Below are positions 1 through 64,000 of a stretch of 64,000 bases of DNA, piece by piece. The notes under the pieces are model-generated. The model ran no database searches and was not told where the DNA came from. It saw nothing but the letters and a program-made list of their open reading frames with translations. The DNA is from Phytoactinopolyspora limicola. Lineage in GTDB: Bacteria > Actinomycetota > Actinomycetes > Jiangellales > Jiangellaceae. Positions within the stretch are counted from its first letter, which is position 1; the number at the start of each line of letters is the position of its first letter. The position numbers and the translations under genes are program-made. The stretch spans positions 62,001 to 126,000 of the forward strand of contig NZ_JAAOEN010000011.1 of NCBI RefSeq assembly GCF_011320225.1, in the 5' to 3' direction.

Positions 1-91
1 CATCGTGGAGGTCGTCTGCACCGCTACTCACGTCGACGGAGTTGAGGAACGACTCGACCAGCCAGAGGTCAGGCGGCACGTCGGCGCTCAC
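1..91 (-). CDS. CGNR zinc-finger (ABATE) transcription regulator, N-terminal part
   Basis: Thirty codons are readable leftward from a GTG at 91 and run off the window edge. The peptide has the pattern PPDLWLVESFLNSVD followed by ADDL, which resembles the start of the ABATE domain in actinobacterial CGNR zinc-finger regulators (an LvxxFlNTvD-like motif and then DDL). In-frame stops lie just upstream, so the start is well bounded. The gene is divergent from the VOC gene at 181, an arrangement I know to be frequent for this family. The zinc-finger end is outside the window, so the family call rests only on the N-terminus. Confidence 0.5.
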   Translation of the reverse strand, partial: MSADVPPDLWLVESFLNSVDVSSGADDLHD

Positions 92-113
92 CTCGCCATA
101 CTCTCACACCATC

Positions 114-135
114 TTGACAGTTTCACCGGTGTCAA
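114..135. promoter_or_regulatory. Inverted repeat in divergent promoter region
   Basis: TTGACA (114-119) and TGTCAA (130-135) form a perfect 6-bp inverted repeat with a 10-bp spacer between the CGNR regulator and the VOC gene. TTGACA also fits a -35 box for the rightward gene. The ACCGGT hexamer occurs nearby twice (125-130 and 143-148). It is probably an operator, but which protein binds is inferred only from position. Confidence 0.45.
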
Positions 136-180
136 CAATGCTACCGGTCAAAGCTGTTTGCCGGTGTGAAGGGATGGACG

Positions 181-849
181 ATGCCACTCGCAACCTTCAA
201 AGACCTCGTGATCGACGCCACCGACTCCCCCACTCTCGGTGAGTTCTACGCCACTACTCTCGGCCTGTCCTACATCCCACACGACGACGGCGATGGCCAC
301 CTCAAGGGTCCGGCCACCACACACACCGTCTGGATCAACCGCGTCCCAGAACCCAAAACCGTCAAGCACCGAGTCCACCTCGACGTCCACACCACCTCAC
401 TCGACGAGCTGACGGCTCGCGGCGCTCGGCCGGTCGAAGAACACGAACACTGGACGGTATTGGCCGACCCCGAAGGCGGCGAGTTCTGCGCGTTCGTCCG
501 CGACAAGGTCGACGACTACCGCCTATACGAGGTGATCGTCGATTCCACGGATCCCACCGCCATCGCCCACTGGTGGGCGGACGTCGTCGGCGGGACACTC
601 GGCCACACCCCTGACGAGCGCGCGTGGTGGATCGAACCGATGCCCAACGCTCCATTCGATCGATTCGTCTTCGTACCGGTACCCGAACCGAAGATCGTAA
701 AGAACAGGATCCATTGGGACGTCAGCACCGACGACCTCGAGACACTCATCCAGCGAGGCGCCACCATGGTGCGTCCCAAGGACGACGACATCGGCTGGCA
801 CGTGCTCGCCGACCCGGAGGGCAATGAGTTCTGCGCCTTCACGTCCTGA
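181..849 (+). CDS. VOC family (glyoxalase/bleomycin-resistance-like) protein, two-domain
   Basis: The 222-residue protein is an internal duplication. Each half carries a VPEPKxVKxRxHxDV segment and ends in VLADPEGxEFCAF, the second beta-alpha-beta-beta-beta module of the vicinal-oxygen-chelate fold (Glyoxalase_6-like). Such proteins are cytosolic metal-dependent lyases, dioxygenases or drug-binding proteins; the substrate cannot be told. I chose ATG 181 over the in-frame GTG 166 because AAGGGA (169-174) sits 6 nt before it. It is divergent from a CGNR-type regulator across a short operator region, so it is probably the regulated target. Confidence 0.85.
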   Translation: MPLATFKDLVIDATDSPTLGEFYATTLGLSYIPHDDGDGHLKGPATTHTVWINRVPEPKTVKHRVHLDVHTTSLDELTARGARPVEEHEHWTVLADPEGGEFCAFVRDKVDDYRLYEVIVDSTDPTAIAHWWADVVGGTLGHTPDERAWWIEPMPNAPFDRFVFVPVPEPKIVKNRIHWDVSTDDLETLIQRGATMVRPKDDDIGWHVLADPEGNEFCAFTS

Positions 850-869
850 CGTTGCCGAACCCACCCGGG

Positions 870-948
870 CGGCGTCTTCCTGGCCTCACATGACGGATAG
901 CCGCCAATTTTCCCGGGTGATGCGTCATAGAAGGCCAGGAAGACGCCG
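870..948. repeat. Interrupted palindrome downstream of the VOC gene
   Basis: Arms of 17 nt (870-886 and 932-948) are perfectly complementary. A second nested pair, ATGACG (890-895) and CGTCAT (923-928), lies inside. It starts 20 nt after the VOC stop codon, so a terminator role is likely. There is no U-tract. The rest of the gap to about 1090 shows no gene that I can support. Confidence 0.6.
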
Positions 949-1090
949 GTTACCTGCCCGGCACCCGCTGGTAGCGCGCCCTTCTCCCCAGGTTCATCCA
1001 GCCCGCATTGAATGATCCACAACGCGGTGACCTCGCCTATCGACATCGTGCGAGCGCACCCATGTGCTGATCTCCAGGCAGGATGCAAAA

Positions 1091-1366
1091 TTGTGTGACG
1101 ACGACGCCATGCGCCCGAATCCCGCGCATGAGGCACTGACCGAGATGCTCGAACGGGCCGAGGGACTGCAAGACGACATCAACGAGGCCTTAGACGACGC
1201 CGTCGGCATCATGGAGAGCGGTGACGCGTGGACCGGGCCAACCACCGCGGCCGCCTTCCTCGACGACCTCGAAGACCGACAGCGCGACCTTCCCAGCCTC
1301 GCCGAGCATCTGGTGGACGATATCCGGAGCGCCTTGCAGTCCACCCCGGCCGAGATTCCGGCCTGA
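1091..1366 (+). CDS. Small WXG100-like protein, first gene of a three-gene operon
   Basis: About 91 residues, predicted almost wholly helical and acidic, with AWTGPTAAAF-like residues (SGDAWTGPTTAAAF) near the middle. This resembles the WxG turn of WXG100/ESX proteins flanked by two helices. The start is uncertain: TTG 1091 has AGGCAGGA 7 nt upstream, while GTG 1064 and ATG 1109 are also in frame without a ribosome site. Its TGA overlaps the ATG of the next gene (TGATG), so the two are translationally coupled. No type VII ATPase (EccC) is in the window. The WXG assignment is by motif and size only. Confidence 0.55.
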   Translation: MCDDDAMRPNPAHEALTEMLERAEGLQDDINEALDDAVGIMESGDAWTGPTTAAAFLDDLEDRQRDLPSLAEHLVDDIRSALQSTPAEIPA

Positions 1367-3381
1367 TGAGCGACACGTCCAGCGTCAACGTCGACGGTCT
1401 CAACCGCCTCATCGGCGCCATGAACCGAGCACACAACGCCTTGAACGGCAACCTCGACGAGCTCCGCGGTCGGATGCGCAGCGAGGGGGTGTCGTTGAGG
1501 GCGTTCATCGGCCTCGACCGGATCGCGGACTGGATCGATGACCAAGTGCCCGGCCTACAACGACGGCGGAACATGGCCGAGGCCCTCACCGGAGACCGGC
1601 CGAGCACCACCATGGTCGGCTTCACCGAGCCGTTGCCTTTCGCCTCACCCGAAGAAGCCGAGCGGCATGGTCGGGAACTCGCGCGGCAATTCCTCGACCA
1701 CGAAACCGTCGACGCGGAGATACTCGCGGAGTTGTTCGAGGAGTTCCCGGACTACGTCAACGATCCCGACGTCATGGCCGGTTTCTATCTCGAGCTTGGC
1801 CCGGAGCAGACCGAAGTGCTCCCCTCCTACATCGTGGCCACGGGCGCGGACCAAGGCGAGTACTACCTGCGGATGCTGAGCGAGGGCCTTGGCACCGCCC
1901 TGAGCACCAACAACAACCACAGCACCACGTCGGACTACTACTCGGAGCTGGCCGAGTTCCGGCGTCACTTCCAGACGCCGACGGAAACACCCGCGCTGGC
2001 ATGGAACCGGATGGCGTTGCTCCAGCACGGCGATTTCCCGCCCCGGTGGTTAGCCAACGTCGTCCGCGCCAACGTGCTCGACCATTTCGAGGGCGACGAA
2101 TGGGACCACACCGATTACCGCGGCCATCTGAACCGCACCCTCGGCCTCTCCGGCGACACCCTGGCGCTGGCCTTCAGCGCCCTCGGCAACAATCCGAGTG
2201 CCGCTCGGATCGCGCTGAGCGAGCGGGCCGGCATCGACCTGGAGGAATACGCCGAGCGGGTGTACGGCCTCGGCGGAGTGATCGGGACCGGAGACGAGAT
2301 CCTGGACGGATTCGGGCTGGCGCTCGCGGCCGGATCCGGGGCATTGGACGACCCGCCGGACAAGGGCTCCGCGGCCGCGACGTTCGCCTTCGGCAGCATC
2401 CTCGCGCTGGGCCGCTTCGAGGACACGCCACGGCCGATGCGCGAACACCTGGTCTCGATCGCGACCGCCTACGCCGAGGAGCTGCTCGCCGGTGCGTTCA
2501 CCCTCGACGGGCTGGCCCGTGAGTCGTCGATGACGATGCCCGACAATTTCGACCTGCCGGTTGGCCTCGAGCCGCTCTTCTACCTCAGCCCCGAGGCGGT
2601 CTACCGGTTCCTGCACGGCTTCGGGCACGGCGACCTGAAGTGGTTCGACGACGTCGCCGAGGGCGAAGAGAACATGCAGGACATCGCCAAGCCGTTCGAC
2701 GACGCTGTCCAGGAGCTGTACGAATCGCTCGCTCAGGGGGCCCTCGACGCGGACCTCGAGGCGACCGCGAACGGTGATCGGGACCCGCGTAACTTCGAGA
2801 AGGTCATGAACGTCTTCGGTTCGCTGGCTGGCCTCCAGTACCAGGCGCAGCGGTCCGTGCGCGGGGAGCTGGACCGGTTGGACGAAGAGTTCCGCGGCAC
2901 CGTCCAACAGGTCATCAGCGAGGGTCTCACCCTGTCCCCCACACCCCCGGGGTTGTCTTCTCTCAGCTGGAAGCTGATGAAGATCGGCATCAATCGTCAC
3001 GTCAAGAGCTGGGCCAACGATGCCGGCGGCCGGGTCGACGAACTAGACATGGAGGTGTATCAGGCTCGTCTCCTCTATGACTACATGGTGGCCGAAACCA
3101 TGCTCCAGGCCGGTTATCCCTACACCGAGGCGATTCCGCCGAACCTGTTGAACGATGACGGCGACGGGCTACGCGATCCGGCGGAGGTCGTCGGAGATCC
3201 CGATCTGTGGACCGAGTTCTACGAGTGGACCGACAGCAACAAGGCCGACTTCGAAGACCACCCGAATCGGCCCCCGTTCGACGAGAAGTTCGACAACAGT
3301 CGTCAGTATCTCGACGCCAGTGACGGCAATCAGAGTGAGCGGATCGCCGGGGAGACCGACTGGGAGAGCAGCGTCCGGTGA
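1366..3381 (+). CDS. Large protein of unknown function in WXG-like/lipoprotein operon
   Basis: This 671-residue protein has no signal peptide or membrane segment. The N-terminus (residues 1-50) again looks like a helical WXG-type region (LNRLIGAMNRAHNALNGNL). The middle holds several DPDVMAGFYLELGPEQ-like helical stretches seen in uncharacterised actinobacterial ESX-associated proteins. Near residues 596-606 lies DDGDGLRDPAE, matching a DxDxDG calcium-binding loop. It overlaps the gene before it by one base and the gene after it at TGATG. The function is not recognised; secretion by a type VII-like route is inference from the N-terminus and its partner. Confidence 0.75.
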   Translation: MSDTSSVNVDGLNRLIGAMNRAHNALNGNLDELRGRMRSEGVSLRAFIGLDRIADWIDDQVPGLQRRRNMAEALTGDRPSTTMVGFTEPLPFASPEEAERHGRELARQFLDHETVDAEILAELFEEFPDYVNDPDVMAGFYLELGPEQTEVLPSYIVATGADQGEYYLRMLSEGLGTALSTNNNHSTTSDYYSELAEFRRHFQTPTETPALAWNRMALLQHGDFPPRWLANVVRANVLDHFEGDEWDHTDYRGHLNRTLGLSGDTLALAFSALGNNPSAARIALSERAGIDLEEYAERVYGLGGVIGTGDEILDGFGLALAAGSGALDDPPDKGSAAATFAFGSILALGRFEDTPRPMREHLVSIATAYAEELLAGAFTLDGLARESSMTMPDNFDLPVGLEPLFYLSPEAVYRFLHGFGHGDLKWFDDVAEGEENMQDIAKPFDDAVQELYESLAQGALDADLEATANGDRDPRNFEKVMNVFGSLAGLQYQAQRSVRGELDRLDEEFRGTVQQVISEGLTLSPTPPGLSSLSWKLMKIGINRHVKSWANDAGGRVDELDMEVYQARLLYDYMVAETMLQAGYPYTEAIPPNLLNDDGDGLRDPAEVVGDPDLWTEFYEWTDSNKADFEDHPNRPPFDEKFDNSRQYLDASDGNQSERIAGETDWESSVR

Positions 3382-3989
3382 TGCCGTGCCGCATGCCGCG
3401 ACGTGCCTCGTCGGAACCGGTCAGATCCCGCGTCCTGTCGGCATTCGCGGTTCTAGCCGTGTTCGGGCTGGCTGCCTGTTCCGGGGACGACGCCATCGAA
3501 TTCGACCTCCACTCCGCGGCACACCAGCTCGCCGAGGACGGTGCGGCCGTCGTCGCCGCACTACAGGCGCCGGCCATGGTCGATAGCCGTGACCAGCGGC
3601 TGATCCACGACGCGACGCTGGACGAGCAGTGCGGCGACGGCGGTTTCCGGCGGGTGTGGCGCACTGATCTGGTCCTGATCCTGGCTGCCGGCGACGCCTC
3701 GGACGCCCGCCAAGTGAATCGGGAGTTCGACCATTTGTACGTCGGCATCAACGCTGAGCTGGGCGAACGGGGTTACTCAAACCCGGTCTGGTGGGACAGC
3801 GACACCGACGCACCGGACTGGAATGTCTTCTACCGCACCCCTGGGTCCGACGGCGACGAGGCGGCGGAAGCCGACGACACCGGCCCGCTGGAGATCAGGA
3901 CCACCTTCCAGCTGGCGCCCGAGCAGCCTGCGGACGCCATGGCCATCCAGGTCGACGTGATCGGCTCGACCGGCTGCGGCACCTCCTGA
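3381..3989 (+). CDS. Putative lipoprotein, third gene of the WXG-like operon
   Basis: The 202-residue product has a basic N-terminus, a hydrophobic stretch (LSAFAVLAVFGL) and a lipobox LAAC with the modified Cys at about residue 33, followed by SGDD. It is therefore expected to be anchored on the outer face of the membrane. The start at ATG 3381 uses the TGATG overlap with the preceding stop; the adjacent GTG 3378 is equivalent. The mature part is acidic, with two further cysteines. No known domain is recognised. Coupling to the 671-residue protein suggests a joint function at the cell surface. Confidence 0.75.
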   Translation: MPCRMPRRASSEPVRSRVLSAFAVLAVFGLAACSGDDAIEFDLHSAAHQLAEDGAAVVAALQAPAMVDSRDQRLIHDATLDEQCGDGGFRRVWRTDLVLILAAGDASDARQVNREFDHLYVGINAELGERGYSNPVWWDSDTDAPDWNVFYRTPGSDGDEAAEADDTGPLEIRTTFQLAPEQPADAMAIQVDVIGSTGCGTS

Positions 3990-4005
3990 GCCGATCTACC
4001 CGACG

Positions 4006-5400
4006 TCACCTCCCCACGGCCAGCGGGCCAGCCCAGGCCCGCTCCACGGCGGCCGCGAGCGGGACGATCGTGTCGTCGGCGCCCCGGTGGCCAACGAGCT
4101 GGACCGCTACCGGCAGCCCGTCCGGCGAGACACCAGCCGGTACGGACACAACCGGCATGCCGGTCACGTCGAACAACGACGTCAGCCGGGTCAGCATCCA
4201 TTCGACCGGCATCTCGACGCCGGAGACGGTGACGTGTGAAGCGCCGATGGTTGGCGCCGGCGCCGGGGTGGTGGCCAGCAGTAACGCGTCGTGCTCGCGT
4301 AGTACCTCCTCCACGAGACCGGCTGCCGCGGCCAGCCGGGCGCGGGCCCGGTCCACCAGGGCCGCGTCGGGCGGGCCGAGCCGAAGCCGGCCGGCGGCCT
4401 CCTCACCGAACAACTCCGGTGTCCGCTCGAATGCGGGGCGATGGTACACCTCGGCGGCGACGCCGATCACGGTGAAGACGTCGTCGACGATCGGGCCGAG
4501 ATCGCCGACGTCCACGTCGTGAACGGCCACCCCGGCGTCGCGCAACATGTCAGCCGTTTGATCCACGCCGGCGCGCGCGGAGTCGTCCGCGATCTCCTCG
4601 AACCATCCGCGCAGCCGCGCCACCTGCCGCCCCGCCACGTTCTCCGACGTCAGCGACCGGACGCGGTCGAGATCGGTGGCGTGGCCACGCAGCACGTCCA
4701 GGACGAGTACGGCGTCGGCCACCGTCCGGGTGATCGGCCCGGCGTGATCGAGCTCAGGGGCCAGCGGGAGCACCCCGGCCATACTGACCGTGCCGTACGT
4801 GGGTTTGAATCCGACACAGCCGCACAGAGCCGCAGGGATCCGGACGCTGCCGGCGGTGTCGCTACCCACCGTGATCAGCGCCAGCCCGGCCGTGATGGCG
4901 GCTGCGGATCCACCGGACGATCCACCAGGGATACGACTGGGGTCGTGCGGATTGCGGGTGGGACCGTAGTGCTCGTTGTTGGTGGTGCCGCCCCACGCGA
5001 ACTCGTGGGTCGCCGTCTTGCCCAGCAGCACCGTACCCGCGGACCGCAGCGCGGCGACGACGTCGGCGTCGCGGTCCGGAACCCGGCCGTGCAGGAGACG
5101 CGACCCGGCGGCGGTGGTGATGCCAGCAGTGTCGAAGAGATCCTTCACTCCCACCGGAAGGCCGTGCAGCGGGCCCCTGCGGTGGCCGCGAGCTAGTTCC
5201 TGATCCGCCCGTGCCGCGTCGTCGTGTGCTCGCTGCGCGGTAACGGTGACAAAGGCATTAAGTTCTGGGTTGAGCTGCTCGATCCGCGCCAGATAGGCCT
5301 CAGTGAGTTCCGATGGTAGAAGCTCACCCCGAGTGATCGCCGCGGCGGCGTCTACCGCGCTCATCGCCGTCAGGTCGGAACCGGGCGTCGTTCTCGTCAT
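4006..5400 (-). CDS. Amidase (amidase-signature family)
   Basis: This 464-residue protein carries the Ser-cisSer-Lys triad of amidase-signature hydrolases: Lys86 in GVKDLFDTAG, the GGSSGGSAAA loop at 159-168, and the nucleophile Ser185 in GSDTAGSVRIPA. It hydrolyses an amide bond; the substrate is unknown. It is not clearly GatA, since no gatB or gatC is nearby. ATG 5400 is preferred because GGAGG precedes it; an in-frame upstream codon at 5427 lacks support. It converges on the lipoprotein gene with only 16 nt between the stop codons. Confidence 0.88.
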   Translation of the reverse strand: MTRTTPGSDLTAMSAVDAAAAITRGELLPSELTEAYLARIEQLNPELNAFVTVTAQRAHDDAARADQELARGHRRGPLHGLPVGVKDLFDTAGITTAAGSRLLHGRVPDRDADVVAALRSAGTVLLGKTATHEFAWGGTTNNEHYGPTRNPHDPSRIPGGSSGGSAAAITAGLALITVGSDTAGSVRIPAALCGCVGFKPTYGTVSMAGVLPLAPELDHAGPITRTVADAVLVLDVLRGHATDLDRVRSLTSENVAGRQVARLRGWFEEIADDSARAGVDQTADMLRDAGVAVHDVDVGDLGPIVDDVFTVIGVAAEVYHRPAFERTPELFGEEAAGRLRLGPPDAALVDRARARLAAAAGLVEEVLREHDALLLATTPAPAPTIGASHVTVSGVEMPVEWMLTRLTSLFDVTGMPVVSVPAGVSPDGLPVAVQLVGHRGADDTIVPLAAAVERAWAGPLAVGR

Positions 5401-5450
5401 CGAGCCTCCACGTGATCGGTGTACCAATCACCAGCCAGGCGATTCTAGTG

Positions 5451-6176
5451 TCAGCGCATGTAGAACAGCAGCGGCAGATTCTCCGCGAGTACGTCCACAC
5501 CCTCGTCGATGACGGCGCCGTCGGCACCGATGGTCACCTCGCGACGCTCCAATCGGTGATCGAGCCCCTCGACCTCGGCGTCGATCACGTAGAACGTCAC
5601 CAGCCAGTCGCCATCCGGCCCGGCCTCGACCTCTGGGGCTGTGATCTGACCACCGAACCGGTCCAGGACCTCCTGCCGGTGTTCCTCCTCGTCGGGCTCC
5701 AGGCCGTCGCGGAACTTGATGTCGTCCACACTCTCCACGACATATACCACCCGGTACTGCGGGCGGGTCACCTCTGCCCGGGTGATCGCCAGGTCGGTTG
5801 CGACGTCGGCGTCCGGCACCCCGGTGCCATCGGCCGCTACCATCGCGTCGAAGGCCTCCTCCGAACGGCTCACCACCGCGGCTTCCGCTGCGTCACGGTG
5901 CGCGACGTAGAGGTGTGGCGGGTGAGACACCTGCCAGGCGATGACGTGGATCAGCTCCCATTCCGACAGGAACGACGCCTCCCGCGGGTTGACCTCGGCT
6001 TCCTCGTCGTCGATCAATTCCGCTGCCGTGTTCTCGCCGGCTGTTTCCAGCGCTCGTCCGATCTGGCCACGCTGATCACCATCGGACGTGCAGCCCACCA
6101 TCCCGGCCAGCCCGGCCGCCATCACCATCGCCCCGGCCACCAACCGTCGACGCCGCCCGATCACGTGCACGCTCAT
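5451..6176 (-). CDS. Putative lipoprotein of unknown function
   Basis: Counted from ATG 6176 the product is 241 residues. It starts with a basic cluster (GRRRRLVAG), a hydrophobic stretch and a weak lipobox ending MVGC at residue 29. The rest is acidic and soluble, ending in a conserved-looking segment with GADGAVIDEGVDVL. No domain is recognised. In-frame upstream starts (6230, 6296) would put about 18-40 extra basic residues before the signal sequence, so I reject them, though no strong ribosome site marks 6176. It lies 50 nt downstream of the amidase start on the same strand, and the pair could be cotranscribed. Confidence 0.65.
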   Translation of the reverse strand: MSVHVIGRRRRLVAGAMVMAAGLAGMVGCTSDGDQRGQIGRALETAGENTAAELIDDEEAEVNPREASFLSEWELIHVIAWQVSHPPHLYVAHRDAAEAAVVSRSEEAFDAMVAADGTGVPDADVATDLAITRAEVTRPQYRVVYVVESVDDIKFRDGLEPDEEEHRQEVLDRFGGQITAPEVEAGPDGDWLVTFYVIDAEVEGLDHRLERREVTIGADGAVIDEGVDVLAENLPLLFYMR

Positions 6177-6337
6177 ACGGCTTCGACGCCGGCCCCTGCG
6201 CACCGGTTTCAGCCCGCACACCTCCGGCATGAAACAACCCCGTCGAACTCTGTCGGTGGTTCTGACTATCCTGGAGCGCCCCGGACTCAGCCGCACCCGG
6301 CCAGCCGAGATCGCCGCACTTCCCGGACGGAGGGCAC

Positions 6338-7033
6338 GTGCTACCTGTCAAGCAGAACCTCATCTTCGACGCCGACGACACGTTGTGGGAGAACAACATC
6401 CTGTTTGAGGTGGCCGTCGACGCCTTTATCGACTACGTCGCCCACCCGACGCTGGGCCGCGCCGAGGTCCGGGAGCGTCTCGACGATGTCGAGCGGGCCA
6501 ACATTCCGTACCACGGTTACGGGGTCGACGCCTTCCGGCGCAGCCTCGGCGACTGCCTCACCGCGTTGCGGGCCAACGGCCCGCTCACCGAGGCCGACCA
6601 CCTCCGGCTCAACCAGCTGTGCGAACCCATCCGGAACGCGACGATCGACCTCATCGAGGGGGTAGCGGAGACGCTGCACGAGTTGGCTGGCCGGCACCAA
6701 CTCTTCTTGCTCACTAAAGGTGACCACGACCAGCAGACGGCAAAGATCCAGGCATCCGGGCTGGCCGGGCTCTTCGCCGAGGCGGTGATCGTCCCGGAAA
6801 AAGAGACCACCACGTACACCTCGTTCGTCGCTGAGCGCCAGCTCACCCCGGACACCACGTGGATGATCGGCAACTCTCCGAAGTCGGACATCCGCCCAGC
6901 GCTTCAGGCTGGTCTAGGCGCTGTCCTCGTTCCCCATCCGATGACCTGGTCGCTCGAGCACGCCGACGTTCCGCGCGGGCATGACCGCTTCCGCGAGGTT
7001 ACTCCGTTTGCCTCCCTGACCAGCCATTTCTAG
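6338..7033 (+). CDS. HAD-superfamily hydrolase
   Basis: This 231-residue protein has all four HAD motifs: DADDTLW with nucleophile Asp11, a Thr in LLTKGD, Lys in VVPEK, and GNSPKSD before the acidic pair. It is a predicted cytosolic phosphatase; the substrate is unknown. Its start is GTG 6338 behind GGAGGG (6329-6334), a rather tight spacing. The last 120 nt overlap the 3' end of the convergent transporter gene, an unusually long convergent overlap. Both reading frames keep sensible protein sequence to their stops. Confidence 0.85.
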   Translation: MLPVKQNLIFDADDTLWENNILFEVAVDAFIDYVAHPTLGRAEVRERLDDVERANIPYHGYGVDAFRRSLGDCLTALRANGPLTEADHLRLNQLCEPIRNATIDLIEGVAETLHELAGRHQLFLLTKGDHDQQTAKIQASGLAGLFAEAVIVPEKETTTYTSFVAERQLTPDTTWMIGNSPKSDIRPALQAGLGAVLVPHPMTWSLEHADVPRGHDRFREVTPFASLTSHF

Positions 7034-8413
7034 CGCTCGACGCCGGGTGGGCATCCAGAGCATCGCCACGGCGGCAGCCACCAGAGCACCGACCCCAAGC
7101 CACAGGGCCGGCACCAGTCCATCGGTGAAGAGCTGGGGCGTCTCGTAACCACCCCGCGCCGCGAACACGGACGCGAGCACCGCGACACCCAATGCTCCCC
7201 CCACCTCACGCACCGAGTTGTTCACGCCGGAGGCGATACCCTGCTCGGCCGGCGCCACCGATTCCATCAGGATCGCGCTGGCCGGCGCGAAGAACAAACC
7301 CATGCCGAGTCCGGCCAGAACGAAGCCGGGCAGCTGTGACCCGTAGGACACGACGGGGTCCGCAACGAGCGCCAACCAGCCGAGCCCCGCGGCCATGGAG
7401 AGGAACCCACCAATAACCAGCGGGCGGCCACCGATGCGATCGGACACGATGCCGGCCAGGGGCGCCACGAACATCGGCATCACCGTCCACGGCAACATCC
7501 GCAGTCCCGCTTCCTGTGGGCTGAAGCCCTGGATGAACTGGAGGAACTGGGTGAGCAGGAAGATCGATCCGAACGCACCGAAGAACATCAGCAGGCCGGC
7601 GATGTTGATCGCGGTGAACGCCCGCGACCGGAAGAACCGCATCGGCAGGAGCGGTGCCGGTGTGTGTAGTTCCCAGCGGACGAAGCCGATCAGCAGGGCG
7701 GCGCCGGCAGTGAACCCGAGGACAACCTGACTGGACGACCACCCCACCTCGTGTCCACGGACGATGGCGAAGACGATGCCGAATAGTCCGGCGCTGGCCA
7801 GCGCGGTTCCGACGATGTCGAGACGGCTGTTGGGCCCGCGACTCTCGGCCAAGCGGGTGAGCACGAGTGGGAGCAACAAAACTCCGATCGGCACGTTCAG
7901 CCAGAAGATCCAGTGCCAGGAGATGTGCTCGGTGATGGTGCCACCCACGAGCGGACCGCTGGCGACGGCCACACCGTTCACCGCGCCCCAAATCCCGAAG
8001 GCCATGCCACGCCGGTTGGCCGGCACCGCCGCCGAGATGAGCGTCAGGCTCAGCGGTAGGAGCGCGGCCGCGCCGGCACCCTGAGCCGCCCGGGCGGCGA
8101 TCAGGCTCTCCGTGCTGGATGCAAGGGCCGCCCAGGCCGAGGCGGCGGTGAACACGACCACTCCGGCGGCGAAGACCCGGCGCCGGCCGAACCGGTCTCC
8201 CATGGCCGCGGCCAGCAAGAGCAGACAGGCGAAGGGCAACGTGTAACCGTTGACCACCCACCCCAATTCACCGATGCTGGCCGACAGATCCTCGCGGATT
8301 ACCGGTAGAGCGGTGGTGACGACGAGGTTGTCCAGGGCCGCCATGAAGGTGGCCGTACTCGTCAGAACCAGGGTCCAGACGATCCGGCTGCGTGACATCG
8401 TCGGTTGTGTCAC
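6914..8413 (-). CDS. MFS drug exporter, EmrB/QacA (DHA2) type, 14 TM
   Basis: The 499-residue membrane protein starts with FMAALDNLVVTTALPVI, the motif-D1 region typical of DHA2 exporters, followed by motif A (GDRFGRRRVF) and a motif C-like GPLVGGTITEHISWHW. About 14 membrane helices are readable. It should export drugs or other hydrophobic compounds using the proton gradient. GTG 8413 is preceded by GGAGGAACAG. The TetR gene lies 78 nt upstream on the same strand, and both promoter regions carry the same operator sequence, so repression by that TetR is likely. Its C-terminal 40 codons overlap the HAD gene. Confidence 0.92.
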   Translation of the reverse strand: MTQPTMSRSRIVWTLVLTSTATFMAALDNLVVTTALPVIREDLSASIGELGWVVNGYTLPFACLLLLAAAMGDRFGRRRVFAAGVVVFTAASAWAALASSTESLIAARAAQGAGAAALLPLSLTLISAAVPANRRGMAFGIWGAVNGVAVASGPLVGGTITEHISWHWIFWLNVPIGVLLLPLVLTRLAESRGPNSRLDIVGTALASAGLFGIVFAIVRGHEVGWSSSQVVLGFTAGAALLIGFVRWELHTPAPLLPMRFFRSRAFTAINIAGLLMFFGAFGSIFLLTQFLQFIQGFSPQEAGLRMLPWTVMPMFVAPLAGIVSDRIGGRPLVIGGFLSMAAGLGWLALVADPVVSYGSQLPGFVLAGLGMGLFFAPASAILMESVAPAEQGIASGVNNSVREVGGALGVAVLASVFAARGGYETPQLFTDGLVPALWLGVGALVAAAVAMLWMPTRRRALEMAGQGGKRSNLAEAVMPARNVGVLERPGHRMGNEDSA

Positions 8414-8426
8414 CTGTTCCTCCGTT

Positions 8427-8448
8427 GATAGTGATTGATTAATAACTT
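8427..8448. promoter_or_regulatory. TetR operator copy 2, in front of the MFS exporter
   Basis: GATAGTGATTGA followed by TTAATAACTT on the plus strand repeats, with four substitutions, the 22-bp site lying inside the TetR promoter at 9057-9078. It sits 14-35 nt upstream of the exporter start codon. The shared sequence ties the regulator to this target. Confidence 0.7.
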
Positions 8449-8491
8449 TCTTCGACAGACGTCAGCCAGAACCATCAGCACACCGTTTGCT

Positions 8492-9049
8492 TTAGACGAT
8501 CTCGCCGTACCGACCGAGGTCGCAGCTCACCCACACCGGATGCCCTTGCGGGAAACCCATCGCCACCAGGACGTTGATCAACATGCCGGTCCCGAAAAAC
8601 GCACCGGTCTGCTCGGCACCCTCGAGTCGCTCGCGCACAACGTCCCAGAGCTCCATCCACGCCCGCCGCACCTCGGCGGCGAACTCGACGTCCCCGGCCT
8701 GCTCCAGCGTCGCCGCGGTCACGTACATCTGCATTTGAAAGTGCAACTGGTCCCGATCGGACGCCACCAGTTCGGCGTAGGCCTCGGCCATCGCCTCCTG
8801 CGCCTCGACCGGACCCAGTCCCCGGCTCGCGACGTCGAACCGCTCCCGAATCTCATCCGTGCAGCGCTTCGCCGCAGCCAGGAAGATCGCCCGTTTATCC
8901 GGGAACAGCCGGAAGAGGTAGGGCTGCGAAACCCCGACCCGGCTGGCGATGGTACTCGTCGATGTGCCCTGATAGCCACCCCGACCGAACTCGATGATGG
9001 CGGCATTGATCACCGCCCGGCGGCGCTCGTCCGCACTCATCCTGACCAT
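8492..9049 (-). CDS. TetR/AcrR-family repressor of the adjacent MFS exporter
   Basis: The protein has 185 residues. The N-terminal helix-turn-helix reads RRAVINAAIIEFGRGGYQGTS and then VGVSQPYLFRLFPDKRAIF, a typical TetR DNA-binding domain. The C-terminal ligand domain is unspecific. ATG 9049 is chosen although a TTG at 9070 is in frame, because a TTGACA-N17-TAACTT promoter ends 7 nt before that ATG, giving a leaderless message. Its own operator lies in the spacer of that promoter, so it should be autorepressed as well as controlling the exporter downstream. Confidence 0.88.
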   Translation of the reverse strand: MVRMSADERRRAVINAAIIEFGRGGYQGTSTSTIASRVGVSQPYLFRLFPDKRAIFLAAAKRCTDEIRERFDVASRGLGPVEAQEAMAEAYAELVASDRDQLHFQMQMYVTAATLEQAGDVEFAAEVRRAWMELWDVVRERLEGAEQTGAFFGTGMLINVLVAMGFPQGHPVWVSCDLGRYGEIV

Positions 9050-9056
9050 GGCCAGT

Positions 9057-9085
9057 AAGTTAGTGGTCAATCACTATCTTGTCAA
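9057..9085 (-). promoter_or_regulatory. TetR promoter with embedded operator, leaderless start
   Basis: On the minus strand TTGACA (9085-9080), a 17-nt spacer and TAACTT (9062-9057) form a near-consensus promoter. The spacer contains TAGTG-N6-CACTA, the dyad shared with the exporter upstream region. The ATG at 9049 lies where transcription should begin. Confidence 0.75.
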
Positions 9086-9240
9086 GATCCGTCAGCGGGC
9101 AATACGGTCCGAAGCCGAGCCTGCGCACGTTTCATCCGCTCACCGTCGATAGCCAACCCCGGATCCAGCAAGGCTTGGAAAAGTAGCCCGTTGAACAGGG
9201 CCAGCGGCGATGCCAACTGATCTCGGCATGACGTCGCCAT
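9082..9240 (-). pseudogene. Remnant of a TetR-family C-terminal domain
   Basis: An ATG-to-TGA frame of 52 residues reads QLASPLALFNGLLFQALLDP and then GERMKRAQARLRTVLP. This is the usual end of a TetR-family ligand-binding domain (a GLlxqaLLDP segment and a last amphipathic helix). No DNA-binding domain precedes it, and no compatible frame continues upstream. Its stop overlaps the -35 region of the intact TetR gene downstream. I read it as the decayed 3' end of a second regulator; a functional small protein cannot be excluded. Confidence 0.45.
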
Positions 9241-9244
9241 GATC

Positions 9245-9278
9245 TTCGACGTCATCGTCGTGATTTTTCGACGTCATC
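9245..9278. promoter_or_regulatory. Direct repeats upstream of the TAP peptidase
   Basis: TTCGACGTCATC occurs at 9245-9256 and 9267-9278, exactly 22 bp (two helical turns) apart. A third related half-site (ATGACGTC) is in the segment just before them. Such phasing is typical of a regulator binding site. The downstream gene starts at 9360. Confidence 0.4.
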
Positions 9279-9359
9279 ATTTGGTATGACGCCGCGGAGC
9301 GGCGTGACCCGGTAGCGTCGTGTCCGCACAACGACACGTCGCCACGAGGGAGTCCATCG

Positions 9360-11138
9360 ATGTCGGTTCGCCAACCGGGCGCACGCCTACTGGCGGCGGC
9401 TGTGGCAGCCGCACTGGCCGGGTCTATCACCGCGCCGGCCGCCACGGCCAACCCCACCTCCCCGGTGGCCCCGGCAACTCAGGTGCAGGCATCCGTACCC
9501 GAACTGACCTGGGGCCCCTGCGAGGACGTCCCTGACGAGACGGACGAACCCGACGGCACCCACCCGCCGGACCAGATGGACCAACCCACCGGCACCCACC
9601 CGCCGGACCAGGCCAACCGGTTCCGCTGCGCTACCGCCGAGGTCCCCACCAGTTACGCCGAACCCATCGGCGCGGCTACCACCACTATCGCGCTGATCAA
9701 GCTGCCCGCCGCCGATCCGGATGCTCGCATCGGCACGTTGTTCACCAACCCGGGTGGCCCCGGCGATTCCGGCGTCGACTTCGTCCGCCGCTTCGCCGAC
9801 ACCGCCTTCACCGACGACGTCCGGGCCCGCTTCGACATCGTGGGCTTCGACCCACGCGGCGTCGGCGCCTCCGACCCCGCGACGTGTTACCGCACCGAGG
9901 AGGACGAACACGCGGCCCTCGCGAACCTCCCCCATTTCCCGGGCAATCTCGCAGAACAGCGCCTCTACATCCGCGAGACCGCCCGGCTGGCGGCCCATTG
10001 CCGCATCATGTCTCGCAGCCGGATCGAACATGCGTCCACGGCCAATGTCGCCCGCGACATGGACCTCCTGCGTCAGGCCGTCGGCGACGACCAACTCACC
10101 TACATCGGGTACTCCTACGGTTCCTACCTTGGTGCCACCTACGCCAAACTCTTTCCCACCCGGGTGCGGGCACTCGCCGTCGATGGCGTCATCGTGCCCG
10201 ACGACTACGCGGGCCGGCCAGGCACCGAAGACCGCTCCACCGCCGAACGGATGGGCCAAGGACCGGCCGCCTCCGAGACGTTCGGCGAGTTCCTCCGTTT
10301 GTGTGCCGAGGCCGGACCGCGGCGCTGTGATCTGGCCGGATTGGGCGACCCGGCGGCCGTCGTCGACGACCTCTTGGAGCGGTTGGCCGCCACTCCGATC
10401 GACGTCGACCTACCCGATGGCGGGGCGGCCCGGCTGACGTACGCCGCTGTTGTCGCCCATACCTACATGGCGCTCTACGACCCCCGTGGATGGCCGACGC
10501 TGGCCAGCTTCCTGGCGCAGCTTGCCGCTGAACAGCCGAAGCTGAGTGGATCCGCCGCCGAGTTGCTCACCCGGTCCGGCACACCCGGACCGCAGCGACG
10601 TCTGCGCGGCCAGGACTACCCGTCCGTCGGCGGCTCGCTCGCCTCCGCCTGCGTCGACACCGGCAGCACCGGCCAACCCAACGGCTTCGCCGAACGCGCC
10701 GACCTCGCCGACCAACAGGCACCCCACTTCGGCCGGTACCGGGTATGGCTGGCATTGCCCTGCGAGTATCTACGGCTCACCGACGCCGACACCTACCTCG
10801 GGCCGTGGGATCAGCACGTACCCACGCCGGTACTCGTCGTCGGCACCAGATTCGACCCCGCCACACCGTACTCCGGCACCCCCGCCTATGCCGCACACTT
10901 CCCCGATGCCCGGGTCCTCACCGTCGACGGCTGGGGCCACACCACAGTGGGCAAGAGCACGTGTGCCACCGACGTGATCGGCGAGTACCTCGTCGATCCG
11001 GCCACGGCAGCCGACGGCACCACCTGCCCGCAAGACACCATGCCCTTCAGCCACGTCACCACCGACGGCGACGACGTCAACGTCGATGGGTGGCAGCCGG
11101 GCGAATCCGACGGCGGCTGGACCAACAGCCGTGGCTGA
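9360..11138 (+). CDS. Secreted alpha/beta hydrolase, tripeptidyl aminopeptidase (TAP) type
   Basis: This 592-residue protein has a signal peptide (basic start, then LLAAAVAAALAGSITAPAATA). The catalytic triad of an S33-type peptidase is visible: Ser252 in GYSYGS, Asp499 in TRFDPATP and His527 in GWGHTT. The last two lie in a TAP-like C-terminal domain. It is expected outside the cell, releasing N-terminal peptides. A low-complexity linker after the signal peptide repeats THPPDQ twice. ATG 9360 follows GAGGGAG. It is followed closely by the M20 amidohydrolase gene on the same strand. Confidence 0.9.
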   Translation: MSVRQPGARLLAAAVAAALAGSITAPAATANPTSPVAPATQVQASVPELTWGPCEDVPDETDEPDGTHPPDQMDQPTGTHPPDQANRFRCATAEVPTSYAEPIGAATTTIALIKLPAADPDARIGTLFTNPGGPGDSGVDFVRRFADTAFTDDVRARFDIVGFDPRGVGASDPATCYRTEEDEHAALANLPHFPGNLAEQRLYIRETARLAAHCRIMSRSRIEHASTANVARDMDLLRQAVGDDQLTYIGYSYGSYLGATYAKLFPTRVRALAVDGVIVPDDYAGRPGTEDRSTAERMGQGPAASETFGEFLRLCAEAGPRRCDLAGLGDPAAVVDDLLERLAATPIDVDLPDGGAARLTYAAVVAHTYMALYDPRGWPTLASFLAQLAAEQPKLSGSAAELLTRSGTPGPQRRLRGQDYPSVGGSLASACVDTGSTGQPNGFAERADLADQQAPHFGRYRVWLALPCEYLRLTDADTYLGPWDQHVPTPVLVVGTRFDPATPYSGTPAYAAHFPDARVLTVDGWGHTTVGKSTCATDVIGEYLVDPATAADGTTCPQDTMPFSHVTTDGDDVNVDGWQPGESDGGWTNSRG

Positions 11139-11169
11139 GCCCTGGCCCGAGAGCAGGCATACTGCGGAC

Positions 11170-12354
11170 ATGACGTCTCTGATCGAAGCGGCCCACGCGC
11201 AGTCCGACCGCACCATCTCCTTCCGTCGCACCCTCCATCAGCACCCCGAGCTCGGTCTCGACCTCCCCGTGACCCGCAAGGCCGTGCTCGAGGAGATCAG
11301 CGATCTCGGCCTCACCATCCGGCTGTCCGAGTCGACGTCGGCTGTTGTCGCCGAACTAGAGGGCGCATCCGACGGGCCCACCATGATCCTGCGTGGCGAC
11401 ATGGACGCGTTACCGCTGCGGGAAGACACCGGACTGCCGTTTGCCTCGAAGGTGGACGGTGTGATGCACGCCTGCGGCCACGACACCCACGTGGCGATGC
11501 TGGCCGGGGCGGCTCGGTTGCTGGCTGCCCGCCGCGACGAGCTGGCCGGCCGGGTGTTGTTCTTCTTCCAGCCCGGCGAAGAGGGCCACCACGGTGCTCG
11601 GTATGCGCTGGAAGAAGGTCTACTCGACGCCGATCCGGTGGCCGGCGCGTTCGCCCTGCACATCACGTCCCAGTACACCAGCGGCACCATCAACCTCCGG
11701 CCCGGGCCAATTCTCGCCGCCGCCGACGACTTCCGCGTCGTCTTCACCGGCCGTGGCGGACACGCGTCGGCGCCGCACAACGCCAACGACCCCATCCCGG
11801 CGGCGTGTGAACTCGTCACCACCCTGCAGGTGGCGCTGAGCCGCCGGGTCAGCGTGTTCGACCCGGCGGTGCTGACGGTCGGCCAGATCACCGCCGGCAC
11901 CACGAGCAACATCATCCCGGCGACGGCTGAGATACGGGGCACCATCCGCACCCTGTCCGAGGAGAGCCGCGAGGACGTCATCCAGCGTCTCCGTACGGTG
12001 GCCGAGGGGGTGGCCGCCGCCCACGAGCTGAGCGTCGAGGTGGAGGTTGTCCCCGGGTATCCGGTCACCGTCAACGATCCCACTTTCGCCGAGTCGGTGC
12101 GCGAGACCACTACCTCCCTGCTTGGGGCGGAGCGGGTAGCGCACATCGACGAGCCGCTCATGGGCGCCGAAGATTTCTCCTACGTCCTACAGCGGTATCC
12201 AGGAACCATGGCGTTCCTGGGCGCTGCCCCCGACGGCACCGACCCGGAGCAGGCCGCCCCCAACCATTCCAACCTGGTGGTGTTCAACGAGGCGGCGCTG
12301 GCCACCGGCGTCGCCGTTTACGCCGCCGTGGCCCTGGACCACCTCCACCCATGA
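11170..12354 (+). CDS. M20 family amidohydrolase (hippurate hydrolase/aminoacylase-like)
   Basis: The 394-residue cytosolic metallohydrolase shows HACGHDTHVAML with the first metal ligands, QPGEEGHHGA with the catalytic and metal-binding Glu residues, GRGGHASAPH of the dimerisation domain, and GAEDFSYV near the end. These place it in the M20D subgroup that cleaves N-acyl or N-aryl amino acids. ATG 11170 gives the usual N-terminus (RRTLHQHPELG follows). It lies 31 nt after the secreted peptidase gene and may act on its products. Its TGA is inside a perfect palindrome shared with the convergent gene. Confidence 0.88.
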   Translation: MTSLIEAAHAQSDRTISFRRTLHQHPELGLDLPVTRKAVLEEISDLGLTIRLSESTSAVVAELEGASDGPTMILRGDMDALPLREDTGLPFASKVDGVMHACGHDTHVAMLAGAARLLAARRDELAGRVLFFFQPGEEGHHGARYALEEGLLDADPVAGAFALHITSQYTSGTINLRPGPILAAADDFRVVFTGRGGHASAPHNANDPIPAACELVTTLQVALSRRVSVFDPAVLTVGQITAGTTSNIIPATAEIRGTIRTLSEESREDVIQRLRTVAEGVAAAHELSVEVEVVPGYPVTVNDPTFAESVRETTTSLLGAERVAHIDEPLMGAEDFSYVLQRYPGTMAFLGAAPDGTDPEQAAPNHSNLVVFNEAALATGVAVYAAVALDHLHP

Positions 12355-12405
12355 TCATGAACACTTTGCCGGGTTATAACCCGGCAAAGTGTTCATGATC
12401 ATGGG
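12348..12405. terminator. Perfect 58-bp palindrome holding both convergent stop codons
   Basis: Positions 12348-12376 are perfectly complementary to 12377-12405 with no loop. The arm begins CCCATGATCATGAACAC and the centre is GGTTATAACC. The TGA of the M20 gene (12352-12354) and that of the FAD oxidoreductase (12399-12401, minus strand) occupy mirror-image positions in the arms. It is probably a bidirectional terminator without a U-tract. The outer 24 nt of each arm recur identically at 34323-34380. Confidence 0.8.
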
Positions 12406-13775
12406 GAGGGTGGGATGTTGTGGTTGGCGTGGAAGACGTTGTCCGGGTCGTAGCGGCGTTTCACCTCCCGGAGCCGATCCCACGTCCGGCCGGGGTAAGC
12501 GGCCTGGACCCGGTCCGGGCCCTCGTCGCCGAGGAAGTTCACGTACGGCGGCGCCGAACCGCCGCTCAATCCGGCCGCGAAGCCGCTCACCCAGGTGTCG
12601 CACTCGGGTTCCATCTCGGCCTGCTGGAACAACGAGGCCGCCATGACGGCGTAGCCGCGGTCGCGGTGGGCGAACGCGGTGGCGTCGGCGGGTACCCGCG
12701 CCACGGCGCCGCCCAGCGGACGGAACTGCACCACCGCGGAGAAGTCCGTCGCAGACCTTACCCCCTCCATGACTAGTTCGGCGGTGTCGTCGCCGATGTC
12801 GTCGAGGAACATCGACCGCGTCACGGAATGCACTGCCGGCCGTTCGTCGCCCGCGAACAGGTCCGCGTAATACCCCGGTTGAACCTGGTCCATCAGCGGC
12901 GTGGCGATCTTCCGGAACGGCGCCAAGGCCCGTTCGCCGTCGGCACCAGGCCCGGCGTAACACATAAACGCGAAGATGATCGGCGTACCGTGGTGCTCCG
13001 GTGGGACGAACGGCATGGGCGGCGCCTTCATCACGACGACCATCATGGACAGCTCTTCCGGGGCCATCCGGGCTTCGGCGGCGAACGCCCGGACGTTGCC
13101 GGCCGTGGCGGGCAGGGCGAGGAAACCGCCCACCACTTCCGGCACGTGGTGGAGGCGGAAGGTGAATCTGGTGACGACACCGAAGTTGCCTCCGCCGCCG
13201 CGCAGCGCCCAGAACAGGTCGGGATGGTTGGCCTCGTCTACCTCCAGGATCTGGCCGTCAGCGGTCACGACCTCAGCGGCCAGCAGGGAGTCGATGCTCA
13301 GTCCCTGCTTGCGGGTGAGCAACCCGATGCCGCCGCCGAGGGTAATACCACCGATGCCGACGCTGGCGGTGTCACCGAAACCAGTGGCCAGGCCGTGTTG
13401 TCCGGCTGCGGCGGTGTAGCTGCCCGCGGTGACACCGCCGCCGGCGGTGCCGATACGGCGGTCGGCGTCGATGTGGACGGTGTCGAGCGCGCTGAGGTCG
13501 ACCACGACGTCGCCGGACACACCATGCCCCGCCAGGCTGTGCCCACCACCTCGCACGGCGAGGTCGATCCCCGCCTCCCTGGTCATGGTGACCACTCGCG
13601 CGATCTGGTCCGCGCCGGTGGGACGCACGATCGCCGCCGGGCGCCGGTCGACCAGGGTCGCAGCGACCATCCGGGCGGCGTCGTAGCCAGGATCGGCTGG
13701 CGTGAGAACGGGTGCGCCGGCGTCGGCTCGGAGCCGATCGACGACGGTTGTAGTGGCGCTGGTGTGGGTGGTCAT
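12399..13775 (-). CDS. FAD-linked oxidoreductase, berberine-bridge (BBE) type
   Basis: The 458-residue protein has the PCMH-type FAD domain (RPTGADQIARVV, then AVRGGGHSLAGHG, where His79 is the usual covalent flavin ligand), a second FAD segment GGGIGLLTRKQGLSID, and a C-terminal BBE segment YVNFLGDEG...RYDPDNVFHANHNIPP. The second covalent ligand Cys of bicovalent members is not evident. It oxidises an unknown alcohol, sugar or amine. ATG 13775 has AAAGGA upstream. The divergent MarR gene and the dyad at 13835-13849 suggest that MarR represses it. Confidence 0.9.
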   Translation of the reverse strand: MTTHTSATTTVVDRLRADAGAPVLTPADPGYDAARMVAATLVDRRPAAIVRPTGADQIARVVTMTREAGIDLAVRGGGHSLAGHGVSGDVVVDLSALDTVHIDADRRIGTAGGGVTAGSYTAAAGQHGLATGFGDTASVGIGGITLGGGIGLLTRKQGLSIDSLLAAEVVTADGQILEVDEANHPDLFWALRGGGGNFGVVTRFTFRLHHVPEVVGGFLALPATAGNVRAFAAEARMAPEELSMMVVVMKAPPMPFVPPEHHGTPIIFAFMCYAGPGADGERALAPFRKIATPLMDQVQPGYYADLFAGDERPAVHSVTRSMFLDDIGDDTAELVMEGVRSATDFSAVVQFRPLGGAVARVPADATAFAHRDRGYAVMAASLFQQAEMEPECDTWVSGFAAGLSGGSAPPYVNFLGDEGPDRVQAAYPGRTWDRLREVKRRYDPDNVFHANHNIPPSP

Positions 13776-13834
13776 CGGCGTCCTTTCGAGCGGAGACGAG
13801 ACGGCTACGGAGGCCGCTGGCGATAACGATAGAC

Positions 13835-13849
13835 ATCTAATCGTTAGAT
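13835..13849. promoter_or_regulatory. MarR-type operator between FAD oxidoreductase and marR
   Basis: ATCTAA-TCG-TTAGAT is a perfect 15-bp dyad located 60 nt upstream of the oxidoreductase start and 100 nt upstream of the MarR start. The surrounding AT-rich stretch is unusual for this genome. It is the likely site for the divergent MarR regulator. Confidence 0.65.
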
Positions 13850-13949
13850 ATCAAATCTTATGGTGGCGGTCACGCGAGACGCCGCCTGGGCGCCACGTTC
13901 AGACGCACGGATGTCCGGTGCACGACACAAGATGCGCTACTCTCGCGCC

Positions 13950-14402
13950 ATGCCCGCAGCCGGAGGTGAACCACCAATCCCCAAGGTCCTCTGGGGCACC
14001 GTCAGCGTCGTCGCCCGAGCATTCGACGACGCCCTCGCCACCGTCGGCGGCTCACGGGCGATGTGGTTCATCTTCCTTTCGCTGAAGGCCCGGCCGGTAG
14101 CCAACCAGCGGGAACTGGCCGCGGAGGTCGGTATCCAAGGGGCCACTCTCACCCACCACCTCACCGCCATGGAACAGGCCGGGCTGATCAATCGCCGACG
14201 CGATCCCGCGAATCGCCGGGTACACCTGGTGGAGCTCACCCCGGCCGGCGAAGCCACCTTCCTCAAGCTGCGTGAAGTCGCGCTGGCCTTCGACCGCAAA
14301 CTCCGCGAGGGAATTCCCGACGACGACATCCGGCACCTGCGCCAGACGTTGGCCCGCCTGCAAGCCAACGCAACCGACGACCCCGCCGCACCCACTCCCT
14401 GA
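13950..14402 (+). CDS. MarR-family transcriptional regulator
   Basis: About 150 residues with a winged helix reading NQRELAAEVGIQGATLTHHL, TAMEQAGLINRRRDPANRRV and VELTPAGEATFLKL, the classic MarR recognition helix and wing. Start candidates at 13860, 13911 and 13932 are in frame. I prefer ATG 13950 because a TACTCT -10-like hexamer (13938-13943) lies 6 nt before it, implying a leaderless transcript. It is divergent from the FAD oxidoreductase and probably represses it through the dyad between them. Confidence 0.85.
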   Translation: MPAAGGEPPIPKVLWGTVSVVARAFDDALATVGGSRAMWFIFLSLKARPVANQRELAAEVGIQGATLTHHLTAMEQAGLINRRRDPANRRVHLVELTPAGEATFLKLREVALAFDRKLREGIPDDDIRHLRQTLARLQANATDDPAAPTP

Positions 14403-14423
14403 CCCGCCGCAAGGACTACATCG

Positions 14424-17400
14424 ATGCTGGTCATCCATAGCTTCTGGGCACCTACGCTCGGGGTGTGCGGGTGGGCGGAAGACGGCGCTGCCCCCGTGTC
14501 CGCCACAACCAAGACGACCGGGCGGGTCCGGCCGCATCCATTCGCCGCCACCACTAACCAGCTCGCCCAGCTCACCTCGGGAGCACAGGCAAACCCGGGG
14601 CTATCGGCGACCGCCACGGTACTGCTGCCGTCCACCGGCAGCGCTCCCCTCGACTCACCCGAACTAGTCCGTCAGACACCTCGGCGCAAGCCGTCGCGTC
14701 CGCCCCGACTCACCGCGTGGACGGTACCGGCGGTGCGGCTCACCCCCAGCGCTGTGCCGTCACTGCTCGACCAGCCATCCAGTGACGCCCGCCCCGGCGC
14801 CTCCCTGCACTACCTGGCCGACGTCGTCGCATTCACCGACGACCTCGTCGAACGCGGGCGTTTCCTCCCCACCCTGCACGCCGATAGCACCGGATACACG
14901 GCTCGGTGGCGGCCGGTCTTGCAAGGCCCGGACGCCGTCGCCGCGCAAGATCTGACCGCTGCGATGCCCCCGATCTGCCGGGCTGGCACCGACGATCCCG
15001 CCAACCGTCGAGGTGAGGACCCGTCCAGCATCATGGCCGAGCTTCTCGCCACACTCGTCGACGGCGCGGTCCGCAAGCGGCTGACCACCGAAGAGTCCTC
15101 GCCGTTGCTGGCCGCACTCCCCCGGCGGCGCGGCCGAACCCCGCGTCAGGACGTACCCGTCGAAGCCTGGCTGACGGCGCTCACCACACCCGACGGACGG
15201 TTCGACGCCGACGACATCGCCCCGATTCGGTCAGTCCTCGCCGACTGGGACGACGTCGGCACTGGACCAACCGGACCGGCCCGGGCCACCTTCCGGCTGA
15301 CCGAAGCCGACTCCGACACCCCCGGCGACACCTGGCGAGTCGAGTTCCTCCTCCAGTCGGTCCAAGACCCCAGCCTGCTGGTACCGGCCGACCAGGTCTG
15401 GACCGGCGACAACGGGCTGCACCGCTGGCTGGCCCGTCCCGACGAGCTGCTCCTCGCCGAACTCGGCCGGGCCAGTACCCTCGACGCCGATCTCGCCCAG
15501 GCCCTGCGGCAGGCCCGGCCAGAACAGCTCGACCTGGACGCGGACGGCGCCTACCGGTTCTTGTCGACCACCGCACCGAAACTCGACCAAGCCGGTTTCG
15601 GCGTGCTACTGCCATCGTGGTGGCGGATGCGGCGAACCCTCGGGCTCACCGCTTCGGCGACCACTCCGCGGGATGCCGACGTCGCGGGCGGCCGGCTCGG
15701 CCAGGAGCAACTCATGCGGTTCGACTGGCAGCTCGCCGTCGACGGCGAACCACTCACGCAGGCCGAACTCGACGCGCTGGTCGCTGCCAAGGCTCCCCTG
15801 GTTCGGCTCCGCGGCGAATGGGTCGCCGTCGACCCCGACCAGCTCCGGCGCGGTCTGGAGTTCCTCCGGGACCAGGCCGCCGAACCGGCGCAGAAGACCG
15901 CGACGGAAATCCTGGCGCTCGCCGCGGCCGGCGCTCGCGACCTCGCCACCCCGCTTCCCGTGACGGCGGTCACCGCCGACGGATGGCTCGGCGACCTGCT
16001 TGCCGGTTCCGTAGAACAGACGCTGCAACCGATCGAGCCGCCCGACAACTTCCGGGCCACGCTGCGCCCGTACCAGGAGCGCGGCCTGTCCTGGCTGTCG
16101 TTCCTCACCGACGTTGGTCTCGGCGGCTGCCTGGCCGACGACATGGGGCTGGGCAAAACCGTGCAGCTCCTGGCGCTGGAGGCACACGACCGCGCCACCC
16201 GCCCGGGCGTCGGGCCTACCCTGCTGATCTGCCCGACGTCGCTGGTCGGCAACTGGCAACGCGAGGCGGCCCGGTTCGCCCCGGCCCTCACCGTCCACGC
16301 GCATCACGGGCCGGGCCGACTGCGCGGCGACGCGCTGGCCGACCGCCTCGACCACACCGATCTGCTGATCACCACCTACCAGACGGCGGTCCGCGACACC
16401 GACGACCTGACCGCACGGCCGTGGCACCGGCTGGTTCTCGACGAAGCGCAGGCGATCAAGAACCGGCATGCCCAAGCCTCCACCGCGGTACGCGGCTTAA
16501 CCGCCGGGCATCGCGTCGCACTCACCGGCACCCCCGTCGAGAACCGGCTCACCGAGCTGTGGTCGATCATGGACTTCCTCAATCCGGGCGTGCTGGGATC
16601 GCCGGAACGGTTCCGTTCCCGCTATGCCGTCCCCATCGAACGGCACGGCTCAGCCGAGACCGCCGAGCGGTTGCGCACCGTCACCCGGCCGTACGTCCTG
16701 CGCCGGCTGAAGACCGACCGGGAGATCATCGACGATCTTCCGGACAAGCTGGAGATCAAGCAGTACTACCAGCTGACCACCGAGCAGGCCACGCTCTACC
16801 AGTCGGTGGTGGACGACATGATGGGCCGGATCGAGAACAGCGACGGCATCGAACGCCGCGGCCACGTCTTGGCGACCATGGCCAAGCTGAAGCAGGTCTG
16901 CAACCATCCGGCGCAGCTGCTGCAGGACGGCTCGGAGATGGGCCGCCGCTCGGGCAAGGTGATCCGGCTGGACGAAGTCATGGAGGAGATCCTCGCCGAA
17001 GGTGACCGCGTGTTGTGCTTCACTCAGTACACCCAGTTCGCGCAGCTCCTACTCCCCCACCTGGCCGCCCGGTTTCAGCAGGACGTGCTGTACCTGCATG
17101 GCGGAACCCCGAAGAAACGACGCGACGAGATGGTCGAACGGTTCCAGTCCGGCGACGGCCCACCGATCTTCCTGCTGTCGCTCAAGGCCGGCGGCACCGG
17201 GCTGAATCTCACCGCCGCCAACCACGTGCTGCACCTGGACCGATGGTGGAACCCGGCGGTCGAAGACCAAGCCACCGACCGGGCGTTCCGGATCGGCCAG
17301 AAGCGCAACGTCCAGGTGCGCAAGTTCGTCTGCATCGGCACGCTGGAGGAACGCATCGATGACCTCATCGAAGAGAAGAAGGCGCTGGCCGGGATGGTGG

Positions 17401-17489
17401 TAGGCGATGGCGAACGGTGGCTGACCGAGCTGTCCACCAGTGCGTTGCGGGAGATCTTCACCCTGTCGGAGGGAGCGGTCGGTGAATGA
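14424..17489 (+). CDS. SNF2-family DEAD/DEAH-box helicase-like ATPase
   Basis: This 1021-residue protein has an N-terminal bacterial SNF2-associated region (about 1-540) and two RecA-like lobes. Walker A is DDMGLGKT (Lys578), Walker B is DEAQ (673-676), motif III is LTGTPVENRLTELWSI, and motifs V/VI are KAGGTGLNLT and QATDRAFRIGQ. It is an ATP-driven DNA translocase that may remodel nucleoprotein or RNA polymerase. ATG 14424 follows AAGGA. Its stop overlaps the SWIM-protein start by 8 nt. The pair is widespread in actinobacteria and is likely to act as a complex. Confidence 0.95.
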   Translation: MLVIHSFWAPTLGVCGWAEDGAAPVSATTKTTGRVRPHPFAATTNQLAQLTSGAQANPGLSATATVLLPSTGSAPLDSPELVRQTPRRKPSRPPRLTAWTVPAVRLTPSAVPSLLDQPSSDARPGASLHYLADVVAFTDDLVERGRFLPTLHADSTGYTARWRPVLQGPDAVAAQDLTAAMPPICRAGTDDPANRRGEDPSSIMAELLATLVDGAVRKRLTTEESSPLLAALPRRRGRTPRQDVPVEAWLTALTTPDGRFDADDIAPIRSVLADWDDVGTGPTGPARATFRLTEADSDTPGDTWRVEFLLQSVQDPSLLVPADQVWTGDNGLHRWLARPDELLLAELGRASTLDADLAQALRQARPEQLDLDADGAYRFLSTTAPKLDQAGFGVLLPSWWRMRRTLGLTASATTPRDADVAGGRLGQEQLMRFDWQLAVDGEPLTQAELDALVAAKAPLVRLRGEWVAVDPDQLRRGLEFLRDQAAEPAQKTATEILALAAAGARDLATPLPVTAVTADGWLGDLLAGSVEQTLQPIEPPDNFRATLRPYQERGLSWLSFLTDVGLGGCLADDMGLGKTVQLLALEAHDRATRPGVGPTLLICPTSLVGNWQREAARFAPALTVHAHHGPGRLRGDALADRLDHTDLLITTYQTAVRDTDDLTARPWHRLVLDEAQAIKNRHAQASTAVRGLTAGHRVALTGTPVENRLTELWSIMDFLNPGVLGSPERFRSRYAVPIERHGSAETAERLRTVTRPYVLRRLKTDREIIDDLPDKLEIKQYYQLTTEQATLYQSVVDDMMGRIENSDGIERRGHVLATMAKLKQVCNHPAQLLQDGSEMGRRSGKVIRLDEVMEEILAEGDRVLCFTQYTQFAQLLLPHLAARFQQDVLYLHGGTPKKRRDEMVERFQSGDGPPIFLLSLKAGGTGLNLTAANHVLHLDRWWNPAVEDQATDRAFRIGQKRNVQVRKFVCIGTLEERIDDLIEEKKALAGMVVGDGERWLTELSTSALREIFTLSEGAVGE

Positions 17490-18291
17490 GCGTCGCGGGT
17501 GGTTTCCACCACCTGCCAAACCGAAGCCGGTGGAGAACGGCATCAAGGCGCGCAGCCAGCGGGGCGCGATCGCCCAGACGTGGTGGTCAGGGCGGTTCGT
17601 GACCGTGCTGGAGTCACTGGGTGTCGGTGGGAGGTTGCAGCGCGGGCGCACCTACGCCCGGAAGGGGCAGGTCGCGGAGCTGACCATGGGGGCCGGGCTG
17701 GTCGCCGCGTCGGTTCAGGGCAGCCGCGATGAGCCGTATCGGGTGCTGATCGAGCTGCCCGAGTTCGCGGCGGACGACTGGGATCGGGTTATCACCGAGC
17801 TGGGCGAGCACGCGTGGTATGCGGCGAAGCTGCTGGCCGGCGACATGCCCGACGACATCGAGAACGTGTTCACGTCGGTTGGGCTGTCGTTGTTCCCGGC
17901 CACCGCCGGTGAGCTCGCGATGGATTGTTCCTGTCCGGACTGGTCTGTGCCGTGTAAACACATCGCCGCCGTCTTCTATCTGATGGCCGAGGCGTTCGAC
18001 GCCGACCCGTTCACCATCCTCGCCTGGCGGGGCCGTGACCGTGCAGAGCTACTCGCGGCACTAGCCGCTCTGCGCGGCGGCGACCAGGTGGAGGTCGACA
18101 CCGACCACCCTGCCGTGGAGCCCCTGGCGGACTGCCTGGACCGCTTCTACACGTACCGGCCTCCGGCGCCAGCCCGCGCCCCGATGCCGGCACCGGCCGA
18201 TGCCATCCTCGACCAGTTGCCGGCCCACGGGGTGACCGTCCGCGGCGTGAACGTCACCGACGCGTTGCGCCCCGCCTACGTGCGCCCTTGA
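17482..18291 (+). CDS. SWIM zinc-finger protein, partner of the SNF2 ATPase
   Basis: The 269-residue protein contains a SWIM finger: Cys149, Cys151, Cys158 and His160 in CSCPDWSVPCKH, a CxCxnCxH zinc site for nucleic-acid or protein binding. The N-terminus has the common WWSGRFVTVLES segment of this family. GTG 17482 is chosen over a longer frame because GGAGGGA lies 7 nt upstream and it gives the tight overlap with the SNF2 gene. Its final codons contain the -35 box of the next gene. Confidence 0.93.
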   Translation: MNERRGWFPPPAKPKPVENGIKARSQRGAIAQTWWSGRFVTVLESLGVGGRLQRGRTYARKGQVAELTMGAGLVAASVQGSRDEPYRVLIELPEFAADDWDRVITELGEHAWYAAKLLAGDMPDDIENVFTSVGLSLFPATAGELAMDCSCPDWSVPCKHIAAVFYLMAEAFDADPFTILAWRGRDRAELLAALAALRGGDQVEVDTDHPAVEPLADCLDRFYTYRPPAPARAPMPAPADAILDQLPAHGVTVRGVNVTDALRPAYVRP

Positions 18292-18318
18292 CCTGGAGCA
18301 CACTCCAGGTGCGATGAT
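18288..18318 (+). promoter_or_regulatory. MerR-type promoter with 19-bp spacer and dyad
   Basis: TTGACC (18288-18293) and GATGAT (18313-18318) are separated by 19 nt, the overlong spacing typical of MerR-activated promoters. The spacer is filled by ACCTGGAG-CACA-CTCCAGGT (18291-18310). Transcription should begin near 18325, at the GTG of the merR gene itself. Confidence 0.75.
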
Positions 18319-18325
18319 CGGCGCC

Positions 18326-18715
18326 GTGAACACCTACACCCCGGCACAGGTTGTCGAGCACACCGGGTTCAGCCACGACACCCTTCGGTACTACGAACGC
18401 ATCGGGTTACTCGGCAACATTGCCCGCACCTCAGGCGGGCAACGCATGTTCACCGACGACGACCTCGGCTGGCTGGGCATCCTCAAGTGCTTACGCGACA
18501 CCGGGATGCCGATCGCGACCATGCTGCGCTTCGCCGAACTCTGCCGCGATGGCGACCACACCATCGGCGATCGCGTCATGCTGCTGGAGGAGCACGACGA
18601 CGCGGTCGAGGCGAAGATCGCGTCCCTGCGCACTCAGCAACAACAGATCCGCGCCAAGATCCACTGGTATCGCACCGCGTCGCCCGCCGCCGCCGAACTG
18701 TCGGCAGCCAGCTGA
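18326..18715 (+). CDS. MerR-family transcriptional regulator, autoregulated
   Basis: About 129 residues. The N-terminal MerR helix-turn-helix reads TPAQVVEHTGFSHDTLRYYE and then GLL; a long coiled-coil helix (ATMLRFAELCRDG, LLEEHDDAVEAKIASLR) follows. There are no metal-binding cysteine pairs at the end, so it belongs to the non-metal group with a small-molecule or no effector. GTG 18326 coincides with the predicted transcription start of its own promoter; ATG 18314 lies inside the -10 box. No target gene beyond itself is obvious. Confidence 0.87.
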   Translation: MNTYTPAQVVEHTGFSHDTLRYYERIGLLGNIARTSGGQRMFTDDDLGWLGILKCLRDTGMPIATMLRFAELCRDGDHTIGDRVMLLEEHDDAVEAKIASLRTQQQQIRAKIHWYRTASPAAAELSAAS

Positions 18716-18767
18716 CCGGTGATCGTTGCCCGGCGAAGGCCGCACCCGCCAGCGGCGGACCACGACG

Positions 18768-19487
18768 TTAGTGACCGTGCCCACGCTCGATGAACACGGC
18801 GAGACCGTCGAGAATGCGGTCGATGCCGAAGCCGAGAGCCTGCTCGCGTCCGGCCTGTGCCGACGACATCGCGGCCAGCACAGCCGGATAGCGGGCACCG
18901 TGCTCGCCAAGCACGGCGGCCAGTTCATCCATGACGTCCTGCTCACTCGCACCGCTATGCCCTTCCGGCACGGCAACCGTCTGTTCAGCGAGGCTGCGTA
19001 CGTGGCCAGTCAACAACGCCACGGTGTCGAACTTCTCGCCACCGCTGAGTCCGGTGTCGGCCAGGGCGGCCAGCCCCGCGTCCAGCCACGCCAGCTCGTT
19101 GGGGCCCAGCGGACGGCGGCCGACGGTCACCCCGAGCACCCACGGATGCTGCGCGAAGGCGGACCAGAGCTGAGTCGACCATTCACGCAGTTGGGGTCGC
19201 CAGCTGTCGAACGCACCTAGGTCCGGCTGGCCCATGGCGGCGTCGGCCATGAGGGCGACCAACTCGGCTTTGCCCGGCACGTAGCGGTAGAGCGACATCT
19301 TGGTGAAGCCGAGCCCCTCCGCCACCCGCTGCATGGAGACCGCTGACAGACCCTCGGCGTCGGCGATGTCGATACCTACCTGGGTGATGCGCTCGAGGGT
19401 GAGGGCGGGCCGGGGCCCACGCCGGGGTGGCCGTCTCGGCTTCCACAGCAGGTCGACGACGGTGGGTGCGGCTGACTCCGCTGACAT
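18768..19487 (-). CDS. TetR-family repressor of the divergent FAD monooxygenase
   Basis: The 239-residue protein has a proline/arginine-rich N-terminus (KPRRPPRRGPRPALTLERI), then a TetR DNA-binding domain (IADAEGLSAVSMQRVAEGLG, SLYRYVPGKAELVALM) and a TetR_C_1-like C-terminal domain resembling the tetracycline repressor ligand domain. ATG 19487 follows AAGGGG. It is divergent from an FAD monooxygenase of the type that inactivates tetracyclines and aromatic compounds, with a strong inverted repeat between them. Confidence 0.88.
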   Translation of the reverse strand: MSAESAAPTVVDLLWKPRRPPRRGPRPALTLERITQVGIDIADAEGLSAVSMQRVAEGLGFTKMSLYRYVPGKAELVALMADAAMGQPDLGAFDSWRPQLREWSTQLWSAFAQHPWVLGVTVGRRPLGPNELAWLDAGLAALADTGLSGGEKFDTVALLTGHVRSLAEQTVAVPEGHSGASEQDVMDELAAVLGEHGARYPAVLAAMSSAQAGREQALGFGIDRILDGLAVFIERGHGH

Positions 19488-19543
19488 GCGACTACCCCTT
19501 TCCCCATCCACCACGTACACGGCCGTCCCGTTGACGTCGGCAC

Positions 19544-19596
19544 ATAACTGTGTCTAAGATACACAGAATTAAACTGCGTCCATAAGACACAGTTAT
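19544..19596. promoter_or_regulatory. Paired TetR operators in divergent region
   Basis: ATAACTGTGTCT (19544-19555) and AGACACAGTTAT (19585-19596) are exact inverted copies. The left copy also forms the local dyad CTGTGT-N7-ACACAG. The arrangement fits two operator sites serving the TetR gene and the monooxygenase gene. Confidence 0.7.
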
Positions 19597-19636
19597 TTGT
19601 TCGTCAGCCACCGGAAGACGTCGAAACGGACCCCAC

Positions 19637-20839
19637 ATGACCAATCCGAAGATCCTGATCTCCGGCGCCAGCGTCGCCGGACCTACCGCCGCCTACTGGC
19701 TCGGGCGCTACGGCTTCGATGTCACCGTCGTCGAAAAGGCCCCCGCCCTGCGCGGCGGTGGCTACGCCGTCGACTTCCGGGGCGAAGCACACATGACGGT
19801 CCTGGAGCGGATGGGTGTACTCGACCACCTGCGACACTTGGACACCGGCGGCACCGCGATGAGCTTCGTCGACGTATCCGGCCGCGAACACTTCGCCCTA
19901 CCTCCCGAATTCGCTGGAGGCGACCTGGAAGTGTTGCGGGCGGATCTATCCCGCGTCCTGCATGAGCACAGCCGGGAGCGGGCCAACTATCTCTTCGGCG
20001 ACTCGATCACCACCCTGCATGACACCGGCGACAGCGTCCACGCCACCTTCGAGCACGCTCCGGACGATACGTTCGACCTCGTCATCGGCGCCGACGGATT
20101 ACATTCCCAGGTGCGACGGCTCGCGTTCACCCCATCGGTCGACGTCGTCCGGCATCTTGGCTACTACCTGGCCGGATGGGAGATGGACAATCGCATCGGG
20201 GTAGGAAGAACCACCCTGATGTGCAATGTCCCAGGCCGGTTGGCCAGCGTCGCCGCCGATCACCACGATCCGAGCCGGGCACACACATTGTTCGCCTTCA
20301 CCTCACCCCCACTCGACGGCGTCCGGGGCGACACCGAACGGCAGAAACAGATCCTGCGTGACACCTTCGGCGAGCTGGCCTGGCACGTGCCCGCACTCCT
20401 CGACGGCCTCTCGAACACCCCCGAGCTGTACTTCGACTCGATCAGCCGGGTCGACATCGAACCATGGACCCGCGGCCGCGTCGCACTCCTGGGCGACGCC
20501 GCCCATGGCGCGACGTTGGGGGGTATGGGCACCGGCTCGGCGATCGTCGGCGCCTACATCCTCGCCGGGGAACTCGCCGATGCGGACGGCGATCACCAGC
20601 GGGCTTTCTCCCGGTATGAGGAGCGGATCCGGCCATATGCCACCCGCGGCCAGGACGGTGGCCGCCGTGCCGGTGAGTTCCTCGCGCCGTCGTCACCGAT
20701 CCGGCTGGCCATGCGCAACCGGATGCTCAGCACCCGACTGGCCCGATGGTTGCTAATGAAGGCCAGCGCCGCCATCTCGGACAACATCACACTGGACGAC
20801 TACCCCGCGCGACACCCAGGCAACGTGGGCTCGGCCTGA
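19637..20839 (+). CDS. FAD-dependent monooxygenase (PheA/TfdB, TetX-like)
   Basis: The 400-residue flavoprotein has the dinucleotide-binding start ILISGASVAGPTAAYWL with a following VVEK, the DG-like segment LVIGADGLHSQVRR, and the GD motif LLGDAAHGATLGGMGTGSAI. These define class A flavin monooxygenases that hydroxylate aromatic or polyketide substrates with NAD(P)H. ATG 19637 is the natural start. Divergence from a TetR_C_1-type repressor suggests an inducible, possibly drug-modifying enzyme; tetracycline as substrate is only a possibility. Confidence 0.9.
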   Translation: MTNPKILISGASVAGPTAAYWLGRYGFDVTVVEKAPALRGGGYAVDFRGEAHMTVLERMGVLDHLRHLDTGGTAMSFVDVSGREHFALPPEFAGGDLEVLRADLSRVLHEHSRERANYLFGDSITTLHDTGDSVHATFEHAPDDTFDLVIGADGLHSQVRRLAFTPSVDVVRHLGYYLAGWEMDNRIGVGRTTLMCNVPGRLASVAADHHDPSRAHTLFAFTSPPLDGVRGDTERQKQILRDTFGELAWHVPALLDGLSNTPELYFDSISRVDIEPWTRGRVALLGDAAHGATLGGMGTGSAIVGAYILAGELADADGDHQRAFSRYEERIRPYATRGQDGGRRAGEFLAPSSPIRLAMRNRMLSTRLARWLLMKASAAISDNITLDDYPARHPGNVGSA

Positions 20840-20890
20840 GCCTTGCCCGGGCCTGCACCACCCGCGCCGGGTCCGGCGTTTGCCGCGAGG

Positions 20891-21367
20891 CTATAGCTCC
20901 ACCTCGCCGCGGATCTGCGCGATCACGGTATCGAGCTGCGCTCGTGTCTCGGCATCGTCGACGTCGATACCCGCGTCGAGCACTGCCTGCCAGACGAGGC
21001 CACCGTCGGGGGTGCGCCGCCCGGATACCCGCACACCACGGGTGCCAGCCAACGGGACATGCCGGCTGATCACCACACTGCCGGTGACCTGCTCCCGCAC
21101 GACATCCACCAGCCGGCCGGGTTCGGTGATGGCAACCCGGTACCGGGCCGCGTGGTCCGACGCCCGGACCGGGACCACGTCGAGCACCTCGTCGTCGCTG
21201 TTCCACGACGCCCGCTCGACCTCGAACCAACGGATGGAACCCGCGGGCCAGATCAGCCGGCGGTCAGTGGCGGCCACCTGGCCGTCCGGACCGGTGGCAC
21301 TGGCCAGGACCCGCTCGCCCGACTCCAGCCCGGCAACGTCGACACCCGCACTCCGCTTGAACAACAC
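20891..21367 (-). CDS. Conserved actinobacterial hypothetical protein
   Basis: The 158-residue soluble protein shows a beta-rich pattern (VLASATGPDGQVAATDRRLI, WFEVERASW, RVAITEPGRLVDVVREQV) like small conserved proteins that handle PH-like or membrane-proximal folds. No family function is known to me. It starts at GTG 21367 and ends in GEVEL. It lies downstream of the sigma factor gene on the same strand, separated from it by a long palindrome, so it is probably a separate transcription unit. Confidence 0.7.
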   Translation of the reverse strand: MLFKRSAGVDVAGLESGERVLASATGPDGQVAATDRRLIWPAGSIRWFEVERASWNSDDEVLDVVPVRASDHAARYRVAITEPGRLVDVVREQVTGSVVISRHVPLAGTRGVRVSGRRTPDGGLVWQAVLDAGIDVDDAETRAQLDTVIAQIRGEVEL

Positions 21368-21384
21368 ACCACCAGCCTATGTGG

Positions 21385-21447
21385 CTAGTGTGTCGCGCCG
21401 GAGACCCGCATCATTCAGACGCACGGGTCTCCGGTGCGACACACTAG
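21385..21447. terminator. Long hairpin between sigma factor and hypothetical gene
   Basis: Arms of 24 nt (21385-21408 and 21424-21447) match with one mismatch. The arm begins CTAGTGTGTCG and the loop is 15 nt. It starts 10 nt after the sigma factor stop on the minus strand, so it probably ends that transcript. A degenerate copy of the loop and right arm occurs at 13898-13929, upstream of marR. Confidence 0.7.
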
Positions 21448-21457
21448 GTGTGCTGTG

Positions 21458-22513
21458 TCAGCGCAGATACTCGAGCAGTTCGACAGTGCTCTCGTCTCGG
21501 CGCAGCTTGGTGAGCGTCCGGCGCTCGATCTGGCGGATCCGCTCCCGGGTGACCCCGAGCACGCGCCCGACCTCCTCCAGCGTCCGGGTCCGGCCGTCGT
21601 CGAGCCCGAACCGCAGCCGGACCACCCATCGTTCGCGTTCGCTCAGGCAGGACAGCACGGAACTCACTTGGTCACGCAGCATGGCCTGGGCGACGATCTC
21701 TCCCGGCGAGAGCTCATCGGTATCCTCGACCAGCTCACCGAAAGACTGCTCGGCCCGCTCCCCCACGGGTGTTTGCAGGCTCAACGGCTCTTCGACGAAC
21801 GCCAGCAGTTCCGCGACCCGCTCCGGTGACACACCGGACAGCTGAGCAAGCTCATGACTCGTGGGCTCACGTGCCTGTGTCTGGGCGATGGCTCGCCGGG
21901 CCCGTAGGATCCGGTTGAGTTCGTCGACGACGTGGATAGGCAGCCGGATGGTCCGGCTCTGTTCCGCCAGGGCCCGGCCGATAGCCTGCCGGATCCACCA
22001 GGTGGCGTACGTGGAGAACTTGTAGCCACGCATGTAGTCGAAACGTTCGACGGCCCGCATCAGGCCGACATTGCCCTCTTGCACGAGGTCGAGCAGGGAG
22101 AGCCCACGTCGTGCGTAGCGCCGAGCGACCGACACGACGAGACGTAGGTTGGACTCGATCAAGCGTTGCTTCGCGGCCTGGCCGATGAGCACTAGTTCGA
22201 CGAGGTCGTCGTGGTCTGCATGGCCCATGCCGATGCGGCCGATGCGCTCCTCCGCCAGCACACCGGCTTCGATGGCACGCGCCAGAGACACTTCCTCGTC
22301 GGCGGAGAGCAACGGTACTCGGCCGATCTCGTCGAGATACCGTCGCACCAGGTCGGGGCCTGCACCGCCCGCACCGACTTCCCTGATCCTGGTAGGTGTG
22401 GCGTCGTCGGCGTCGGACGCCGGCGACATGAGTTCTCGCACCCTGCGTTGCTCTTCGTCTAGGGGCCGTCGCTGAGCTGGAAAGGCTGTACGCGCCGCGG
22501 TCGTGAACGCCAC
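21458..22513 (-). CDS. Group-2 sigma-70 family RNA polymerase sigma factor (HrdD/SigB-like)
   Basis: The 351-residue protein has region 1.2 ([20 protein letters not shown]), 2.1-2.4 ([51 protein letters not shown]), region 3 and region 4 ([19 protein letters not shown]). It lacks the long N-terminal extension of the housekeeping factor, so it is a non-essential primary-like sigma factor of the sort linked to stress or stationary phase. GTG 22513 is picked among clustered GTGs because GGAGG precedes it by 8 nt. A CGTCAA-GT-TTGACG dyad at 22611-22624 lies upstream. Confidence 0.92.
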
Positions 22514-22684
22514 CGGCACCACCTCCGGGGGGTCGGGCCTCACCTGGCCGTGTCCCAGTCTGCCGTGATTCGCCCAACCTTTCTACCCCTTGACCGGTAG
22601 ACGATGTAAGCGTCAAGTTTGACGATCTCTAGTCACATGTCCTTGACCAGCACAAACGTCACCAATCTGGCCCCGGAGGCGAGT

Positions 22685-23197
22685 TCATTCATGCACGACG
22701 AACGCGAGCCCGGCCCGCGCCGACTCCGCCGTAGACCCGTCCGCGACGCATAAGAGGGCGGCCCGCAGAGCCGCGACGAGCACCGGTGCGGCGTCACCTA
22801 GTGTGCTCGGGAGCATCGGGCGCAGGGTCGCCTCGATGGAGTCCGTGGCACCCGCGGGAAGCGGTTCACCGAGCAGGCGGCAAGCGTCGAACCGGACGGC
22901 GGCATCGAAGGCGACCATCAGCGCGGCCCGGACACCCGACGTGGATCCATCCGCCGACACGCTGGCCGCGGCACCCTCCATCCGGTCGGTGATCCGCCGC
23001 TCCATGTCGCCACGCACCACAAGGTAGAGGCCGAGCTTGGAACCGAAGTGGTGGTACAGCGATCCGGTGGTGACACCGGCCTTCGTGGCGACGTCGGCCA
23101 CGCTCATCGCCTCGAATCCAACCCGCTCGACGTGATGCAGGGTGGACTCGATCAGCCGGGCCTTGGCCGAACCCGGTATGGGGATACCTTCGCGCAT
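22685..23197 (-). CDS. TetR-family regulator
   Basis: The 170-residue protein has a TetR helix-turn-helix (AKARLIESTLHHVERVGFEA, VATKAGVTTGSLYHHFGSKL) and a short, alanine-rich ligand domain ending AGLAFVVHE. It is divergent from a small VOC protein, with the perfect dyad ACGTTATAACGT between them. Repression of both genes through that site is likely. ATG 23197 is used. Confidence 0.87.
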   Translation of the reverse strand: MREGIPIPGSAKARLIESTLHHVERVGFEAMSVADVATKAGVTTGSLYHHFGSKLGLYLVVRGDMERRITDRMEGAAASVSADGSTSGVRAALMVAFDAAVRFDACRLLGEPLPAGATDSIEATLRPMLPSTLGDAAPVLVAALRAALLCVADGSTAESARAGLAFVVHE

Positions 23198-23216
23198 AGA
23201 AACCTAGCATAACTCA

Positions 23217-23245
23217 TTGACGTTATAACGTAATCGAATTATGGT
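23217..23245 (+). promoter_or_regulatory. VOC gene promoter overlapped by TetR dyad
   Basis: TTGACG (23217-23222), a 17-nt spacer and TATGGT (23240-23245) form a good promoter. The ATG at 23252 lies at the expected transcription start, giving a leaderless message. The 12-bp palindrome ACGTTATAACGT (23220-23231) covers the -35 end, as expected for a repressor site. Confidence 0.75.
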
Positions 23246-23251
23246 AACGGC

Positions 23252-23605
23252 ATGAGACTGACGTACTTCTACCAGCCAGTGCCGGACCTCAAGGCCGCAC
23301 TTGCGTTCTACCGAGACGAGCTGGGCCTGAACGAGGCATGGCGAGAAGGCGATACCACCGTCGCCTTCGAGCTGCCAGGCACCCCAATCCAGCTGATGAT
23401 CGACGTTGCGCCGGACTCCGGGCAGCAATGGAAGCCGGGGCCGTTCTTCGAGGTCGACGACGTCGAACAGTTCGCCAAAGAACGCAGCGGCGTCACCTGG
23501 GCCGGCCCGGTCATCGACGTGCCGGGCGGCAAGACCGCGGCGTTCACCGATCCGGGCGGCAACACCATCCATGTGTTCGACCAAAGCACCACCAGCGACG
23601 AATAG
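23252..23605 (+). CDS. Single-domain VOC protein (glyoxalase-like)
   Basis: The 117-residue protein matches the single-module VOC pattern: YQPVPDLKAALAFYRDELGL at the start, VAFELPG, then AAFTDPGGNTIHVFD at the end, where the Gly/Asn/His segment includes a usual metal ligand position. The substrate is unknown; relatives include glyoxalase I and antibiotic-binding proteins. It is divergent from a TetR gene and appears leaderless. Its stop is followed at once by a C-rich tandem repeat. Confidence 0.85.
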   Translation: MRLTYFYQPVPDLKAALAFYRDELGLNEAWREGDTTVAFELPGTPIQLMIDVAPDSGQQWKPGPFFEVDDVEQFAKERSGVTWAGPVIDVPGGKTAAFTDPGGNTIHVFDQSTTSDE

Positions 23606-23840
23606 CCCGCCCACCTGCCCAGCCAACCCGGCCTACCCAACCAACCCGGCCTACCCAACCCGCCCACCCAACCAACCCGCCCACCCAACCAACCCGCCCA
23701 CCCAACCAACCCGCCCACCCAACCGGGTCCGCCCAGCCAACCCGCCCACCCAACCGGGTCCGCCCAGCCAACCCGGCCTACCCAGCCAACCCGGCCTACC
23801 CGCCCACCCCAGCGCGTGCCCCCACCCCGTGCCCCCACCC
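23606..23840. repeat. C-rich tandem repeat tract (G-rich on minus strand)
   Basis: About 235 bp consist mainly of CCCAACC, CCCGCCCA and CGGCCTA blocks. A 17-bp unit (CCCAACCAACCCGCCCA) repeats about four times near 23668-23740. A roughly 31-bp unit containing GGGTCCGCCCAGCC then repeats about twice. The plus strand has very few G runs, so the minus strand carries many spaced GGG and GG runs able to form G-quadruplexes. No gene is supported here: all frames give low-complexity Pro/Thr or Gly/Trp repeats. Confidence 0.85.
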
Positions 23841-23841
23841 C

Positions 23842-23961
23842 GTGATCATTGCCGGATTTCCGCCCCAACCCCCCGTGATCGTTGCCGGGTTCGCGTCGCC
23901 AGAACGACGTAATCCTTGTTTTGATCACCCGAGGGGGCGGCACGAAACCGGCAACGATCAC
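23842..23961. repeat. Compound palindromic element between VOC and argP
   Basis: The main arms are 23875-23893 (starting GTGATCGTTGCCGG) and 23943-23961, 19 nt and perfectly complementary. An additional left-arm copy, GTGATCATTGCCGGATT, lies at 23842-23858. The TGA of argP (23958-23960, minus strand) is inside the right arm. It lies between convergent genes, so it is a likely bidirectional terminator. Confidence 0.7.
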
Positions 23962-24914
23962 TCGGATGCTCTCCCGGTCGGCATCGGCTGATGGATCAGC
24001 TCGCGCGCCGTGCACGCGCGGACACAGCGGGTCAGCGCCGCCAGGGCCGACGACTCCAAACGCCAGCGCTGCCAGTACAGCGGTACGTCGAGTGGCCGGT
24101 CCGGGCACAGATCCACCAGATCACCCGCCTCGAGGTCGGCCCGCGCCATACCTTCGGGCACCATGCCCCACCCGAGGCTCCGCCGGGCGGCCTCGACGAA
24201 TCCCCACGACGACGGTAGATATGTCACCGGCGGCTCACCCACCATGCCGAGCACGTCTCTCAGGAATCGATCCTGCAACCCGTCTTTGCGGTTGAAGATC
24301 AGCGCCGGAGCGACCGCAAGCCCGCCCAGGGCCCAGCCCGCCGGTGCCGACCCGCCAGGTGGACGGCCCAGATAACGGTGTGCGAAATCGGGCGCGGCCA
24401 CCGCGCGATAGCGCATCGCGCCGAGCAGTTCCACCCGACATCCCTGGACAGGGCGGTGTTCCGTCGTCACCGCCGCCATCACCGACCCGTCGCGCAGCAG
24501 TGCGATCGAATGGTCCTGGTCCTCCTGTCGGATGTCGAAGGTCAGCGCCTGATCCGCGGGCATGTCCGCCAGAGCCGGCAGGAACCAGGTGGCCAGCGAG
24601 TCCGCGTTCACCGCCACCGGCAGCCGGGGCGGCGGCCGCCGCGAGTCCACGTCCGCGCCGCCGGCCACGTCGGCCAGCGCTTCCCCCTCCAGCAGCGCTA
24701 CCTGGCCGGCCAGCCGTACCAGCACCTGGCCGGCGTCGGTGGCGCGGGCCGGGCGGGTGCGCTGGATCAGCACCCGGCCGACACTGTTCTCCAGGGCCTT
24801 CACCCGCTGACTGACCGCCGACGGTGTGACGTGCAGGCGGCGGGCGGCGGCGTCGAAACTGCCCTCGTCGATCACCGCGGCGAAGGCGGCCAACTGATCC
24901 GCGTCGATCCTCAC
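23958..24914 (-). CDS. argP: LysR-family regulator ArgP/LysG
   Basis: The 318-residue LysR protein starts DADQLAAFAAVIDEGSFDAA and AARRLHVTPSAVSQRVKALE, a typical winged helix-turn-helix, and ends with the ArgP-type effector domain (WGMVPEGMARADLEAGDLVD). It is divergent from a LysE exporter, the classic lysG-lysE pair in which the regulator senses intracellular lysine or arginine and activates export. The 91-bp gap is AT-richer than its surroundings and would hold the binding site. The gene ends inside a palindrome. Confidence 0.9.
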   Translation of the reverse strand: MRIDADQLAAFAAVIDEGSFDAAARRLHVTPSAVSQRVKALENSVGRVLIQRTRPARATDAGQVLVRLAGQVALLEGEALADVAGGADVDSRRPPPRLPVAVNADSLATWFLPALADMPADQALTFDIRQEDQDHSIALLRDGSVMAAVTTEHRPVQGCRVELLGAMRYRAVAAPDFAHRYLGRPPGGSAPAGWALGGLAVAPALIFNRKDGLQDRFLRDVLGMVGEPPVTYLPSSWGFVEAARRSLGWGMVPEGMARADLEAGDLVDLCPDRPLDVPLYWQRWRLESSALAALTRCVRACTARELIHQPMPTGRASE

Positions 24915-25005
24915 GGTGCCACACAGCTTATAGATGAAGTGTTGCTAATGTTCATGAAGAAAGTTTAGCTGGCCTTATTCGCATGAGCCGCCTACGGTCG
25001 ACGAT

Positions 25006-25638
25006 GTGCTTCACCCCTCCGCTCTGCCCGGCGCCGCACCCGCCCTCGTCGTAGGTTTCGCCACCGGCCTCTCCCTGATCATCGCGATCGGCGCACAGAA
25101 CGCCTTCGTGCTCCGCCAGGGGTTGCGCCGCGAACATGTCCTGCCGGTGGTGCTCCTGTGCGCCACCGCCGATGCCGCCCTCATCACCGCCGGCATCGCC
25201 GGCCTCGGCGCACTGATCACCGCCTATCCGCAGGCTATGGAGGTCGCCCGGTACGCAGGTGCGGCGTTCGTCGCCGGTTACGGGATGCTCGCCGTGCGAC
25301 GAGCTCTGCGGCCTCAGGGCATGGCGGCCAGCGCTCACCAGCCCGCCCCGTTGCGTGCTGCGTTGCTCACCTGCCTGGCCTTCACCTTCCTCAACCCACA
25401 TGTCTATCTCGACACCGTGGTGTTACTCGGCAGTATCGGCAGCCAGTACGGCGACGGCCGGTGGGCGTTCGCGGCCGGTGCCACAGCGGGCAGTTTCACC
25501 TGGTTCTTCGCCCTCGGCTATGGCGCCACCCGGCTGACCCGCCTCTTCGCCCGGCCCGGATCGTGGCGCGTCCTGGACCTGATCATCGCCGCCATCATGT
25601 TCGCCCTCGCCGCACTCCTCCTCTTCTCCTCCCGGTGA
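25006..25638 (+). CDS. lysE: LysE/ArgO-family amino acid exporter
   Basis: The 210-residue membrane protein has about five to six helices and the family signature [20 protein letters not shown] near the start and [14 protein letters not shown] in the middle. It exports L-lysine or L-arginine. GTG 25006 lies 7 nt after a TACGGT -10-like box, suggesting a leaderless message. Expression is expected to depend on the divergent ArgP. Its TGA (25636-25638) is inside a perfect 68-bp palindrome. Confidence 0.92.
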
Positions 25639-25694
25639 TCATTGGCTTTTGACTACCGGATCCGGTAGTCAAAAGCCAATGATCACCGGGAGGA
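25627..25694. terminator. Perfect 68-bp palindrome at the lysE 3' end
   Basis: Positions 25627-25660 are fully complementary to 25661-25694, with no loop and centre CCGGATCCGG. The arm includes CGGTGATCATTGGC and AAAAGC-type bases. It contains the last codons and stop of lysE and ends about 37 nt before dnaG. It is probably the lysE terminator, isolating dnaG. Confidence 0.8.
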
Positions 25695-25731
25695 AGGAAG
25701 CAGGGGCGCGTGGTTCTAATAGACTCGCCGC

Positions 25732-27636
25732 GTGGCCGGCCGCATTCGTGACGAAGACATCGCCGCCGTACGTGAACGCGCCCGCATCGAGGAGATCGTC
25801 TCCCAATACGTGACGCTCCGACCCGCCGGCGGCGGCTCGCTCAAAGGCCTATGCCCGTTCCACGACGAGAAGACCCCCTCCTTCAACGTCCGACCGCAGG
25901 TCAACCTCTTTCACTGCTTCGGCTGCGGTGAAGGCGGCGACGTCATCTCCTTCCTCCAGAAACACGAACACCTCTCATTCACCGAGGCGATCGAACGGCT
26001 GGCGGACAAGGTCGGCATCCAGCTTCGGTACGACGACACCGGCTCCGGACGGGCCGGCCCACGGCAGAACCGGGAGCAGCGCACCCGCCTCATCGAGGCG
26101 CATCGGCTCGCCGCCGAGTTCTACGCCGAGATGCTGGCCGAATCGCCGGAAGCCACCACCGGGCGGCAGTTCCTCGACGAGCGCGGCTTCGACCGCACGG
26201 CGGCTGAAGCCTTCGCCGTCGGATACGCCCCCAAGGGCGGCGAGGTCCTGCGTCAACACCTGCTGCAGAAGGGCTTCACCGACCACGAACTCGTCACCGC
26301 CGGGCTCACCGCCCAAGGCCGCAACACCCCGTACGATCGCTTCCGTGGCCGGCTCGTGTGGCCCATCCACGACCTCCTCGGCGACGTCGTCGGGTTCGGC
26401 GCCCGCCGCCTCTACGACGACGACCGCATCGACGCGAAGTACCTGAACACCCCCGAGACCACCATCTACAAGAAGAGCCACCTTCTCTACGGAGTGCAGT
26501 TCGCCAAACGCGACATCGCCCGCAGCGCCCAAGCCGTCGTCGTCGAGGGCTACACCGACGTCATGGCCTGCCACCTGGCCGGTGTCACCACGGCGGTGGC
26601 CACCTGCGGCACCGCCTTCGGTGAAGACCACGCCCGCATCCTGCGCCGGCTCCTGCGCGACCAGGACGAATATCGCGGCCGGGTCATCTTCACCTTCGAT
26701 GGCGACGACGCCGGCAAGAAGGCGGCGCTGCGCGCGTTCGAGGGTGACCAACGCTTCGTCGGGCAAACCTACGTTGCTATCGATCCCGACGGCCTCGACC
26801 CTTGTGACCTCCGGCAACGCTCTGGAGATGCCTCGGTCCGCGAGTTGATCGCCCGGCAGCGGCCGCTCTTCGAGTTCGCCATCCGGACCATGGTCGACGA
26901 ATTCGACCTCGACCACCCGGAGGGCCGAACCCACGCCTTGGAGAAGGCGATCCCCCAGGTCGCCCGGATCCGCGACCGCGCGTTGCGGGATGAATACGCA
27001 CGCCGGCTGGCCGGGTGGGTCGGTGCCCCCGACGAGATGTCAGTGGTGCGCCGGGTCCGCTCCGCCGCCGGGGCGCCGGAGCGGGCTAGCAGCCGACGGC
27101 CGGTGGCCACCACGCAGGCCGGAGGTCAGCAGGCCATCGGGGTTCCGCACCACGGCACCGCCGATCCGCAGTCAATCGCCCTGGAACGTGAGGTCCTGCG
27201 GGTGGCGGTGCAACGGCCGGCGCTCGCCGGCCCCGCCTTCGACACGATCGAACCGGAGGCGTTCCTCTCGCCGGTCTTCCGGGCGGTGCGGGTCGCCATC
27301 ACCGAGGCCGGCGGCTGCGCCACCCAGGGCGGTGGTCCGGCCTGGATCGCCGCGCTGCTCGGTGCCGCCACCGACGACGTCACCCGGCATGTGTTGTCGG
27401 AGCTGGCGGTCGAGCCGGTCCCCACGGACGAAGCCGGCCTGCCTCGCTACGTCGAGTCGGTGGTGTTGCGGCTGACCGAGGTTTGGGTGTCCCGGCGCTT
27501 GGTCACGTTGAAGGCCAAGCTGCAACGCACCGATCCGTCGGCGGAAGTCCAGCTGTACAACCGGCTGTTCGGGGAGTTGATGACTCTCGAGGCGCACCGC
27601 CGCGACCTCCGCGAACGCGGCGTCGGCACCACGTAG
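25732..27636 (+). CDS. dnaG: DNA primase
   Basis: The 634-residue protein has the CHC2 zinc domain (Cys41, His44, Cys62, Cys65 in CPFHDEKTPSFN and HCFGCGEGGD), the RNA-polymerase core with a TOPRIM segment (VVVEGYTDVMACHLAG; FDGDDAGKKAA), and a C-terminal DnaB-binding region after a flexible linker near residues 450-480. It makes RNA primers at the replication fork. GTG 25732 follows a TCTAAT-like -10 box by about 10 nt, so the leader is very short or absent. It converges on the acyl-CoA ligase gene with 8 nt between stops. Confidence 0.97.
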   Translation: MAGRIRDEDIAAVRERARIEEIVSQYVTLRPAGGGSLKGLCPFHDEKTPSFNVRPQVNLFHCFGCGEGGDVISFLQKHEHLSFTEAIERLADKVGIQLRYDDTGSGRAGPRQNREQRTRLIEAHRLAAEFYAEMLAESPEATTGRQFLDERGFDRTAAEAFAVGYAPKGGEVLRQHLLQKGFTDHELVTAGLTAQGRNTPYDRFRGRLVWPIHDLLGDVVGFGARRLYDDDRIDAKYLNTPETTIYKKSHLLYGVQFAKRDIARSAQAVVVEGYTDVMACHLAGVTTAVATCGTAFGEDHARILRRLLRDQDEYRGRVIFTFDGDDAGKKAALRAFEGDQRFVGQTYVAIDPDGLDPCDLRQRSGDASVRELIARQRPLFEFAIRTMVDEFDLDHPEGRTHALEKAIPQVARIRDRALRDEYARRLAGWVGAPDEMSVVRRVRSAAGAPERASSRRPVATTQAGGQQAIGVPHHGTADPQSIALEREVLRVAVQRPALAGPAFDTIEPEAFLSPVFRAVRVAITEAGGCATQGGGPAWIAALLGAATDDVTRHVLSELAVEPVPTDEAGLPRYVESVVLRLTEVWVSRRLVTLKAKLQRTDPSAEVQLYNRLFGELMTLEAHRRDLRERGVGTT

Positions 27637-27644
27637 CCTGCCGG

Positions 27645-29429
27645 TCAACCACCGGATGTCCGTTCCACGTCCTCAGTGCGGTAGAGAGCGTCGATCTCAT
27701 CGGCGAACCGTTCGGCGATGTCGCGCCGGCGCAGCTTCAACGTCGGTGTCAGCTCACCGTCCTCCACGGTGAACTCCCGGTCGAGGATGGCGAACTCACG
27801 GATCGACTCGGCCCGCGACACCAACCGGTTGGCGTACTCAACAGCCTGGCTCACCTCGGCGCGCACCCGCTCATGGTCTTTCAACCGGTCTCCACGCAGG
27901 CCATGCCGGTCGGCGAAACCAGACAGCTCGTCTTCGTCCAGAGTGACGAGTGCCGCGACGAACCGCTGTCGGTCGCCCACCACCATGGCCTGCGAAACCA
28001 ACCGGTGTTCGGCCACCGCCTCCTCCAGCGGCGCCGGGGCGACGATCTTCCCGCTGGCGGTGACGATGAGCTCCTTCTTCCGGTCCTTGACGTACAGGTA
28101 GCCCTCGTCGTCCAGCTCACCGAGGTCGCCGGTGCGGAACCAGTCGCCGTCGAAGTCGTCGCTGGTGCGAGCGTCGTCGTGGAAGTAGCGCTGGAACACG
28201 TTGCCGCCCTTGACCAGGATCTCGTCGTCGTCGATCCGCACCGACACACCGGGCAACGGCCGGCCGACCGAACCAATCCGGGTGGCGGCCGGCGTGTTCA
28301 CGGTGGCCGGCGCGGTGGTTTCCGTCAGCCCGTATCCTTCGAGGATCGGCACACCCGCGCCCCGGAAGAAGTGAGCGAGGTCGGGTGCCAAAGGTGCCCC
28401 GCCGGAGACGCAGTAGCGCACCCGTCCGCCCAGCGCTCGGCGGAGCTTGGTGTACACCAGCGGCTCGAACAGCTGACGGCGAAGACGGACCAATGGCCCC
28501 GGCCGTTCCGCCGTCGACCACGACCTCGCCGCGGATGCGGCAGCACCGAACAGCGCACCGCCAACACCCCCACCAGCTTGCCGGCGGGCCGCTTCGTAGA
28601 CCTTCTCGAACACCCGTGGTACACCGAGCAGAAAAGTCGGCCGGAACGAGCGGAAGTCCTCTCGCGGGTCGTCGGGCGAACTCGGAAACGCCACGACGAC
28701 GTCGCGGTCGAGACAGACGAACTGGATGAGCCGGGCGAAGATGTGCGCGAGCGGCAGGAATTGCACCAACGACCCGCCGGCGGCCAGGACCGTGCCCAGG
28801 TGATCTCGGGTTTGACGCACCGTCCAGGCGAGGTTGCCATGGGTGATCACACACCCTTTGGGATCACCGGTGGTTCCGGAGGTGTAGACGATCGTGGCGA
28901 TGTCGTCGACGGTCAACGCCTCAAGACGCCGCCCGACCTCGTCCTGCTCGGCGGATCCCCCGCGCCCGCCGAGCTCGGTCAGGCCACCGTCGTCGAACAC
29001 CACCACGTCGGCGTCACTGACGTCATGTACCCGCTGCGCCAGCTCTTCGTCGGCCACGAAGACGAGTCGCGCACCGGAGTCGGCCAAGATTGCTCGGCAC
29101 TGGTCCGTCGAGCTGGTGTCGTACAGCGGGACGGTCACCGCTCCAGCAGCCAGGATGGCCAGGTCGGACACGGCCCACTCCATCCGGGTAGGACTCATGA
29201 GACCAACTCGGTCTCCCGGCGCCACGCCGGCTGCCACCAGCGCAGCGGCGGTGCGCCGAACGGAGTCCGTCAGCTCGCTCCACGTCACCTCTCGCCATAA
29301 CCCCTGCTCCGGGACGCTAAATATGGTTCGGTCCGGTGCGTCATCGGCGCGCGACCACAGCCGGGCCAGCACGTGCTCATCCGCACCAAGCGGCGCCGGC
29401 TCAGAGCCTTCGACAAATGTGCGTGCCAT
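27645..29429 (-). CDS. Long-chain fatty acid-CoA ligase (AMP-forming)
   Basis: The 594-residue enzyme has the AMP-binding P-loop YTSGTTGDPKG (182-192), a core with GYGLTETTAPATVNTP, and the C-terminal hinge and lysine region (GDLGELDDEGYLYVKDRKKE, then TASGKIVAP). It activates fatty acids to acyl-CoA, resembling FadD15-type proteins. It is cytosolic or membrane-associated. The start MARTFVEGSE lacks alternatives. It faces dnaG and is followed, on the 5' side, by a small membrane-protein gene on the same strand. Confidence 0.92.
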   Translation of the reverse strand: MARTFVEGSEPAPLGADEHVLARLWSRADDAPDRTIFSVPEQGLWREVTWSELTDSVRRTAAALVAAGVAPGDRVGLMSPTRMEWAVSDLAILAAGAVTVPLYDTSSTDQCRAILADSGARLVFVADEELAQRVHDVSDADVVVFDDGGLTELGGRGGSAEQDEVGRRLEALTVDDIATIVYTSGTTGDPKGCVITHGNLAWTVRQTRDHLGTVLAAGGSLVQFLPLAHIFARLIQFVCLDRDVVVAFPSSPDDPREDFRSFRPTFLLGVPRVFEKVYEAARRQAGGGVGGALFGAAASAARSWSTAERPGPLVRLRRQLFEPLVYTKLRRALGGRVRYCVSGGAPLAPDLAHFFRGAGVPILEGYGLTETTAPATVNTPAATRIGSVGRPLPGVSVRIDDDEILVKGGNVFQRYFHDDARTSDDFDGDWFRTGDLGELDDEGYLYVKDRKKELIVTASGKIVAPAPLEEAVAEHRLVSQAMVVGDRQRFVAALVTLDEDELSGFADRHGLRGDRLKDHERVRAEVSQAVEYANRLVSRAESIREFAILDREFTVEDGELTPTLKLRRRDIAERFADEIDALYRTEDVERTSGG

Positions 29430-29495
29430 GGCCGTGGATTACCCACGAGGCCGGCGAGAATGCGTCCCGGCGTGGCTGATGGCGGGTGGCCGCGG

Positions 29496-29933
29496 TCAAC
29501 GCGGCTCCAGGTACTGCCGAGGGTCGAGTCGGTCCGGCCGGTCCGCCAGCCACCGGTCGACGGCTTCGGCGTCTCGTCGTTCCATCTCCGCCAACAACAA
29601 CTCCCGCAACTGGACGTGTGCTGACACCGTCGCAGGTAGGAAGGCTCGGCGCAGGATCCGGCTGGACTGCTCCCACAGCTCACCGAGCTGGTGAGTGGAG
29701 GCGCGTGCCACGATGGGTTCGACGTCCTCCTGCGGTAGGCCCACGATCTGGTCGATGTCCAGGGGTACGGCGCCTCGCGGCTGCTGCCGAATCAGCCCCA
29801 CGACGAGCCAGCCCACCACGACGGCTAGCACCGGGAACCAGCCGACCTGCACGGTGAGGACAACCACGGCTGGCGCCAACATCGGTGTCCACACCCACCA
29901 AGGGATCTGCCCAAGGCGTTCGTTCAACGACAT
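29496..29933 (-). CDS. Small membrane protein of unknown function
   Basis: Counted from ATG 29933 the protein has 145 residues. Two adjacent hydrophobic segments (MLAPAVVVLTVQVGWF and PVLAVVVGWLVVGLI) make an N-terminal hairpin in the membrane; the rest is a charged cytosolic helix-rich tail with LWEQSSRILRRAFL and LLAEMERRDAEAVDRWL. AGGG precedes the chosen ATG; the longer in-frame extension to 30014 is not supported. No family is recognised. It lies 66 nt upstream of the acyl-CoA ligase on the same strand. Confidence 0.7.
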   Translation of the reverse strand: MSLNERLGQIPWWVWTPMLAPAVVVLTVQVGWFPVLAVVVGWLVVGLIRQQPRGAVPLDIDQIVGLPQEDVEPIVARASTHQLGELWEQSSRILRRAFLPATVSAHVQLRELLLAEMERRDAEAVDRWLADRPDRLDPRQYLEPR

Positions 29934-30145
29934 GACATCCCTACCTTTCGCGTCCTTCCGGCGAACTCCGACCATGAACGACTTCTGCCTTGGCAGCCGC
30001 CGCGCAGCGACCACTCATCGGTGCGGATACCCGACCCGGCGGACCTCACACAACCGGTCCGGACCCCCGCTGTACGCCTGGCCCAGGCCCGCGTTTCCAC
30101 CCCCGCAGGCCACATCGGGCAGCCGAATTCAGGTATGAACGACGT

Positions 30146-32692
30146 ATGGCCCCGCCCGAGAAGCTCAACGAATATCACAACAAACGCTCGTTCGAGAACA
30201 CACCCGAGCCGCGCGGGCGGGATACCTCCGGGGCGGGCAACCGGTTCGTCATTCAGGAGCATCATGCCCGTCGGCTGCACTGGGACCTGCGCCTGGAACA
30301 CGACGGTGTGCTCGTGTCGTGGGCGTTGCCCCGCGGTCTGCCCGACGACCCCGAGCAGAATCATCTCGCCGTCCACACCGAAGACCACCCCTTGGAGTAT
30401 CTGACCTTCGCGGGCGAGATCCCCGCTGGTGAATACGGTGCCGGGAGCATGACGGTCTGGGACCATGGCACCTACGAGGCGGAGAAGTTCGAGCGGGACA
30501 AGGTCGTCGTCCGGCTGTACGGGCAGCGGGCCACGGGCCGATTCGCGTTGTTCCGCGCCGGGCGTGGACGCTCCGACCGCGACGAGAAAAACTGGTTGAT
30601 CCATCGCATGGACCCGCCGGCAGCCGACCAGGCACCGATGCCCGACGCCGTCGAACCAATGAAGGCCACGTTGTCGCGGCTGCCTCCGGACGAGCGGGCC
30701 TGGGCCTTCGAGATCAAGTGGGACGGCATCCGGGCCCTGGCCTACGGAGAGCGCGGCGCTTTGCGCCTGATCAACCGGAACGGCCGCGACATCACCCGGC
30801 AATACCCGGAGATCGGTCCACTCGTGCGCCAGCTCGGCGCGCACCGGGTGGTGCTGGACGGCGAACTGGTCGCTTTCGACGGCGACCGGCCCAGCTTCGA
30901 ACGGCTCCAGCCGCGTCTACACCTGACCGAGGATGCCCGGATCCGGCAGCGGCAGACCGAGATCCCGGTCACCTATGTCATCTTCGATCTGCTCTACGTC
31001 GACGGCCGCTCGCTGCTCCGCCTCGGCTATGAGCAACGCCGCCAGGAGCTGGAATCACTCGGCCTGGGTGGCCGGAGCTGGCAGGTGCCGGCGTTTCATC
31101 GCGCGGACGGAGCGGCGTTGCTGGAGGCCAGCCGTCGGCAAGGGTTGGAGGGCATCGTCGCCAAACGGCTGGACAGCACCTACCAGCCTGGCCGGCGCAG
31201 CCGGGACTGGTTGAAGGTGAAGAACGTGTACCGCCAGGAGGTGGTGATCGGCGGTTGGACCTCGGGTCAGGGGCAGCGCGAGCGTGACCTCGGCGCCCTG
31301 CTCACCGGGTACTACGAAGGTGACCACCTCCGTTATGCCGGCAAGGTGGGCACTGGGTTCGACGCGAAGACGCTGCGGATGCTCCGAGAACGGCTGGAGC
31401 ATCTGCGGCGGGACAGCAGCCCGTTCGACGGCCGGCAGCCGCAGACGAAAGACACCGTGTTCGTCGACCCCGTGGTGGTGTGTGAGGTGGAGTTCGGGGA
31501 GTGGACCGAGTCCGGCACCATGCGCCACCCCACCTACCGCGGCCTTCGCGACGACAAGCCTGCCTCTGAGGTGGTCCGCGAGCGGCCAACTGATCCGTCG
31601 TCCACCAGCGCCGGCATCAACGACCCGAGCCTCGACGACGGGCGAAGTGGTAGTGGCGATGACCAGGTCGACCCGGCGCGCGTCCCAGCCAACGACACGG
31701 ACCCGGCGCGCGTCCCAGCCAACGACACGGATCCGGCGCGCGTCCCCACCAACGAGGACGACTCCGGTCAGCTGACCGACGTACAGGTCAGCGTGGATGG
31801 TCGGCGGCTCAAGTTGTCTAACCTCGGCAAGGTGTTGTATCCGGTGCCTGGTACCACGAAGGGTCAGGTCATCGAGTACTACCGCGCGGTGGCCCCGGCA
31901 CTCCTATCCCATCTCGACGGCCACCCACTCACCATGAAGCGTTACCCCCACGGCGTCGACGGAGAGTACTTCTACGAGAAGCAGGCACCCCGGGGTCGGC
32001 CCGACTGGATCACCACGGCACCGATCTGGAGTGAAAGCAACCGGCGCACGGTGGAGTACGTCGTCGTCGATAGCCTGCCGACGCTGATCTGGGCGGCCAA
32101 CCTCGCCGACCTCGAATTGCACACCATGCTGGCCCGCGGTGACGACGTCGAACGCCCCACCATGATCGTGTTCGATCTGGACCCCGGCGAGGGCGCCGGG
32201 TTGAGCGAGTGCGCGCGGGTAGCGGTCCGGATCCGGGACCTACTCGGACATCTCGGGTTGGAGGTGCTGGTGAAGTCGTCGGGGTCCAAGGGGCTGCATC
32301 TGGCGTTGCCGCTCAACACGCCGGTCACCTACGCCGACACCAAGCCGTTCGCCCATGCGGTCGCCCAACTCGTCGAACAGGAACACCCCGACGAGGTGGT
32401 CTCCCGGATGACGAAGGCGCGACGCCGCGGCAAGGTGTTCGTCGATTGGAGCCAGAACTCACGGCACAAGACGACGGTGGCCCCGTTCTCCCTACGCGCC
32501 CGCGAACACCCGACCGTGGCCGCGCCGCTGTCATGGTCTGAGGTCGAGGCGGTAGCCGACGGCGACACGTCGGCGGAAACGTTGGTGCTGCTGGCCGACG
32601 ACGTAGTCGAGCAGCTCGACGAGCGTGCCGACCTGTTCCGACCGTTGTTGGAACGTGTCCAGCAGCTTCCCGACCTCGTGCCTAGCGACTAG
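30146..32692 (+). CDS. ligD: ATP-dependent DNA ligase LigD (phosphoesterase-ligase-polymerase)
   Basis: The 848-residue multidomain enzyme of non-homologous end joining has an N-terminal 3'-phosphoesterase domain (FVIQEHHARRLHWDLRLEHD), a central ATP-dependent ligase with Lys191 in EIKWDGIR, and a C-terminal primase-polymerase domain (LSNLGKVLYP, FDLDPGEG, SSGSKGLHL). The order PE-Lig-Pol differs from the mycobacterial Pol-PE-Lig order. A repeated DPARVPANDT linker (about 509-538) joins ligase and polymerase. ATG 30146 lies 6 nt after TATGAA, a possible leaderless start. No Ku gene is in the window. Confidence 0.95.
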   Translation: MAPPEKLNEYHNKRSFENTPEPRGRDTSGAGNRFVIQEHHARRLHWDLRLEHDGVLVSWALPRGLPDDPEQNHLAVHTEDHPLEYLTFAGEIPAGEYGAGSMTVWDHGTYEAEKFERDKVVVRLYGQRATGRFALFRAGRGRSDRDEKNWLIHRMDPPAADQAPMPDAVEPMKATLSRLPPDERAWAFEIKWDGIRALAYGERGALRLINRNGRDITRQYPEIGPLVRQLGAHRVVLDGELVAFDGDRPSFERLQPRLHLTEDARIRQRQTEIPVTYVIFDLLYVDGRSLLRLGYEQRRQELESLGLGGRSWQVPAFHRADGAALLEASRRQGLEGIVAKRLDSTYQPGRRSRDWLKVKNVYRQEVVIGGWTSGQGQRERDLGALLTGYYEGDHLRYAGKVGTGFDAKTLRMLRERLEHLRRDSSPFDGRQPQTKDTVFVDPVVVCEVEFGEWTESGTMRHPTYRGLRDDKPASEVVRERPTDPSSTSAGINDPSLDDGRSGSGDDQVDPARVPANDTDPARVPANDTDPARVPTNEDDSGQLTDVQVSVDGRRLKLSNLGKVLYPVPGTTKGQVIEYYRAVAPALLSHLDGHPLTMKRYPHGVDGEYFYEKQAPRGRPDWITTAPIWSESNRRTVEYVVVDSLPTLIWAANLADLELHTMLARGDDVERPTMIVFDLDPGEGAGLSECARVAVRIRDLLGHLGLEVLVKSSGSKGLHLALPLNTPVTYADTKPFAHAVAQLVEQEHPDEVVSRMTKARRRGKVFVDWSQNSRHKTTVAPFSLRAREHPTVAAPLSWSEVEAVADGDTSAETLVLLADDVVEQLDERADLFRPLLERVQQLPDLVPSD
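31670..31759 (+). repeat. Three 30-bp in-frame repeats in the ligD linker
   Basis: Units at 31670, 31700 and 31730 encode DPARVPANDT twice and DPARVPTNED once. The first two are identical at DNA level and the third has diverged at its end. This is a flexible, acidic interdomain linker that may vary in copy number between strains. Confidence 0.9.
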
Positions 32693-32761
32693 ACGGCCAT
32701 GTCCCGGCCACTACCGGCCTGGCAAAACGGGCAAACAAGTGGCCTGCTCGAATCGGCACGT

Positions 32762-32785
32762 GTTAGACAGGCTGAAACAGGGTAT
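32762..32785 (+). promoter_or_regulatory. Stress-sigma (SigB/SigF-type) promoter
   Basis: GTTA (32762-32765), 14 nt, then GGGTAT (32780-32785) match the GTTT-N14-GGGTAT pattern recognised by actinobacterial SigB/SigF-like stress sigma factors with one mismatch. It lies about 65 nt upstream of a small-protein start. Confidence 0.55.
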
Positions 32786-32848
32786 GCATACTCGGCGCTA
32801 TACACGGTTCGTGGACTCGCCCGATCACCCGACGAGGAGGCGGTTGTC

Positions 32849-33013
32849 ATGGCCGGCCGGTACAGGGGCAGGCACGTAGCGGGAAACACCGAACGCCCGG
32901 CTGCGGAGCCGGTCGAGGAGATCCCGGAGGACGAGCTGTTAGAGGCGGAATCCAAGGGTCACTACAGCGCCACGAGCGTCAAAGAGGGCGGTGAACGGCT
33001 CAAAGACCGATAA
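32849..33013 (+). CDS. Small acidic protein, likely stress-induced
   Basis: The 54-residue protein reads MAGRYRGRHVAG, then an acidic helix (EEIPEDELLEAESKG) and GGERLKDR at the end. GAGGAGG sits 8 nt before ATG 32849, which is much better supported than the in-frame start at 32699. It has no membrane segment and no known domain. The stress-sigma-like promoter upstream and its place right after ligD suggest expression under stress, perhaps DNA damage or desiccation, but its role is unknown. Confidence 0.65.
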   Translation: MAGRYRGRHVAGNTERPAAEPVEEIPEDELLEAESKGHYSATSVKEGGERLKDR

Positions 33014-33025
33014 CCTGCGCCGCGC

Positions 33026-34270
33026 TCAGCTGCTGGTCAGCTGGCGGTGCCACTGGTAGGCGGATATGTCGGTCAGGGACGCCACCTGGTCGACCACCAC
33101 CCGCAGCCGGGCATCGTCGGTTCCCGCCATGTTCCAGTCGACCCGGAACGTCGGCTCGAGAGCCTCCGGCGCCCGGTCGAGCAGCCGCTCCACCAGTTCG
33201 GCGACCAACGCACGCTGGTCGCCGTAGGTCTCGGCGCGATCTCTGGCCGTCATGACATAGGTGGCGGCCAACCCTTTCATGATGTTCACTTCCAGCCGCG
33301 TCGAGCGGGGGACGCAGAGGTCGGCCGCGTACCTGGTCAGCCGGCCACCGCCGTAGGCGTCGTGGGTGGCCCGCTGAGCATGCTCGGCGAACCGGCCGAT
33401 CATCTGGCTGGTCATGTCTTTGAGCGCGGCCAACGCGGACCGTCGCCCGTCGTATTCGTCGACCCAGAACGGCGTGGCCCGCATCCGGTCGAGGGTCTCG
33501 AGGATCTCGTCGATCTCGGCGTCGGGCAGATACCACGAGCGGGTCAGCTCGGCGAACCGCTTCCGCTCGGCTGGATCGTCGAGCACCCGCGCCGGTTCGA
33601 GACGGCCGGCGACGATCGCGTCCTCCACATCATGGACGCAGTAGGCGACGTCATCGGCGAAATCCATCACCTGGGCTTCCAGGCAGCGACGCTCGTCCGG
33701 TGCCCCCATCCGCAGCCAGGTGAAGACGTCGAGATCGTCGTCGTACACACCGAACTTGCGTGGATGCCGCGCGCTGCGTCCCCATGGGTACTTCGTGGCG
33801 GCGTCCAGACTCGCCCGGGTCAGGTTGAGTCCGGCCGAACGACCAGCCAACGCACCCGTCTCGGCGTGTACGGCCTTGGCCTCCAGCCGGCTCAACAGCC
33901 GCAACGTTTGCGCGTTCCCCTCGAAGCCGCCAATGTCGGCCGCGATCTCGTTGAGCGCGGCCTCTCCGTTGTGTCCGAACGGTGGGTGCCCGAGGTCGTG
34001 GGCCAGGCAGGCCGTGTCGACCACGTCGGGGTCACACCCCAACGCCTTGCCTACCTCGCGACCCACCTGTGCCACTTCCAGCGAATGGGTGAGCCGATTA
34101 CGCACGAAGTCGTCGCTGCCTGGGGAGACCACCTGGGTCTTCGCCGCAAGACGGCGCAACGACGCCGAGTGCAACACCCGCGCGCGGTCGCGCTCGAAGT
34201 CGGTGCGTGCGGCCTGCTTGACCGGTTCTCGCGCCCACCGTTCGCGGTCGGCCTCCTCATACCCATCCAT
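33026..34270 (-). CDS. dgt: Deoxyguanosinetriphosphate triphosphohydrolase-like HD protein
   Basis: The 414-residue HD-domain phosphohydrolase has RVLHSASLRRLAAKTQVV, the H of LTHSLEVAQVGR, and AHDLGHPPFGHNGEAALN with the HD metal pair. It cleaves dNTPs to nucleoside and triphosphate, tuning dNTP pools. ATG 34270 (MDGYEEADRERW) is the normal family start; an upstream in-frame start reads through a palindrome and is rejected. In many actinobacteria dgt is next to dnaG; here they are separated by the acyl-CoA ligase and ligD regions. It converges on the small-protein gene (12 nt apart). Confidence 0.93.
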   Translation of the reverse strand: MDGYEEADRERWAREPVKQAARTDFERDRARVLHSASLRRLAAKTQVVSPGSDDFVRNRLTHSLEVAQVGREVGKALGCDPDVVDTACLAHDLGHPPFGHNGEAALNEIAADIGGFEGNAQTLRLLSRLEAKAVHAETGALAGRSAGLNLTRASLDAATKYPWGRSARHPRKFGVYDDDLDVFTWLRMGAPDERRCLEAQVMDFADDVAYCVHDVEDAIVAGRLEPARVLDDPAERKRFAELTRSWYLPDAEIDEILETLDRMRATPFWVDEYDGRRSALAALKDMTSQMIGRFAEHAQRATHDAYGGGRLTRYAADLCVPRSTRLEVNIMKGLAATYVMTARDRAETYGDQRALVAELVERLLDRAPEALEPTFRVDWNMAGTDDARLRVVVDQVASLTDISAYQWHRQLTSS

Positions 34271-34322
34271 CGAGGCCGAGCGTACCCACTGTGCAGGAAC
34301 TATGCACTTCCCGACCCTCTCC

Positions 34323-34380
34323 CCCATGATCATGAACACTTTGCCGTGCTATCGCCCGGCAAAGTGTTCATGATCATGGG
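34323..34380. terminator. Palindrome sharing 24-nt arms with the 12.3-kb element
   Basis: Arms 34323-34346 and 34357-34380 are perfectly complementary and begin CCCATGATCATGAACAC, identical to the outer arms of the 12348-12405 palindrome. Only the 10-nt centre differs (TGCTATCGCC). It lies 10 nt after the aceB stop, so it probably ends that transcript. Confidence 0.8.
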
Positions 34381-34390
34381 AGGGGTGGGG

Positions 34391-36064
34391 TTAGACGTGG
34401 TAGGCGTAGGCCGGCACGGTCAGGAAGGTCGGGTAGTCCGGGCCCAGTGCGACCTGCTCGAACAGCTCCCTCGCCTGCTCCACCCGGGCGGAGCGAGAAG
34501 CGTCGTCACCGGCCTCGGCCAGCAGCCGGTCAGTCTCCTCCGCGACGACGTCGGCCACCAGCTGATGGGTGATCAGCGTGCCGTCCTCGATGGCCGCCTC
34601 GGAGTCGATCCACTGCCAGATCTGCGAACGGGAGATCTCCGCGGTGGCCGCATCCTCCATCAGCCCGAAGATCCCAACCGCACCACGGCCACCCAGCCAC
34701 GCCTCCAGATACCGCAGCGCAACAGCGACGTTGGTGCGGAGCCCCGCCTCGGTGATCCGGCCTGGCGTCGCCTCGATGCGCAGCAGGTCGGCCGCACGAA
34801 CGTGCACGTCGTCGCGCTGCCGCTCGACCTGGTTCGGCCGCTCGCCCAGCACCTCGTCGAACACCTCTCGGACGGCCTCGACCATACCCGGGTGCGCCAC
34901 CCACGAGCCGTCGAATCCGTCCCGCGCTTCCCTGCTCTTGTCTTCCCGCACCTTCTCGAAGACCTCGGCGTTCGCCTCGGGATCCTTCGACGGAATGAAC
35001 GCCGACATACCGCCGATAGCGTGCGCCCCGCGCCGGTGGCAGGTGCGCACCAACAACTCGGTATAGGCCCGCATGAACGGCACGGTCATGGTGACCGCAC
35101 CCCGGTCCGGCAGCACGAACCGTCCACCACGGGTCCGGAAGTTCTTGATCAGGCTGAAGATGTAGTCCCACCGGCCCGCGTTCAGCCCGGCCGAGTGCTC
35201 CCGCAACTCGAAGAGGATCTCCTCCATCTCGAACGCCGCCGTGATCGTCTCGATCAGCACGGTCGCCCGGATGGTCCCGCGGGGCAGGCCCAGCGCCTCT
35301 TGAGCGTAGAGGAAGATGTCGTTCCACAACCTCGCTTCGAGGTGGCTCTCCAGCTTCGGCAGATAGAAGTAGGGACCGACGCCGCGGCGGATGAGTTCGT
35401 GGGCGTTGTGAAAGAAGTACAACCCGAAGTCCACCAGCGCCCCGACCATAGGCTCGCGATCGGCCCTAAGGTGTTTCTCCGTCAGATGCCAACCGCGCGG
35501 GCGCACCACGATCGTGGGTGTGGTCTCCCCGAGTTCGTACCGCTTGCCCTCCGGGCTCGTGTAGTCGATGGTGCGCCGGACCGCGTCGTGCAGATTGACC
35601 TGTCCGCCGACGACGTTCTCCCAGTGCGGGGTGTTCGCGTCCTCCAGATCCGCGAGCCAGACCTTGGCGCCGGAGTTGAGCGCGTTGATGGTCATCTTCC
35701 GCTCGGTCGGGCCGGTGATCTCCACCCGCCGGTCGGTCAGCCCGGGTGCCGGCGGCGCGACCCGCCAGCTGGGTTCGTCGCGCACCGGGCGCGTCTCACG
35801 CAGGAAGTCGGGATCCTGTCCGGCGGCGATTCGCTCGCGTCGGTCCTGACGTTCCCGCAGTAGGTCGGCACGGCGGCCAGCGAACCGGACGTGCAGATCG
35901 CCCAGGAACCGCAGGGCGTCCGGGGTGAGGATCTCGTCCTGTCGCGACACCGGCGGGCCGGCGATCTCCACCTGCGGCGTGCGCCCGGGATGCCCCGGCT
36001 GCGGTCGGACGGCGGCCTCAGGCTCGTGGGTGGTGGTGTCCTGAGTCATCAGCTCGGAGGTCAT
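34391..36064 (-). CDS. aceB: Malate synthase A
   Basis: The 557-residue enzyme has the malate synthase pattern: [45 protein letters not shown], a helix-rich core with [20 protein letters not shown], and [20 protein letters not shown]. It condenses glyoxylate with acetyl-CoA in the glyoxylate shunt. It sits directly upstream of dgt and 81 nt downstream of aceA on the same strand, with a hairpin between. Together with divergent ramB these genes form an acetate/fatty-acid utilisation cluster. Confidence 0.96.
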
Positions 36065-36102
36065 ATCGTCGTCACTTTCTCGTCGTCGTCATCCTGTATC
36101 CC

Positions 36103-36138
36103 CGGTGATCGTTGGCGAAAGTCTGCCAACGATCACCG
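36103..36138. terminator. Hairpin between aceA and aceB
   Basis: CGGTGATCGTTGGC (36103-36116) pairs perfectly with GCCAACGATCACCG (36125-36138) around an 8-nt loop. It begins 7 nt after the aceA stop on the minus strand. The GTGATCGTTG core is the same as in the compound elements elsewhere. It may terminate or attenuate aceA transcription before aceB. Confidence 0.75.
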
Positions 36139-36145
36139 ATCCACG

Positions 36146-37522
36146 TCAGTGGAACTGTTCTTCCTCGGTGGAGCCGCGCAGCGCCACCGTCTCGCCGTCC
36201 GGGTTCAGTGCGGTGGCCACCAGGTCGAAGTAGCCCGTACCCACCTCACGCTGGTGTTTGACACCGGTGTAGCCACGTTTTTCGGCGGCGAACTCCTGCT
36301 CTTGCAACTCCACGTACGCCGGCATTCCCTGCTGCGCGTAACGCTGGGCCAGGTCGAACATCCCGTAGTTGAGCTGGTGGAACCCGGCGAGAGTGATGAA
36401 CTGGAACCGGTAACCCATGGCCCCGAGTTCCCGCTGGAACCGGGCGATCTCGGCATCATCCAGGTTGGATTTCCAGTTGAACGACGGTGAGCAGTTGTAG
36501 GCCAGCATCTTCCCGGGGTACCGAGCGTGCACCGCCTCGGCCACCTGCCGGGCGAAGGCGAGGTCGGGGGTCCCGGTCTCCACCCAGATGAGGTCCGCGT
36601 ACGGCGCGTAAGCCACCGACCGGGCGATGGCCGCGTCTGGGCCGGGAGTCACCCGGTAGAAACCTTCCGCGGTGCGCTCACCGGTGAGGAACCGGGCGTC
36701 GTCAGGGTCGACGTCGCTGGTGATCAGCTTGGCGGCCAGCGAATCGGTACGGGCGACGACGACGGTCGGCACCCCGGCGACGTCGGCGGCCAGCCGCGCC
36801 GCGTTGAGTGTGCGGACATGCTGTCCCGTGGGAACCAGGACCTTGCCGCCCAAGTGGCCACACTTCTTCTCCGACGCCAGCTGGTCTTCGTAGTGGACGC
36901 CGGCGGCGCCCGCGGTGATCAGCGCCTTGGCCAGCTCGTAGGCGTTCAGCGGTCCACCGAAACCGGCTTCCGCGTCGGCGACGATCGGCGCCAGCCAGTC
37001 GAACCCGGGGTCAGTACCTTCCGAGAAGGTGATCTCGTCGGCTCGGAGCAAGGCGTTGTTGATCCGCCGGACCACCGACGGCACCGAGTTGACCGGATAC
37101 AGGCTCTGGTCGGGGTAGGTGTGCCCGGAGGTGTTCCCGTCGGCGGCCACCTGCCAGCCGGACAGGTAGATCGCCTCGAGTCCACCGCGGACCATCTGCA
37201 CCGCCTGGTTACCCGTGATGGCACCGAGTGCGTGCACATAGTCCCGGGTCCGGAGCAATTCCCAGAGCCGCTCGGCACCGCGGCGGGCGAGAGTGTGTTC
37301 CTCCCGCACGGTGCCGCGTAGCCGGACGACATCCTCGGCGGTGTAGGTGCGGCGCACCCCTTGCCACCGTGGATCCTCGGCCCATTGCCGCTCCAGCTCG
37401 GCCGTCTCGGCGGCCAGCCGCTCCTGCGGGGTACCAACCGGGCCCGATCCGTTCTTGCCGGCAGGCGTGCCTCGCTCGGGGCGTGTCGCCTCGTCTTGAT
37501 GCTCGTCGAGTGCAACCGTCAT
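36146..37522 (-). CDS. aceA: Isocitrate lyase
   Basis: The 458-residue enzyme carries [10 protein letters not shown] with catalytic Cys221, the GWQVAADGN and [20 protein letters not shown] substrate and Mg regions, and YNCSPSFNW. It splits isocitrate to succinate and glyoxylate, the first glyoxylate-shunt step. ATG 37522 is chosen because AGGAG precedes it; 37549 is also in frame. It is divergent from ramB across 157 bp containing repeated CTTCACT motifs, so RamB control is likely. Confidence 0.96.
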
Positions 37523-37679
37523 GTCGTTCCAACTCCTCGGTCCGGCCACCTTGGAGGACTAGACCTCTGGCGGCCCGCTTAGCTGAAAACCTTCACTACT
37601 GACACTCTGAACGTCGCTACAGGGACTCTTCCAGGGGTACAGTGTGTGAAATCTTCCAAATCTTCACTCAGGAGAAAGA
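37523..37679. promoter_or_regulatory. aceA-ramB divergent control region
   Basis: The motif CTTCACT occurs at 37591-37597 and 37662-37668, and AATCTTCC/AATCTTCA repeat close to the ramB start. They are candidate RamB sites, although they do not match the corynebacterial AAnTTTGCAAA-type box closely. CAGGAGAAAG is the ramB ribosome site. Confidence 0.45.
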
Positions 37680-39164
37680 ATGACGGTTGCCGACGGCGAG
37701 ATCGATCTTGTGACGCTTGGGCAGCGGATCCGGCACGCTCGACGAACCAAAGGAATGACGCTCGGCGCCCTGGCCGCCGCGGTGGACCGAGCACCGTCGC
37801 TGCTCTCTCAGATCGAGAACGGCAAACGCGAGCCGCGGCTGGCGCTCATCCAGTCGCTAGCCAGCGTGCTAGATGTCCAGGTCACCGAGTTGATCAAGCA
37901 GGAAGCGCCCTCCTACCGAGCCGGATTGGAGATCGCGCTGGTCCGCGCTCAACGCAGTCCCCTGTACGCGTCTCTTGGGCTGCCAGCGGTCAACGTCAGT
38001 AGCAAGCTGCCCACCGAGGCGCTCGAAGCACTCGTCGGCCTGCACGACGAACTCGAACGACGGGCCATCGAACAGGCCGCCACCCCGGAGGAAGCCCGGC
38101 GGGCCAACGCCGAACTACGCCAGCGGATGCGCGATCGAGACAACTACTTCACCGAACTCGAAACGGTCGCCGCCGGCCTGTCCGCCGCCATCGGGCACAC
38201 CAGCGGCCCCCTCACCGAACGCGCACTCAACGACCTCACCGCACACCTCGGGTTCACGTTGCACCGCACCGCGGACCTCCCACGCGCCACCCGGTCGATC
38301 ACCGACCTACGCAACCGCCGGATCTACCTGCCACCACCCAGCCACATCAGCCACGATCCGCGCACCATCGTGCTCCAAGCCCTCGGCCACTTCGCGCTCG
38401 AACACCAAGAACCGGTCAACTACGCCGACTTCCTCCGGCAACGGGTAGAGGCCAACTACTTCGCCGCCGCACTCCTGATGCCGGAATCCGCCGCGGTCGA
38501 CTTCCTCCAGCGCGCCAAGACGGCCAAAGCGCTGGCCATCGAAGACCTCCGCGACATGTTCGCCGTCACCTATGAGACCGCCGCCCATCGGTTCACCAAC
38601 CTCGCCACCCACCACCTCGGCATCCCTGTGCACTTCATGCGGGTCGGCGAGGACGGCATCATCTACAAGGCGTATGAGAACGACGACGTCACCTTCCCCA
38701 CCGACGTCACCGGCGCCATCGAGGGCCAGATCGTGTGCCGGTACTGGGCGGCTCGCGCCGTGTTCAACGCGGCCGACCGGTACGCGTCGCACTATCAGTA
38801 CACCGACATGGGCCGGGGCACCTACTGGTGCACCACCCATGTCGAGCGGACCGTCGACGGCGACTTCGCTATCGATGTCGGCGTGCCGTATGCGCACGTC
38901 AAATGGTTTCAAGGCCGCGAGACCACCAACCGGGCGACGTCCGCGTGTCCGGATCCGTCCTGTTGCCGGCGTCCACCGGCCGACCTCGCCGGGCGGTGGG
39001 CCGACCACGCCTGGCCAAGCGCACGGGTGCACTCACATCTGCTGGCCGCGCTGCCGCCGGGTACCTTCCCCGGGGTGGACGACACCGACGTCTACGCCTT
39101 CCTCGACCGGCACGCTCAAGCCGCCAACGGCACCACCGGGCCGTCGCCTCAGATTGCCCCATAA
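37680..39164 (+). CDS. ramB: RamB-like acetate metabolism regulator
   Basis: The 494-residue protein has an N-terminal XRE helix-turn-helix (LGQRIRHARRTKGMTLGALA, LLSQIENGKREPRLALIQ), a middle IrrE-like region (ALGHFALEHQEP, EANYFAAALLMPESAAV) and a C-terminal DUF2083 region with a zinc-like CPDPSCCRRPP cluster. This is the architecture of RamB, which represses aceA, aceB and related genes on sugars. Its divergent position from aceA supports the name. ATG 37680 follows CAGGAGAAAG. Confidence 0.9.
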   Translation: MTVADGEIDLVTLGQRIRHARRTKGMTLGALAAAVDRAPSLLSQIENGKREPRLALIQSLASVLDVQVTELIKQEAPSYRAGLEIALVRAQRSPLYASLGLPAVNVSSKLPTEALEALVGLHDELERRAIEQAATPEEARRANAELRQRMRDRDNYFTELETVAAGLSAAIGHTSGPLTERALNDLTAHLGFTLHRTADLPRATRSITDLRNRRIYLPPPSHISHDPRTIVLQALGHFALEHQEPVNYADFLRQRVEANYFAAALLMPESAAVDFLQRAKTAKALAIEDLRDMFAVTYETAAHRFTNLATHHLGIPVHFMRVGEDGIIYKAYENDDVTFPTDVTGAIEGQIVCRYWAARAVFNAADRYASHYQYTDMGRGTYWCTTHVERTVDGDFAIDVGVPYAHVKWFQGRETTNRATSACPDPSCCRRPPADLAGRWADHAWPSARVHSHLLAALPPGTFPGVDDTDVYAFLDRHAQAANGTTGPSPQIAP

Positions 39165-39194
39165 CCACGCTGTCAACACCAGCACCTCCCTTCC

Positions 39195-39318
39195 CGGTGA
39201 TCGTTGCCGGCATTCGGTCGCTCCTCTCTCGTGATCGTTGCCGGCATTCGGTCGCTATAGCGACCGGATGCCGGCAACGATCACCGGGCTTGGGGGCGGA
39301 AAACCGACAACGATCACC
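39195..39318. repeat. Compound four-arm palindromic element between ramB and sortase
   Basis: The core 39231-39284 is a 54-bp palindrome with one mismatched pair and centre GTCGCTATAGCGAC. An extra left arm lies at 39195-39221 and an extra, diverged right arm (CCGACAACGATCACCG) at 39303-39318. All arms share the GTGATCGTTGCCGG sequence. It lies between convergent genes. The rest of 39165-39342 shows nothing else. Confidence 0.75.
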
Positions 39319-39342
39319 GAGGGCAGCGACGCTGCACGACGC

Positions 39343-39984
39343 TCAGAGAGGGACCGCCGTCACGACGATGTTCGCCGCGAACTCGTCGCCGTCCCAGTCC
39401 TTGCACGTGACCAGGACCAACTGGGCCGGACCGCCCTGATCGAAGAGCTCGTCGGCCCGTTGGGCGAGCTCAGCAGGAGACAGCTCGACGCGGGACGTGA
39501 CGCGATGGGCCACTACCTCGTCGCCGGTCACCACAACCAGATCACCGGCGCGCAGCGAGGCGACCCCGTTGAAGACCGCCTCACCCCCCTCGACCGCGTG
39601 TCCCACCACCAACGCTGCCCCACGCTCCGCCCCAGGCGCCGCACCCTCAGCCCACCAACCGGCCAGCAACGGATCGACGGGAGGCTCGAGGACCCGGTCG
39701 GCGTCGCTCGCCACCTCGACGACCGGGGCGCGGATCCCGAGACGTGGAAAGAACAGGGTGTAGCGGCTCTCCGCCGTCCCGTCTGGTTCACCCGGCGTCG
39801 GCCCCTGCTCAACCGGTTCGACGCCGACGGGCAGGTTCTTCAACGCCGATGAGCTTCCGCCACCGAAGACCGAGCTGACCCCCCACGCGGCCCCCACGAG
39901 CATCAGCACGCCGCACACGAGGAGCACCATTCTGGCCGACGCGCCTACCCGTACCCTCCGGTGTCGCGGAACCCATCCGGTCAC
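39343..39984 (-). CDS. Class F-like sortase lacking the usual catalytic Arg
   Basis: The 213-residue protein has an N-terminal membrane anchor (ARMVLLVCGVLMLVGAAWGV) and a sortase fold with His in VVGHAVEGGEAVFNGV and Cys in LVTCKDWDG. Class F sortases normally end in YRxNVVV with a catalytic Arg; here the segment is EFAANIVVTAVPL and no Arg follows the Cys. GTG 39984 overlaps the previous gene's stop by four bases (GTGA). The two genes form an operon, suggesting that the upstream surface protein is its partner. Confidence 0.8.
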   Translation of the reverse strand: MTGWVPRHRRVRVGASARMVLLVCGVLMLVGAAWGVSSVFGGGSSSALKNLPVGVEPVEQGPTPGEPDGTAESRYTLFFPRLGIRAPVVEVASDADRVLEPPVDPLLAGWWAEGAAPGAERGAALVVGHAVEGGEAVFNGVASLRAGDLVVVTGDEVVAHRVTSRVELSPAELAQRADELFDQGGPAQLVLVTCKDWDGDEFAANIVVTAVPL

Positions 39985-40685
39985 GCCGTACGCCGCCGCA
40001 GCAGGAGCGCGATCGCGCCGCTCACCAGAGCACCGGCGCCCACCACGGCCAGCATTCCCCACGGCGACGAAGCCGGCGGGGGCGGGCCGCCGGCGGGGAT
40101 CGCCGTCGGCACCGGGACCGCGCTGGTCGGGAGGTCGCTCGGCTCCGGCGAGCCGGTCACTGTCGGGTCCGCCTCCGGCGTCTCCTCAGGGTCGGTGGGG
40201 TCGGCGGTGCGGGGTGGATCCGTCGGCTCTGATGTCACCTCCGGGGTACCAGTCGGACTGCCGGTTGGCGTTCGGGTGGGCTCGGTGGTCGGGGTAGGCG
40301 ATGGGCTAGGTGGCGTCGAGGTCGGACTAGGACTCCTGGTGGGGACGTGGCGCCGCTCACCACAGGCGTACCAGTCACTGATCCGGGGCAGCTGACCACC
40401 ACGGTTTTCCGGCGCCGTGAGATTCGAGTACGACCCACTCGTGTACACGGCGTACGCCCCGCCGCCCCGGACGCCTACGGCCGAAATGACGTACGCCCGG
40501 TCCGGCGTGGTGACTGTCAGCCGACGACCGTCATCGGACAGAGCTCCGTGAACCGAGCCGGTGATGTCGCTCCCCCGCCCAGCGTCCGCGCAGTTCGACG
40601 GCGCCGCAGCCGCCTGCTGCACAGTGCCGACGAACACCGTCGCCAGCAGCACAGCCGCGGCGCCGAGCCACACCAAGCCACGCAT
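39981..40685 (-). CDS. Secreted surface protein with Pro/Thr stalk, sortase partner
   Basis: The 234-residue protein has a signal peptide (WLGAAAVLLATVFVGTVQQAAAA), a small extracellular domain with two cysteines (NCADAG, WYACGE), a long Pro/Thr/Ser stalk (PTSTPPSPSPTPTTEPTRTP) and a C-terminal membrane helix plus RRRTA tail. This is a cell-wall anchoring layout, but no LPxTG-like motif lies directly before the helix; the nearest is LPTSA about 45 residues upstream of the C-terminus. The start is ATG 40685 or the adjacent GTG 40688. It overlaps the sortase gene. Confidence 0.8.
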   Translation of the reverse strand: MRGLVWLGAAAVLLATVFVGTVQQAAAAPSNCADAGRGSDITGSVHGALSDDGRRLTVTTPDRAYVISAVGVRGGGAYAVYTSGSYSNLTAPENRGGQLPRISDWYACGERRHVPTRSPSPTSTPPSPSPTPTTEPTRTPTGSPTGTPEVTSEPTDPPRTADPTDPEETPEADPTVTGSPEPSDLPTSAVPVPTAIPAGGPPPPASSPWGMLAVVGAGALVSGAIALLLRRRTA

Positions 40686-40809
40686 CACGCCCCCCGGCGT
40701 TGCCGATATTCATGGTGTTGTGCACGAGATCTACCAAACGAGCTGAAATGTACCAGAGTGGTGCGACGCCCCGCCGTCCCGTGATCCCTACCTGAGGACG
40801 GCTCGATCC

Positions 40810-43506
40810 TCAGCCGCTAGCCTCGCGCTGACCGGCGTCAGATCGGGCTCGGCCGGCCTCCAGCCGGGCGACGGGAACCCGGAACGGTGAACACGACACG
40901 TAGTCCAGCAGGATCTTCTCGAAGAAGTGGATGGACGCAGGGTCGCCCCCATGTTCTCCACACACCCCCACCTTCAGATCGGTCCGGCTCTCCTTGCCTT
41001 CCCACGCCGCGATCGACACCAGCCGGCCGACGCCTTCCTCGTCGATCGACTCGAACGGACTGACCCCGAAGATGCCCTTCTCCAGGTAAGCCGGGAAGAA
41101 TGCCGCCTCGACGTCGTCACGCGAGAAGCCCCATGTCGTCTGAGTGAGATCATTGGTCCCGAACGAGAAGAACTCCGCCACCTCGGCGATCTGATGGGCC
41201 GTCATGGCCGCCCGCGGCAGCTCGATCATGGTCCCGATCGGGATGGACAACTCGATCCGGTGCGCCCGCGCCACGTCGGCGATCGTCGTCAACGCCATCT
41301 CGCGGACCGACTCCAGCTCCTGGACGGCCGCCACGAGCGGAACCATGATCTCCGGGCGCGGATCACGGCCCTGCTGCCGGAGGTCGGCCGTCGCCTCCGC
41401 GATAGCCCGAACCTGCAGCGCGAACAGTTCCGGAATAACCAGCCCCAGCCGTACGCCGCGCATACCCAGCATCGGGTTGGTTTCGTCGAGCCGGCGGACC
41501 TCCGCGAGCAACTCCGCGGCTTCGGTGTCGTGTTGTCCGGTTGCTTCAGCCACCGCGACCCGGACCGAGAGGTCGGTGAGATCCGGAAGGAACTCGTGCA
41601 GCGGAGGGTCGAGCAGCCGGATGGTCACCGGGAGCCCGTCCATCGCCTCGAGGATCTCGGTGAAGTCGGCCCGCTGCACTGGGCGCAGTTCGTCCAAAGC
41701 CTCGGTGCGCTGTTCATCGGTGCGAGCCAAGATCACCCGCTCGACGACCTTACGCCGCGGCCCCAAGAACATGTGCTCGGTTCTGCACAGCCCGATTCCG
41801 CCCGCACCTAGCTGACGGGCCCGGCGGGCGTCGTCGGGGGTGTCGGCGTTGGCCCGTACACCCAGCCGTCGTCGCCCATCGGCGTGTTTCATCAGGCGCA
41901 GTACCGCAGTGACGACCTCGTCGTCCTGATCGATGGCCGCGTCGTCGCCGTGCAAGGCGTCGACCACGGCCGACGGCACCACCGGCACCTCACCCAGGTA
42001 CACCTCGCCGGTGCCGCCGTCGATCGAGATCACATCGCCTTCCACCACGCGGGTGCCGTCGGGAGTGGTGAACGCCCGCTCGCCTGGATCTACCCGCAGG
42101 GCCTCGACCCCCACCACGCAGGTACGCCCCATCCCCCGGGCCACCACGGCCGCGTGGCTGGTCTTGCCCCCACGTGAGGTGAGGACACCGCGTGAGGCCA
42201 CCATGCCCCGCAGGTCGTCCGGGTTGGTCTCCCGCCGGACCAGGATGACGTCGTCGCCCGCGTCCGACCAGGCCACCGCCGTGGCGGAGTCGAAGGCAGC
42301 TTTGCCGACCGCGGCCCCCGGACTGGCCCCCATGCCGCGAGCCACGAGGTCCCGAGGCGCGGCCGGGTCGAACTGCGGAAACATCAACCGGGCGAGTTGC
42401 TCACCGGTAACCCGCTGTAGCGCTTCGTCCTCGTCGATCAAACCCTCGTCGGCCAACTGACCGGCGATCCGGAAGGCCGCGGCCGCGGTGCGCTTGCCCA
42501 CCCGGGTCTGCAACATCCACAGCTTGCCGCGTTCGATGGTGAACTCGATGTCGCACAGATCGCGGTAGTGGCGTTCGAGGGTCGCCATGATGTTCAGCAG
42601 TTCGTCGTAAGATGCCTGGTCAAGGTGTTCGAGGTCGGCAAGTGGCAATGTGTTGCGGATACCAGCGACGACGTCCTCACCCTGCGCGTTGGACAAGTAG
42701 TCTCCGTACACGCCTTGCTCTCCGGTGGCTGGATCGCGGGTGAAGGCGACGCCGGTGCCGGAGTCCGGGCCGAGATTGCCGAACACCATGGCACACACGT
42801 TGACCGCGGTGCCGAGCTCGTCCGGGATACGCTCCTGCCGCCGGTAGATCCGGGCCCGCTCGGTGTTCCACGACTCGAAGACGGCGCGAATGGCGAGGTC
42901 GAGTTGCTGGCGGGGATCCTGCGGGAAGTCCCGCCCGGACTCGACCAGGACGATGTCTTTGAATTCTTCGACGAGCATCCGTAGGTCGCCGGCCTCGAGT
43001 TCGACGTCGGCCTCGGCCTGACGGGCCTTCTTCCGGGCCTCGAGCCGCTCGTCGAATATCTCTCCGTCGATACCGAGGACGGTTTTGCCGAACATCTGAA
43101 TCAGCCGGCGGTAGGAATCCCAGGCGAAGCGGTTGTCTCCCGATCGGGCGGCGAGACCAATCACCGATATGTCGGTGAGGCCTACGTTCAAGACGGTCTC
43201 CATCATGCCGGGCATCGAGTGTTTGGCACCCGAGCGCACCGACACCAGCAACGGATCCTCCGGGTCGCCGAGGCGTTTTCCGGTCTTTTCTTGTAAGGCC
43301 GCAAGGTGGGCGCCGACCTCCTGAGCCAGCGATTCCGGTTCGGCTCCGGTGTCGAGGTAGTGGCGGCAGGCGGCGGTGGTGATGGTGAATCCGGGCGGCA
43401 CCGGCAGCCCGAGTCTCGTCATTTCCGCGAGGTTGGCGCCTTTCCCGCCGAGAAGGTCTTTGTCGTCCTTGCTTCCCTGGGAAAAGTCGAATACGTACTG
43501 CTGCAC
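40810..43506 (-). CDS. ppdK: Pyruvate, phosphate dikinase
   Basis: The 898-residue enzyme has the N-terminal ATP-grasp region (GGKGANLAEMTRLGLPVPPG), the phosphohistidine domain with His451 in GGKTSHAAVVARGMG, and the C-terminal PEP-binding barrel with FSFGTNDLTQTTWGFSRDD and the catalytic Cys in VGVCGEHGGDP. It interconverts pyruvate/ATP and PEP, serving gluconeogenesis together with the glyoxylate shunt genes nearby. GTG 43506 follows GGAGGG by 7 nt; a longer in-frame upstream extension is low-complexity DNA and is rejected. Confidence 0.96.
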   Translation of the reverse strand: MQQYVFDFSQGSKDDKDLLGGKGANLAEMTRLGLPVPPGFTITTAACRHYLDTGAEPESLAQEVGAHLAALQEKTGKRLGDPEDPLLVSVRSGAKHSMPGMMETVLNVGLTDISVIGLAARSGDNRFAWDSYRRLIQMFGKTVLGIDGEIFDERLEARKKARQAEADVELEAGDLRMLVEEFKDIVLVESGRDFPQDPRQQLDLAIRAVFESWNTERARIYRRQERIPDELGTAVNVCAMVFGNLGPDSGTGVAFTRDPATGEQGVYGDYLSNAQGEDVVAGIRNTLPLADLEHLDQASYDELLNIMATLERHYRDLCDIEFTIERGKLWMLQTRVGKRTAAAAFRIAGQLADEGLIDEDEALQRVTGEQLARLMFPQFDPAAPRDLVARGMGASPGAAVGKAAFDSATAVAWSDAGDDVILVRRETNPDDLRGMVASRGVLTSRGGKTSHAAVVARGMGRTCVVGVEALRVDPGERAFTTPDGTRVVEGDVISIDGGTGEVYLGEVPVVPSAVVDALHGDDAAIDQDDEVVTAVLRLMKHADGRRRLGVRANADTPDDARRARQLGAGGIGLCRTEHMFLGPRRKVVERVILARTDEQRTEALDELRPVQRADFTEILEAMDGLPVTIRLLDPPLHEFLPDLTDLSVRVAVAEATGQHDTEAAELLAEVRRLDETNPMLGMRGVRLGLVIPELFALQVRAIAEATADLRQQGRDPRPEIMVPLVAAVQELESVREMALTTIADVARAHRIELSIPIGTMIELPRAAMTAHQIAEVAEFFSFGTNDLTQTTWGFSRDDVEAAFFPAYLEKGIFGVSPFESIDEEGVGRLVSIAAWEGKESRTDLKVGVCGEHGGDPASIHFFEKILLDYVSCSPFRVPVARLEAGRARSDAGQREASG

Positions 43507-43531
43507 TGGCCGGCCCTCCAGTTCGTCACTG

Positions 43532-43596
43532 CGGTCGCGTGGATCGGTCACGTGGTCTCGGTCGCGTGGATCGGTCGCGTGGTCTCGGTCGCGTGG
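43532..43596. repeat. 27-bp direct repeats in the ppdK leader
   Basis: Two units at 43532-43558 and 43559-43585 differ at one base; a partial third copy (CGGTCGCGTGG) ends at 43596. Each contains two CGTGG boxes. They lie 25-90 nt upstream of the ppdK GTG, so they are probably transcribed leader or operator repeats. Confidence 0.75.
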
Positions 43597-43919
43597 CTGA
43601 GTGCGGCCCCGTGGTTCGCTGGCACGAAGGCCACGTGGATCTGTCGATTGAGTTGGCGTACGTCGACACTGAGTACGAATCGATTGCGCGGAGCTTAACT
43701 CTGCGTGAGGAAAGGCCGAGATGACCAAATAGACCTTTTCTAGACCAATCCTCCGCATTGAACCGGCCCTTGAGGATCATGGTCCGGCCTGACCGCGCCG
43801 AATACCGGTACAGGTGGCCGTTTCCACGTGACCGAGCACACAGAATCCGGTACGTACCAGTAAGGACCAATCACTATGACCGGCCGTCCATCATGTGGTC
43901 ACGCCACCCACAGTGACCA

Positions 43920-44040
43920 GTGATCGTTAACCGATTCCAGCCCGCCCGTTCCGTGATCATCGCCCGAATCCGGTCGCTATAGCGGCACCATCCCGCTAAC
44001 GATCACCGGGTGGGTAGGCGGAAAATGGCTGACGATCACG
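43920..44040. repeat. Compound palindromic element after dusB
   Basis: Two left arms (GTGATCGTTAACCG at 43920, CCGTGATCATCGCC at 43951) and two right arms (CGCTAACGATCACCGG near 43994, CTGACGATCACGG near 44029) surround the centre GGTCGCTATAGCGG. Each left arm pairs best with one of the right arms. It begins 18 nt after the dusB stop on the minus strand. Confidence 0.65.
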
Positions 44041-44058
44041 GGGAATGGGGGAAGTGGT

Positions 44059-45225
44059 TCAGCCGCCGGAGATACCCAGCTCGGCCGCCGCCAAATCCTC
44101 GTCCGGACAGTCCGTGCTGTCCAGCCATCCTGCCGGCAACGCCACCCTGCGCGGGCTGCCCTGCCGGCCACGAGCGGTACCCACCTCACCATCGGGAAAC
44201 GGCTGCGCCGGGTCGAGCTCGGCCAGCAATCCATCGAGCTGGCTAAGGTCTTCCACCATCCCCAACGCGGCCCGGGTACGGCTGCCCACCACGAAGCCTT
44301 TGAGGTACCACGCCATGTGTTTCCGCATGTCGCGAAGGCCGCGTTCCTCACCCATCAGTTCAGCCAACAGCTCCGCATGTCGACGGATCATCGCCGCCAC
44401 CTCGCCGAGAGTGGGCAGCGGCGGTGCCGGCTGACCGGCGAACACCGCCGCCAGATCGCGAAACAACCATGGCCGCCCCAGGCAACCCCGACCCACCACA
44501 ACCCCGTCGGCTCCGGTATGCCGCATCATGCGCAGCGCGTCGGCAGCCTCCCAGATGTCGCCGTTGCCCAGCACCGGTATCGCCGCATGTTCCTTCAGCC
44601 GGGCGATGGAATCCCAGTCGGCCACGCCGGAGTAGTGCTGCGCGGCGGTTCGCCCATGGAGGGCTATCGCGGCACACCCGGCGTCAGCGGCGATCCGGCC
44701 GGCGTCGAGGTAGGTGAGGTGATCGTCGTCGATACCCTTGCGGGTCTTCATGGTGACGGGGATGCCATAGGGTTCGGCAGCCCCCACCGCCGCCCGCAGG
44801 ATCCGCTCGAGCAGCACCCGCTTGTACGGCAAGGCCGCGCCGCCACCCTTGCGGGTCACTTTGGGCACCGGGCAGCCGAAGTTGAGGTCCACGTGCGCCA
44901 CACCGTAGTCACCGGCGAGAATCTTCACCGCCTCGCCGACATGATGCGGATCGACACCGTAGAGCTGCACCGACCGAACCGCTTCGGCCTCCGCGAACAC
45001 CAGCATCCCGAGTGTCTTGTCGTCGCGCTCGACGATCCCACGGGACGTGATCATCTCGCAGACGTACAGTCCGGCCCCCTGCTCGGCGCAGAGCCTCCGG
45101 AACGCGGCATTGGTGACGCCGGCCATCGGCGCCAACACCACGGGAGGGTCGACAGTCAGCCGGCCCAGCCGCAGAGCACGGGCCGACGCAGCCGGGGTCG
45201 CGGTCGTGTCAGTCATCGCTGCCAT
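44059..45225 (-). CDS. dusB: tRNA-dihydrouridine synthase (DusB-type)
   Basis: The 388-residue flavoenzyme has LAPMAGVTNAAFRRLC, the FMN and tRNA-binding NFGCPVPKVTRKGGGAAL with the catalytic Cys, MKTRKGIDDDHLTYLDAG, ALHGRTAAQHYSG and NGDIWEAADALRMM. It reduces uridines in tRNA D-loops with NADPH. ATG 45225 follows AGGAG by 8 nt; ATG 45216 is also possible. It is divergent from the ABC transporter genes. Confidence 0.96.
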   Translation of the reverse strand: MAAMTDTTATPAASARALRLGRLTVDPPVVLAPMAGVTNAAFRRLCAEQGAGLYVCEMITSRGIVERDDKTLGMLVFAEAEAVRSVQLYGVDPHHVGEAVKILAGDYGVAHVDLNFGCPVPKVTRKGGGAALPYKRVLLERILRAAVGAAEPYGIPVTMKTRKGIDDDHLTYLDAGRIAADAGCAAIALHGRTAAQHYSGVADWDSIARLKEHAAIPVLGNGDIWEAADALRMMRHTGADGVVVGRGCLGRPWLFRDLAAVFAGQPAPPLPTLGEVAAMIRRHAELLAELMGEERGLRDMRKHMAWYLKGFVVGSRTRAALGMVEDLSQLDGLLAELDPAQPFPDGEVGTARGRQGSPRRVALPAGWLDSTDCPDEDLAAAELGISGG

Positions 45226-45316
45226 TATCCCTGCTCCTCAGGAAAGGCGGCGGGCGATGCTAGAGCCGGGCCCACGTGGGTACCTGTAGCGTGATCAACG
45301 ACGAGAGGAGCCCACC

Positions 45317-46303
45317 GTGGCTGATCCACCACCCGTCGAGGTCAGCCAGCTGACCAAACAATTCGGCCCGCTGACCGCCGTCCAAGATCTCAACCTGCAT
45401 GTCGACGCCGGCGAAGTCTACGGTCTGCTCGGCCCCAACGGCGCCGGCAAAACCACCACCATCCGCGCCCTGTTGAGCTTCATCAACCCGACCAGTGGCC
45501 GGGTCGCCGTCCTCGGCCGACACGCTCGCGATCTCGACATACGACGGCGCATCGGCTACGTCGGAGGCGACGTCACACTTGATCGCGGCCTCCGCGCCCG
45601 CTCCCTGCTGACCTGGTATGCCGACCTACGTGGCGGCCTGCCGTGGGCGAAGATCGATGCCCTGTGCGAACGGCTGAACCTCGACCACTCCCGCAAGATC
45701 GGGCAACTGTCCACCGGAAACCGGCGCAAGGTGGCGATCGTGCAGGCGTTCATGCACGATCCCGACGTCCTCATCCTGGACGAACCCACCGCCGGGCTGG
45801 ATCCGCTGCTGCAACGAGATGTTCTGTCCCTGGTCCGAGAACGACGTGACGCCGGGGCCAGCATCCTCTACTCCTCCCACACACTGCCAGAGGTCGAAGA
45901 CATCGCCGACCGCATCGGCATCCTCCGCCGTGGCGTGCTGGTACACGAAGACACTCTGGCCAACCTGCGTGAGGTCACCCGACAGCGCCTGGAGCTGCGG
46001 TTCGCCGACGACGTCCCACCCGGGCTGCTCGACGGGGTCGACGGGGTGTCCACCGTGGAGATCGACGGATCACGGGCGCGCCTGGTGATCGACGGCAGCG
46101 TGGGCCCACTCCTGGACCGGATCAGCGGGCACGGCGTCGAGCGCATCGTCAGCCACGACGACGACCTCGAGGACGTGTTCTTCGAGTTCTACCGCGACGA
46201 CGTTCAGCACGACGACGGCGACGACGACCGCGGCGAGGGCGACGACGGCGACAACCGTGCCGACGACCATGACGATGGCGACGACGTTGGCGAGACACGA
46301 TGA
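45317..46303 (+). CDS. ABC transporter ATP-binding protein with acidic C-terminal tail
   Basis: The 328-residue ATPase has Walker A GPNGAGKTTT, signature LSTGNRRKVAIVQAF (STG in place of SGG), Walker B ILDEPTAGLDP and a DUF4162-like C-terminal domain. The last 35 residues are Asp/His-rich (HDDGDDDRGEGDDGDNRADD), an unusual low-complexity tail. GTG 45317 follows AGGAG. It overlaps the permease gene by four bases (ATGA). The pair resembles ABC-2 type drug or lipid exporters. Confidence 0.93.
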   Translation: MADPPPVEVSQLTKQFGPLTAVQDLNLHVDAGEVYGLLGPNGAGKTTTIRALLSFINPTSGRVAVLGRHARDLDIRRRIGYVGGDVTLDRGLRARSLLTWYADLRGGLPWAKIDALCERLNLDHSRKIGQLSTGNRRKVAIVQAFMHDPDVLILDEPTAGLDPLLQRDVLSLVRERRDAGASILYSSHTLPEVEDIADRIGILRRGVLVHEDTLANLREVTRQRLELRFADDVPPGLLDGVDGVSTVEIDGSRARLVIDGSVGPLLDRISGHGVERIVSHDDDLEDVFFEFYRDDVQHDDGDDDRGEGDDGDNRADDHDDGDDVGETR

Positions 46304-47103
46304 CGCACTTCACCATCCTCAAACAGATGCTCCGAGAGCGCCGGCGCGGCCTGATCTGGTGGTCGCTGGCCGTCGCTGCGCTCGCGACGATCACGGCGGC
46401 CAGCTACCCGGCTGTGCGGGATGCCGGCGAAGGCTTCGAGGAGTTCATGGACGGGTTACCGGAAGGAGTCACCCAGATGATGGGTGCCGCCGACGGTATT
46501 ACTACTCCATCGGGCTACCTGAACAGCCAGTTCTTCTCCAACGTGTTCCCGATCCTGCTGCTGATCTACGGAATCGGCCTCGCCGCGTGGAGTATCGCCG
46601 GGGCCGAACGAGAAGGCACTCTGGAACCGCTGCTGGCCAACCCGGTCCATCGGTGGCGGCTGGCGGTAGAACGGTTCGCCGGGGTGGCCATTCTGGTGAC
46701 CGTGGTGTCGCTGGTCGCGACGGTGGTCCTCGTGGCGTTGCGATCACCGTTCGAGCTCGACGAGCTCAGCGTGAGCAACCTGGCCGCGGCCGGGGTGGCG
46801 GCGCTGCTGATGGCGTTGCTGTTCACGGCGTTGACCTTCGCCGTCGGTGCCGCGTCGGGGAGTCGGGGGGCCGCCATCGCCGCCGGCGCCGGGCTTGCGA
46901 CGGCTACCTACGTCGTCTACGGGTTGTCGGCCTTGGTCGATGTGTTCGAGAACCTCCGCTGGACATCGCCGTGGCACTGGTTGCTCCAGCCGTCTCCGCT
47001 CACCGACGGGTGGACCTTTCAGGCGATCGGCGCACCGGCGGTTGTTCTTGTTCCATTCGTCGTTGTCGGCGTCGCCGTCTTCAACCGTCGCGACCTCACC
47101 TGA
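46300..47103 (+). CDS. ABC-2 type transporter permease
   Basis: The 267-residue membrane protein has six hydrophobic segments, including IWWSLAVAALATITAASYPAV near the start, ILLLIYGIGLAAWSIAGAE in the middle and VVLVPFVVVGVAVFNRRDL at the end, as in EcrB/ABC-2 permeases. The extracellular loop before the second segment contains MDGLPEGVTQMMG. It forms the membrane half of the exporter with the preceding ATPase. The substrate is unknown. Confidence 0.88.
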   Translation: MTHFTILKQMLRERRRGLIWWSLAVAALATITAASYPAVRDAGEGFEEFMDGLPEGVTQMMGAADGITTPSGYLNSQFFSNVFPILLLIYGIGLAAWSIAGAEREGTLEPLLANPVHRWRLAVERFAGVAILVTVVSLVATVVLVALRSPFELDELSVSNLAAAGVAALLMALLFTALTFAVGAASGSRGAAIAAGAGLATATYVVYGLSALVDVFENLRWTSPWHWLLQPSPLTDGWTFQAIGAPAVVLVPFVVVGVAVFNRRDLT

Positions 47104-47129
47104 TGCGCGGTCACCTTCGCCGATCGAGC

Positions 47130-48209
47130 TCAACCGCCGAGCGGCGGACCTGCGATGTAACGACGGCGCACCTCGGCATACGTCCCGCCGGTGAGGTCGG
47201 TGCTGTCAACGTACTGATCGATCGCACCGACCGGGGGCAGCGCCCGGATGGCCGGATCGCTGATCGTCGAGACCAGAGCGTCGGTGAACCGGTAGGCATC
47301 CAGAACCAGGAACGGCCGGTCGTGGAAGTAGCGGACCGTCACGTCCAGCGCCTCGGTGAGGCCGAGATCATTGTGCAGCTCGGCGGCGATCTGGTAGGCA
47401 GGAGAAAGATGTTGCTCTCGTTCCTGCCAGCCGCGTGCGGATAGAGCGCCCGCCAGGTGCGGAGTCAACACCCCAGCGGATGGCAGCGCGGCGAAGGCGG
47501 TGCCCAGCCATTTGCTGTAGGGCGGATACACCCGGTCCATCAACAGGCACAGTCTCATAAGGTCGCGGACCTGCCGGGCGGCGACCACAGCTGAGCCCAG
47601 GTCGTCGCCGACCTCACCGCAGCGGCCGACGAACGGCTCCTCCTGCGACAAACGCATCCACTGGCATGCCAGGACGTAGCGCCACACGTCATCGGGATAC
47701 CACGTGAGGTGCCGCCGGTAGGGCTCCAGCAGGCCGAGTCCGTCGTGGAAGACCACGCCACCGGTGAGCTCACGCAACACCTGCGCCGGAACGGTCAGCC
47801 AGGCCGTCAGCGGCAGACCGGCCGCCGGATCCACGCCCAGGTGTTCGGTGAAGAAGGCCGGCAGGTCCGTGACGTGGACCCAATGCCGGGCCAGCGCGTC
47901 CGATGGGAAGGCGAAACGAACCGGGTAGCCACGGAACTCCCGCGGGAGCTCGCGGTCGAGCAAGGCGTCCAGCTCACGGGCGCGCGCGGCGGAGTCCTCG
48001 CTGCCGAGGAACAGCTGCATCCGCGGGCCCCAGGCATGGTCCGTGGAACGCTGCGTGTCGAACCCTTGCACCTCCGAACCCCAGCCGATCAACGCCGCCG
48101 AGTACGGCACCCCGGCCAGGGCCTTCTCGACGATCGGCGCGACGATCTCGGCATAGAACAGTCCGGCCAGCTCAAGACCGGGAAGGAAAGATCGCTCCAC
48201 GCCGGCCAC
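47130..48209 (-). CDS. DUF4037 protein (predicted nucleotidyltransferase fold)
   Basis: About 359 residues. It begins SFLPGLELAGLFYAEIVAPI and has GWGSEVQGFDTQRSTDHAWG, the Gly/Ser and DxD-like segment of a polymerase-beta-type nucleotidyltransferase, then a long DUF4037 helical domain. Relatives are stand-alone predicted transferases of unknown target. GTG 48209 or GTG 48200 is the likely start; a longer frame runs into the palindrome at 48270-48325 and is rejected. It converges on the ABC permease gene. Confidence 0.8.
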   Translation of the reverse strand: MAGVERSFLPGLELAGLFYAEIVAPIVEKALAGVPYSAALIGWGSEVQGFDTQRSTDHAWGPRMQLFLGSEDSAARARELDALLDRELPREFRGYPVRFAFPSDALARHWVHVTDLPAFFTEHLGVDPAAGLPLTAWLTVPAQVLRELTGGVVFHDGLGLLEPYRRHLTWYPDDVWRYVLACQWMRLSQEEPFVGRCGEVGDDLGSAVVAARQVRDLMRLCLLMDRVYPPYSKWLGTAFAALPSAGVLTPHLAGALSARGWQEREQHLSPAYQIAAELHNDLGLTEALDVTVRYFHDRPFLVLDAYRFTDALVSTISDPAIRALPPVGAIDQYVDSTDLTGGTYAEVRRRYIAGPPLGG

Positions 48210-48269
48210 CCTGGCATGAGGGCACAACGACCGGCCAGTGAATATTCCGCGCAGCGGCCGGCGACGGTT

Positions 48270-48325
48270 CTTGATCAAGTGCGAGAAACTCCCGTCATAG
48301 CGGTGTTTTCTCGCACTTGATCAAG
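48270..48325. terminator. Hairpin between ROK kinase and DUF4037 gene
   Basis: CTTGATCAAGTGCGAGAAA (48270-48288) pairs perfectly with 48307-48325 around an 18-nt loop containing TCATAGCGG. The outer ten bases CTTGATCAAG are themselves palindromic. It begins 22 nt after the ROK kinase stop on the minus strand and probably ends that operon. Confidence 0.8.
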
Positions 48326-48347
48326 GCCGGATACCTCCCCACCGGGA

Positions 48348-49256
48348 TCACGGGCCGCGTAAGGCCAGGGCGGCGGCACCGATGGCGGCCGCATCCCCAC
48401 CCAGTTCCGCGCGCCGGATGCTAATGGGGTGCCCACCGATGGGTTCGGTGACCGCCAGCTCCTTCGAGACGCTGGCGCCGAGCACGTCCCACGCTTTGGC
48501 GACACCACCACCGATCACGACGTCGTAGACGTCCAGGATCCCGGCCAGCATCAACGCCGCGTCCGCGACCGCCCGCCCGGCGTCGGCCAACACCTGGGTC
48601 GCCGCCGCCTCACCCGCGCGGGCCAATGCGGCGATGTGGCCCGCCTCCGCTGCCAGCCCGGTCAGTTGCTCGTATCGGCGCGCTATCGACCGCCCGGACG
48701 CTACCGACTCTAGGTGTCCCCGCTGCCCGCACGTGCACATCTCGTCGCCGAATCCGGGCACGTGCCCGATCTCCCCGGCGCCACCCTGTTGGCCCCGATA
48801 CAACTCACCGCCCAGCACCAAGGCTCCACCGACACCGGTGCCCAGGCTGATCCCGGCGACGTCGGGGCGATCGAGGGCCGCACCTCGGACATACTCCGCG
48901 AACAGGAACGCGTTGACGTCGTTCTCGAGTGTCACCGGAACATTTAGCGCGTCTTGGAGTCCGCCGACGACGTCCGTGCCCACCCACCCGGTGAACGAGT
49001 CGCTGGCGGCGACGATCCGGCCGGTGCCATGGTCGACGACGCCGGCCGTGCCGATCCCGACCGCCATCACTCGCCGGCCGGGTGGCACCAGCTCCCGCAC
49101 CCCGCGGACCACATCGGCGAGCATCGCGGCACCACCGTCGCGGGCCGGGGTCGGGCGGGTGAGAGCGGCCTCGACCTCTAGCGCCTGGTCGGCCAGAACG
49201 AACCGGGTCTTGGTACCACCGAGATCGACCCCGACAACACCTGCTGCCATGCTCAT
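48348..49256 (-). CDS. ROK-family sugar kinase
   Basis: The 302-residue kinase has the phosphate loop VGVDLGGTKTRFVL, ISLGTGVGGALVLGGELYRG, and the ROK zinc motif as CTCGQRGHLE, where the usual third Cys is His. Such kinases phosphorylate glucose, N-acetylglucosamine or N-acetylmannosamine. ATG 49256 overlaps the transporter ATPase stop (ATGA), so it is the last gene of the uptake operon. This suggests that the transporter brings in a sugar or aminosugar oligomer. Confidence 0.9.
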   Translation of the reverse strand: MSMAAGVVGVDLGGTKTRFVLADQALEVEAALTRPTPARDGGAAMLADVVRGVRELVPPGRRVMAVGIGTAGVVDHGTGRIVAASDSFTGWVGTDVVGGLQDALNVPVTLENDVNAFLFAEYVRGAALDRPDVAGISLGTGVGGALVLGGELYRGQQGGAGEIGHVPGFGDEMCTCGQRGHLESVASGRSIARRYEQLTGLAAEAGHIAALARAGEAAATQVLADAGRAVADAALMLAGILDVYDVVIGGGVAKAWDVLGASVSKELAVTEPIGGHPISIRRAELGGDAAAIGAAALALRGP

Positions 49257-51073
49257 GCGGCCGACGTCCGATGGGCGGCCAGCCAGGCCTGCCGGCGGTC
49301 GTGTTGCTCGACCGGGTCCGGGACCGGCGCCGCCGTCAACAACCGGTGGGTGTACTCCGCCTGCGGTTTCGTCAGCACTCGCCGGGTCGGCCCGTGCTCG
49401 ACGATCCGCCCCCCGTGCATGACGGCGATCCGGTCGGTCAACGAGTCGACGACGGCGAGGTCATGACTGATGAACAAGCAACCGAACGAATAACGTTCTT
49501 GCAGCTCAGCCAGCACCGCCAAGACGCTGGCCTGCACCGATACGTCCAGTGCGCTGGTCGGCTCGTCAGCGATCAGCAGCTCCGGATCCAGCGCCAACGC
49601 CCGCGCCAGGCTCACCCGTTGCCGTTGCCCGCCGGACAACTCGTGCGGATAACGGCTCGCCGTGGTGGCCGGTAGGTGCACGCTCTCCAGCAGCTGCGCC
49701 ACGCGGGCGGCCCGCTGCCGGCGCCGGTGGGTTCGGTGCACCACCATCGGCTCGGCGATGCTGTCACCTACGGACATCCGTGGATCGAGCGACGCGGCCG
49801 GGTCCTGCAAGATGACCCCGAGTCGACGGCGGGCCGCCCGCGCTGTCCGGCCGCGGAACGACGCCGGGTCAGCGCCGAACAGCCGGACCGTCCCGGCCGA
49901 TGGGCGCACCAGGCCAAGTGCGCAGCGGCCGATGGTCGACTTACCCGAACCCGACTCACCGACCAGGCCGACGAACTCCCCGGCATCGATGCGCAGGCTC
50001 ACCTCGTCCACCGCGGTGAACCGCCGCCCTTTGGCACCGAACTCCACCACGACCTGCGCGAGCTCCAACGCCGGTGCTGCGGCCCCGGTGCCAACGCCGG
50101 CATCGGCACCAACGTCGGCGTCAGTGCCGATGCGGGTGTCACCGCCGGCACCGGAGTCACCGTCGACACGAGTGTCAGCGTCTGCGGTCGGTTCCGCACC
50201 CCGGCTCGAGGGTGCGGTCACCTCGAGCCGGGGCAGCACTGGAACGGCGCCCAGCAGTGAGCGCGTGTACTCGTGCGCCGGGTCCAGTAGCACCGTACGG
50301 GCCGGGCCGGTCTCTACCAGGTCGCCGCGGTACATCACCGCCACCCGGTCGGCGATGTCGGCCACCACACCCATGTTGTGGGTGACCATCAGGATCGCCA
50401 CACCGTGCTCGCGGCGTAGGTCACGCAACAACTCCAGGACACCCGCCTGCACGGTGACGTCGAGCGCGGTGGTGGGTTCGTCGGCCACGATCACGTCCGG
50501 GTCGCACGCCAGCGCCATCGCGATCATGACTCGTTGCCGCTGCCCACCGGATAGTTCATGGGGGAACTGTCCAGCGCGCCGGGCCGGCTCAGGGATGTCC
50601 ACTTGGCCCAACAGCTCCACCGCCCGCGCCGCCGCGGCGTCCTTCGCCAGGCGGGTGTGGTTGGTCAACACCTCGGCGATCTGGCGGCCCACCCGCATCA
50701 GCGGGTTGAGCGCGGTCATCGGCTCCTGGAAGACCATCGACACCTCGTCGCCGCGCAGCCTGCGTAGTTGCTCTCCCCGCAGCTCCATGACGTTGCGTCC
50801 GTTGAGTTCGACGCTGCCGGTGACCCGCGCGGACGCGGGTAGCAGCCCGAGGGCGGCCAGCGACGTCACGGTTTTCCCCGAACCGGACTCCCCCACCAGC
50901 GCCAGCACCTCACCGGGGTAGAGGTCGAGGTTGAGGTCGCGGACCGCCTGCACATCGCCGTGTTCGGTGGAGAAGGTGACGCTGAACGACCGGTAGCGCA
51001 GAACTGGCGGAGGTGTAGGCGTCGTGTCCTCGTCCGGGGTGCCGGCCGGCTCGTCGGCCCGGTGGTTCGTCAT
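49253..51073 (-). CDS. Fused DppD-DppF-type ABC transporter ATPase
   Basis: The 606-residue protein has two complete ATPase modules of the oligopeptide family: first VGESGSGKTVTS with LSGGQRQRVMIAMALACDPD, then VGESGSGKSTIG with LSGGQRQRVSLARALALDPE. Each has a DEPTxALDV Walker B. A Ala/Gly/Asp-rich linker near residues 300-350 joins them. It energises the two permeases encoded just upstream. ATG 51073 follows GGGGGAAG and overlaps the permease stop by four bases. Confidence 0.93.
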   Translation of the reverse strand: MTNHRADEPAGTPDEDTTPTPPPVLRYRSFSVTFSTEHGDVQAVRDLNLDLYPGEVLALVGESGSGKTVTSLAALGLLPASARVTGSVELNGRNVMELRGEQLRRLRGDEVSMVFQEPMTALNPLMRVGRQIAEVLTNHTRLAKDAAAARAVELLGQVDIPEPARRAGQFPHELSGGQRQRVMIAMALACDPDVIVADEPTTALDVTVQAGVLELLRDLRREHGVAILMVTHNMGVVADIADRVAVMYRGDLVETGPARTVLLDPAHEYTRSLLGAVPVLPRLEVTAPSSRGAEPTADADTRVDGDSGAGGDTRIGTDADVGADAGVGTGAAAPALELAQVVVEFGAKGRRFTAVDEVSLRIDAGEFVGLVGESGSGKSTIGRCALGLVRPSAGTVRLFGADPASFRGRTARAARRRLGVILQDPAASLDPRMSVGDSIAEPMVVHRTHRRRQRAARVAQLLESVHLPATTASRYPHELSGGQRQRVSLARALALDPELLIADEPTSALDVSVQASVLAVLAELQERYSFGCLFISHDLAVVDSLTDRIAVMHGGRIVEHGPTRRVLTKPQAEYTHRLLTAAPVPDPVEQHDRRQAWLAAHRTSAA

Positions 51074-51969
51074 CGGTTCTTCCCCCTGACCTCGAACATG
51101 TCCCGCAGGCCGTCGCCGATGAAGTTGAACGAGGCGACGACGAGCACGATCAACAGCCCGGCCGGCACGATCAGCCACCACGCACCCGAGTACGCGTAGG
51201 TGACACCCTTGGACAGCATCGCGCCCCAGTCGGTCGCCGGCTGTTGTACTCCCATACCGAGGAAACTCACGTAGGCGACCAGCAGGATCGCGTCGGCCAC
51301 CTGAAACGTCGCGTTCACCATCATGGTGCCGACGGTGTTCGGCACGATGTGGCGCACGATTGCCCGTCGGTGGCTGCCGCCGATGGCGCGCAGGGTCAGC
51401 ACGTAGTCACGTGTCTTCAGCGACATCGCCTCGGCCCGCACCAACCGCGCGGGGACCAGCCACGACACCAAACCCAAAACAACGATCATCATCGGCACAC
51501 TCGGGGTGTAGATCGCCGACGCCACGAGCAGCAGGAACAGCGCCGGGATGGCGATACCCGCGTCCACCACCCGCATCATGACCGCGTCCATCCGACCGCC
51601 GACATATCCGGCCACCGCACCCCACGCGGTACCGATGACGGTCGCCAACACACCTGCGGCCATCCCGATGATCAGCGACGTCTGCCCGCCAACCATCAAC
51701 CGCCCCAGCACGTCGTAGCCGACGTCGTCGGTGCCTAACGGGTGCCCGTCGGTCCCTGGTCGCAGGTTCGCGCTGGCTAGATCGGTGTGAACCTGATCAG
51801 TCTGGTATACCAATGGCCCGACGAAGCTGAACAGGAACAGCAATGCCACGACCACCAGGCCGGCCACGGCCAGCCGGTTGCCGGTGAACCGCCGCCACGC
51901 CTGCCCGCGGCGTGGCCGGACCGGAGGCTCGGCACCAGTAGGCACCGCCACCTGTGTCATCGTCGTCAC
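51070..51969 (-). CDS. ABC transporter permease (DppC-type)
   Basis: The 299-residue permease has the OppC N-terminal helix (FTGNRLAVAGLVVVALLFLF), the HPLGTDDVGYDVLGRLMVGG motif typical of DppC/OppC, the EAA-like loop SLKTRDYVLTLRAIGGSHRR, and five to six helices. It pairs with the DppB-type protein from the gene upstream. Its ATG overlaps that gene's stop (ATGA), and its stop overlaps the ATPase start. Confidence 0.93.
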   Translation of the reverse strand: MTTMTQVAVPTGAEPPVRPRRGQAWRRFTGNRLAVAGLVVVALLFLFSFVGPLVYQTDQVHTDLASANLRPGTDGHPLGTDDVGYDVLGRLMVGGQTSLIIGMAAGVLATVIGTAWGAVAGYVGGRMDAVMMRVVDAGIAIPALFLLLVASAIYTPSVPMMIVVLGLVSWLVPARLVRAEAMSLKTRDYVLTLRAIGGSHRRAIVRHIVPNTVGTMMVNATFQVADAILLVAYVSFLGMGVQQPATDWGAMLSKGVTYAYSGAWWLIVPAGLLIVLVVASFNFIGDGLRDMFEVRGKNR

Positions 51970-52919
51970 AGCGCCACACTCCTCACCCGCGGGTCGACCA
52001 GTGCCTGCGCGACGTCGGCCAACAGCGATCCCACGACGGTGGCGATCGCGATCACGAGCACCACTCCCAACAGCACGGGGAAGTCCGACGTCTGTGCGGC
52101 GTTCCAGAAGAGGAACCCGATGCCCGGGTAGTTGAACATCGATTCCACGACGAGACTGCCGCCGAACATCACCGGTACGAAGTAGCCCAGCATGGTGATC
52201 ACCGGCACCAGAGAATTACGAGTGACGTGTCTCAGCAGCACCGCCCGCTCCCCCGTACCTTTGGCGCGGGCGGTGCGTACGTAGTCCTCCGCCAGGTTGT
52301 CCAGCGTGGCCGAGCGCATGTACCGGCTGAACGCCGCGATGGTGGCCAGCGCACCGGTTACCACCGGTAGCACCAGCCCACGTGGCTCCCCGAGGATGTC
52401 CCCCAACGAGTCACCCTGTGGCGCCTGCGCCGGGAACAGTGGGATCCCCTGGGCGAACGCCATGATCAGCAGCAGCCCGAGGAAGAACACCGGCGTCGAG
52501 TACACGATGATCGCCAGCGCGGTGGCCGCGTAGTCGAAGGCGCCGTTGCGCCGAGCGGCCTGCCGGATCCCGAGCGGGATCGCGATGACCAGCGCCAGCA
52601 GCGTCGAGGCCAGCGTGAGGACGAGGGTCTTGGGCAGCCGAGCCGCGAGCAGGTCGGACACCTGGGCGTTGAGTGTGTACGACGTGCCCAGATCGCCGCT
52701 GAACAGCCGGCCCAGGTAGTGCCAGTACTGCACCCAGATCGGTTGGTCGAGGCCCTGCGCGGCGTTGAACGCCGCGATCTGCTCGGGGGTCGCCTGCTGC
52801 CCGAGGACCCCACGGGCCGGGCCGCCGGGCAGCGCGTGCAGCAGGACGAACACGATCACCGTGACGATCAGGATGACCACGACTGCCTGCAACACGCGCC
52901 GCACGAGATAGCGGGTCAT
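51966..52919 (-). CDS. ABC transporter permease (DppB-type)
   Basis: The 317-residue permease begins MTRYLVRRVLQAVVVILIVT with the classic DppB first helix, then GLDQPIWVQYWHYLGRLFSG, DLGTSYTLNAQVSDLLAARL, and the cytosolic loop ATLDNLAEDYVRTARAKGTG. Six helices are visible. It lies 24 nt downstream of the solute-binding protein gene. Together with its partner it forms the membrane channel of the uptake system. Confidence 0.93.
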   Translation of the reverse strand: MTRYLVRRVLQAVVVILIVTVIVFVLLHALPGGPARGVLGQQATPEQIAAFNAAQGLDQPIWVQYWHYLGRLFSGDLGTSYTLNAQVSDLLAARLPKTLVLTLASTLLALVIAIPLGIRQAARRNGAFDYAATALAIIVYSTPVFFLGLLLIMAFAQGIPLFPAQAPQGDSLGDILGEPRGLVLPVVTGALATIAAFSRYMRSATLDNLAEDYVRTARAKGTGERAVLLRHVTRNSLVPVITMLGYFVPVMFGGSLVVESMFNYPGIGFLFWNAAQTSDFPVLLGVVLVIAIATVVGSLLADVAQALVDPRVRSVAL

Positions 52920-52943
52920 GGTGCCGAGAACTCCGGTTCCGGG

Positions 52944-54770
52944 TCAGTCCGCCCAGGACCAGCGCTGCGGCAAGAAGACCGCCAGCGGGTCCTGACCAGT
53001 GCCTTCGAGGCCATCCCGGAAGGCCGAGACCTGGTAGGCCGGCGAAGGCAACCACACGACGGGCAAGTCGAGCGCCAGCGCCTCGCTGTAGTTGTGCATC
53101 GCGTCCGGGTCGTTGCCGGTCAGCGTCCCGTCGATGTACTCGTCGACCTCAGGATTGGAGTAGTTGCCGAAGTTGGCCGTCGCCCCGGTGCCGAACAGCC
53201 GCTCCCCGGTCGGATATGCGTTGAAGTACCAGCTTCCCTGGGTACCGAAGAACGACAGCTGCCACGAGCAGGCGTCCTCATCTGGCTCACACGGCACACT
53301 CTGGCCGAGCACCTGGTTCAGCGGCTCGGATGCGATGTTGAGGTCGATACCTGCCTTGGCCAGGGAAGACTTGAGCTCCGACATCATGTTGTCGGTCTCG
53401 GTGGAGCCGCTCTGGGCGAGCACCGTCATCTCGAACGTCGTGCCGGCGTCGATGCCGTCGCCACATTGTCCGTCGCCGGTTCCGGCGTTCTCGCACACCG
53501 CGAACCCGTCGTCGCCTATCACCCAGCCGTTGCTGGTCAGCAGCTCGATCGAGGTGTCGACGTCGAACTCGTAGGGGTTGGACTTCTGCGTCTCGGATAG
53601 GAAGTCCGACGGCGGGTTCTGCGGAACCGGCCCATAGGTCGGCAGCGCGGTACCGTGCCAGATCACGTTCGCGATGCTGTCTTGGTCGACCGCGTGCTGG
53701 ATCGCCTGCCGGGCGTAGAGCTGTTGGAAGACCGGGCCCATGTCCGGGTTGTTGAAGTTGAACGGCAGATAGGTGATGGACCATCCGGCCCAGGGCTCGA
53801 CGACGTACCCGCGGCCCTCGAACTCGGCCTGCTGGTCCAGCGCGGACGCCGGCAGGTACCCGTAGTCGAGCTCACCGGCGCGCAACGCGTTCAGCTGAGC
53901 ATCTGCGCTGGTGAACGGCTGAAGGACAACCGTCTGGATCCCCGCGGGGTCGTTGCCGTCGTAGTTCTCGTTGGCTTTGAGCGTCACCTGGCCGGTTGAG
54001 GTCCAGCCGTCCACGGTGAAGGGCCCGTTGACCACGCTCCACAGGGGATTCGAGGCGTAGCTGTCGGTCTGTTCGGCCTGGCCGACCAGGTAGTCCCAGA
54101 CCTCTTCGGCACCGTCCGGGGTGCGGTCGTGGTCGTCGATTTCGCCGTCGTCGCTGGTCTTGTTCCACGCGTGGGTGGGCAGCGCGGCCAGGTTCACCAA
54201 CTGGTTGTACAGCAGCCAGTCCTGGTTGTAGACGTCGTCGAAGGTGATCTCGAACGTCGTGTCGTCGATGGTCTCCCACGACTCGATGTTGTCCGGGATC
54301 CGGCCGGCCGCGTAACCGCCCCACTGCTCTTTGTTGGCGTCCACGAGGTTGTACCAGAACTCGACGTCGCGGGAGGTGACCGGCTCACCGTCACTCCAGG
54401 AGAGGTCATCCAGCGAGATGGTCACCATGCGGCCGTCCGTGGAGAACTCGACGTCGGTGGCGAGGCTGCCGGTGTGGTCCCAGGCGACCTCGCCGGAGGC
54501 GCCGTGCACGTTGATCACCGGGGTCCACAACGCTCGACGGATGGCGGCGTTGTGGGTGGCCATGTACTCCGGCAATGCCATGGGGAGGATCCAGTTCGGC
54601 GTGGCATTGGGTGGGAGCGCGTAGGTGATGCTGTCGCGGCCCTGGGTGTCCGCGCTCCCCGTCCCGTCGCCGGCGCCGTCGTCGCCGCCGCACGCTGCCA
54701 GCGCGAGCGATGTCGACAACACACCGACCGCGAGCAACCTCGGCCCGCGGCCGCCTAGTGGATGTTGCAT
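52944..54770 (-). CDS. Family-5 extracellular solute-binding lipoprotein
   Basis: The 608-residue protein has a lipoprotein signal (LLAVGVLSTSLALAAC, Cys27) and the SBP_bac_5 pattern: SDGEPVTSRDVEFWYNLVDA near residue 145, FEITFDDVYNQDWLLYNQLV, then a C-terminal RQAIQHAVDQDSIANVIWHG. It catches a peptide, nickel complex or, for some members, an oligosaccharide outside the membrane. ATG 54770 follows AGGAG. It heads the operon that ends with a ROK sugar kinase, which favours a sugar-containing ligand. Confidence 0.93.
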   Translation of the reverse strand: MQHPLGGRGPRLLAVGVLSTSLALAACGGDDGAGDGTGSADTQGRDSITYALPPNATPNWILPMALPEYMATHNAAIRRALWTPVINVHGASGEVAWDHTGSLATDVEFSTDGRMVTISLDDLSWSDGEPVTSRDVEFWYNLVDANKEQWGGYAAGRIPDNIESWETIDDTTFEITFDDVYNQDWLLYNQLVNLAALPTHAWNKTSDDGEIDDHDRTPDGAEEVWDYLVGQAEQTDSYASNPLWSVVNGPFTVDGWTSTGQVTLKANENYDGNDPAGIQTVVLQPFTSADAQLNALRAGELDYGYLPASALDQQAEFEGRGYVVEPWAGWSITYLPFNFNNPDMGPVFQQLYARQAIQHAVDQDSIANVIWHGTALPTYGPVPQNPPSDFLSETQKSNPYEFDVDTSIELLTSNGWVIGDDGFAVCENAGTGDGQCGDGIDAGTTFEMTVLAQSGSTETDNMMSELKSSLAKAGIDLNIASEPLNQVLGQSVPCEPDEDACSWQLSFFGTQGSWYFNAYPTGERLFGTGATANFGNYSNPEVDEYIDGTLTGNDPDAMHNYSEALALDLPVVWLPSPAYQVSAFRDGLEGTGQDPLAVFLPQRWSWAD

Positions 54771-55001
54771 CGGCACTCCTTTGACTTCTGAGGTCAACGA
54801 CAGCCGCGCCGGCCGGTCGATGTCGGCCATTGTTTACGCATCCGTCGCATAATGTTCGGCACACTAGCTCTCATACTTCGATCCGTGCAACCCCTGAATC
54901 GAACTTAATTTGCGCTCTTCATTCGATCAATCGCCATACATGTCGCAGGTTGCCCGAGCGTCACCGCCTGATACCGTGGGAATCGCCTGACGAACCGAAC
55001 T

Positions 55002-55014
55002 AAGTAGTCCACTT
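55002..55014. promoter_or_regulatory. Candidate ROK repressor operator
   Basis: AAGT-AGTCC-ACTT is a dyad just upstream of the ROK regulator start in the 259-bp divergent region, within ACTAAGTAGTCCACTTTTTA. AT-rich AAGT/ACTT dyads are common for ROK (NagC-like) repressors. The rest of 54771-55029 holds AT-rich promoter sequence and no gene. Confidence 0.4.
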
Positions 55015-55029
55015 TTTACGAAGAGGCGG

Positions 55030-56232
55030 TTGAACGGACCCGTGGCCGGTGGGGACAACACCATTGACCCTGTACACGCGAGCATCATGACGTTGCTCGC
55101 GACGGGCCAGATCACCTCGCGCAGCGACATCGCCCGCGAGCTGGGCCTGGCCCCCTCCACCGTGTCTCTACGCGTGAACGAGTTGATCGAAACCGGGATC
55201 ATCGTCGAAGCCGGCACCGGGCGCTCCACGGGAGGACGGCGCCCCCGCGTACTCGAACTCAACCGGACAGCCGGCCATGTCCTGGTCGCCGACCTCGGTG
55301 GCAAACACGCCCGGGTCGCCCTCGTGGATCTACTAGGCCAGCCCCGCCAGGTGGAAGAGGTCGAACTCGACATCACCGAGGGCCCACCCGCAGTCCTCGA
55401 CCGGCTCGCCACCGCGCTGACCGCCATGGCGAAGACCGGCGACTCGCGGACCCGCGGCCCAGAACCATCGTCGGATCCTGGACTCGGTGACCTCCGCGGC
55501 ACCGCGCTGACCTTGCCAGGGCCCGTCGACGTCGACCACGGGTGGGTCGATTCACCGTCGCGGATGCCCGGCTGGCACCGGTTCCCCGTCCGAGACTGGC
55601 TCGTCGAACGCTTCGGCGTGCCGTGCGTGATCGAGAACGACGCCAACGCCATGGCCCTGGCCGCACATCACGCACACCAGCCATCCATCCGGCACAGCAT
55701 CTTCGCCAAAGCCGGGACCGCCATCGGCTGCGGACTCGTCATCGACGGCGTGATCCACCGCGGCAGCACCGGCGCGGCCGGAGACCTCACTCACGTACGT
55801 GTCGCCGCCGCCGATCACCGCGCGTGCAGCTGCGGCAACGCCGGCTGCCTGGAGACCATCGCCAGCGGATCCGCACTGGTCCAGCACGTACGCGCGGACG
55901 GCATGGACGTCCACACCACCACCGATGTCGTGGCCGCCGCCCGCGACGCCGATCCGATCGCCACCACCCGGATCCGCAGCGCCGGACGTGCACTCGGCGA
56001 GACCCTGAGCCCGGTGGTGAACTTCGTCAACCCGGACGCGGTGTTCCTCGGTGGGGTGTTGTCCGTCGTCGAGCCGTTCGTCGCCGCCGTGCGCAGTCAG
56101 CTCTACGAAGGCTGTCATCCGCTAGTCACCCGTGATCTCTACATCGGCCAGAGCCCCGTGGGAATCGACGCTGGTGTGCTCGGTGCCAGCCGCGCGATTC
56201 TGGACCACGTCCTCACCCCTGCCCTGAACTGA
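55030..56232 (+). CDS. ROK-family transcriptional repressor
   Basis: The 400-residue protein has an N-terminal winged helix (ITSRSDIARELGLAPSTVSL, TGRSTGGRRPRVLELN) followed by a ROK sugar-kinase-like domain with a canonical zinc motif CSCGNAGCLE and GAAGDLTHVR. Such repressors sense a sugar or aminosugar. Divergence from the family-5 uptake operon indicates local control of that operon. TTG 55030 or GTG 55042 is the start; neither has an ideal ribosome site. Confidence 0.92.
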   Translation: MNGPVAGGDNTIDPVHASIMTLLATGQITSRSDIARELGLAPSTVSLRVNELIETGIIVEAGTGRSTGGRRPRVLELNRTAGHVLVADLGGKHARVALVDLLGQPRQVEEVELDITEGPPAVLDRLATALTAMAKTGDSRTRGPEPSSDPGLGDLRGTALTLPGPVDVDHGWVDSPSRMPGWHRFPVRDWLVERFGVPCVIENDANAMALAAHHAHQPSIRHSIFAKAGTAIGCGLVIDGVIHRGSTGAAGDLTHVRVAAADHRACSCGNAGCLETIASGSALVQHVRADGMDVHTTTDVVAAARDADPIATTRIRSAGRALGETLSPVVNFVNPDAVFLGGVLSVVEPFVAAVRSQLYEGCHPLVTRDLYIGQSPVGIDAGVLGASRAILDHVLTPALN

Positions 56233-56295
56233 CCTCCGCCTCCTGCTGGATTCCGGCCGGCGAGCCAGCAACGGGCGGATCAGCAGACAGGCGGA

Positions 56296-57678
56296 TCAGC
56301 AGACGGGCAGCCGCTCGGCCAGATACATCTCGACCCGGTCGACGCCGACCCGGTCTTGCCGCATGGAGTCGCGTTCCCGCACGGTGACCGCGTGGTCGTC
56401 GAGGGTGTCGAAGTCCACCGTCACGCAGAACGGTGTACCGATCTCGTCCTGACGACGGTAACGCCGGCCGATGGCGCCAGCATCGTCGAAGTCGACGTTC
56501 CACCGGGCCCGCAACGTCCGGGCCAGCTCCCGCGCCATCGGCGACAATTCGCTGTTACGCGACAACGGGAGCACGGCTGCCTTGACCGGCGCCAACCGAG
56601 GATCGAACCGCAGAACAGTGCGCCGCTCGACCCCACCCTTGGCGTTAGGGGCCTCGTCGGCGTCGTGGGCGTCGAGGAGGAAGGCGAGAACCGAGCGGGT
56701 CAAACCAGCGGCCGGTTCGATCACATACGGAATCCATCGCTCACCTTTCTCCTGGTCGAAATAGCTCAGCTCCACACCGGAATGTTTGGCATGGGTGGCG
56801 AGGTCGAAGTCGGTGCGGTTGGCGATCCCCTCCAGCTCGGCGAACTCCGCGCCGCCTACGCTGAACCGGTACTCGATGTCGACGGTCCGCTTCGAGTAGT
56901 GGGAGAGCTTCTCGGCCGGATGCTCGTACAGGCGTAGGTTGTCCGGCGACAACCCGAGGTCGACGTACCAGTTCCAGCGCTCTTGTAGCCAGTACTCGTG
57001 CCATTCCTCGTCGGTGCCCGGCTCGACGAGGAACTCCATCTCCATCTGCTCGAACTCGCGGGTGCGGAAGATGAAGTTGCCGGGGGTGATCTCGTTGCGG
57101 AACGACTTACCCGTCTGCGCGATACCGAACGGTGGCTTCTTCCGGGCGGTGTTCATCACGTTCAACACGTTGACGAAGATGCCTTGGGCGGTCTCGGGCC
57201 GCAGATAGTGCAGCCCCTCACCGGACTCGACGGGACCAAGGAAGGTCTTGAGCAACCCGTTGAACATCCGCGGCTCGGTCCAGGACCGGCGCGCACCACA
57301 CGTCGGGCAGACCACCCCAGCCAGGCCACCGTCCGGTGCCTGGCCGCGGCGCTCGGTGTGTTCCTCCTCCAGCTGGTCGGCCCGGTAGCGGCGGTGACAC
57401 GACTGGCACTCAACCAACGGGTCGACGAAGGCGTCCACATGCCCGGAGGCAACCCAGACGTCGCGCGGAAGGATCACCGCGGAGTCGATCCCGACGACGT
57501 CGTCGCGCTGTTGGACCATAGCCCGCCACCACTGGCGGCGGATGTTCTCCTTGAGCTCGACCCCAAGCGGGCCGTAGTCCCACGCCGACCTGGTTCCGCC
57601 GTAGATCTCACCGGTGGAGTAGACGAATCCGCGCCGTTTGGCCAGAGAGGTGATGGCGTCGACGGGCGAGGGTGGCAC
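56296..57678 (-). CDS. glyS: Glycyl-tRNA synthetase (single-chain, eukaryote-like)
   Basis: The 460-residue class II synthetase has [20 protein letters not shown], a zinc-like CQSCHRR...CPTCGARR pair, [36 protein letters not shown] (motif 2), [14 protein letters not shown] (motif 3) and an anticodon domain. It charges tRNA-Gly. GTG 57678 has GGAGTG 8 nt upstream. It is separated from the YibE/F gene by 52 nt, both on the minus strand. Confidence 0.97.
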
Positions 57679-57730
57679 GGGCGTTCACTCCATCCGGCTG
57701 GCTGTCGGCGAATGTCCGCGTCCGACGTTA

Positions 57731-58981
57731 TCAGCGGGCCCGGCTGGCGGCACCGGCGCGTTGACCCGGCCGAGACCGGCGCCGGCCGCCCCGTTCGGCT
57801 GGTTCCTGCCGCACCGCCAGCACGGCCAAAGCCGTGGTGACCGGCACGGCCGCGATGATCCCCAAACCGCCGACGAGTGCCCGCACCACCTCTTGCGCAA
57901 CCGCCTCGGTGGTTAGCGCGTCCACCACCCCCTGCCCGGCCACGCTGAACAGCATTAGCAGCGGCAACGACGCACCCACGTAGGCAAGGACCAGCGTATT
58001 AACCGTGGCTGCCACGTGCTCTCGGCCGATCCGCATCCCGGCTGCGAAGAGTTCGCGTCGGGTCGAGTTGGGATTGGCCGCGGACAGCTCCCAGATGGTG
58101 GCCGTCTGGGTCACGGTGGTGTCGTCGAGTACCCCCAGCGCCCCCACTACCAGCCCAGCCAGCAGCAGGCCGCGGATGTTGAAGTCGGCGTTGACGGTGC
58201 CGATATACGCCGCGGCGTGGTCGACGAGCCCGGTGAACTGCCCGAGGGCGGTGAACAGAGCACCGAGAACACCGGTCAGGGTCAGGCTGATGAGGGTCCC
58301 GATCAGTGCCACCGACGTCCGGATGGAGACACCATGTGACATGTACAGCGTCACGATCATGATCAACGACGCACCCACCACCGCTACCGGCAACGGATCT
58401 CGCCCGGCTAACAGGGCCGGCAGCAGGAACGTGACGATCACGATCACCGAGATCGCCAACCCACCCAGCGCGGCGAGCCCGCGCCATCGGGACAACACCA
58501 CTACCGCGACGGCGAAGAGCAGGCCAAGCCACAGCAGCGGCATGCCGCGTTGGAAGTCGGTGACCTCGTAGCGCTGGTCGAGTGGCGCCTCCGGCTGGCC
58601 CGCGAGGACCACCTTGTCGCCGACATCGAAGGTGGGCGCGCCGTCACCGAACCACAACGAGACAACCGTCTCCTCGCCCTTGTCCGGGCCGGAGGTCACC
58701 AGGACAACCGCCTCTTCGCACTCACCCGCCGGCTGCCGACCGTGGGTGTGCCCGCCTGTTGGTGGCGCACCATCGATGTCTTCACAGGGCCGGATGTCGA
58801 GGATTTCGGCGTCGGTACGGACTCCGGAGTCGATCCGCGGCGGATCTCCGGATGGCCACAAGACGACCATGCCAGCGATGGTGGCGATGATCAGCGGGAT
58901 CAGCACCGATAGGACGGCCTTGCGCACCCGCGGGCTGGCCGGCGGCGTCTCCGGATGCATGTGCGAATGGCCCCCGGTCAC
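57731..58981 (-). CDS. YibE/F-family membrane protein
   Basis: The 416-residue protein has an N-terminal helix (AVLSVLIPLIIATIAGMVVL), an extracytosolic domain (about 45-145) and seven or more helices including FAVAVVVLSRWRGLAALGGL and GVLDDTTVTQTATIWEL, the YibE/F signature. The function of this family is unknown. GTG 58981 overlaps the preceding gene's stop (GTGA), so it is cotranscribed with the monooxygenase-like gene. The C-terminus is Arg-rich. Confidence 0.9.
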   Translation of the reverse strand: MTGGHSHMHPETPPASPRVRKAVLSVLIPLIIATIAGMVVLWPSGDPPRIDSGVRTDAEILDIRPCEDIDGAPPTGGHTHGRQPAGECEEAVVLVTSGPDKGEETVVSLWFGDGAPTFDVGDKVVLAGQPEAPLDQRYEVTDFQRGMPLLWLGLLFAVAVVVLSRWRGLAALGGLAISVIVIVTFLLPALLAGRDPLPVAVVGASLIMIVTLYMSHGVSIRTSVALIGTLISLTLTGVLGALFTALGQFTGLVDHAAAYIGTVNADFNIRGLLLAGLVVGALGVLDDTTVTQTATIWELSAANPNSTRRELFAAGMRIGREHVAATVNTLVLAYVGASLPLLMLFSVAGQGVVDALTTEAVAQEVVRALVGGLGIIAAVPVTTALAVLAVRQEPAERGGRRRSRPGQRAGAASRAR

Positions 58982-59391
58982 CGCTGCCGCCCTTCACCCT
59001 GATGCCCGACATCGGTCTGGACAGGGCGATCCAGATCGGTCTCGACGACCGGCGCGGCCGCCGACCCGAGGCCGACGTCCTCCGCGTCCACCGCGCGCGC
59101 CCCGGCGTCATCGTCGGTGAGCAGCTCGAACGCGGTGGGCTCGTCGACAGCCCGGGACAAGAGCGGCACGGCCCGCAGTTTCACCTCGTACGCCGACAAT
59201 GCCCGCCGATACGAACCGACGTCGTGCCACAGACTGGTGAGCACCCACAACGTGGGGTCGTCGGCCGCCCGACCCACATGACCGCCTCGCCACCCAGCCT
59301 GATCAGCCAGCACTCGAAGGGCAGCCCGGGCGTGGTCTCGGAACTCCACCGCCTCATGGCGGGGCACCCGGTACCGGGTGATCACGAGCAT
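58978..59391 (-). CDS. Antibiotic biosynthesis monooxygenase-like (ABM) protein
   Basis: Counted from ATG 59391 the protein has 137 residues. The N-terminal 85 residues form an ABM-type ferredoxin-like fold (LVITRYRVPRHEAVEFRDHA, LWVLTSLWHDVGSYRRALSA). The remaining 50 residues are acidic and look disordered. AAAGGA precedes the start. ABM proteins range from heme-degrading enzymes to anthrone oxygenases, so the function is open. It overlaps the YibE/F gene. Confidence 0.8.
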   Translation of the reverse strand: MLVITRYRVPRHEAVEFRDHARAALRVLADQAGWRGGHVGRAADDPTLWVLTSLWHDVGSYRRALSAYEVKLRAVPLLSRAVDEPTAFELLTDDDAGARAVDAEDVGLGSAAAPVVETDLDRPVQTDVGHQGEGRQR

Positions 59392-59496
59392 CTCTGTCCT
59401 TTCGCCGGCCCGACGATACGTCGATCGGCGGCCCGGGTAGCGGGGCGGCCAGCTTGGGGAGCCGCTGCCCACACCGTGCCGTGCCACCTCGTAGAG

Positions 59497-59524
59497 TTGA
59501 CAAACGCACGGCAGAGCATAGTGG
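59497..59524 (+). promoter_or_regulatory. Promoter upstream of the DUF6703 gene
   Basis: TTGACA (59497-59502), a 16-nt spacer and TAGTGG (59519-59524) make a plausible vegetative promoter reading toward the gene at 59610, with a leader of about 80 nt. Confidence 0.4.
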
Positions 59525-59609
59525 GCCGAGGTCGTACCATGCATGGAGCCCACCGTGCCGCCGTACGGCAGCAGGGACCCACCACCGGCCCCCACATCGA
59601 GGACGTCTC

Positions 59610-60017
59610 GTGTCGAAGAACCGCCGCCAGCAACGCCGCTCGCCGAACCGGCGCCCGGGTACACCGGGCTCGGCACCACGGGCTCCCCGGCCGGCGAGCA
59701 GCCGCCGCCCAGCCCCGGCTCCCGCGCCGCGGCAAGGCTGGCGGGCCGGGCTGGAACGGGTCAGTTACCCGCTGCTGGTCCGGCTGACCAGCGCGCCGAA
59801 ATGGCTGCTGGGGGTGGTGACCGCAGGTGTATTGCTGGGTGGCTTGCTTGCGCCCAGGCCGTGGGCACCGCTGCTGCTGACCTTGGTGGTCGCGTTTCTC
59901 ACCTGGCTCTTGGTGCTGGCCTGGCCGCGCCTGGAGCCGACCTCGCGGACTATCCGCGCCGGGGTGATCGGGGCGTTGCTGGCCATCGTCATCGCACAGT
60001 CTGTCGGAGCGTTGTAA
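59610..60017 (+). CDS. DUF6703-like small membrane protein
   Basis: The 135-residue protein has a basic, Pro/Arg/Ala-rich N-terminal half (SKNRRQQRRSPNRRPGTPGS) and three hydrophobic segments (WLLGVVTAGVLLGGLLA, LLLTLVVAFLTWLLVLAW, AGVIGALLAIVIAQSV). It resembles the small actinobacterial DUF6703 proteins found beside fur/zur genes. GTG 59610 follows GAGGA by 6 nt. It converges on zur with 10 nt between stops. Confidence 0.8.
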   Translation: MSKNRRQQRRSPNRRPGTPGSAPRAPRPASSRRPAPAPAPRQGWRAGLERVSYPLLVRLTSAPKWLLGVVTAGVLLGGLLAPRPWAPLLLTLVVAFLTWLLVLAWPRLEPTSRTIRAGVIGALLAIVIAQSVGAL

Positions 60018-60027
60018 GCGGCGACGC

Positions 60028-60462
60028 TCAGCGGCCAGCCGGCCCACCACTCTGTGCGGCACAACGCGGGCAGGTGCCGAAGATCTCCAAGGTGTGCGAG
60101 ACGTCGACATAGCCGTGTTCTTTGGCCACTGAGTTGGTCCACCGTTCGACCGCCGGTCCGGCGATCTCGACCGTGGCTCCGCACGATCGACACACCATAT
60201 GGTGATGGTGCTCGTCTCGGGCGCAGCGCCGGTACGCGGCCTCACCGCCGGCCGTGCGCAGCACGTCGACCCGGCCGTCATCGGCGAGGGTCTGCAGCGT
60301 CCGATACACCGTGGCGAGCCCGACACTCATCCCGCGGGTACGGAGGATGGCGTGGAGGTCCTGTGCGCTGATGAAGTCTTCGGTCTCGTCGAGAACCTCG
60401 TCGACCGCCGCCCGTTGCCGCGTCCGGCGTTGCTCTTTGACCGGTTGCTCTTGTGGCGACAC
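60028..60462 (-). CDS. zur: Fur-family regulator, Zur
   Basis: The 144-residue protein has a Fur winged helix (QRAAVDEVLDETEDFISAQD, SVGLATVYRTLQTLADDGRV), the metal cluster DEHHHHMVCRSCG, and a second structural CPRC pair for zinc. Divergence from znuABC with a Zur-box-like dyad in between supports Zur rather than Fur. It should repress zinc uptake when zinc is plentiful. Confidence 0.92.
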   Translation of the reverse strand: MSPQEQPVKEQRRTRQRAAVDEVLDETEDFISAQDLHAILRTRGMSVGLATVYRTLQTLADDGRVDVLRTAGGEAAYRRCARDEHHHHMVCRSCGATVEIAGPAVERWTNSVAKEHGYVDVSHTLEIFGTCPRCAAQSGGPAGR

Positions 60463-60587
60463 TGGTTGCGCCCGCCTCCCGTACGACGTCGGTTGCCCCT
60501 ACAGGTCCCAGCTTAACGTCGCGGCTGCCAATTGCAGGGGAGGCCGACACCCACCTCTCGGTGCAAACTCACACCTAAGGCGACCTT

Positions 60588-60617
60588 TTGACAATGGTTG
60601 TCATGCTACATGAGAAT
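60588..60617 (+). promoter_or_regulatory. znuA promoter and Zur box
   Basis: TTGACA (60588-60593), an 18-nt spacer and GAGAAT (60612-60617) place transcription near the ATG at 60625, implying a leaderless message. The dyad TGACAATGGTTGTCA (60589-60603) overlaps the -35 box and fits the 7-1-7 layout of actinobacterial Zur boxes. Confidence 0.7.
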
Positions 60618-60624
60618 GTATCCC

Positions 60625-61701
60625 ATGACCACTCGCTTTCTCGCCCGCGGGCTTGCGCTGCTCGCGGCATCCGGGCTGTTTATCGCGGGCTGCGGCGCCG
60701 ACGATGCCGACGACACCCCCGCCCAGGCGGCTGGGGGCGACGGCCCTACTATCGCCGCCGCGTTCTATCCGCTGGCATTCGTCGCCGAGCGAGTGGCCGG
60801 TGACCACGCCTCCGTCGAAAGCCTGACCCAACCCGGTGTCGAATCCCACGACCTGGAGCTCACCGGCCGGCAGGTCGGTACGGTGGTCGATGCCGACGTG
60901 GTGGTGTACCTCGAGGGATACCAACCCGCCGTCGATGCCGCCATCGAGCAGGACGGTTCCGGTGTGGCGTTCGACGTCGCCACCGTCGTCGACCTCATCC
61001 CCGACGACCACGACGACCACGGACACGACGACGACCACGACGACCACGGACACGACGACGACCACGACGACCACGGACACGACGACGACCACGACGACCA
61101 CGGACACGACGACGACCACGACGACCACGGACACGACGACGACCACGACGATCACGGACACGATCACGACCACGGCGATCTCGACGGCGATCCCCATCTC
61201 TGGCTGGATCCCACCAACATGGCGCTGATCGCCGACGGTGTGGCCGACGCGTTGTCCGACGTCGACCCCGACCACGCCGACACCTATCGCGCCAACGCCG
61301 AGCAACTCCGGGCGGAGCTGGAAGAACTCGACGACGAATACCAGACGGGTCTCGCGCAATGCGAACGGACGCTGATCGTCGTCAGCCACGAAGCGTTCGG
61401 CTATCTCGCACATCGGTACGGCCTCGATCAACTCGGGGTCGCCGGAATCGACCCCGACGCCGAGCCGTCCGCGGCGAGGGTGGCTCAGGTACACGACACC
61501 ATCCGCGAGCAGAACGTCACCACCATCTTCTACGAGCGCCTGACCAGCCCGGATGTCGTCGAAGCGATCGCTGGAGACCTCGGTTTGGAGACCGCCGTCC
61601 TCGATCCCATCGAAGGCTTGACCGACGAGACGATCGACGAGGACTACTTCAGCCTGATGCGTTCCAACTTGGACGCGTTGCGCGCCGCCAACGGCTGCTG
61701 A
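60625..61701 (+). CDS. znuA: Zinc ABC transporter substrate-binding lipoprotein
   Basis: The 358-residue protein has a lipobox LFIAGC (Cys23), AAFYPLAFVAERVAGDHASV of the cluster-9 family, a long His/Asp loop (about 128-186), LWLDPTNMALIADGVADAL, and the metal ligand regions SHEAFGYLAHRYGLDQLGV and DPIEGLTDETIDEDYFSLM. It binds zinc outside the membrane for ZnuBC. ATG 60625 fits the leaderless promoter; in-frame ATGs at 60610 and 60616 lie within the -10 region. The His loop is an expanded 27-bp tandem repeat. Confidence 0.95.
   Translation: MTTRFLARGLALLAASGLFIAGCGADDADDTPAQAAGGDGPTIAAAFYPLAFVAERVAGDHASVESLTQPGVESHDLELTGRQVGTVVDADVVVYLEGYQPAVDAAIEQDGSGVAFDVATVVDLIPDDHDDHGHDDDHDDHGHDDDHDDHGHDDDHDDHGHDDDHDDHGHDDDHDDHGHDHDHGDLDGDPHLWLDPTNMALIADGVADALSDVDPDHADTYRANAEQLRAELEELDDEYQTGLAQCERTLIVVSHEAFGYLAHRYGLDQLGVAGIDPDAEPSAARVAQVHDTIREQNVTTIFYERLTSPDVVEAIAGDLGLETAVLDPIEGLTDETIDEDYFSLMRSNLDALRAANGC
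61021..61155 (+). repeat. Five 27-bp repeats encoding the ZnuA His-rich loop
   Basis: Units start at 61021, 61048, 61075, 61102 and 61129 and each encodes GHDDDHDDH; only the last has a base change. The near-identity indicates recent copy-number change by slippage. The loop is expected to bind zinc loosely and pass it to the main site. Confidence 0.95.
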
Positions 61702-61711
61702 GGCGCCGTCC

Positions 61712-61772
61712 CGGTGATCGCCGCATTCGCGCTCCCATTCCCGTGATGGGGGTACGGATGCGGCGATGACCG
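61712..61772. terminator. Hairpin between znuA and znuC
   Basis: Arms 61712-61726 (CGGTGATCGCCGCAT) and 61758-61772 pair with one mismatch. A second stem CTCCCAT/ATGGGGG is nested in the loop. A further dyad, GGTACCGTTATAGCGGTAAC, follows at about 61802-61821. It may attenuate transcription from znuA into znuCB. Confidence 0.6.
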
Positions 61773-61866
61773 CGCCCGATGCCGGTCATCATCTGAGAAT
61801 CGGTACCGTTATAGCGGTAACAGGTCTCGGATGGTCACCGGAAGGCGCAAGCAGTGAGGAGTCGCG

Positions 61867-62664
61867 ATGGGTGAACCCGTCATCGACGTGCGGGGGCTCA
61901 CCGTCGAACTGGGCGAGCGGCCGGTACTCCACGGCGTCGACTTCCGTGTGTCGGCCGGCGAGGTCGTGACCCTCCTCGGCGCCAACGGATCCGGCAAGTC
62001 CACCTTGGTCAGAGCCGTGGTCGGCCTGGTGCCGGCGGTGGCCGGCCACATCGAGCTCTTCGGCCAGCCGTTGCGCACGTTCCGCGACTGGGCACGCATC
62101 GGCTACGTACCGCAGCGCACTACGGCCTCCGGCGGTGTGCCCGCCACCGTACGCGAAGTGGTCTCATCCGGCCGGCTGGCCCGCCGGATGCCGTTCGCTC
62201 CTGCTCGCCGCGCCGACCGAGAGGCAGTCGACCGAGCGATCGACATGGTGGGCCTCGCCGATCGTGCCGACGACGGCATCCACACTCTCTCCGGCGGGCA
62301 GCAGCAGCGCACCCTTATCGCGCGTGCCGCCGCGGGTGAACCCGACGTGCTGGTACTCGACGAACCCAATGCTGGTGTCGACCAACGCAGCCAGGAGGCG
62401 TTCGCCCGGTCGCTTCGTACCTTCGTGGCCGCCGGCCACACAGTGCTGCTGGTGCTACACGAGATGGGTCCCCTGGCACCTCTGGTCAGTCGTGGGGTAG
62501 TGCTCGACGCCGGCCACGTGGTGCGCGACGGCCCGGTCCAGAAGCCGGTCGCCACCGGCCCGACCAGCAGCGAAGCCGCCGCCGCGACCACGGCTGCCGG
62601 CGTACCCAACGACCACCCGCACCGCTCCGACGACGAGACAGGGCCATTCGGATGGACTTCCTGA
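61867..62664 (+). CDS. znuC: Zinc ABC transporter ATP-binding protein
   Basis: The 265-residue ATPase has Walker A GANGSGKSTL, signature LSGGQQQRTLIARA and Walker B LVLDEPNAGVD, with VPQRTTASGGVPATVREVV typical of the zinc/manganese (cluster 9) group. A Ala/Thr-rich tail ends with HPHRSDD. ATG 61867 follows GAGGAG. It overlaps znuB by 13 nt. It drives zinc import with ZnuA and ZnuB. Confidence 0.94.
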   Translation: MGEPVIDVRGLTVELGERPVLHGVDFRVSAGEVVTLLGANGSGKSTLVRAVVGLVPAVAGHIELFGQPLRTFRDWARIGYVPQRTTASGGVPATVREVVSSGRLARRMPFAPARRADREAVDRAIDMVGLADRADDGIHTLSGGQQQRTLIARAAAGEPDVLVLDEPNAGVDQRSQEAFARSLRTFVAAGHTVLLVLHEMGPLAPLVSRGVVLDAGHVVRDGPVQKPVATGPTSSEAAAATTAAGVPNDHPHRSDDETGPFGWTS

Positions 62665-63656
62665 CCCTCGACTTCCTCGACTATCCCCACATGCAGCGAG
62701 CGTTGATCGCCGCGCTGCTCACCGGCCTCGCGGCGCCGGCCGTGGGCACCTATCTCGTCCACCGTCGGCTCGCGCTGATGGGAGACGGCATCGGCCACGT
62801 GGCACTGACCGGCGTGGCCGTCGGGCTGCTGACCGGCTGGGCACCGGTGTGGACGGCGGTCGTCGTGGCCATCGCCGGTGCGGTGACCATCGAGTTGGTG
62901 CGCGCCCATGGCAAAGCGTCCGCCGACGTAGCGCTGGCCATGTTGTTCTACGGCGGGATCGCCGGCGGCGTTCTCCTGACCGGGCTGGCCGGTAGTACTG
63001 CGGCCACTCTCAACACCTACCTGTTCGGCTCGATCACCACCGTGTCTCAAGACGATCTCTGGGTGATCGGCATCCTGGCCGTCGTGGTCATCGCGTTGTC
63101 CATCGGGCTCGGACCCCAACTGTTCGCGGTGTGCCAAGACGAGGAGTTCGCCCGCGCGTGCGGACTACCGGTGCGGCTCTACAGCATCATGATCGCCGTG
63201 ATGGCGGCGGTCACCGTCGCCGTGGCAATGCGTACGGTCGGCCTGCTGCTGGTGAGCGCATTGATGGTGGTGCCCGTGGCTACGTCGATGCAGTTGACTC
63301 GCGGTTTCCGGGCGACGTTCGTCCTGGCGCTGTCGCTCGGTCTGGTGCCGTCGCTGGCCGGCGTGGTCTTCTCCTATTACGCCGACGTCGCTCCCGGAGC
63401 CAGCATCGTCGTGACCGCACTCGTCGGGTTCGCGTTGGCCTGGCCTTTGGGCACCGCCCTGCGGCGACGGCGGCAGGCTCGACGGTCCAACGGGGAGGAT
63501 CCACGGGTCACCGGCACCCACGTCACGGCCGAAGACCACGCACACCAGCACGACGAGAACTGCGGCCATCCTGCCGTCGAGCACGGTGATCACACCGACT
63601 ACCTGCATGACGGCCATCTCCACGCCGCTCACGGCAAACACTATGACGAGCACTGA
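62652..63656 (+). CDS. znuB: Zinc ABC transporter permease with His-rich tail
   Basis: The 334-residue protein has eight to nine helices with LVHRRLALMGDGIGHVALTG, the family motif at the second helix, and DVALAMLFYGGIAGGVLLTG. The last 50 residues are a cytosolic His-rich tail (EDHAHQHDENCGHPAVEHGD and further His) that is longer than usual and may bind zinc on entry. It is translationally coupled to znuC. Its stop abuts a 32-bp-arm palindrome. Confidence 0.93.
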   Translation: MDFLTLDFLDYPHMQRALIAALLTGLAAPAVGTYLVHRRLALMGDGIGHVALTGVAVGLLTGWAPVWTAVVVAIAGAVTIELVRAHGKASADVALAMLFYGGIAGGVLLTGLAGSTAATLNTYLFGSITTVSQDDLWVIGILAVVVIALSIGLGPQLFAVCQDEEFARACGLPVRLYSIMIAVMAAVTVAVAMRTVGLLLVSALMVVPVATSMQLTRGFRATFVLALSLGLVPSLAGVVFSYYADVAPGASIVVTALVGFALAWPLGTALRRRRQARRSNGEDPRVTGTHVTAEDHAHQHDENCGHPAVEHGDHTDYLHDGHLHAAHGKHYDEH

Positions 63657-63750
63657 ACGGTGGAGGGTTTTACCGGTCAACGGTGGGAGGTAGTACCGGT
63701 TATAGCCGGTAGATCCTTCCACCGTTGACCGGTAAAACCCTCCACCGTTC
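63655..63750. terminator. Long inverted repeat at the znuB 3' end
   Basis: Arms of 32 nt (63655-63686 and 63719-63750), starting GAACGGTGGAGGGTTTTACC, are perfectly complementary. The 32-nt loop holds a second dyad CCGG-TTATAG-CCGG. The znuB TGA (63654-63656) overlaps the left end. It probably terminates the zinc operon. Confidence 0.8.
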
Positions 63751-63752
63751 GC

Positions 63753-63792
63753 TGTCCACAGCTATAGCGGGCCCAGCCGGCGGTTATCCACA
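63753..63792. promoter_or_regulatory. DnaA-box-like sites upstream of the AbiEi-type gene
   Basis: TGTCCACA (63753-63760) and a consensus DnaA box TTATCCACA (63784-63792) lie 24 bp apart within an otherwise gene-free stretch. There are too few sites for an origin. They could be chance or titration sites. Confidence 0.35.
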
Positions 63793-63844
63793 CCAGCGGG
63801 TCCCCCTCTGGCCGGCGGATGCGCCGGTGCGGAAACGTTGAGCC

Positions 63845-64000
63845 ATGGCTGTTCCCCCGGAACTTCTCCGGCTGGCTGAGCTGCAAGACGGCTTGGTCGT
63901 CCGGCATCAGGCGCTTGCTGCCGGCATGTCGTCCGCAGCGGTCGAACATGCGCTGACGTCCGGGCGATGGCAGCGGGTGTCCCGGGGTGTCTACGCCACC
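63845..64000 (+). CDS. AbiEi-type antitoxin-domain / DUF559-like protein, N-terminal part
   Basis: Fifty-two codons are present before the window ends. The peptide LQDGLVVRHQALAAGMSSAA and GRWQRVSRGVYAT matches the N-terminal winged helix of proteins annotated as type IV toxin-antitoxin AbiEi domain, which in actinobacteria often continue into a DUF559 nuclease-like domain. The C-terminal part is outside the window, so neither a toxin partner nor a nuclease domain can be checked. Confidence 0.6.
   Translation, partial: MAVPPELLRLAELQDGLVVRHQALAAGMSSAAVEHALTSGRWQRVSRGVYAT

Follow-up and report, generated by a model that had tools for sequence, protein, structure and literature searches.

A perfect palindrome between two convergent genes of Phytoactinopolyspora limicola is one copy of a dispersed hairpin repeat

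The 58-bp palindrome lying between an M20 peptidase/amidohydrolase gene and a FAD-binding oxidoreductase gene of P. limicola is one copy of a repeat dispersed between genes, mostly placed next to the 3' ends of genes and frequently providing the stop codon. In the repeat unit, a copy-specific outer stem (C-rich on the left, G-rich on the right) is followed inwards by a TGATCA collar, an inner stem proper to the species and to the repeat family, and a short centre. This repeat, called family A below, is one member of a wider set of hairpins bounded by TGATC[A/G], in which the stem differs with species and repeat family and the flanks are likewise C-rich on the left, G-rich on the right and paired copy by copy. 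The reading we prefer, to which we give an even chance of being right, is that of a hairpin repeat that has been spread, or made uniform, as DNA within each genome, residing mainly at 3' ends and probably blocking transcription from both sides.

The palindrome occupies positions 12348-12405 of the window, that is, of the whole 64-kb stretch of DNA analysed, with its core, CATGATCATG...CATGATCATG, at 12350-12403. Its two 29-nt arms are 100% complementary with a spacer of 0 nt, so that the initial annotation of a perfect, loopless palindrome was borne out. It was also right about the two stop codons, which lie at mirror positions. The left TGATCA collar (12352-12357, plus strand) contains the TGA of the M20 gene at 12352-12354, and the right collar (12396-12401, minus strand) that of the oxidoreductase gene at 12401-12399. 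Domain matches agree with the gene identities proposed, PF01546 for the M20 gene (11086-12354, plus strand), PF01565 and PF08031 for the FAD-binding/BBE oxidoreductase gene (12399-13775, minus strand). The 12-bp centre (12371-12382) is partly degenerate, with the half-site GKGYNA. A C-rich left flank (12338-12349), within the final M20 codons, pairs imperfectly with a G-rich right flank (12404-12415), whose minus strand encodes the end of the oxidoreductase. Folded as RNA, the region reached −64.3 kcal/mol. The structure is far beyond chance, since its folding z-score was −12.2, none of 200 shuffled sequences was as stable, and the chance expectation for a 21-nt arm was 0 (100 shuffles of the 64-kb window).

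A coding origin of the arms, which had been raised as the finding that would overturn a special role, was discarded: the arms are missing 3' of the M20 orthologue in all four congeners, and the called genes contain no copy. In one congener, G004, the M20 and FAD oxidoreductase genes (window 11086-13775) are not convergent neighbours but lie about 8 kb apart, and the junction at the palindrome has therefore been rearranged.

What the description of this single junction had missed is the high-copy nature of the sequence, with a second copy in the window and dozens in the genome. Across the whole 6.59-Mb genome, with up to 3 mismatches accepted, the arm CATGATCATGAACACTTTGCC gave 89 forward and 90 reverse matches; the reversed control pattern gave no match in the same search. 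Exact arm pairs numbered 62, and among the matches listed the centre of every exact pair was 12 bp long, when 4 to 34 bp were permitted. Pairs of the 15-bp outer arms, TGATCATGAACACTT, were counted 85 times, a few of those listed being changed symmetrically in the two arms, against 15, 15, 1 and 0 times in four congeners. P. halotolerans, P. endophytica and P. halophila carry family A arms, and the P. halophila copies show compensatory stem changes. All 72 distinct copies read carried both arms, some with mismatches. Both 21-bp arms were exact in 61 of these 72, a proportion in which diverged copies are under-sampled because copies were retrieved through an exact arm. One further pair, L093, was counted beyond the 72. 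The 6-kb stretches around L077 and L093, on two contigs of the same assembly, are identical throughout and probably represent a single place assembled twice. Segment duplication was rejected as the source of the copies, save for these two, identical over all 6 kb compared.

In the 61 copies with exact arms, positions 22 and 24 of the centre half-site GKGYNA are invariant, and position 27 was changed in 1 of 122 half-sites; variation is free at 23, 25 and 26. The two halves of the centre nevertheless agreed above expectation (0.90 vs 0.70, 0.84 vs 0.52 and 0.51 vs 0.37). The flanks differ among copies yet pair within each of them: a perfect run of at least 8 was present in 22 of the 72 copies, compared to 0.9% of mispaired flanks, and none of 20000 permutations reached the observed pairing. 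The flanks of the G004 hairpins also pair, to a lesser extent: their mean run was 3.4, and 5000 permutations gave no mean above 1.6. Neutral copying alone can hardly explain fixed arms together with free centre positions. Because the arms are invariant while centre positions vary freely, recognition or selection is suggested.

By gene context, the copies of this genome fall into 42 tandem, 20 convergent and 8 divergent, with 2 edge cases. Twelve were divergent by the first gene caller and 8 by the second; 8-9 of the 70 scorable copies lie in divergent spacers, 9 once the tmRNA gene at L083 is counted. At that locus (2536-2907), the copy stands in a divergent spacer about 94 bp upstream of the tmRNA gene. 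None of the 72 copies was inside a called gene, as defined by a home-made caller that overlooked at least this tmRNA and one gene end at L061, where a gene overlooked by the second caller extends 49 nt into the copy. Facing gene 3' ends were inside the element or within 51 bp of its edge in 74 of 83 cases, compared to 22 of 59 for facing 5' ends. Thirty-four of the 83 3' ends fall inside the element, and 28 are at the first TGA of the copy. Against background, convergent placement of the copies gave p 0.054 (20/70) and divergent placement p 0.023 (8/70, with L083 not yet moved). Of the 73 hairpins placed in G004, one within a called gene, 25 were convergent (114/625 background gene pairs, p 0.003) and 6 divergent (145/625, p 0.002). 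The position bias against background is thus weaker for the copies of P. limicola than for the G004 hairpins.

The window holds six places with TGATC[A/G]-type hairpins. Besides the palindrome these are a second family A copy whose centre is not palindromic (34323-34380), a family B hairpin with TGATCATTGGCTTTTGACTACCGG arms (25636-25685), an 85-bp TGATCG-type hairpin of the family E type (23876-23960), a cluster of TGATCG-type half-sites in the order forward, forward, reverse, reverse (39198-39316), and a TGATCA-bounded hairpin of a further family (48272-48323). Two other structures were noticed in the window, an imperfect palindrome without TGATCA collar at 63655-63750 (48-nt arms, 90% complementary, no spacer) and an inverted repeat at 21385-21447 (24 nt, 96% complementary, 15-nt spacer).

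Across 1.2 Mb of sequence from G004, we counted 74 TGATCA- or TGATCG-bounded hairpins whose inner arms pair at 9 or more of 12 positions. They form families of near-fixed length (49-50, 50, 52, 57-58, 54 or 85-86, and 82 bp), the two lengths of the family E-type units, 54 or 85-86 bp, differing by about three helical turns. Under a 10/12 pairing test in G004, TGATCA gave 29 hairpins and the other 63 palindromic hexamers at most 4 each, this highest value belonging to TCATGA, which overlaps TGATCA; the control covers palindromic hexamers, and the non-palindromic TGATCG falls outside it. The hexamer itself occurs 501 times in 800 kb of G004, compared to 166 in one simulated sequence. Solitary TGATCA could not be used as empty targets: 332 of the 501 stand alone, and many of those listed resemble ordinary coding sequence.

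The collar taken alone as a pattern matched at least 8 times in 20 of 22 genomes of the bacterial family. Of 371 genomes from elsewhere in the class, 16, with 10 family labels between them, reached that number. The reversed collar never gave more than one match in a genome, and was present in 9 of 393. Low collar counts outside the family are largely chance or coding matches. All 20 loci taken from four outside genomes, belonging to three other families, were hairpins with inner arms pairing at 9/12 or better, and a C-rich left and G-rich right flank was visible in many of them. In one genome, G050, total hairpin length ran from 48 to 59 bp. Spread by phage or plasmid was set aside, as no viral or plasmid carrier was present among the sequences searched. 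No exact family A pair was found in viral contigs; the loose collar pattern matched at least 120 viral stretches, and in none of 83 matches from 80 loci did the inner arms pair at 8/12 or better. No plasmid match was found. A search of the open-licence literature returned no description of these sequences.

We compared the sites occupied in P. limicola with their counterparts in G004. Some match in the G004 stretches existed for 24 copies, of which 14 were viewed and 13 scored, the other 10 being left out; L078 was dropped from scoring, its alignment ending before the gene end. G004 has a TGATCA hairpin at 6 of the 13 comparable sites, and at none of them is the stem that of P. limicola: another family A core is found at L024, L062 and L072, and a family B hairpin at L073, at window position 34325 and at L061 (3001). 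Unrelated hairpins were found at window position 12350 and at L085. The L061 (4126) site looks decayed, L083 has only CATGATTCGTG, and L057, L058 and L079 have no hairpin. As background, 84 of 921 gene 3' ends of G004 have such a hairpin within 150 bp. The binomial p of 0.0003 calculated for 6 of 12 sites is rough, since 13 sites were scored and L083 does not represent a gene 3' end. Among relatives, the L062 site carries a TGATCA hairpin in 3 of 6, each different in sequence, none in two others, and a single ATGATCATG in G021. The L073 site has one in 1 of 5 relatives, and the L083 site in 0 of 6. Because sharing varies in this way from site to site, inheritance is real for some sites and is not general.

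It had been suggested that the palindrome acts as a two-way terminator. The 3'-end bias and the use of the element's own TGA agree with this; the tails, the divergent copies and the mismatches speak against a standard intrinsic terminator. A GC-rich hairpin and a 3'-end location are seen in most copies, with 8-9 of the 70 scorable copies divergent. Counting as a U-tract five or more T among 7 consecutive nt, no further than 30 nt away, we found one after the hairpin in 4 of 82 tails; over their first 12 nt the tails are 64% G and 8% T. No terminator-like site was found at the palindrome. In tandem copies, stem G-U mismatches numbered 37 in the sense and 36 in the antisense orientation, and flank mismatches 113 and 127, in a test of little power if mismatches reflect the family consensus. 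The lack of sense-strand bias and the scarcity of U-tracts both speak against selection for RNA terminators of the classical kind. Intrinsic (rho-independent) terminators are likewise stable hairpins at gene 3' ends, possibly acting in both directions, but the hairpins described here lack a U-tract in 78 of 82 tails, have an invariant stem, and are in some copies divergent. Known structured RNAs were rejected, no Rfam family having matched at its gathering score in the window or in 100 kb of G004; a permissive search gave only microRNA models, all below cut-offs, as any long hairpin is expected to do. An unlikely, though not negligible, alternative is a true class of terminators: the hairpins would be RNA 3' ends with a function, under selection where genes end and read by a genome-specific RNA-binding or termination factor; they would be immobile, with stems that alter when the factor alters. 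The 3'-end bias and avoidance of divergent spacers, the very stable fold, the TGATCA hairpin kept at orthologous sites though its stem changes, and the compensatory changes in P. halophila would fit such a class. The rarity of U-tracts, the balanced G-U mismatches (with the low power just mentioned), the missing Rfam match and the 8-9 divergent copies, one of them before the tmRNA gene, count against it. A protein-binding site was also proposed at the outset; like two-way termination and insertion at stop codons, it points in the right direction, given the 3'-end bias, the frequent use of the element's TGA and the high copy number, and the initial interpretation is in this sense partly supported. 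Sites for a nucleoid or domain-boundary protein reading both half-sites, whose specificity drifts and whose sites follow, seem to us improbable. The perfect symmetry, the indifference to orientation, GKGYNA half-sites varying only at fixed positions, and family E units about three helical turns apart (54 or 85-86 bp) speak for such a protein; half-sites of 21 to 29 bp exceed what a usual factor needs, the copy-specific pairing of the outer flanks is needless in a double-stranded site, the 48 to 59 bp of G050 are not helical steps, and no lone half-site occurred among the copies read.

Transposition at stop codons, the remaining initial proposal, gains from the high copy number and from the 28 of 83 gene ends that use the TGA of the element, and, in a REP-type form, suffers from the lack of a Y1/RAYT transposase in all five congeners. 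REP sequences, BIMEs and REPINs, the last with their RAYT transposases, are short intergenic palindromes present in tens to hundreds of species-specific copies per genome. The present repeats resemble them as high-copy, species-specific intergenic palindromic units in inverted pairs with a short spacer. They differ from them by the strong stop-codon use of family A, by a TGATCA collar common to actinobacterial families and kept where shared sites differ in stem, and by the lack of a Y1 transposase: PF01797 was found in none of the five congeneric genomes, and in 5 of 14 genomes of a positive control set. A REP/REPIN-type element moved by a RAYT (Y1) transposase was on that ground largely rejected and appears very improbable. 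The search for mobilising enzymes covered the Y1 family. Clean pairs of filled and empty sites showing a target-site duplication were not encountered, and the repeats flanking the copies are inverted, not direct. One site alone came near to being empty, L083 in G004, and its sequence resembles a deletion scar no less than a target. Paired DNA uptake sequences of Neisseriaceae act as terminators and have species dialects. Like them, the repeats show genome-specific dialects and inverted pairs at gene ends; in contrast to them, arms are 21 to 29 nt long, paired in all 72 copies read, and called genes contain no family A copy. Single half-sites in large numbers, a trait of uptake sequences, were not seen (89 forward, 90 reverse arms). 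Stable stem-loops were reported to concentrate 3' of genes and in part to form repeat families (PMC1590033), a likeness to the present hairpins; the portion of that report considered here names new families for Yersiniae, Bordetellae and Enterococci only, and does not mention a TGATCA collar with interchangeable stems.

The preferred reading, a repeat spread or homogenised as DNA, would work as follows. Each genome would copy or homogenise its own units, which could face either way with respect to the gene beside them. Copies would persist mainly at 3' ends because they do little harm there and may help. There the very stable hairpin would block or end transcription from both sides. One insertion could end a gene arriving from either side, because TGATCA reads TGA on both strands. 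An element neutral to orientation and acting at the DNA level would be expected to show unbiased G-U mismatches, as was seen (37 vs 36). In a more speculative reading, which we regard as improbable, the TGATCA collars would be stable docking sites between which a putative enzyme swaps hairpin cores in the intergenic DNA of actinobacteria. If this were true, inherited sites would be overwritten in each genome by its own core families, and would form a palindrome cassette system at gene ends.

Instability would be expected of long perfect palindromes, but scores of them are present in this genome, and its relatives carry equally many that differ in sequence. Having a collar in common and exchangeable cores at inherited sites makes it testable how the intergenic palindromes of bacteria spread and remain uniform without a known transposase. 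The finding also bears on how transcripts end without U-tracts in high-GC actinobacteria.
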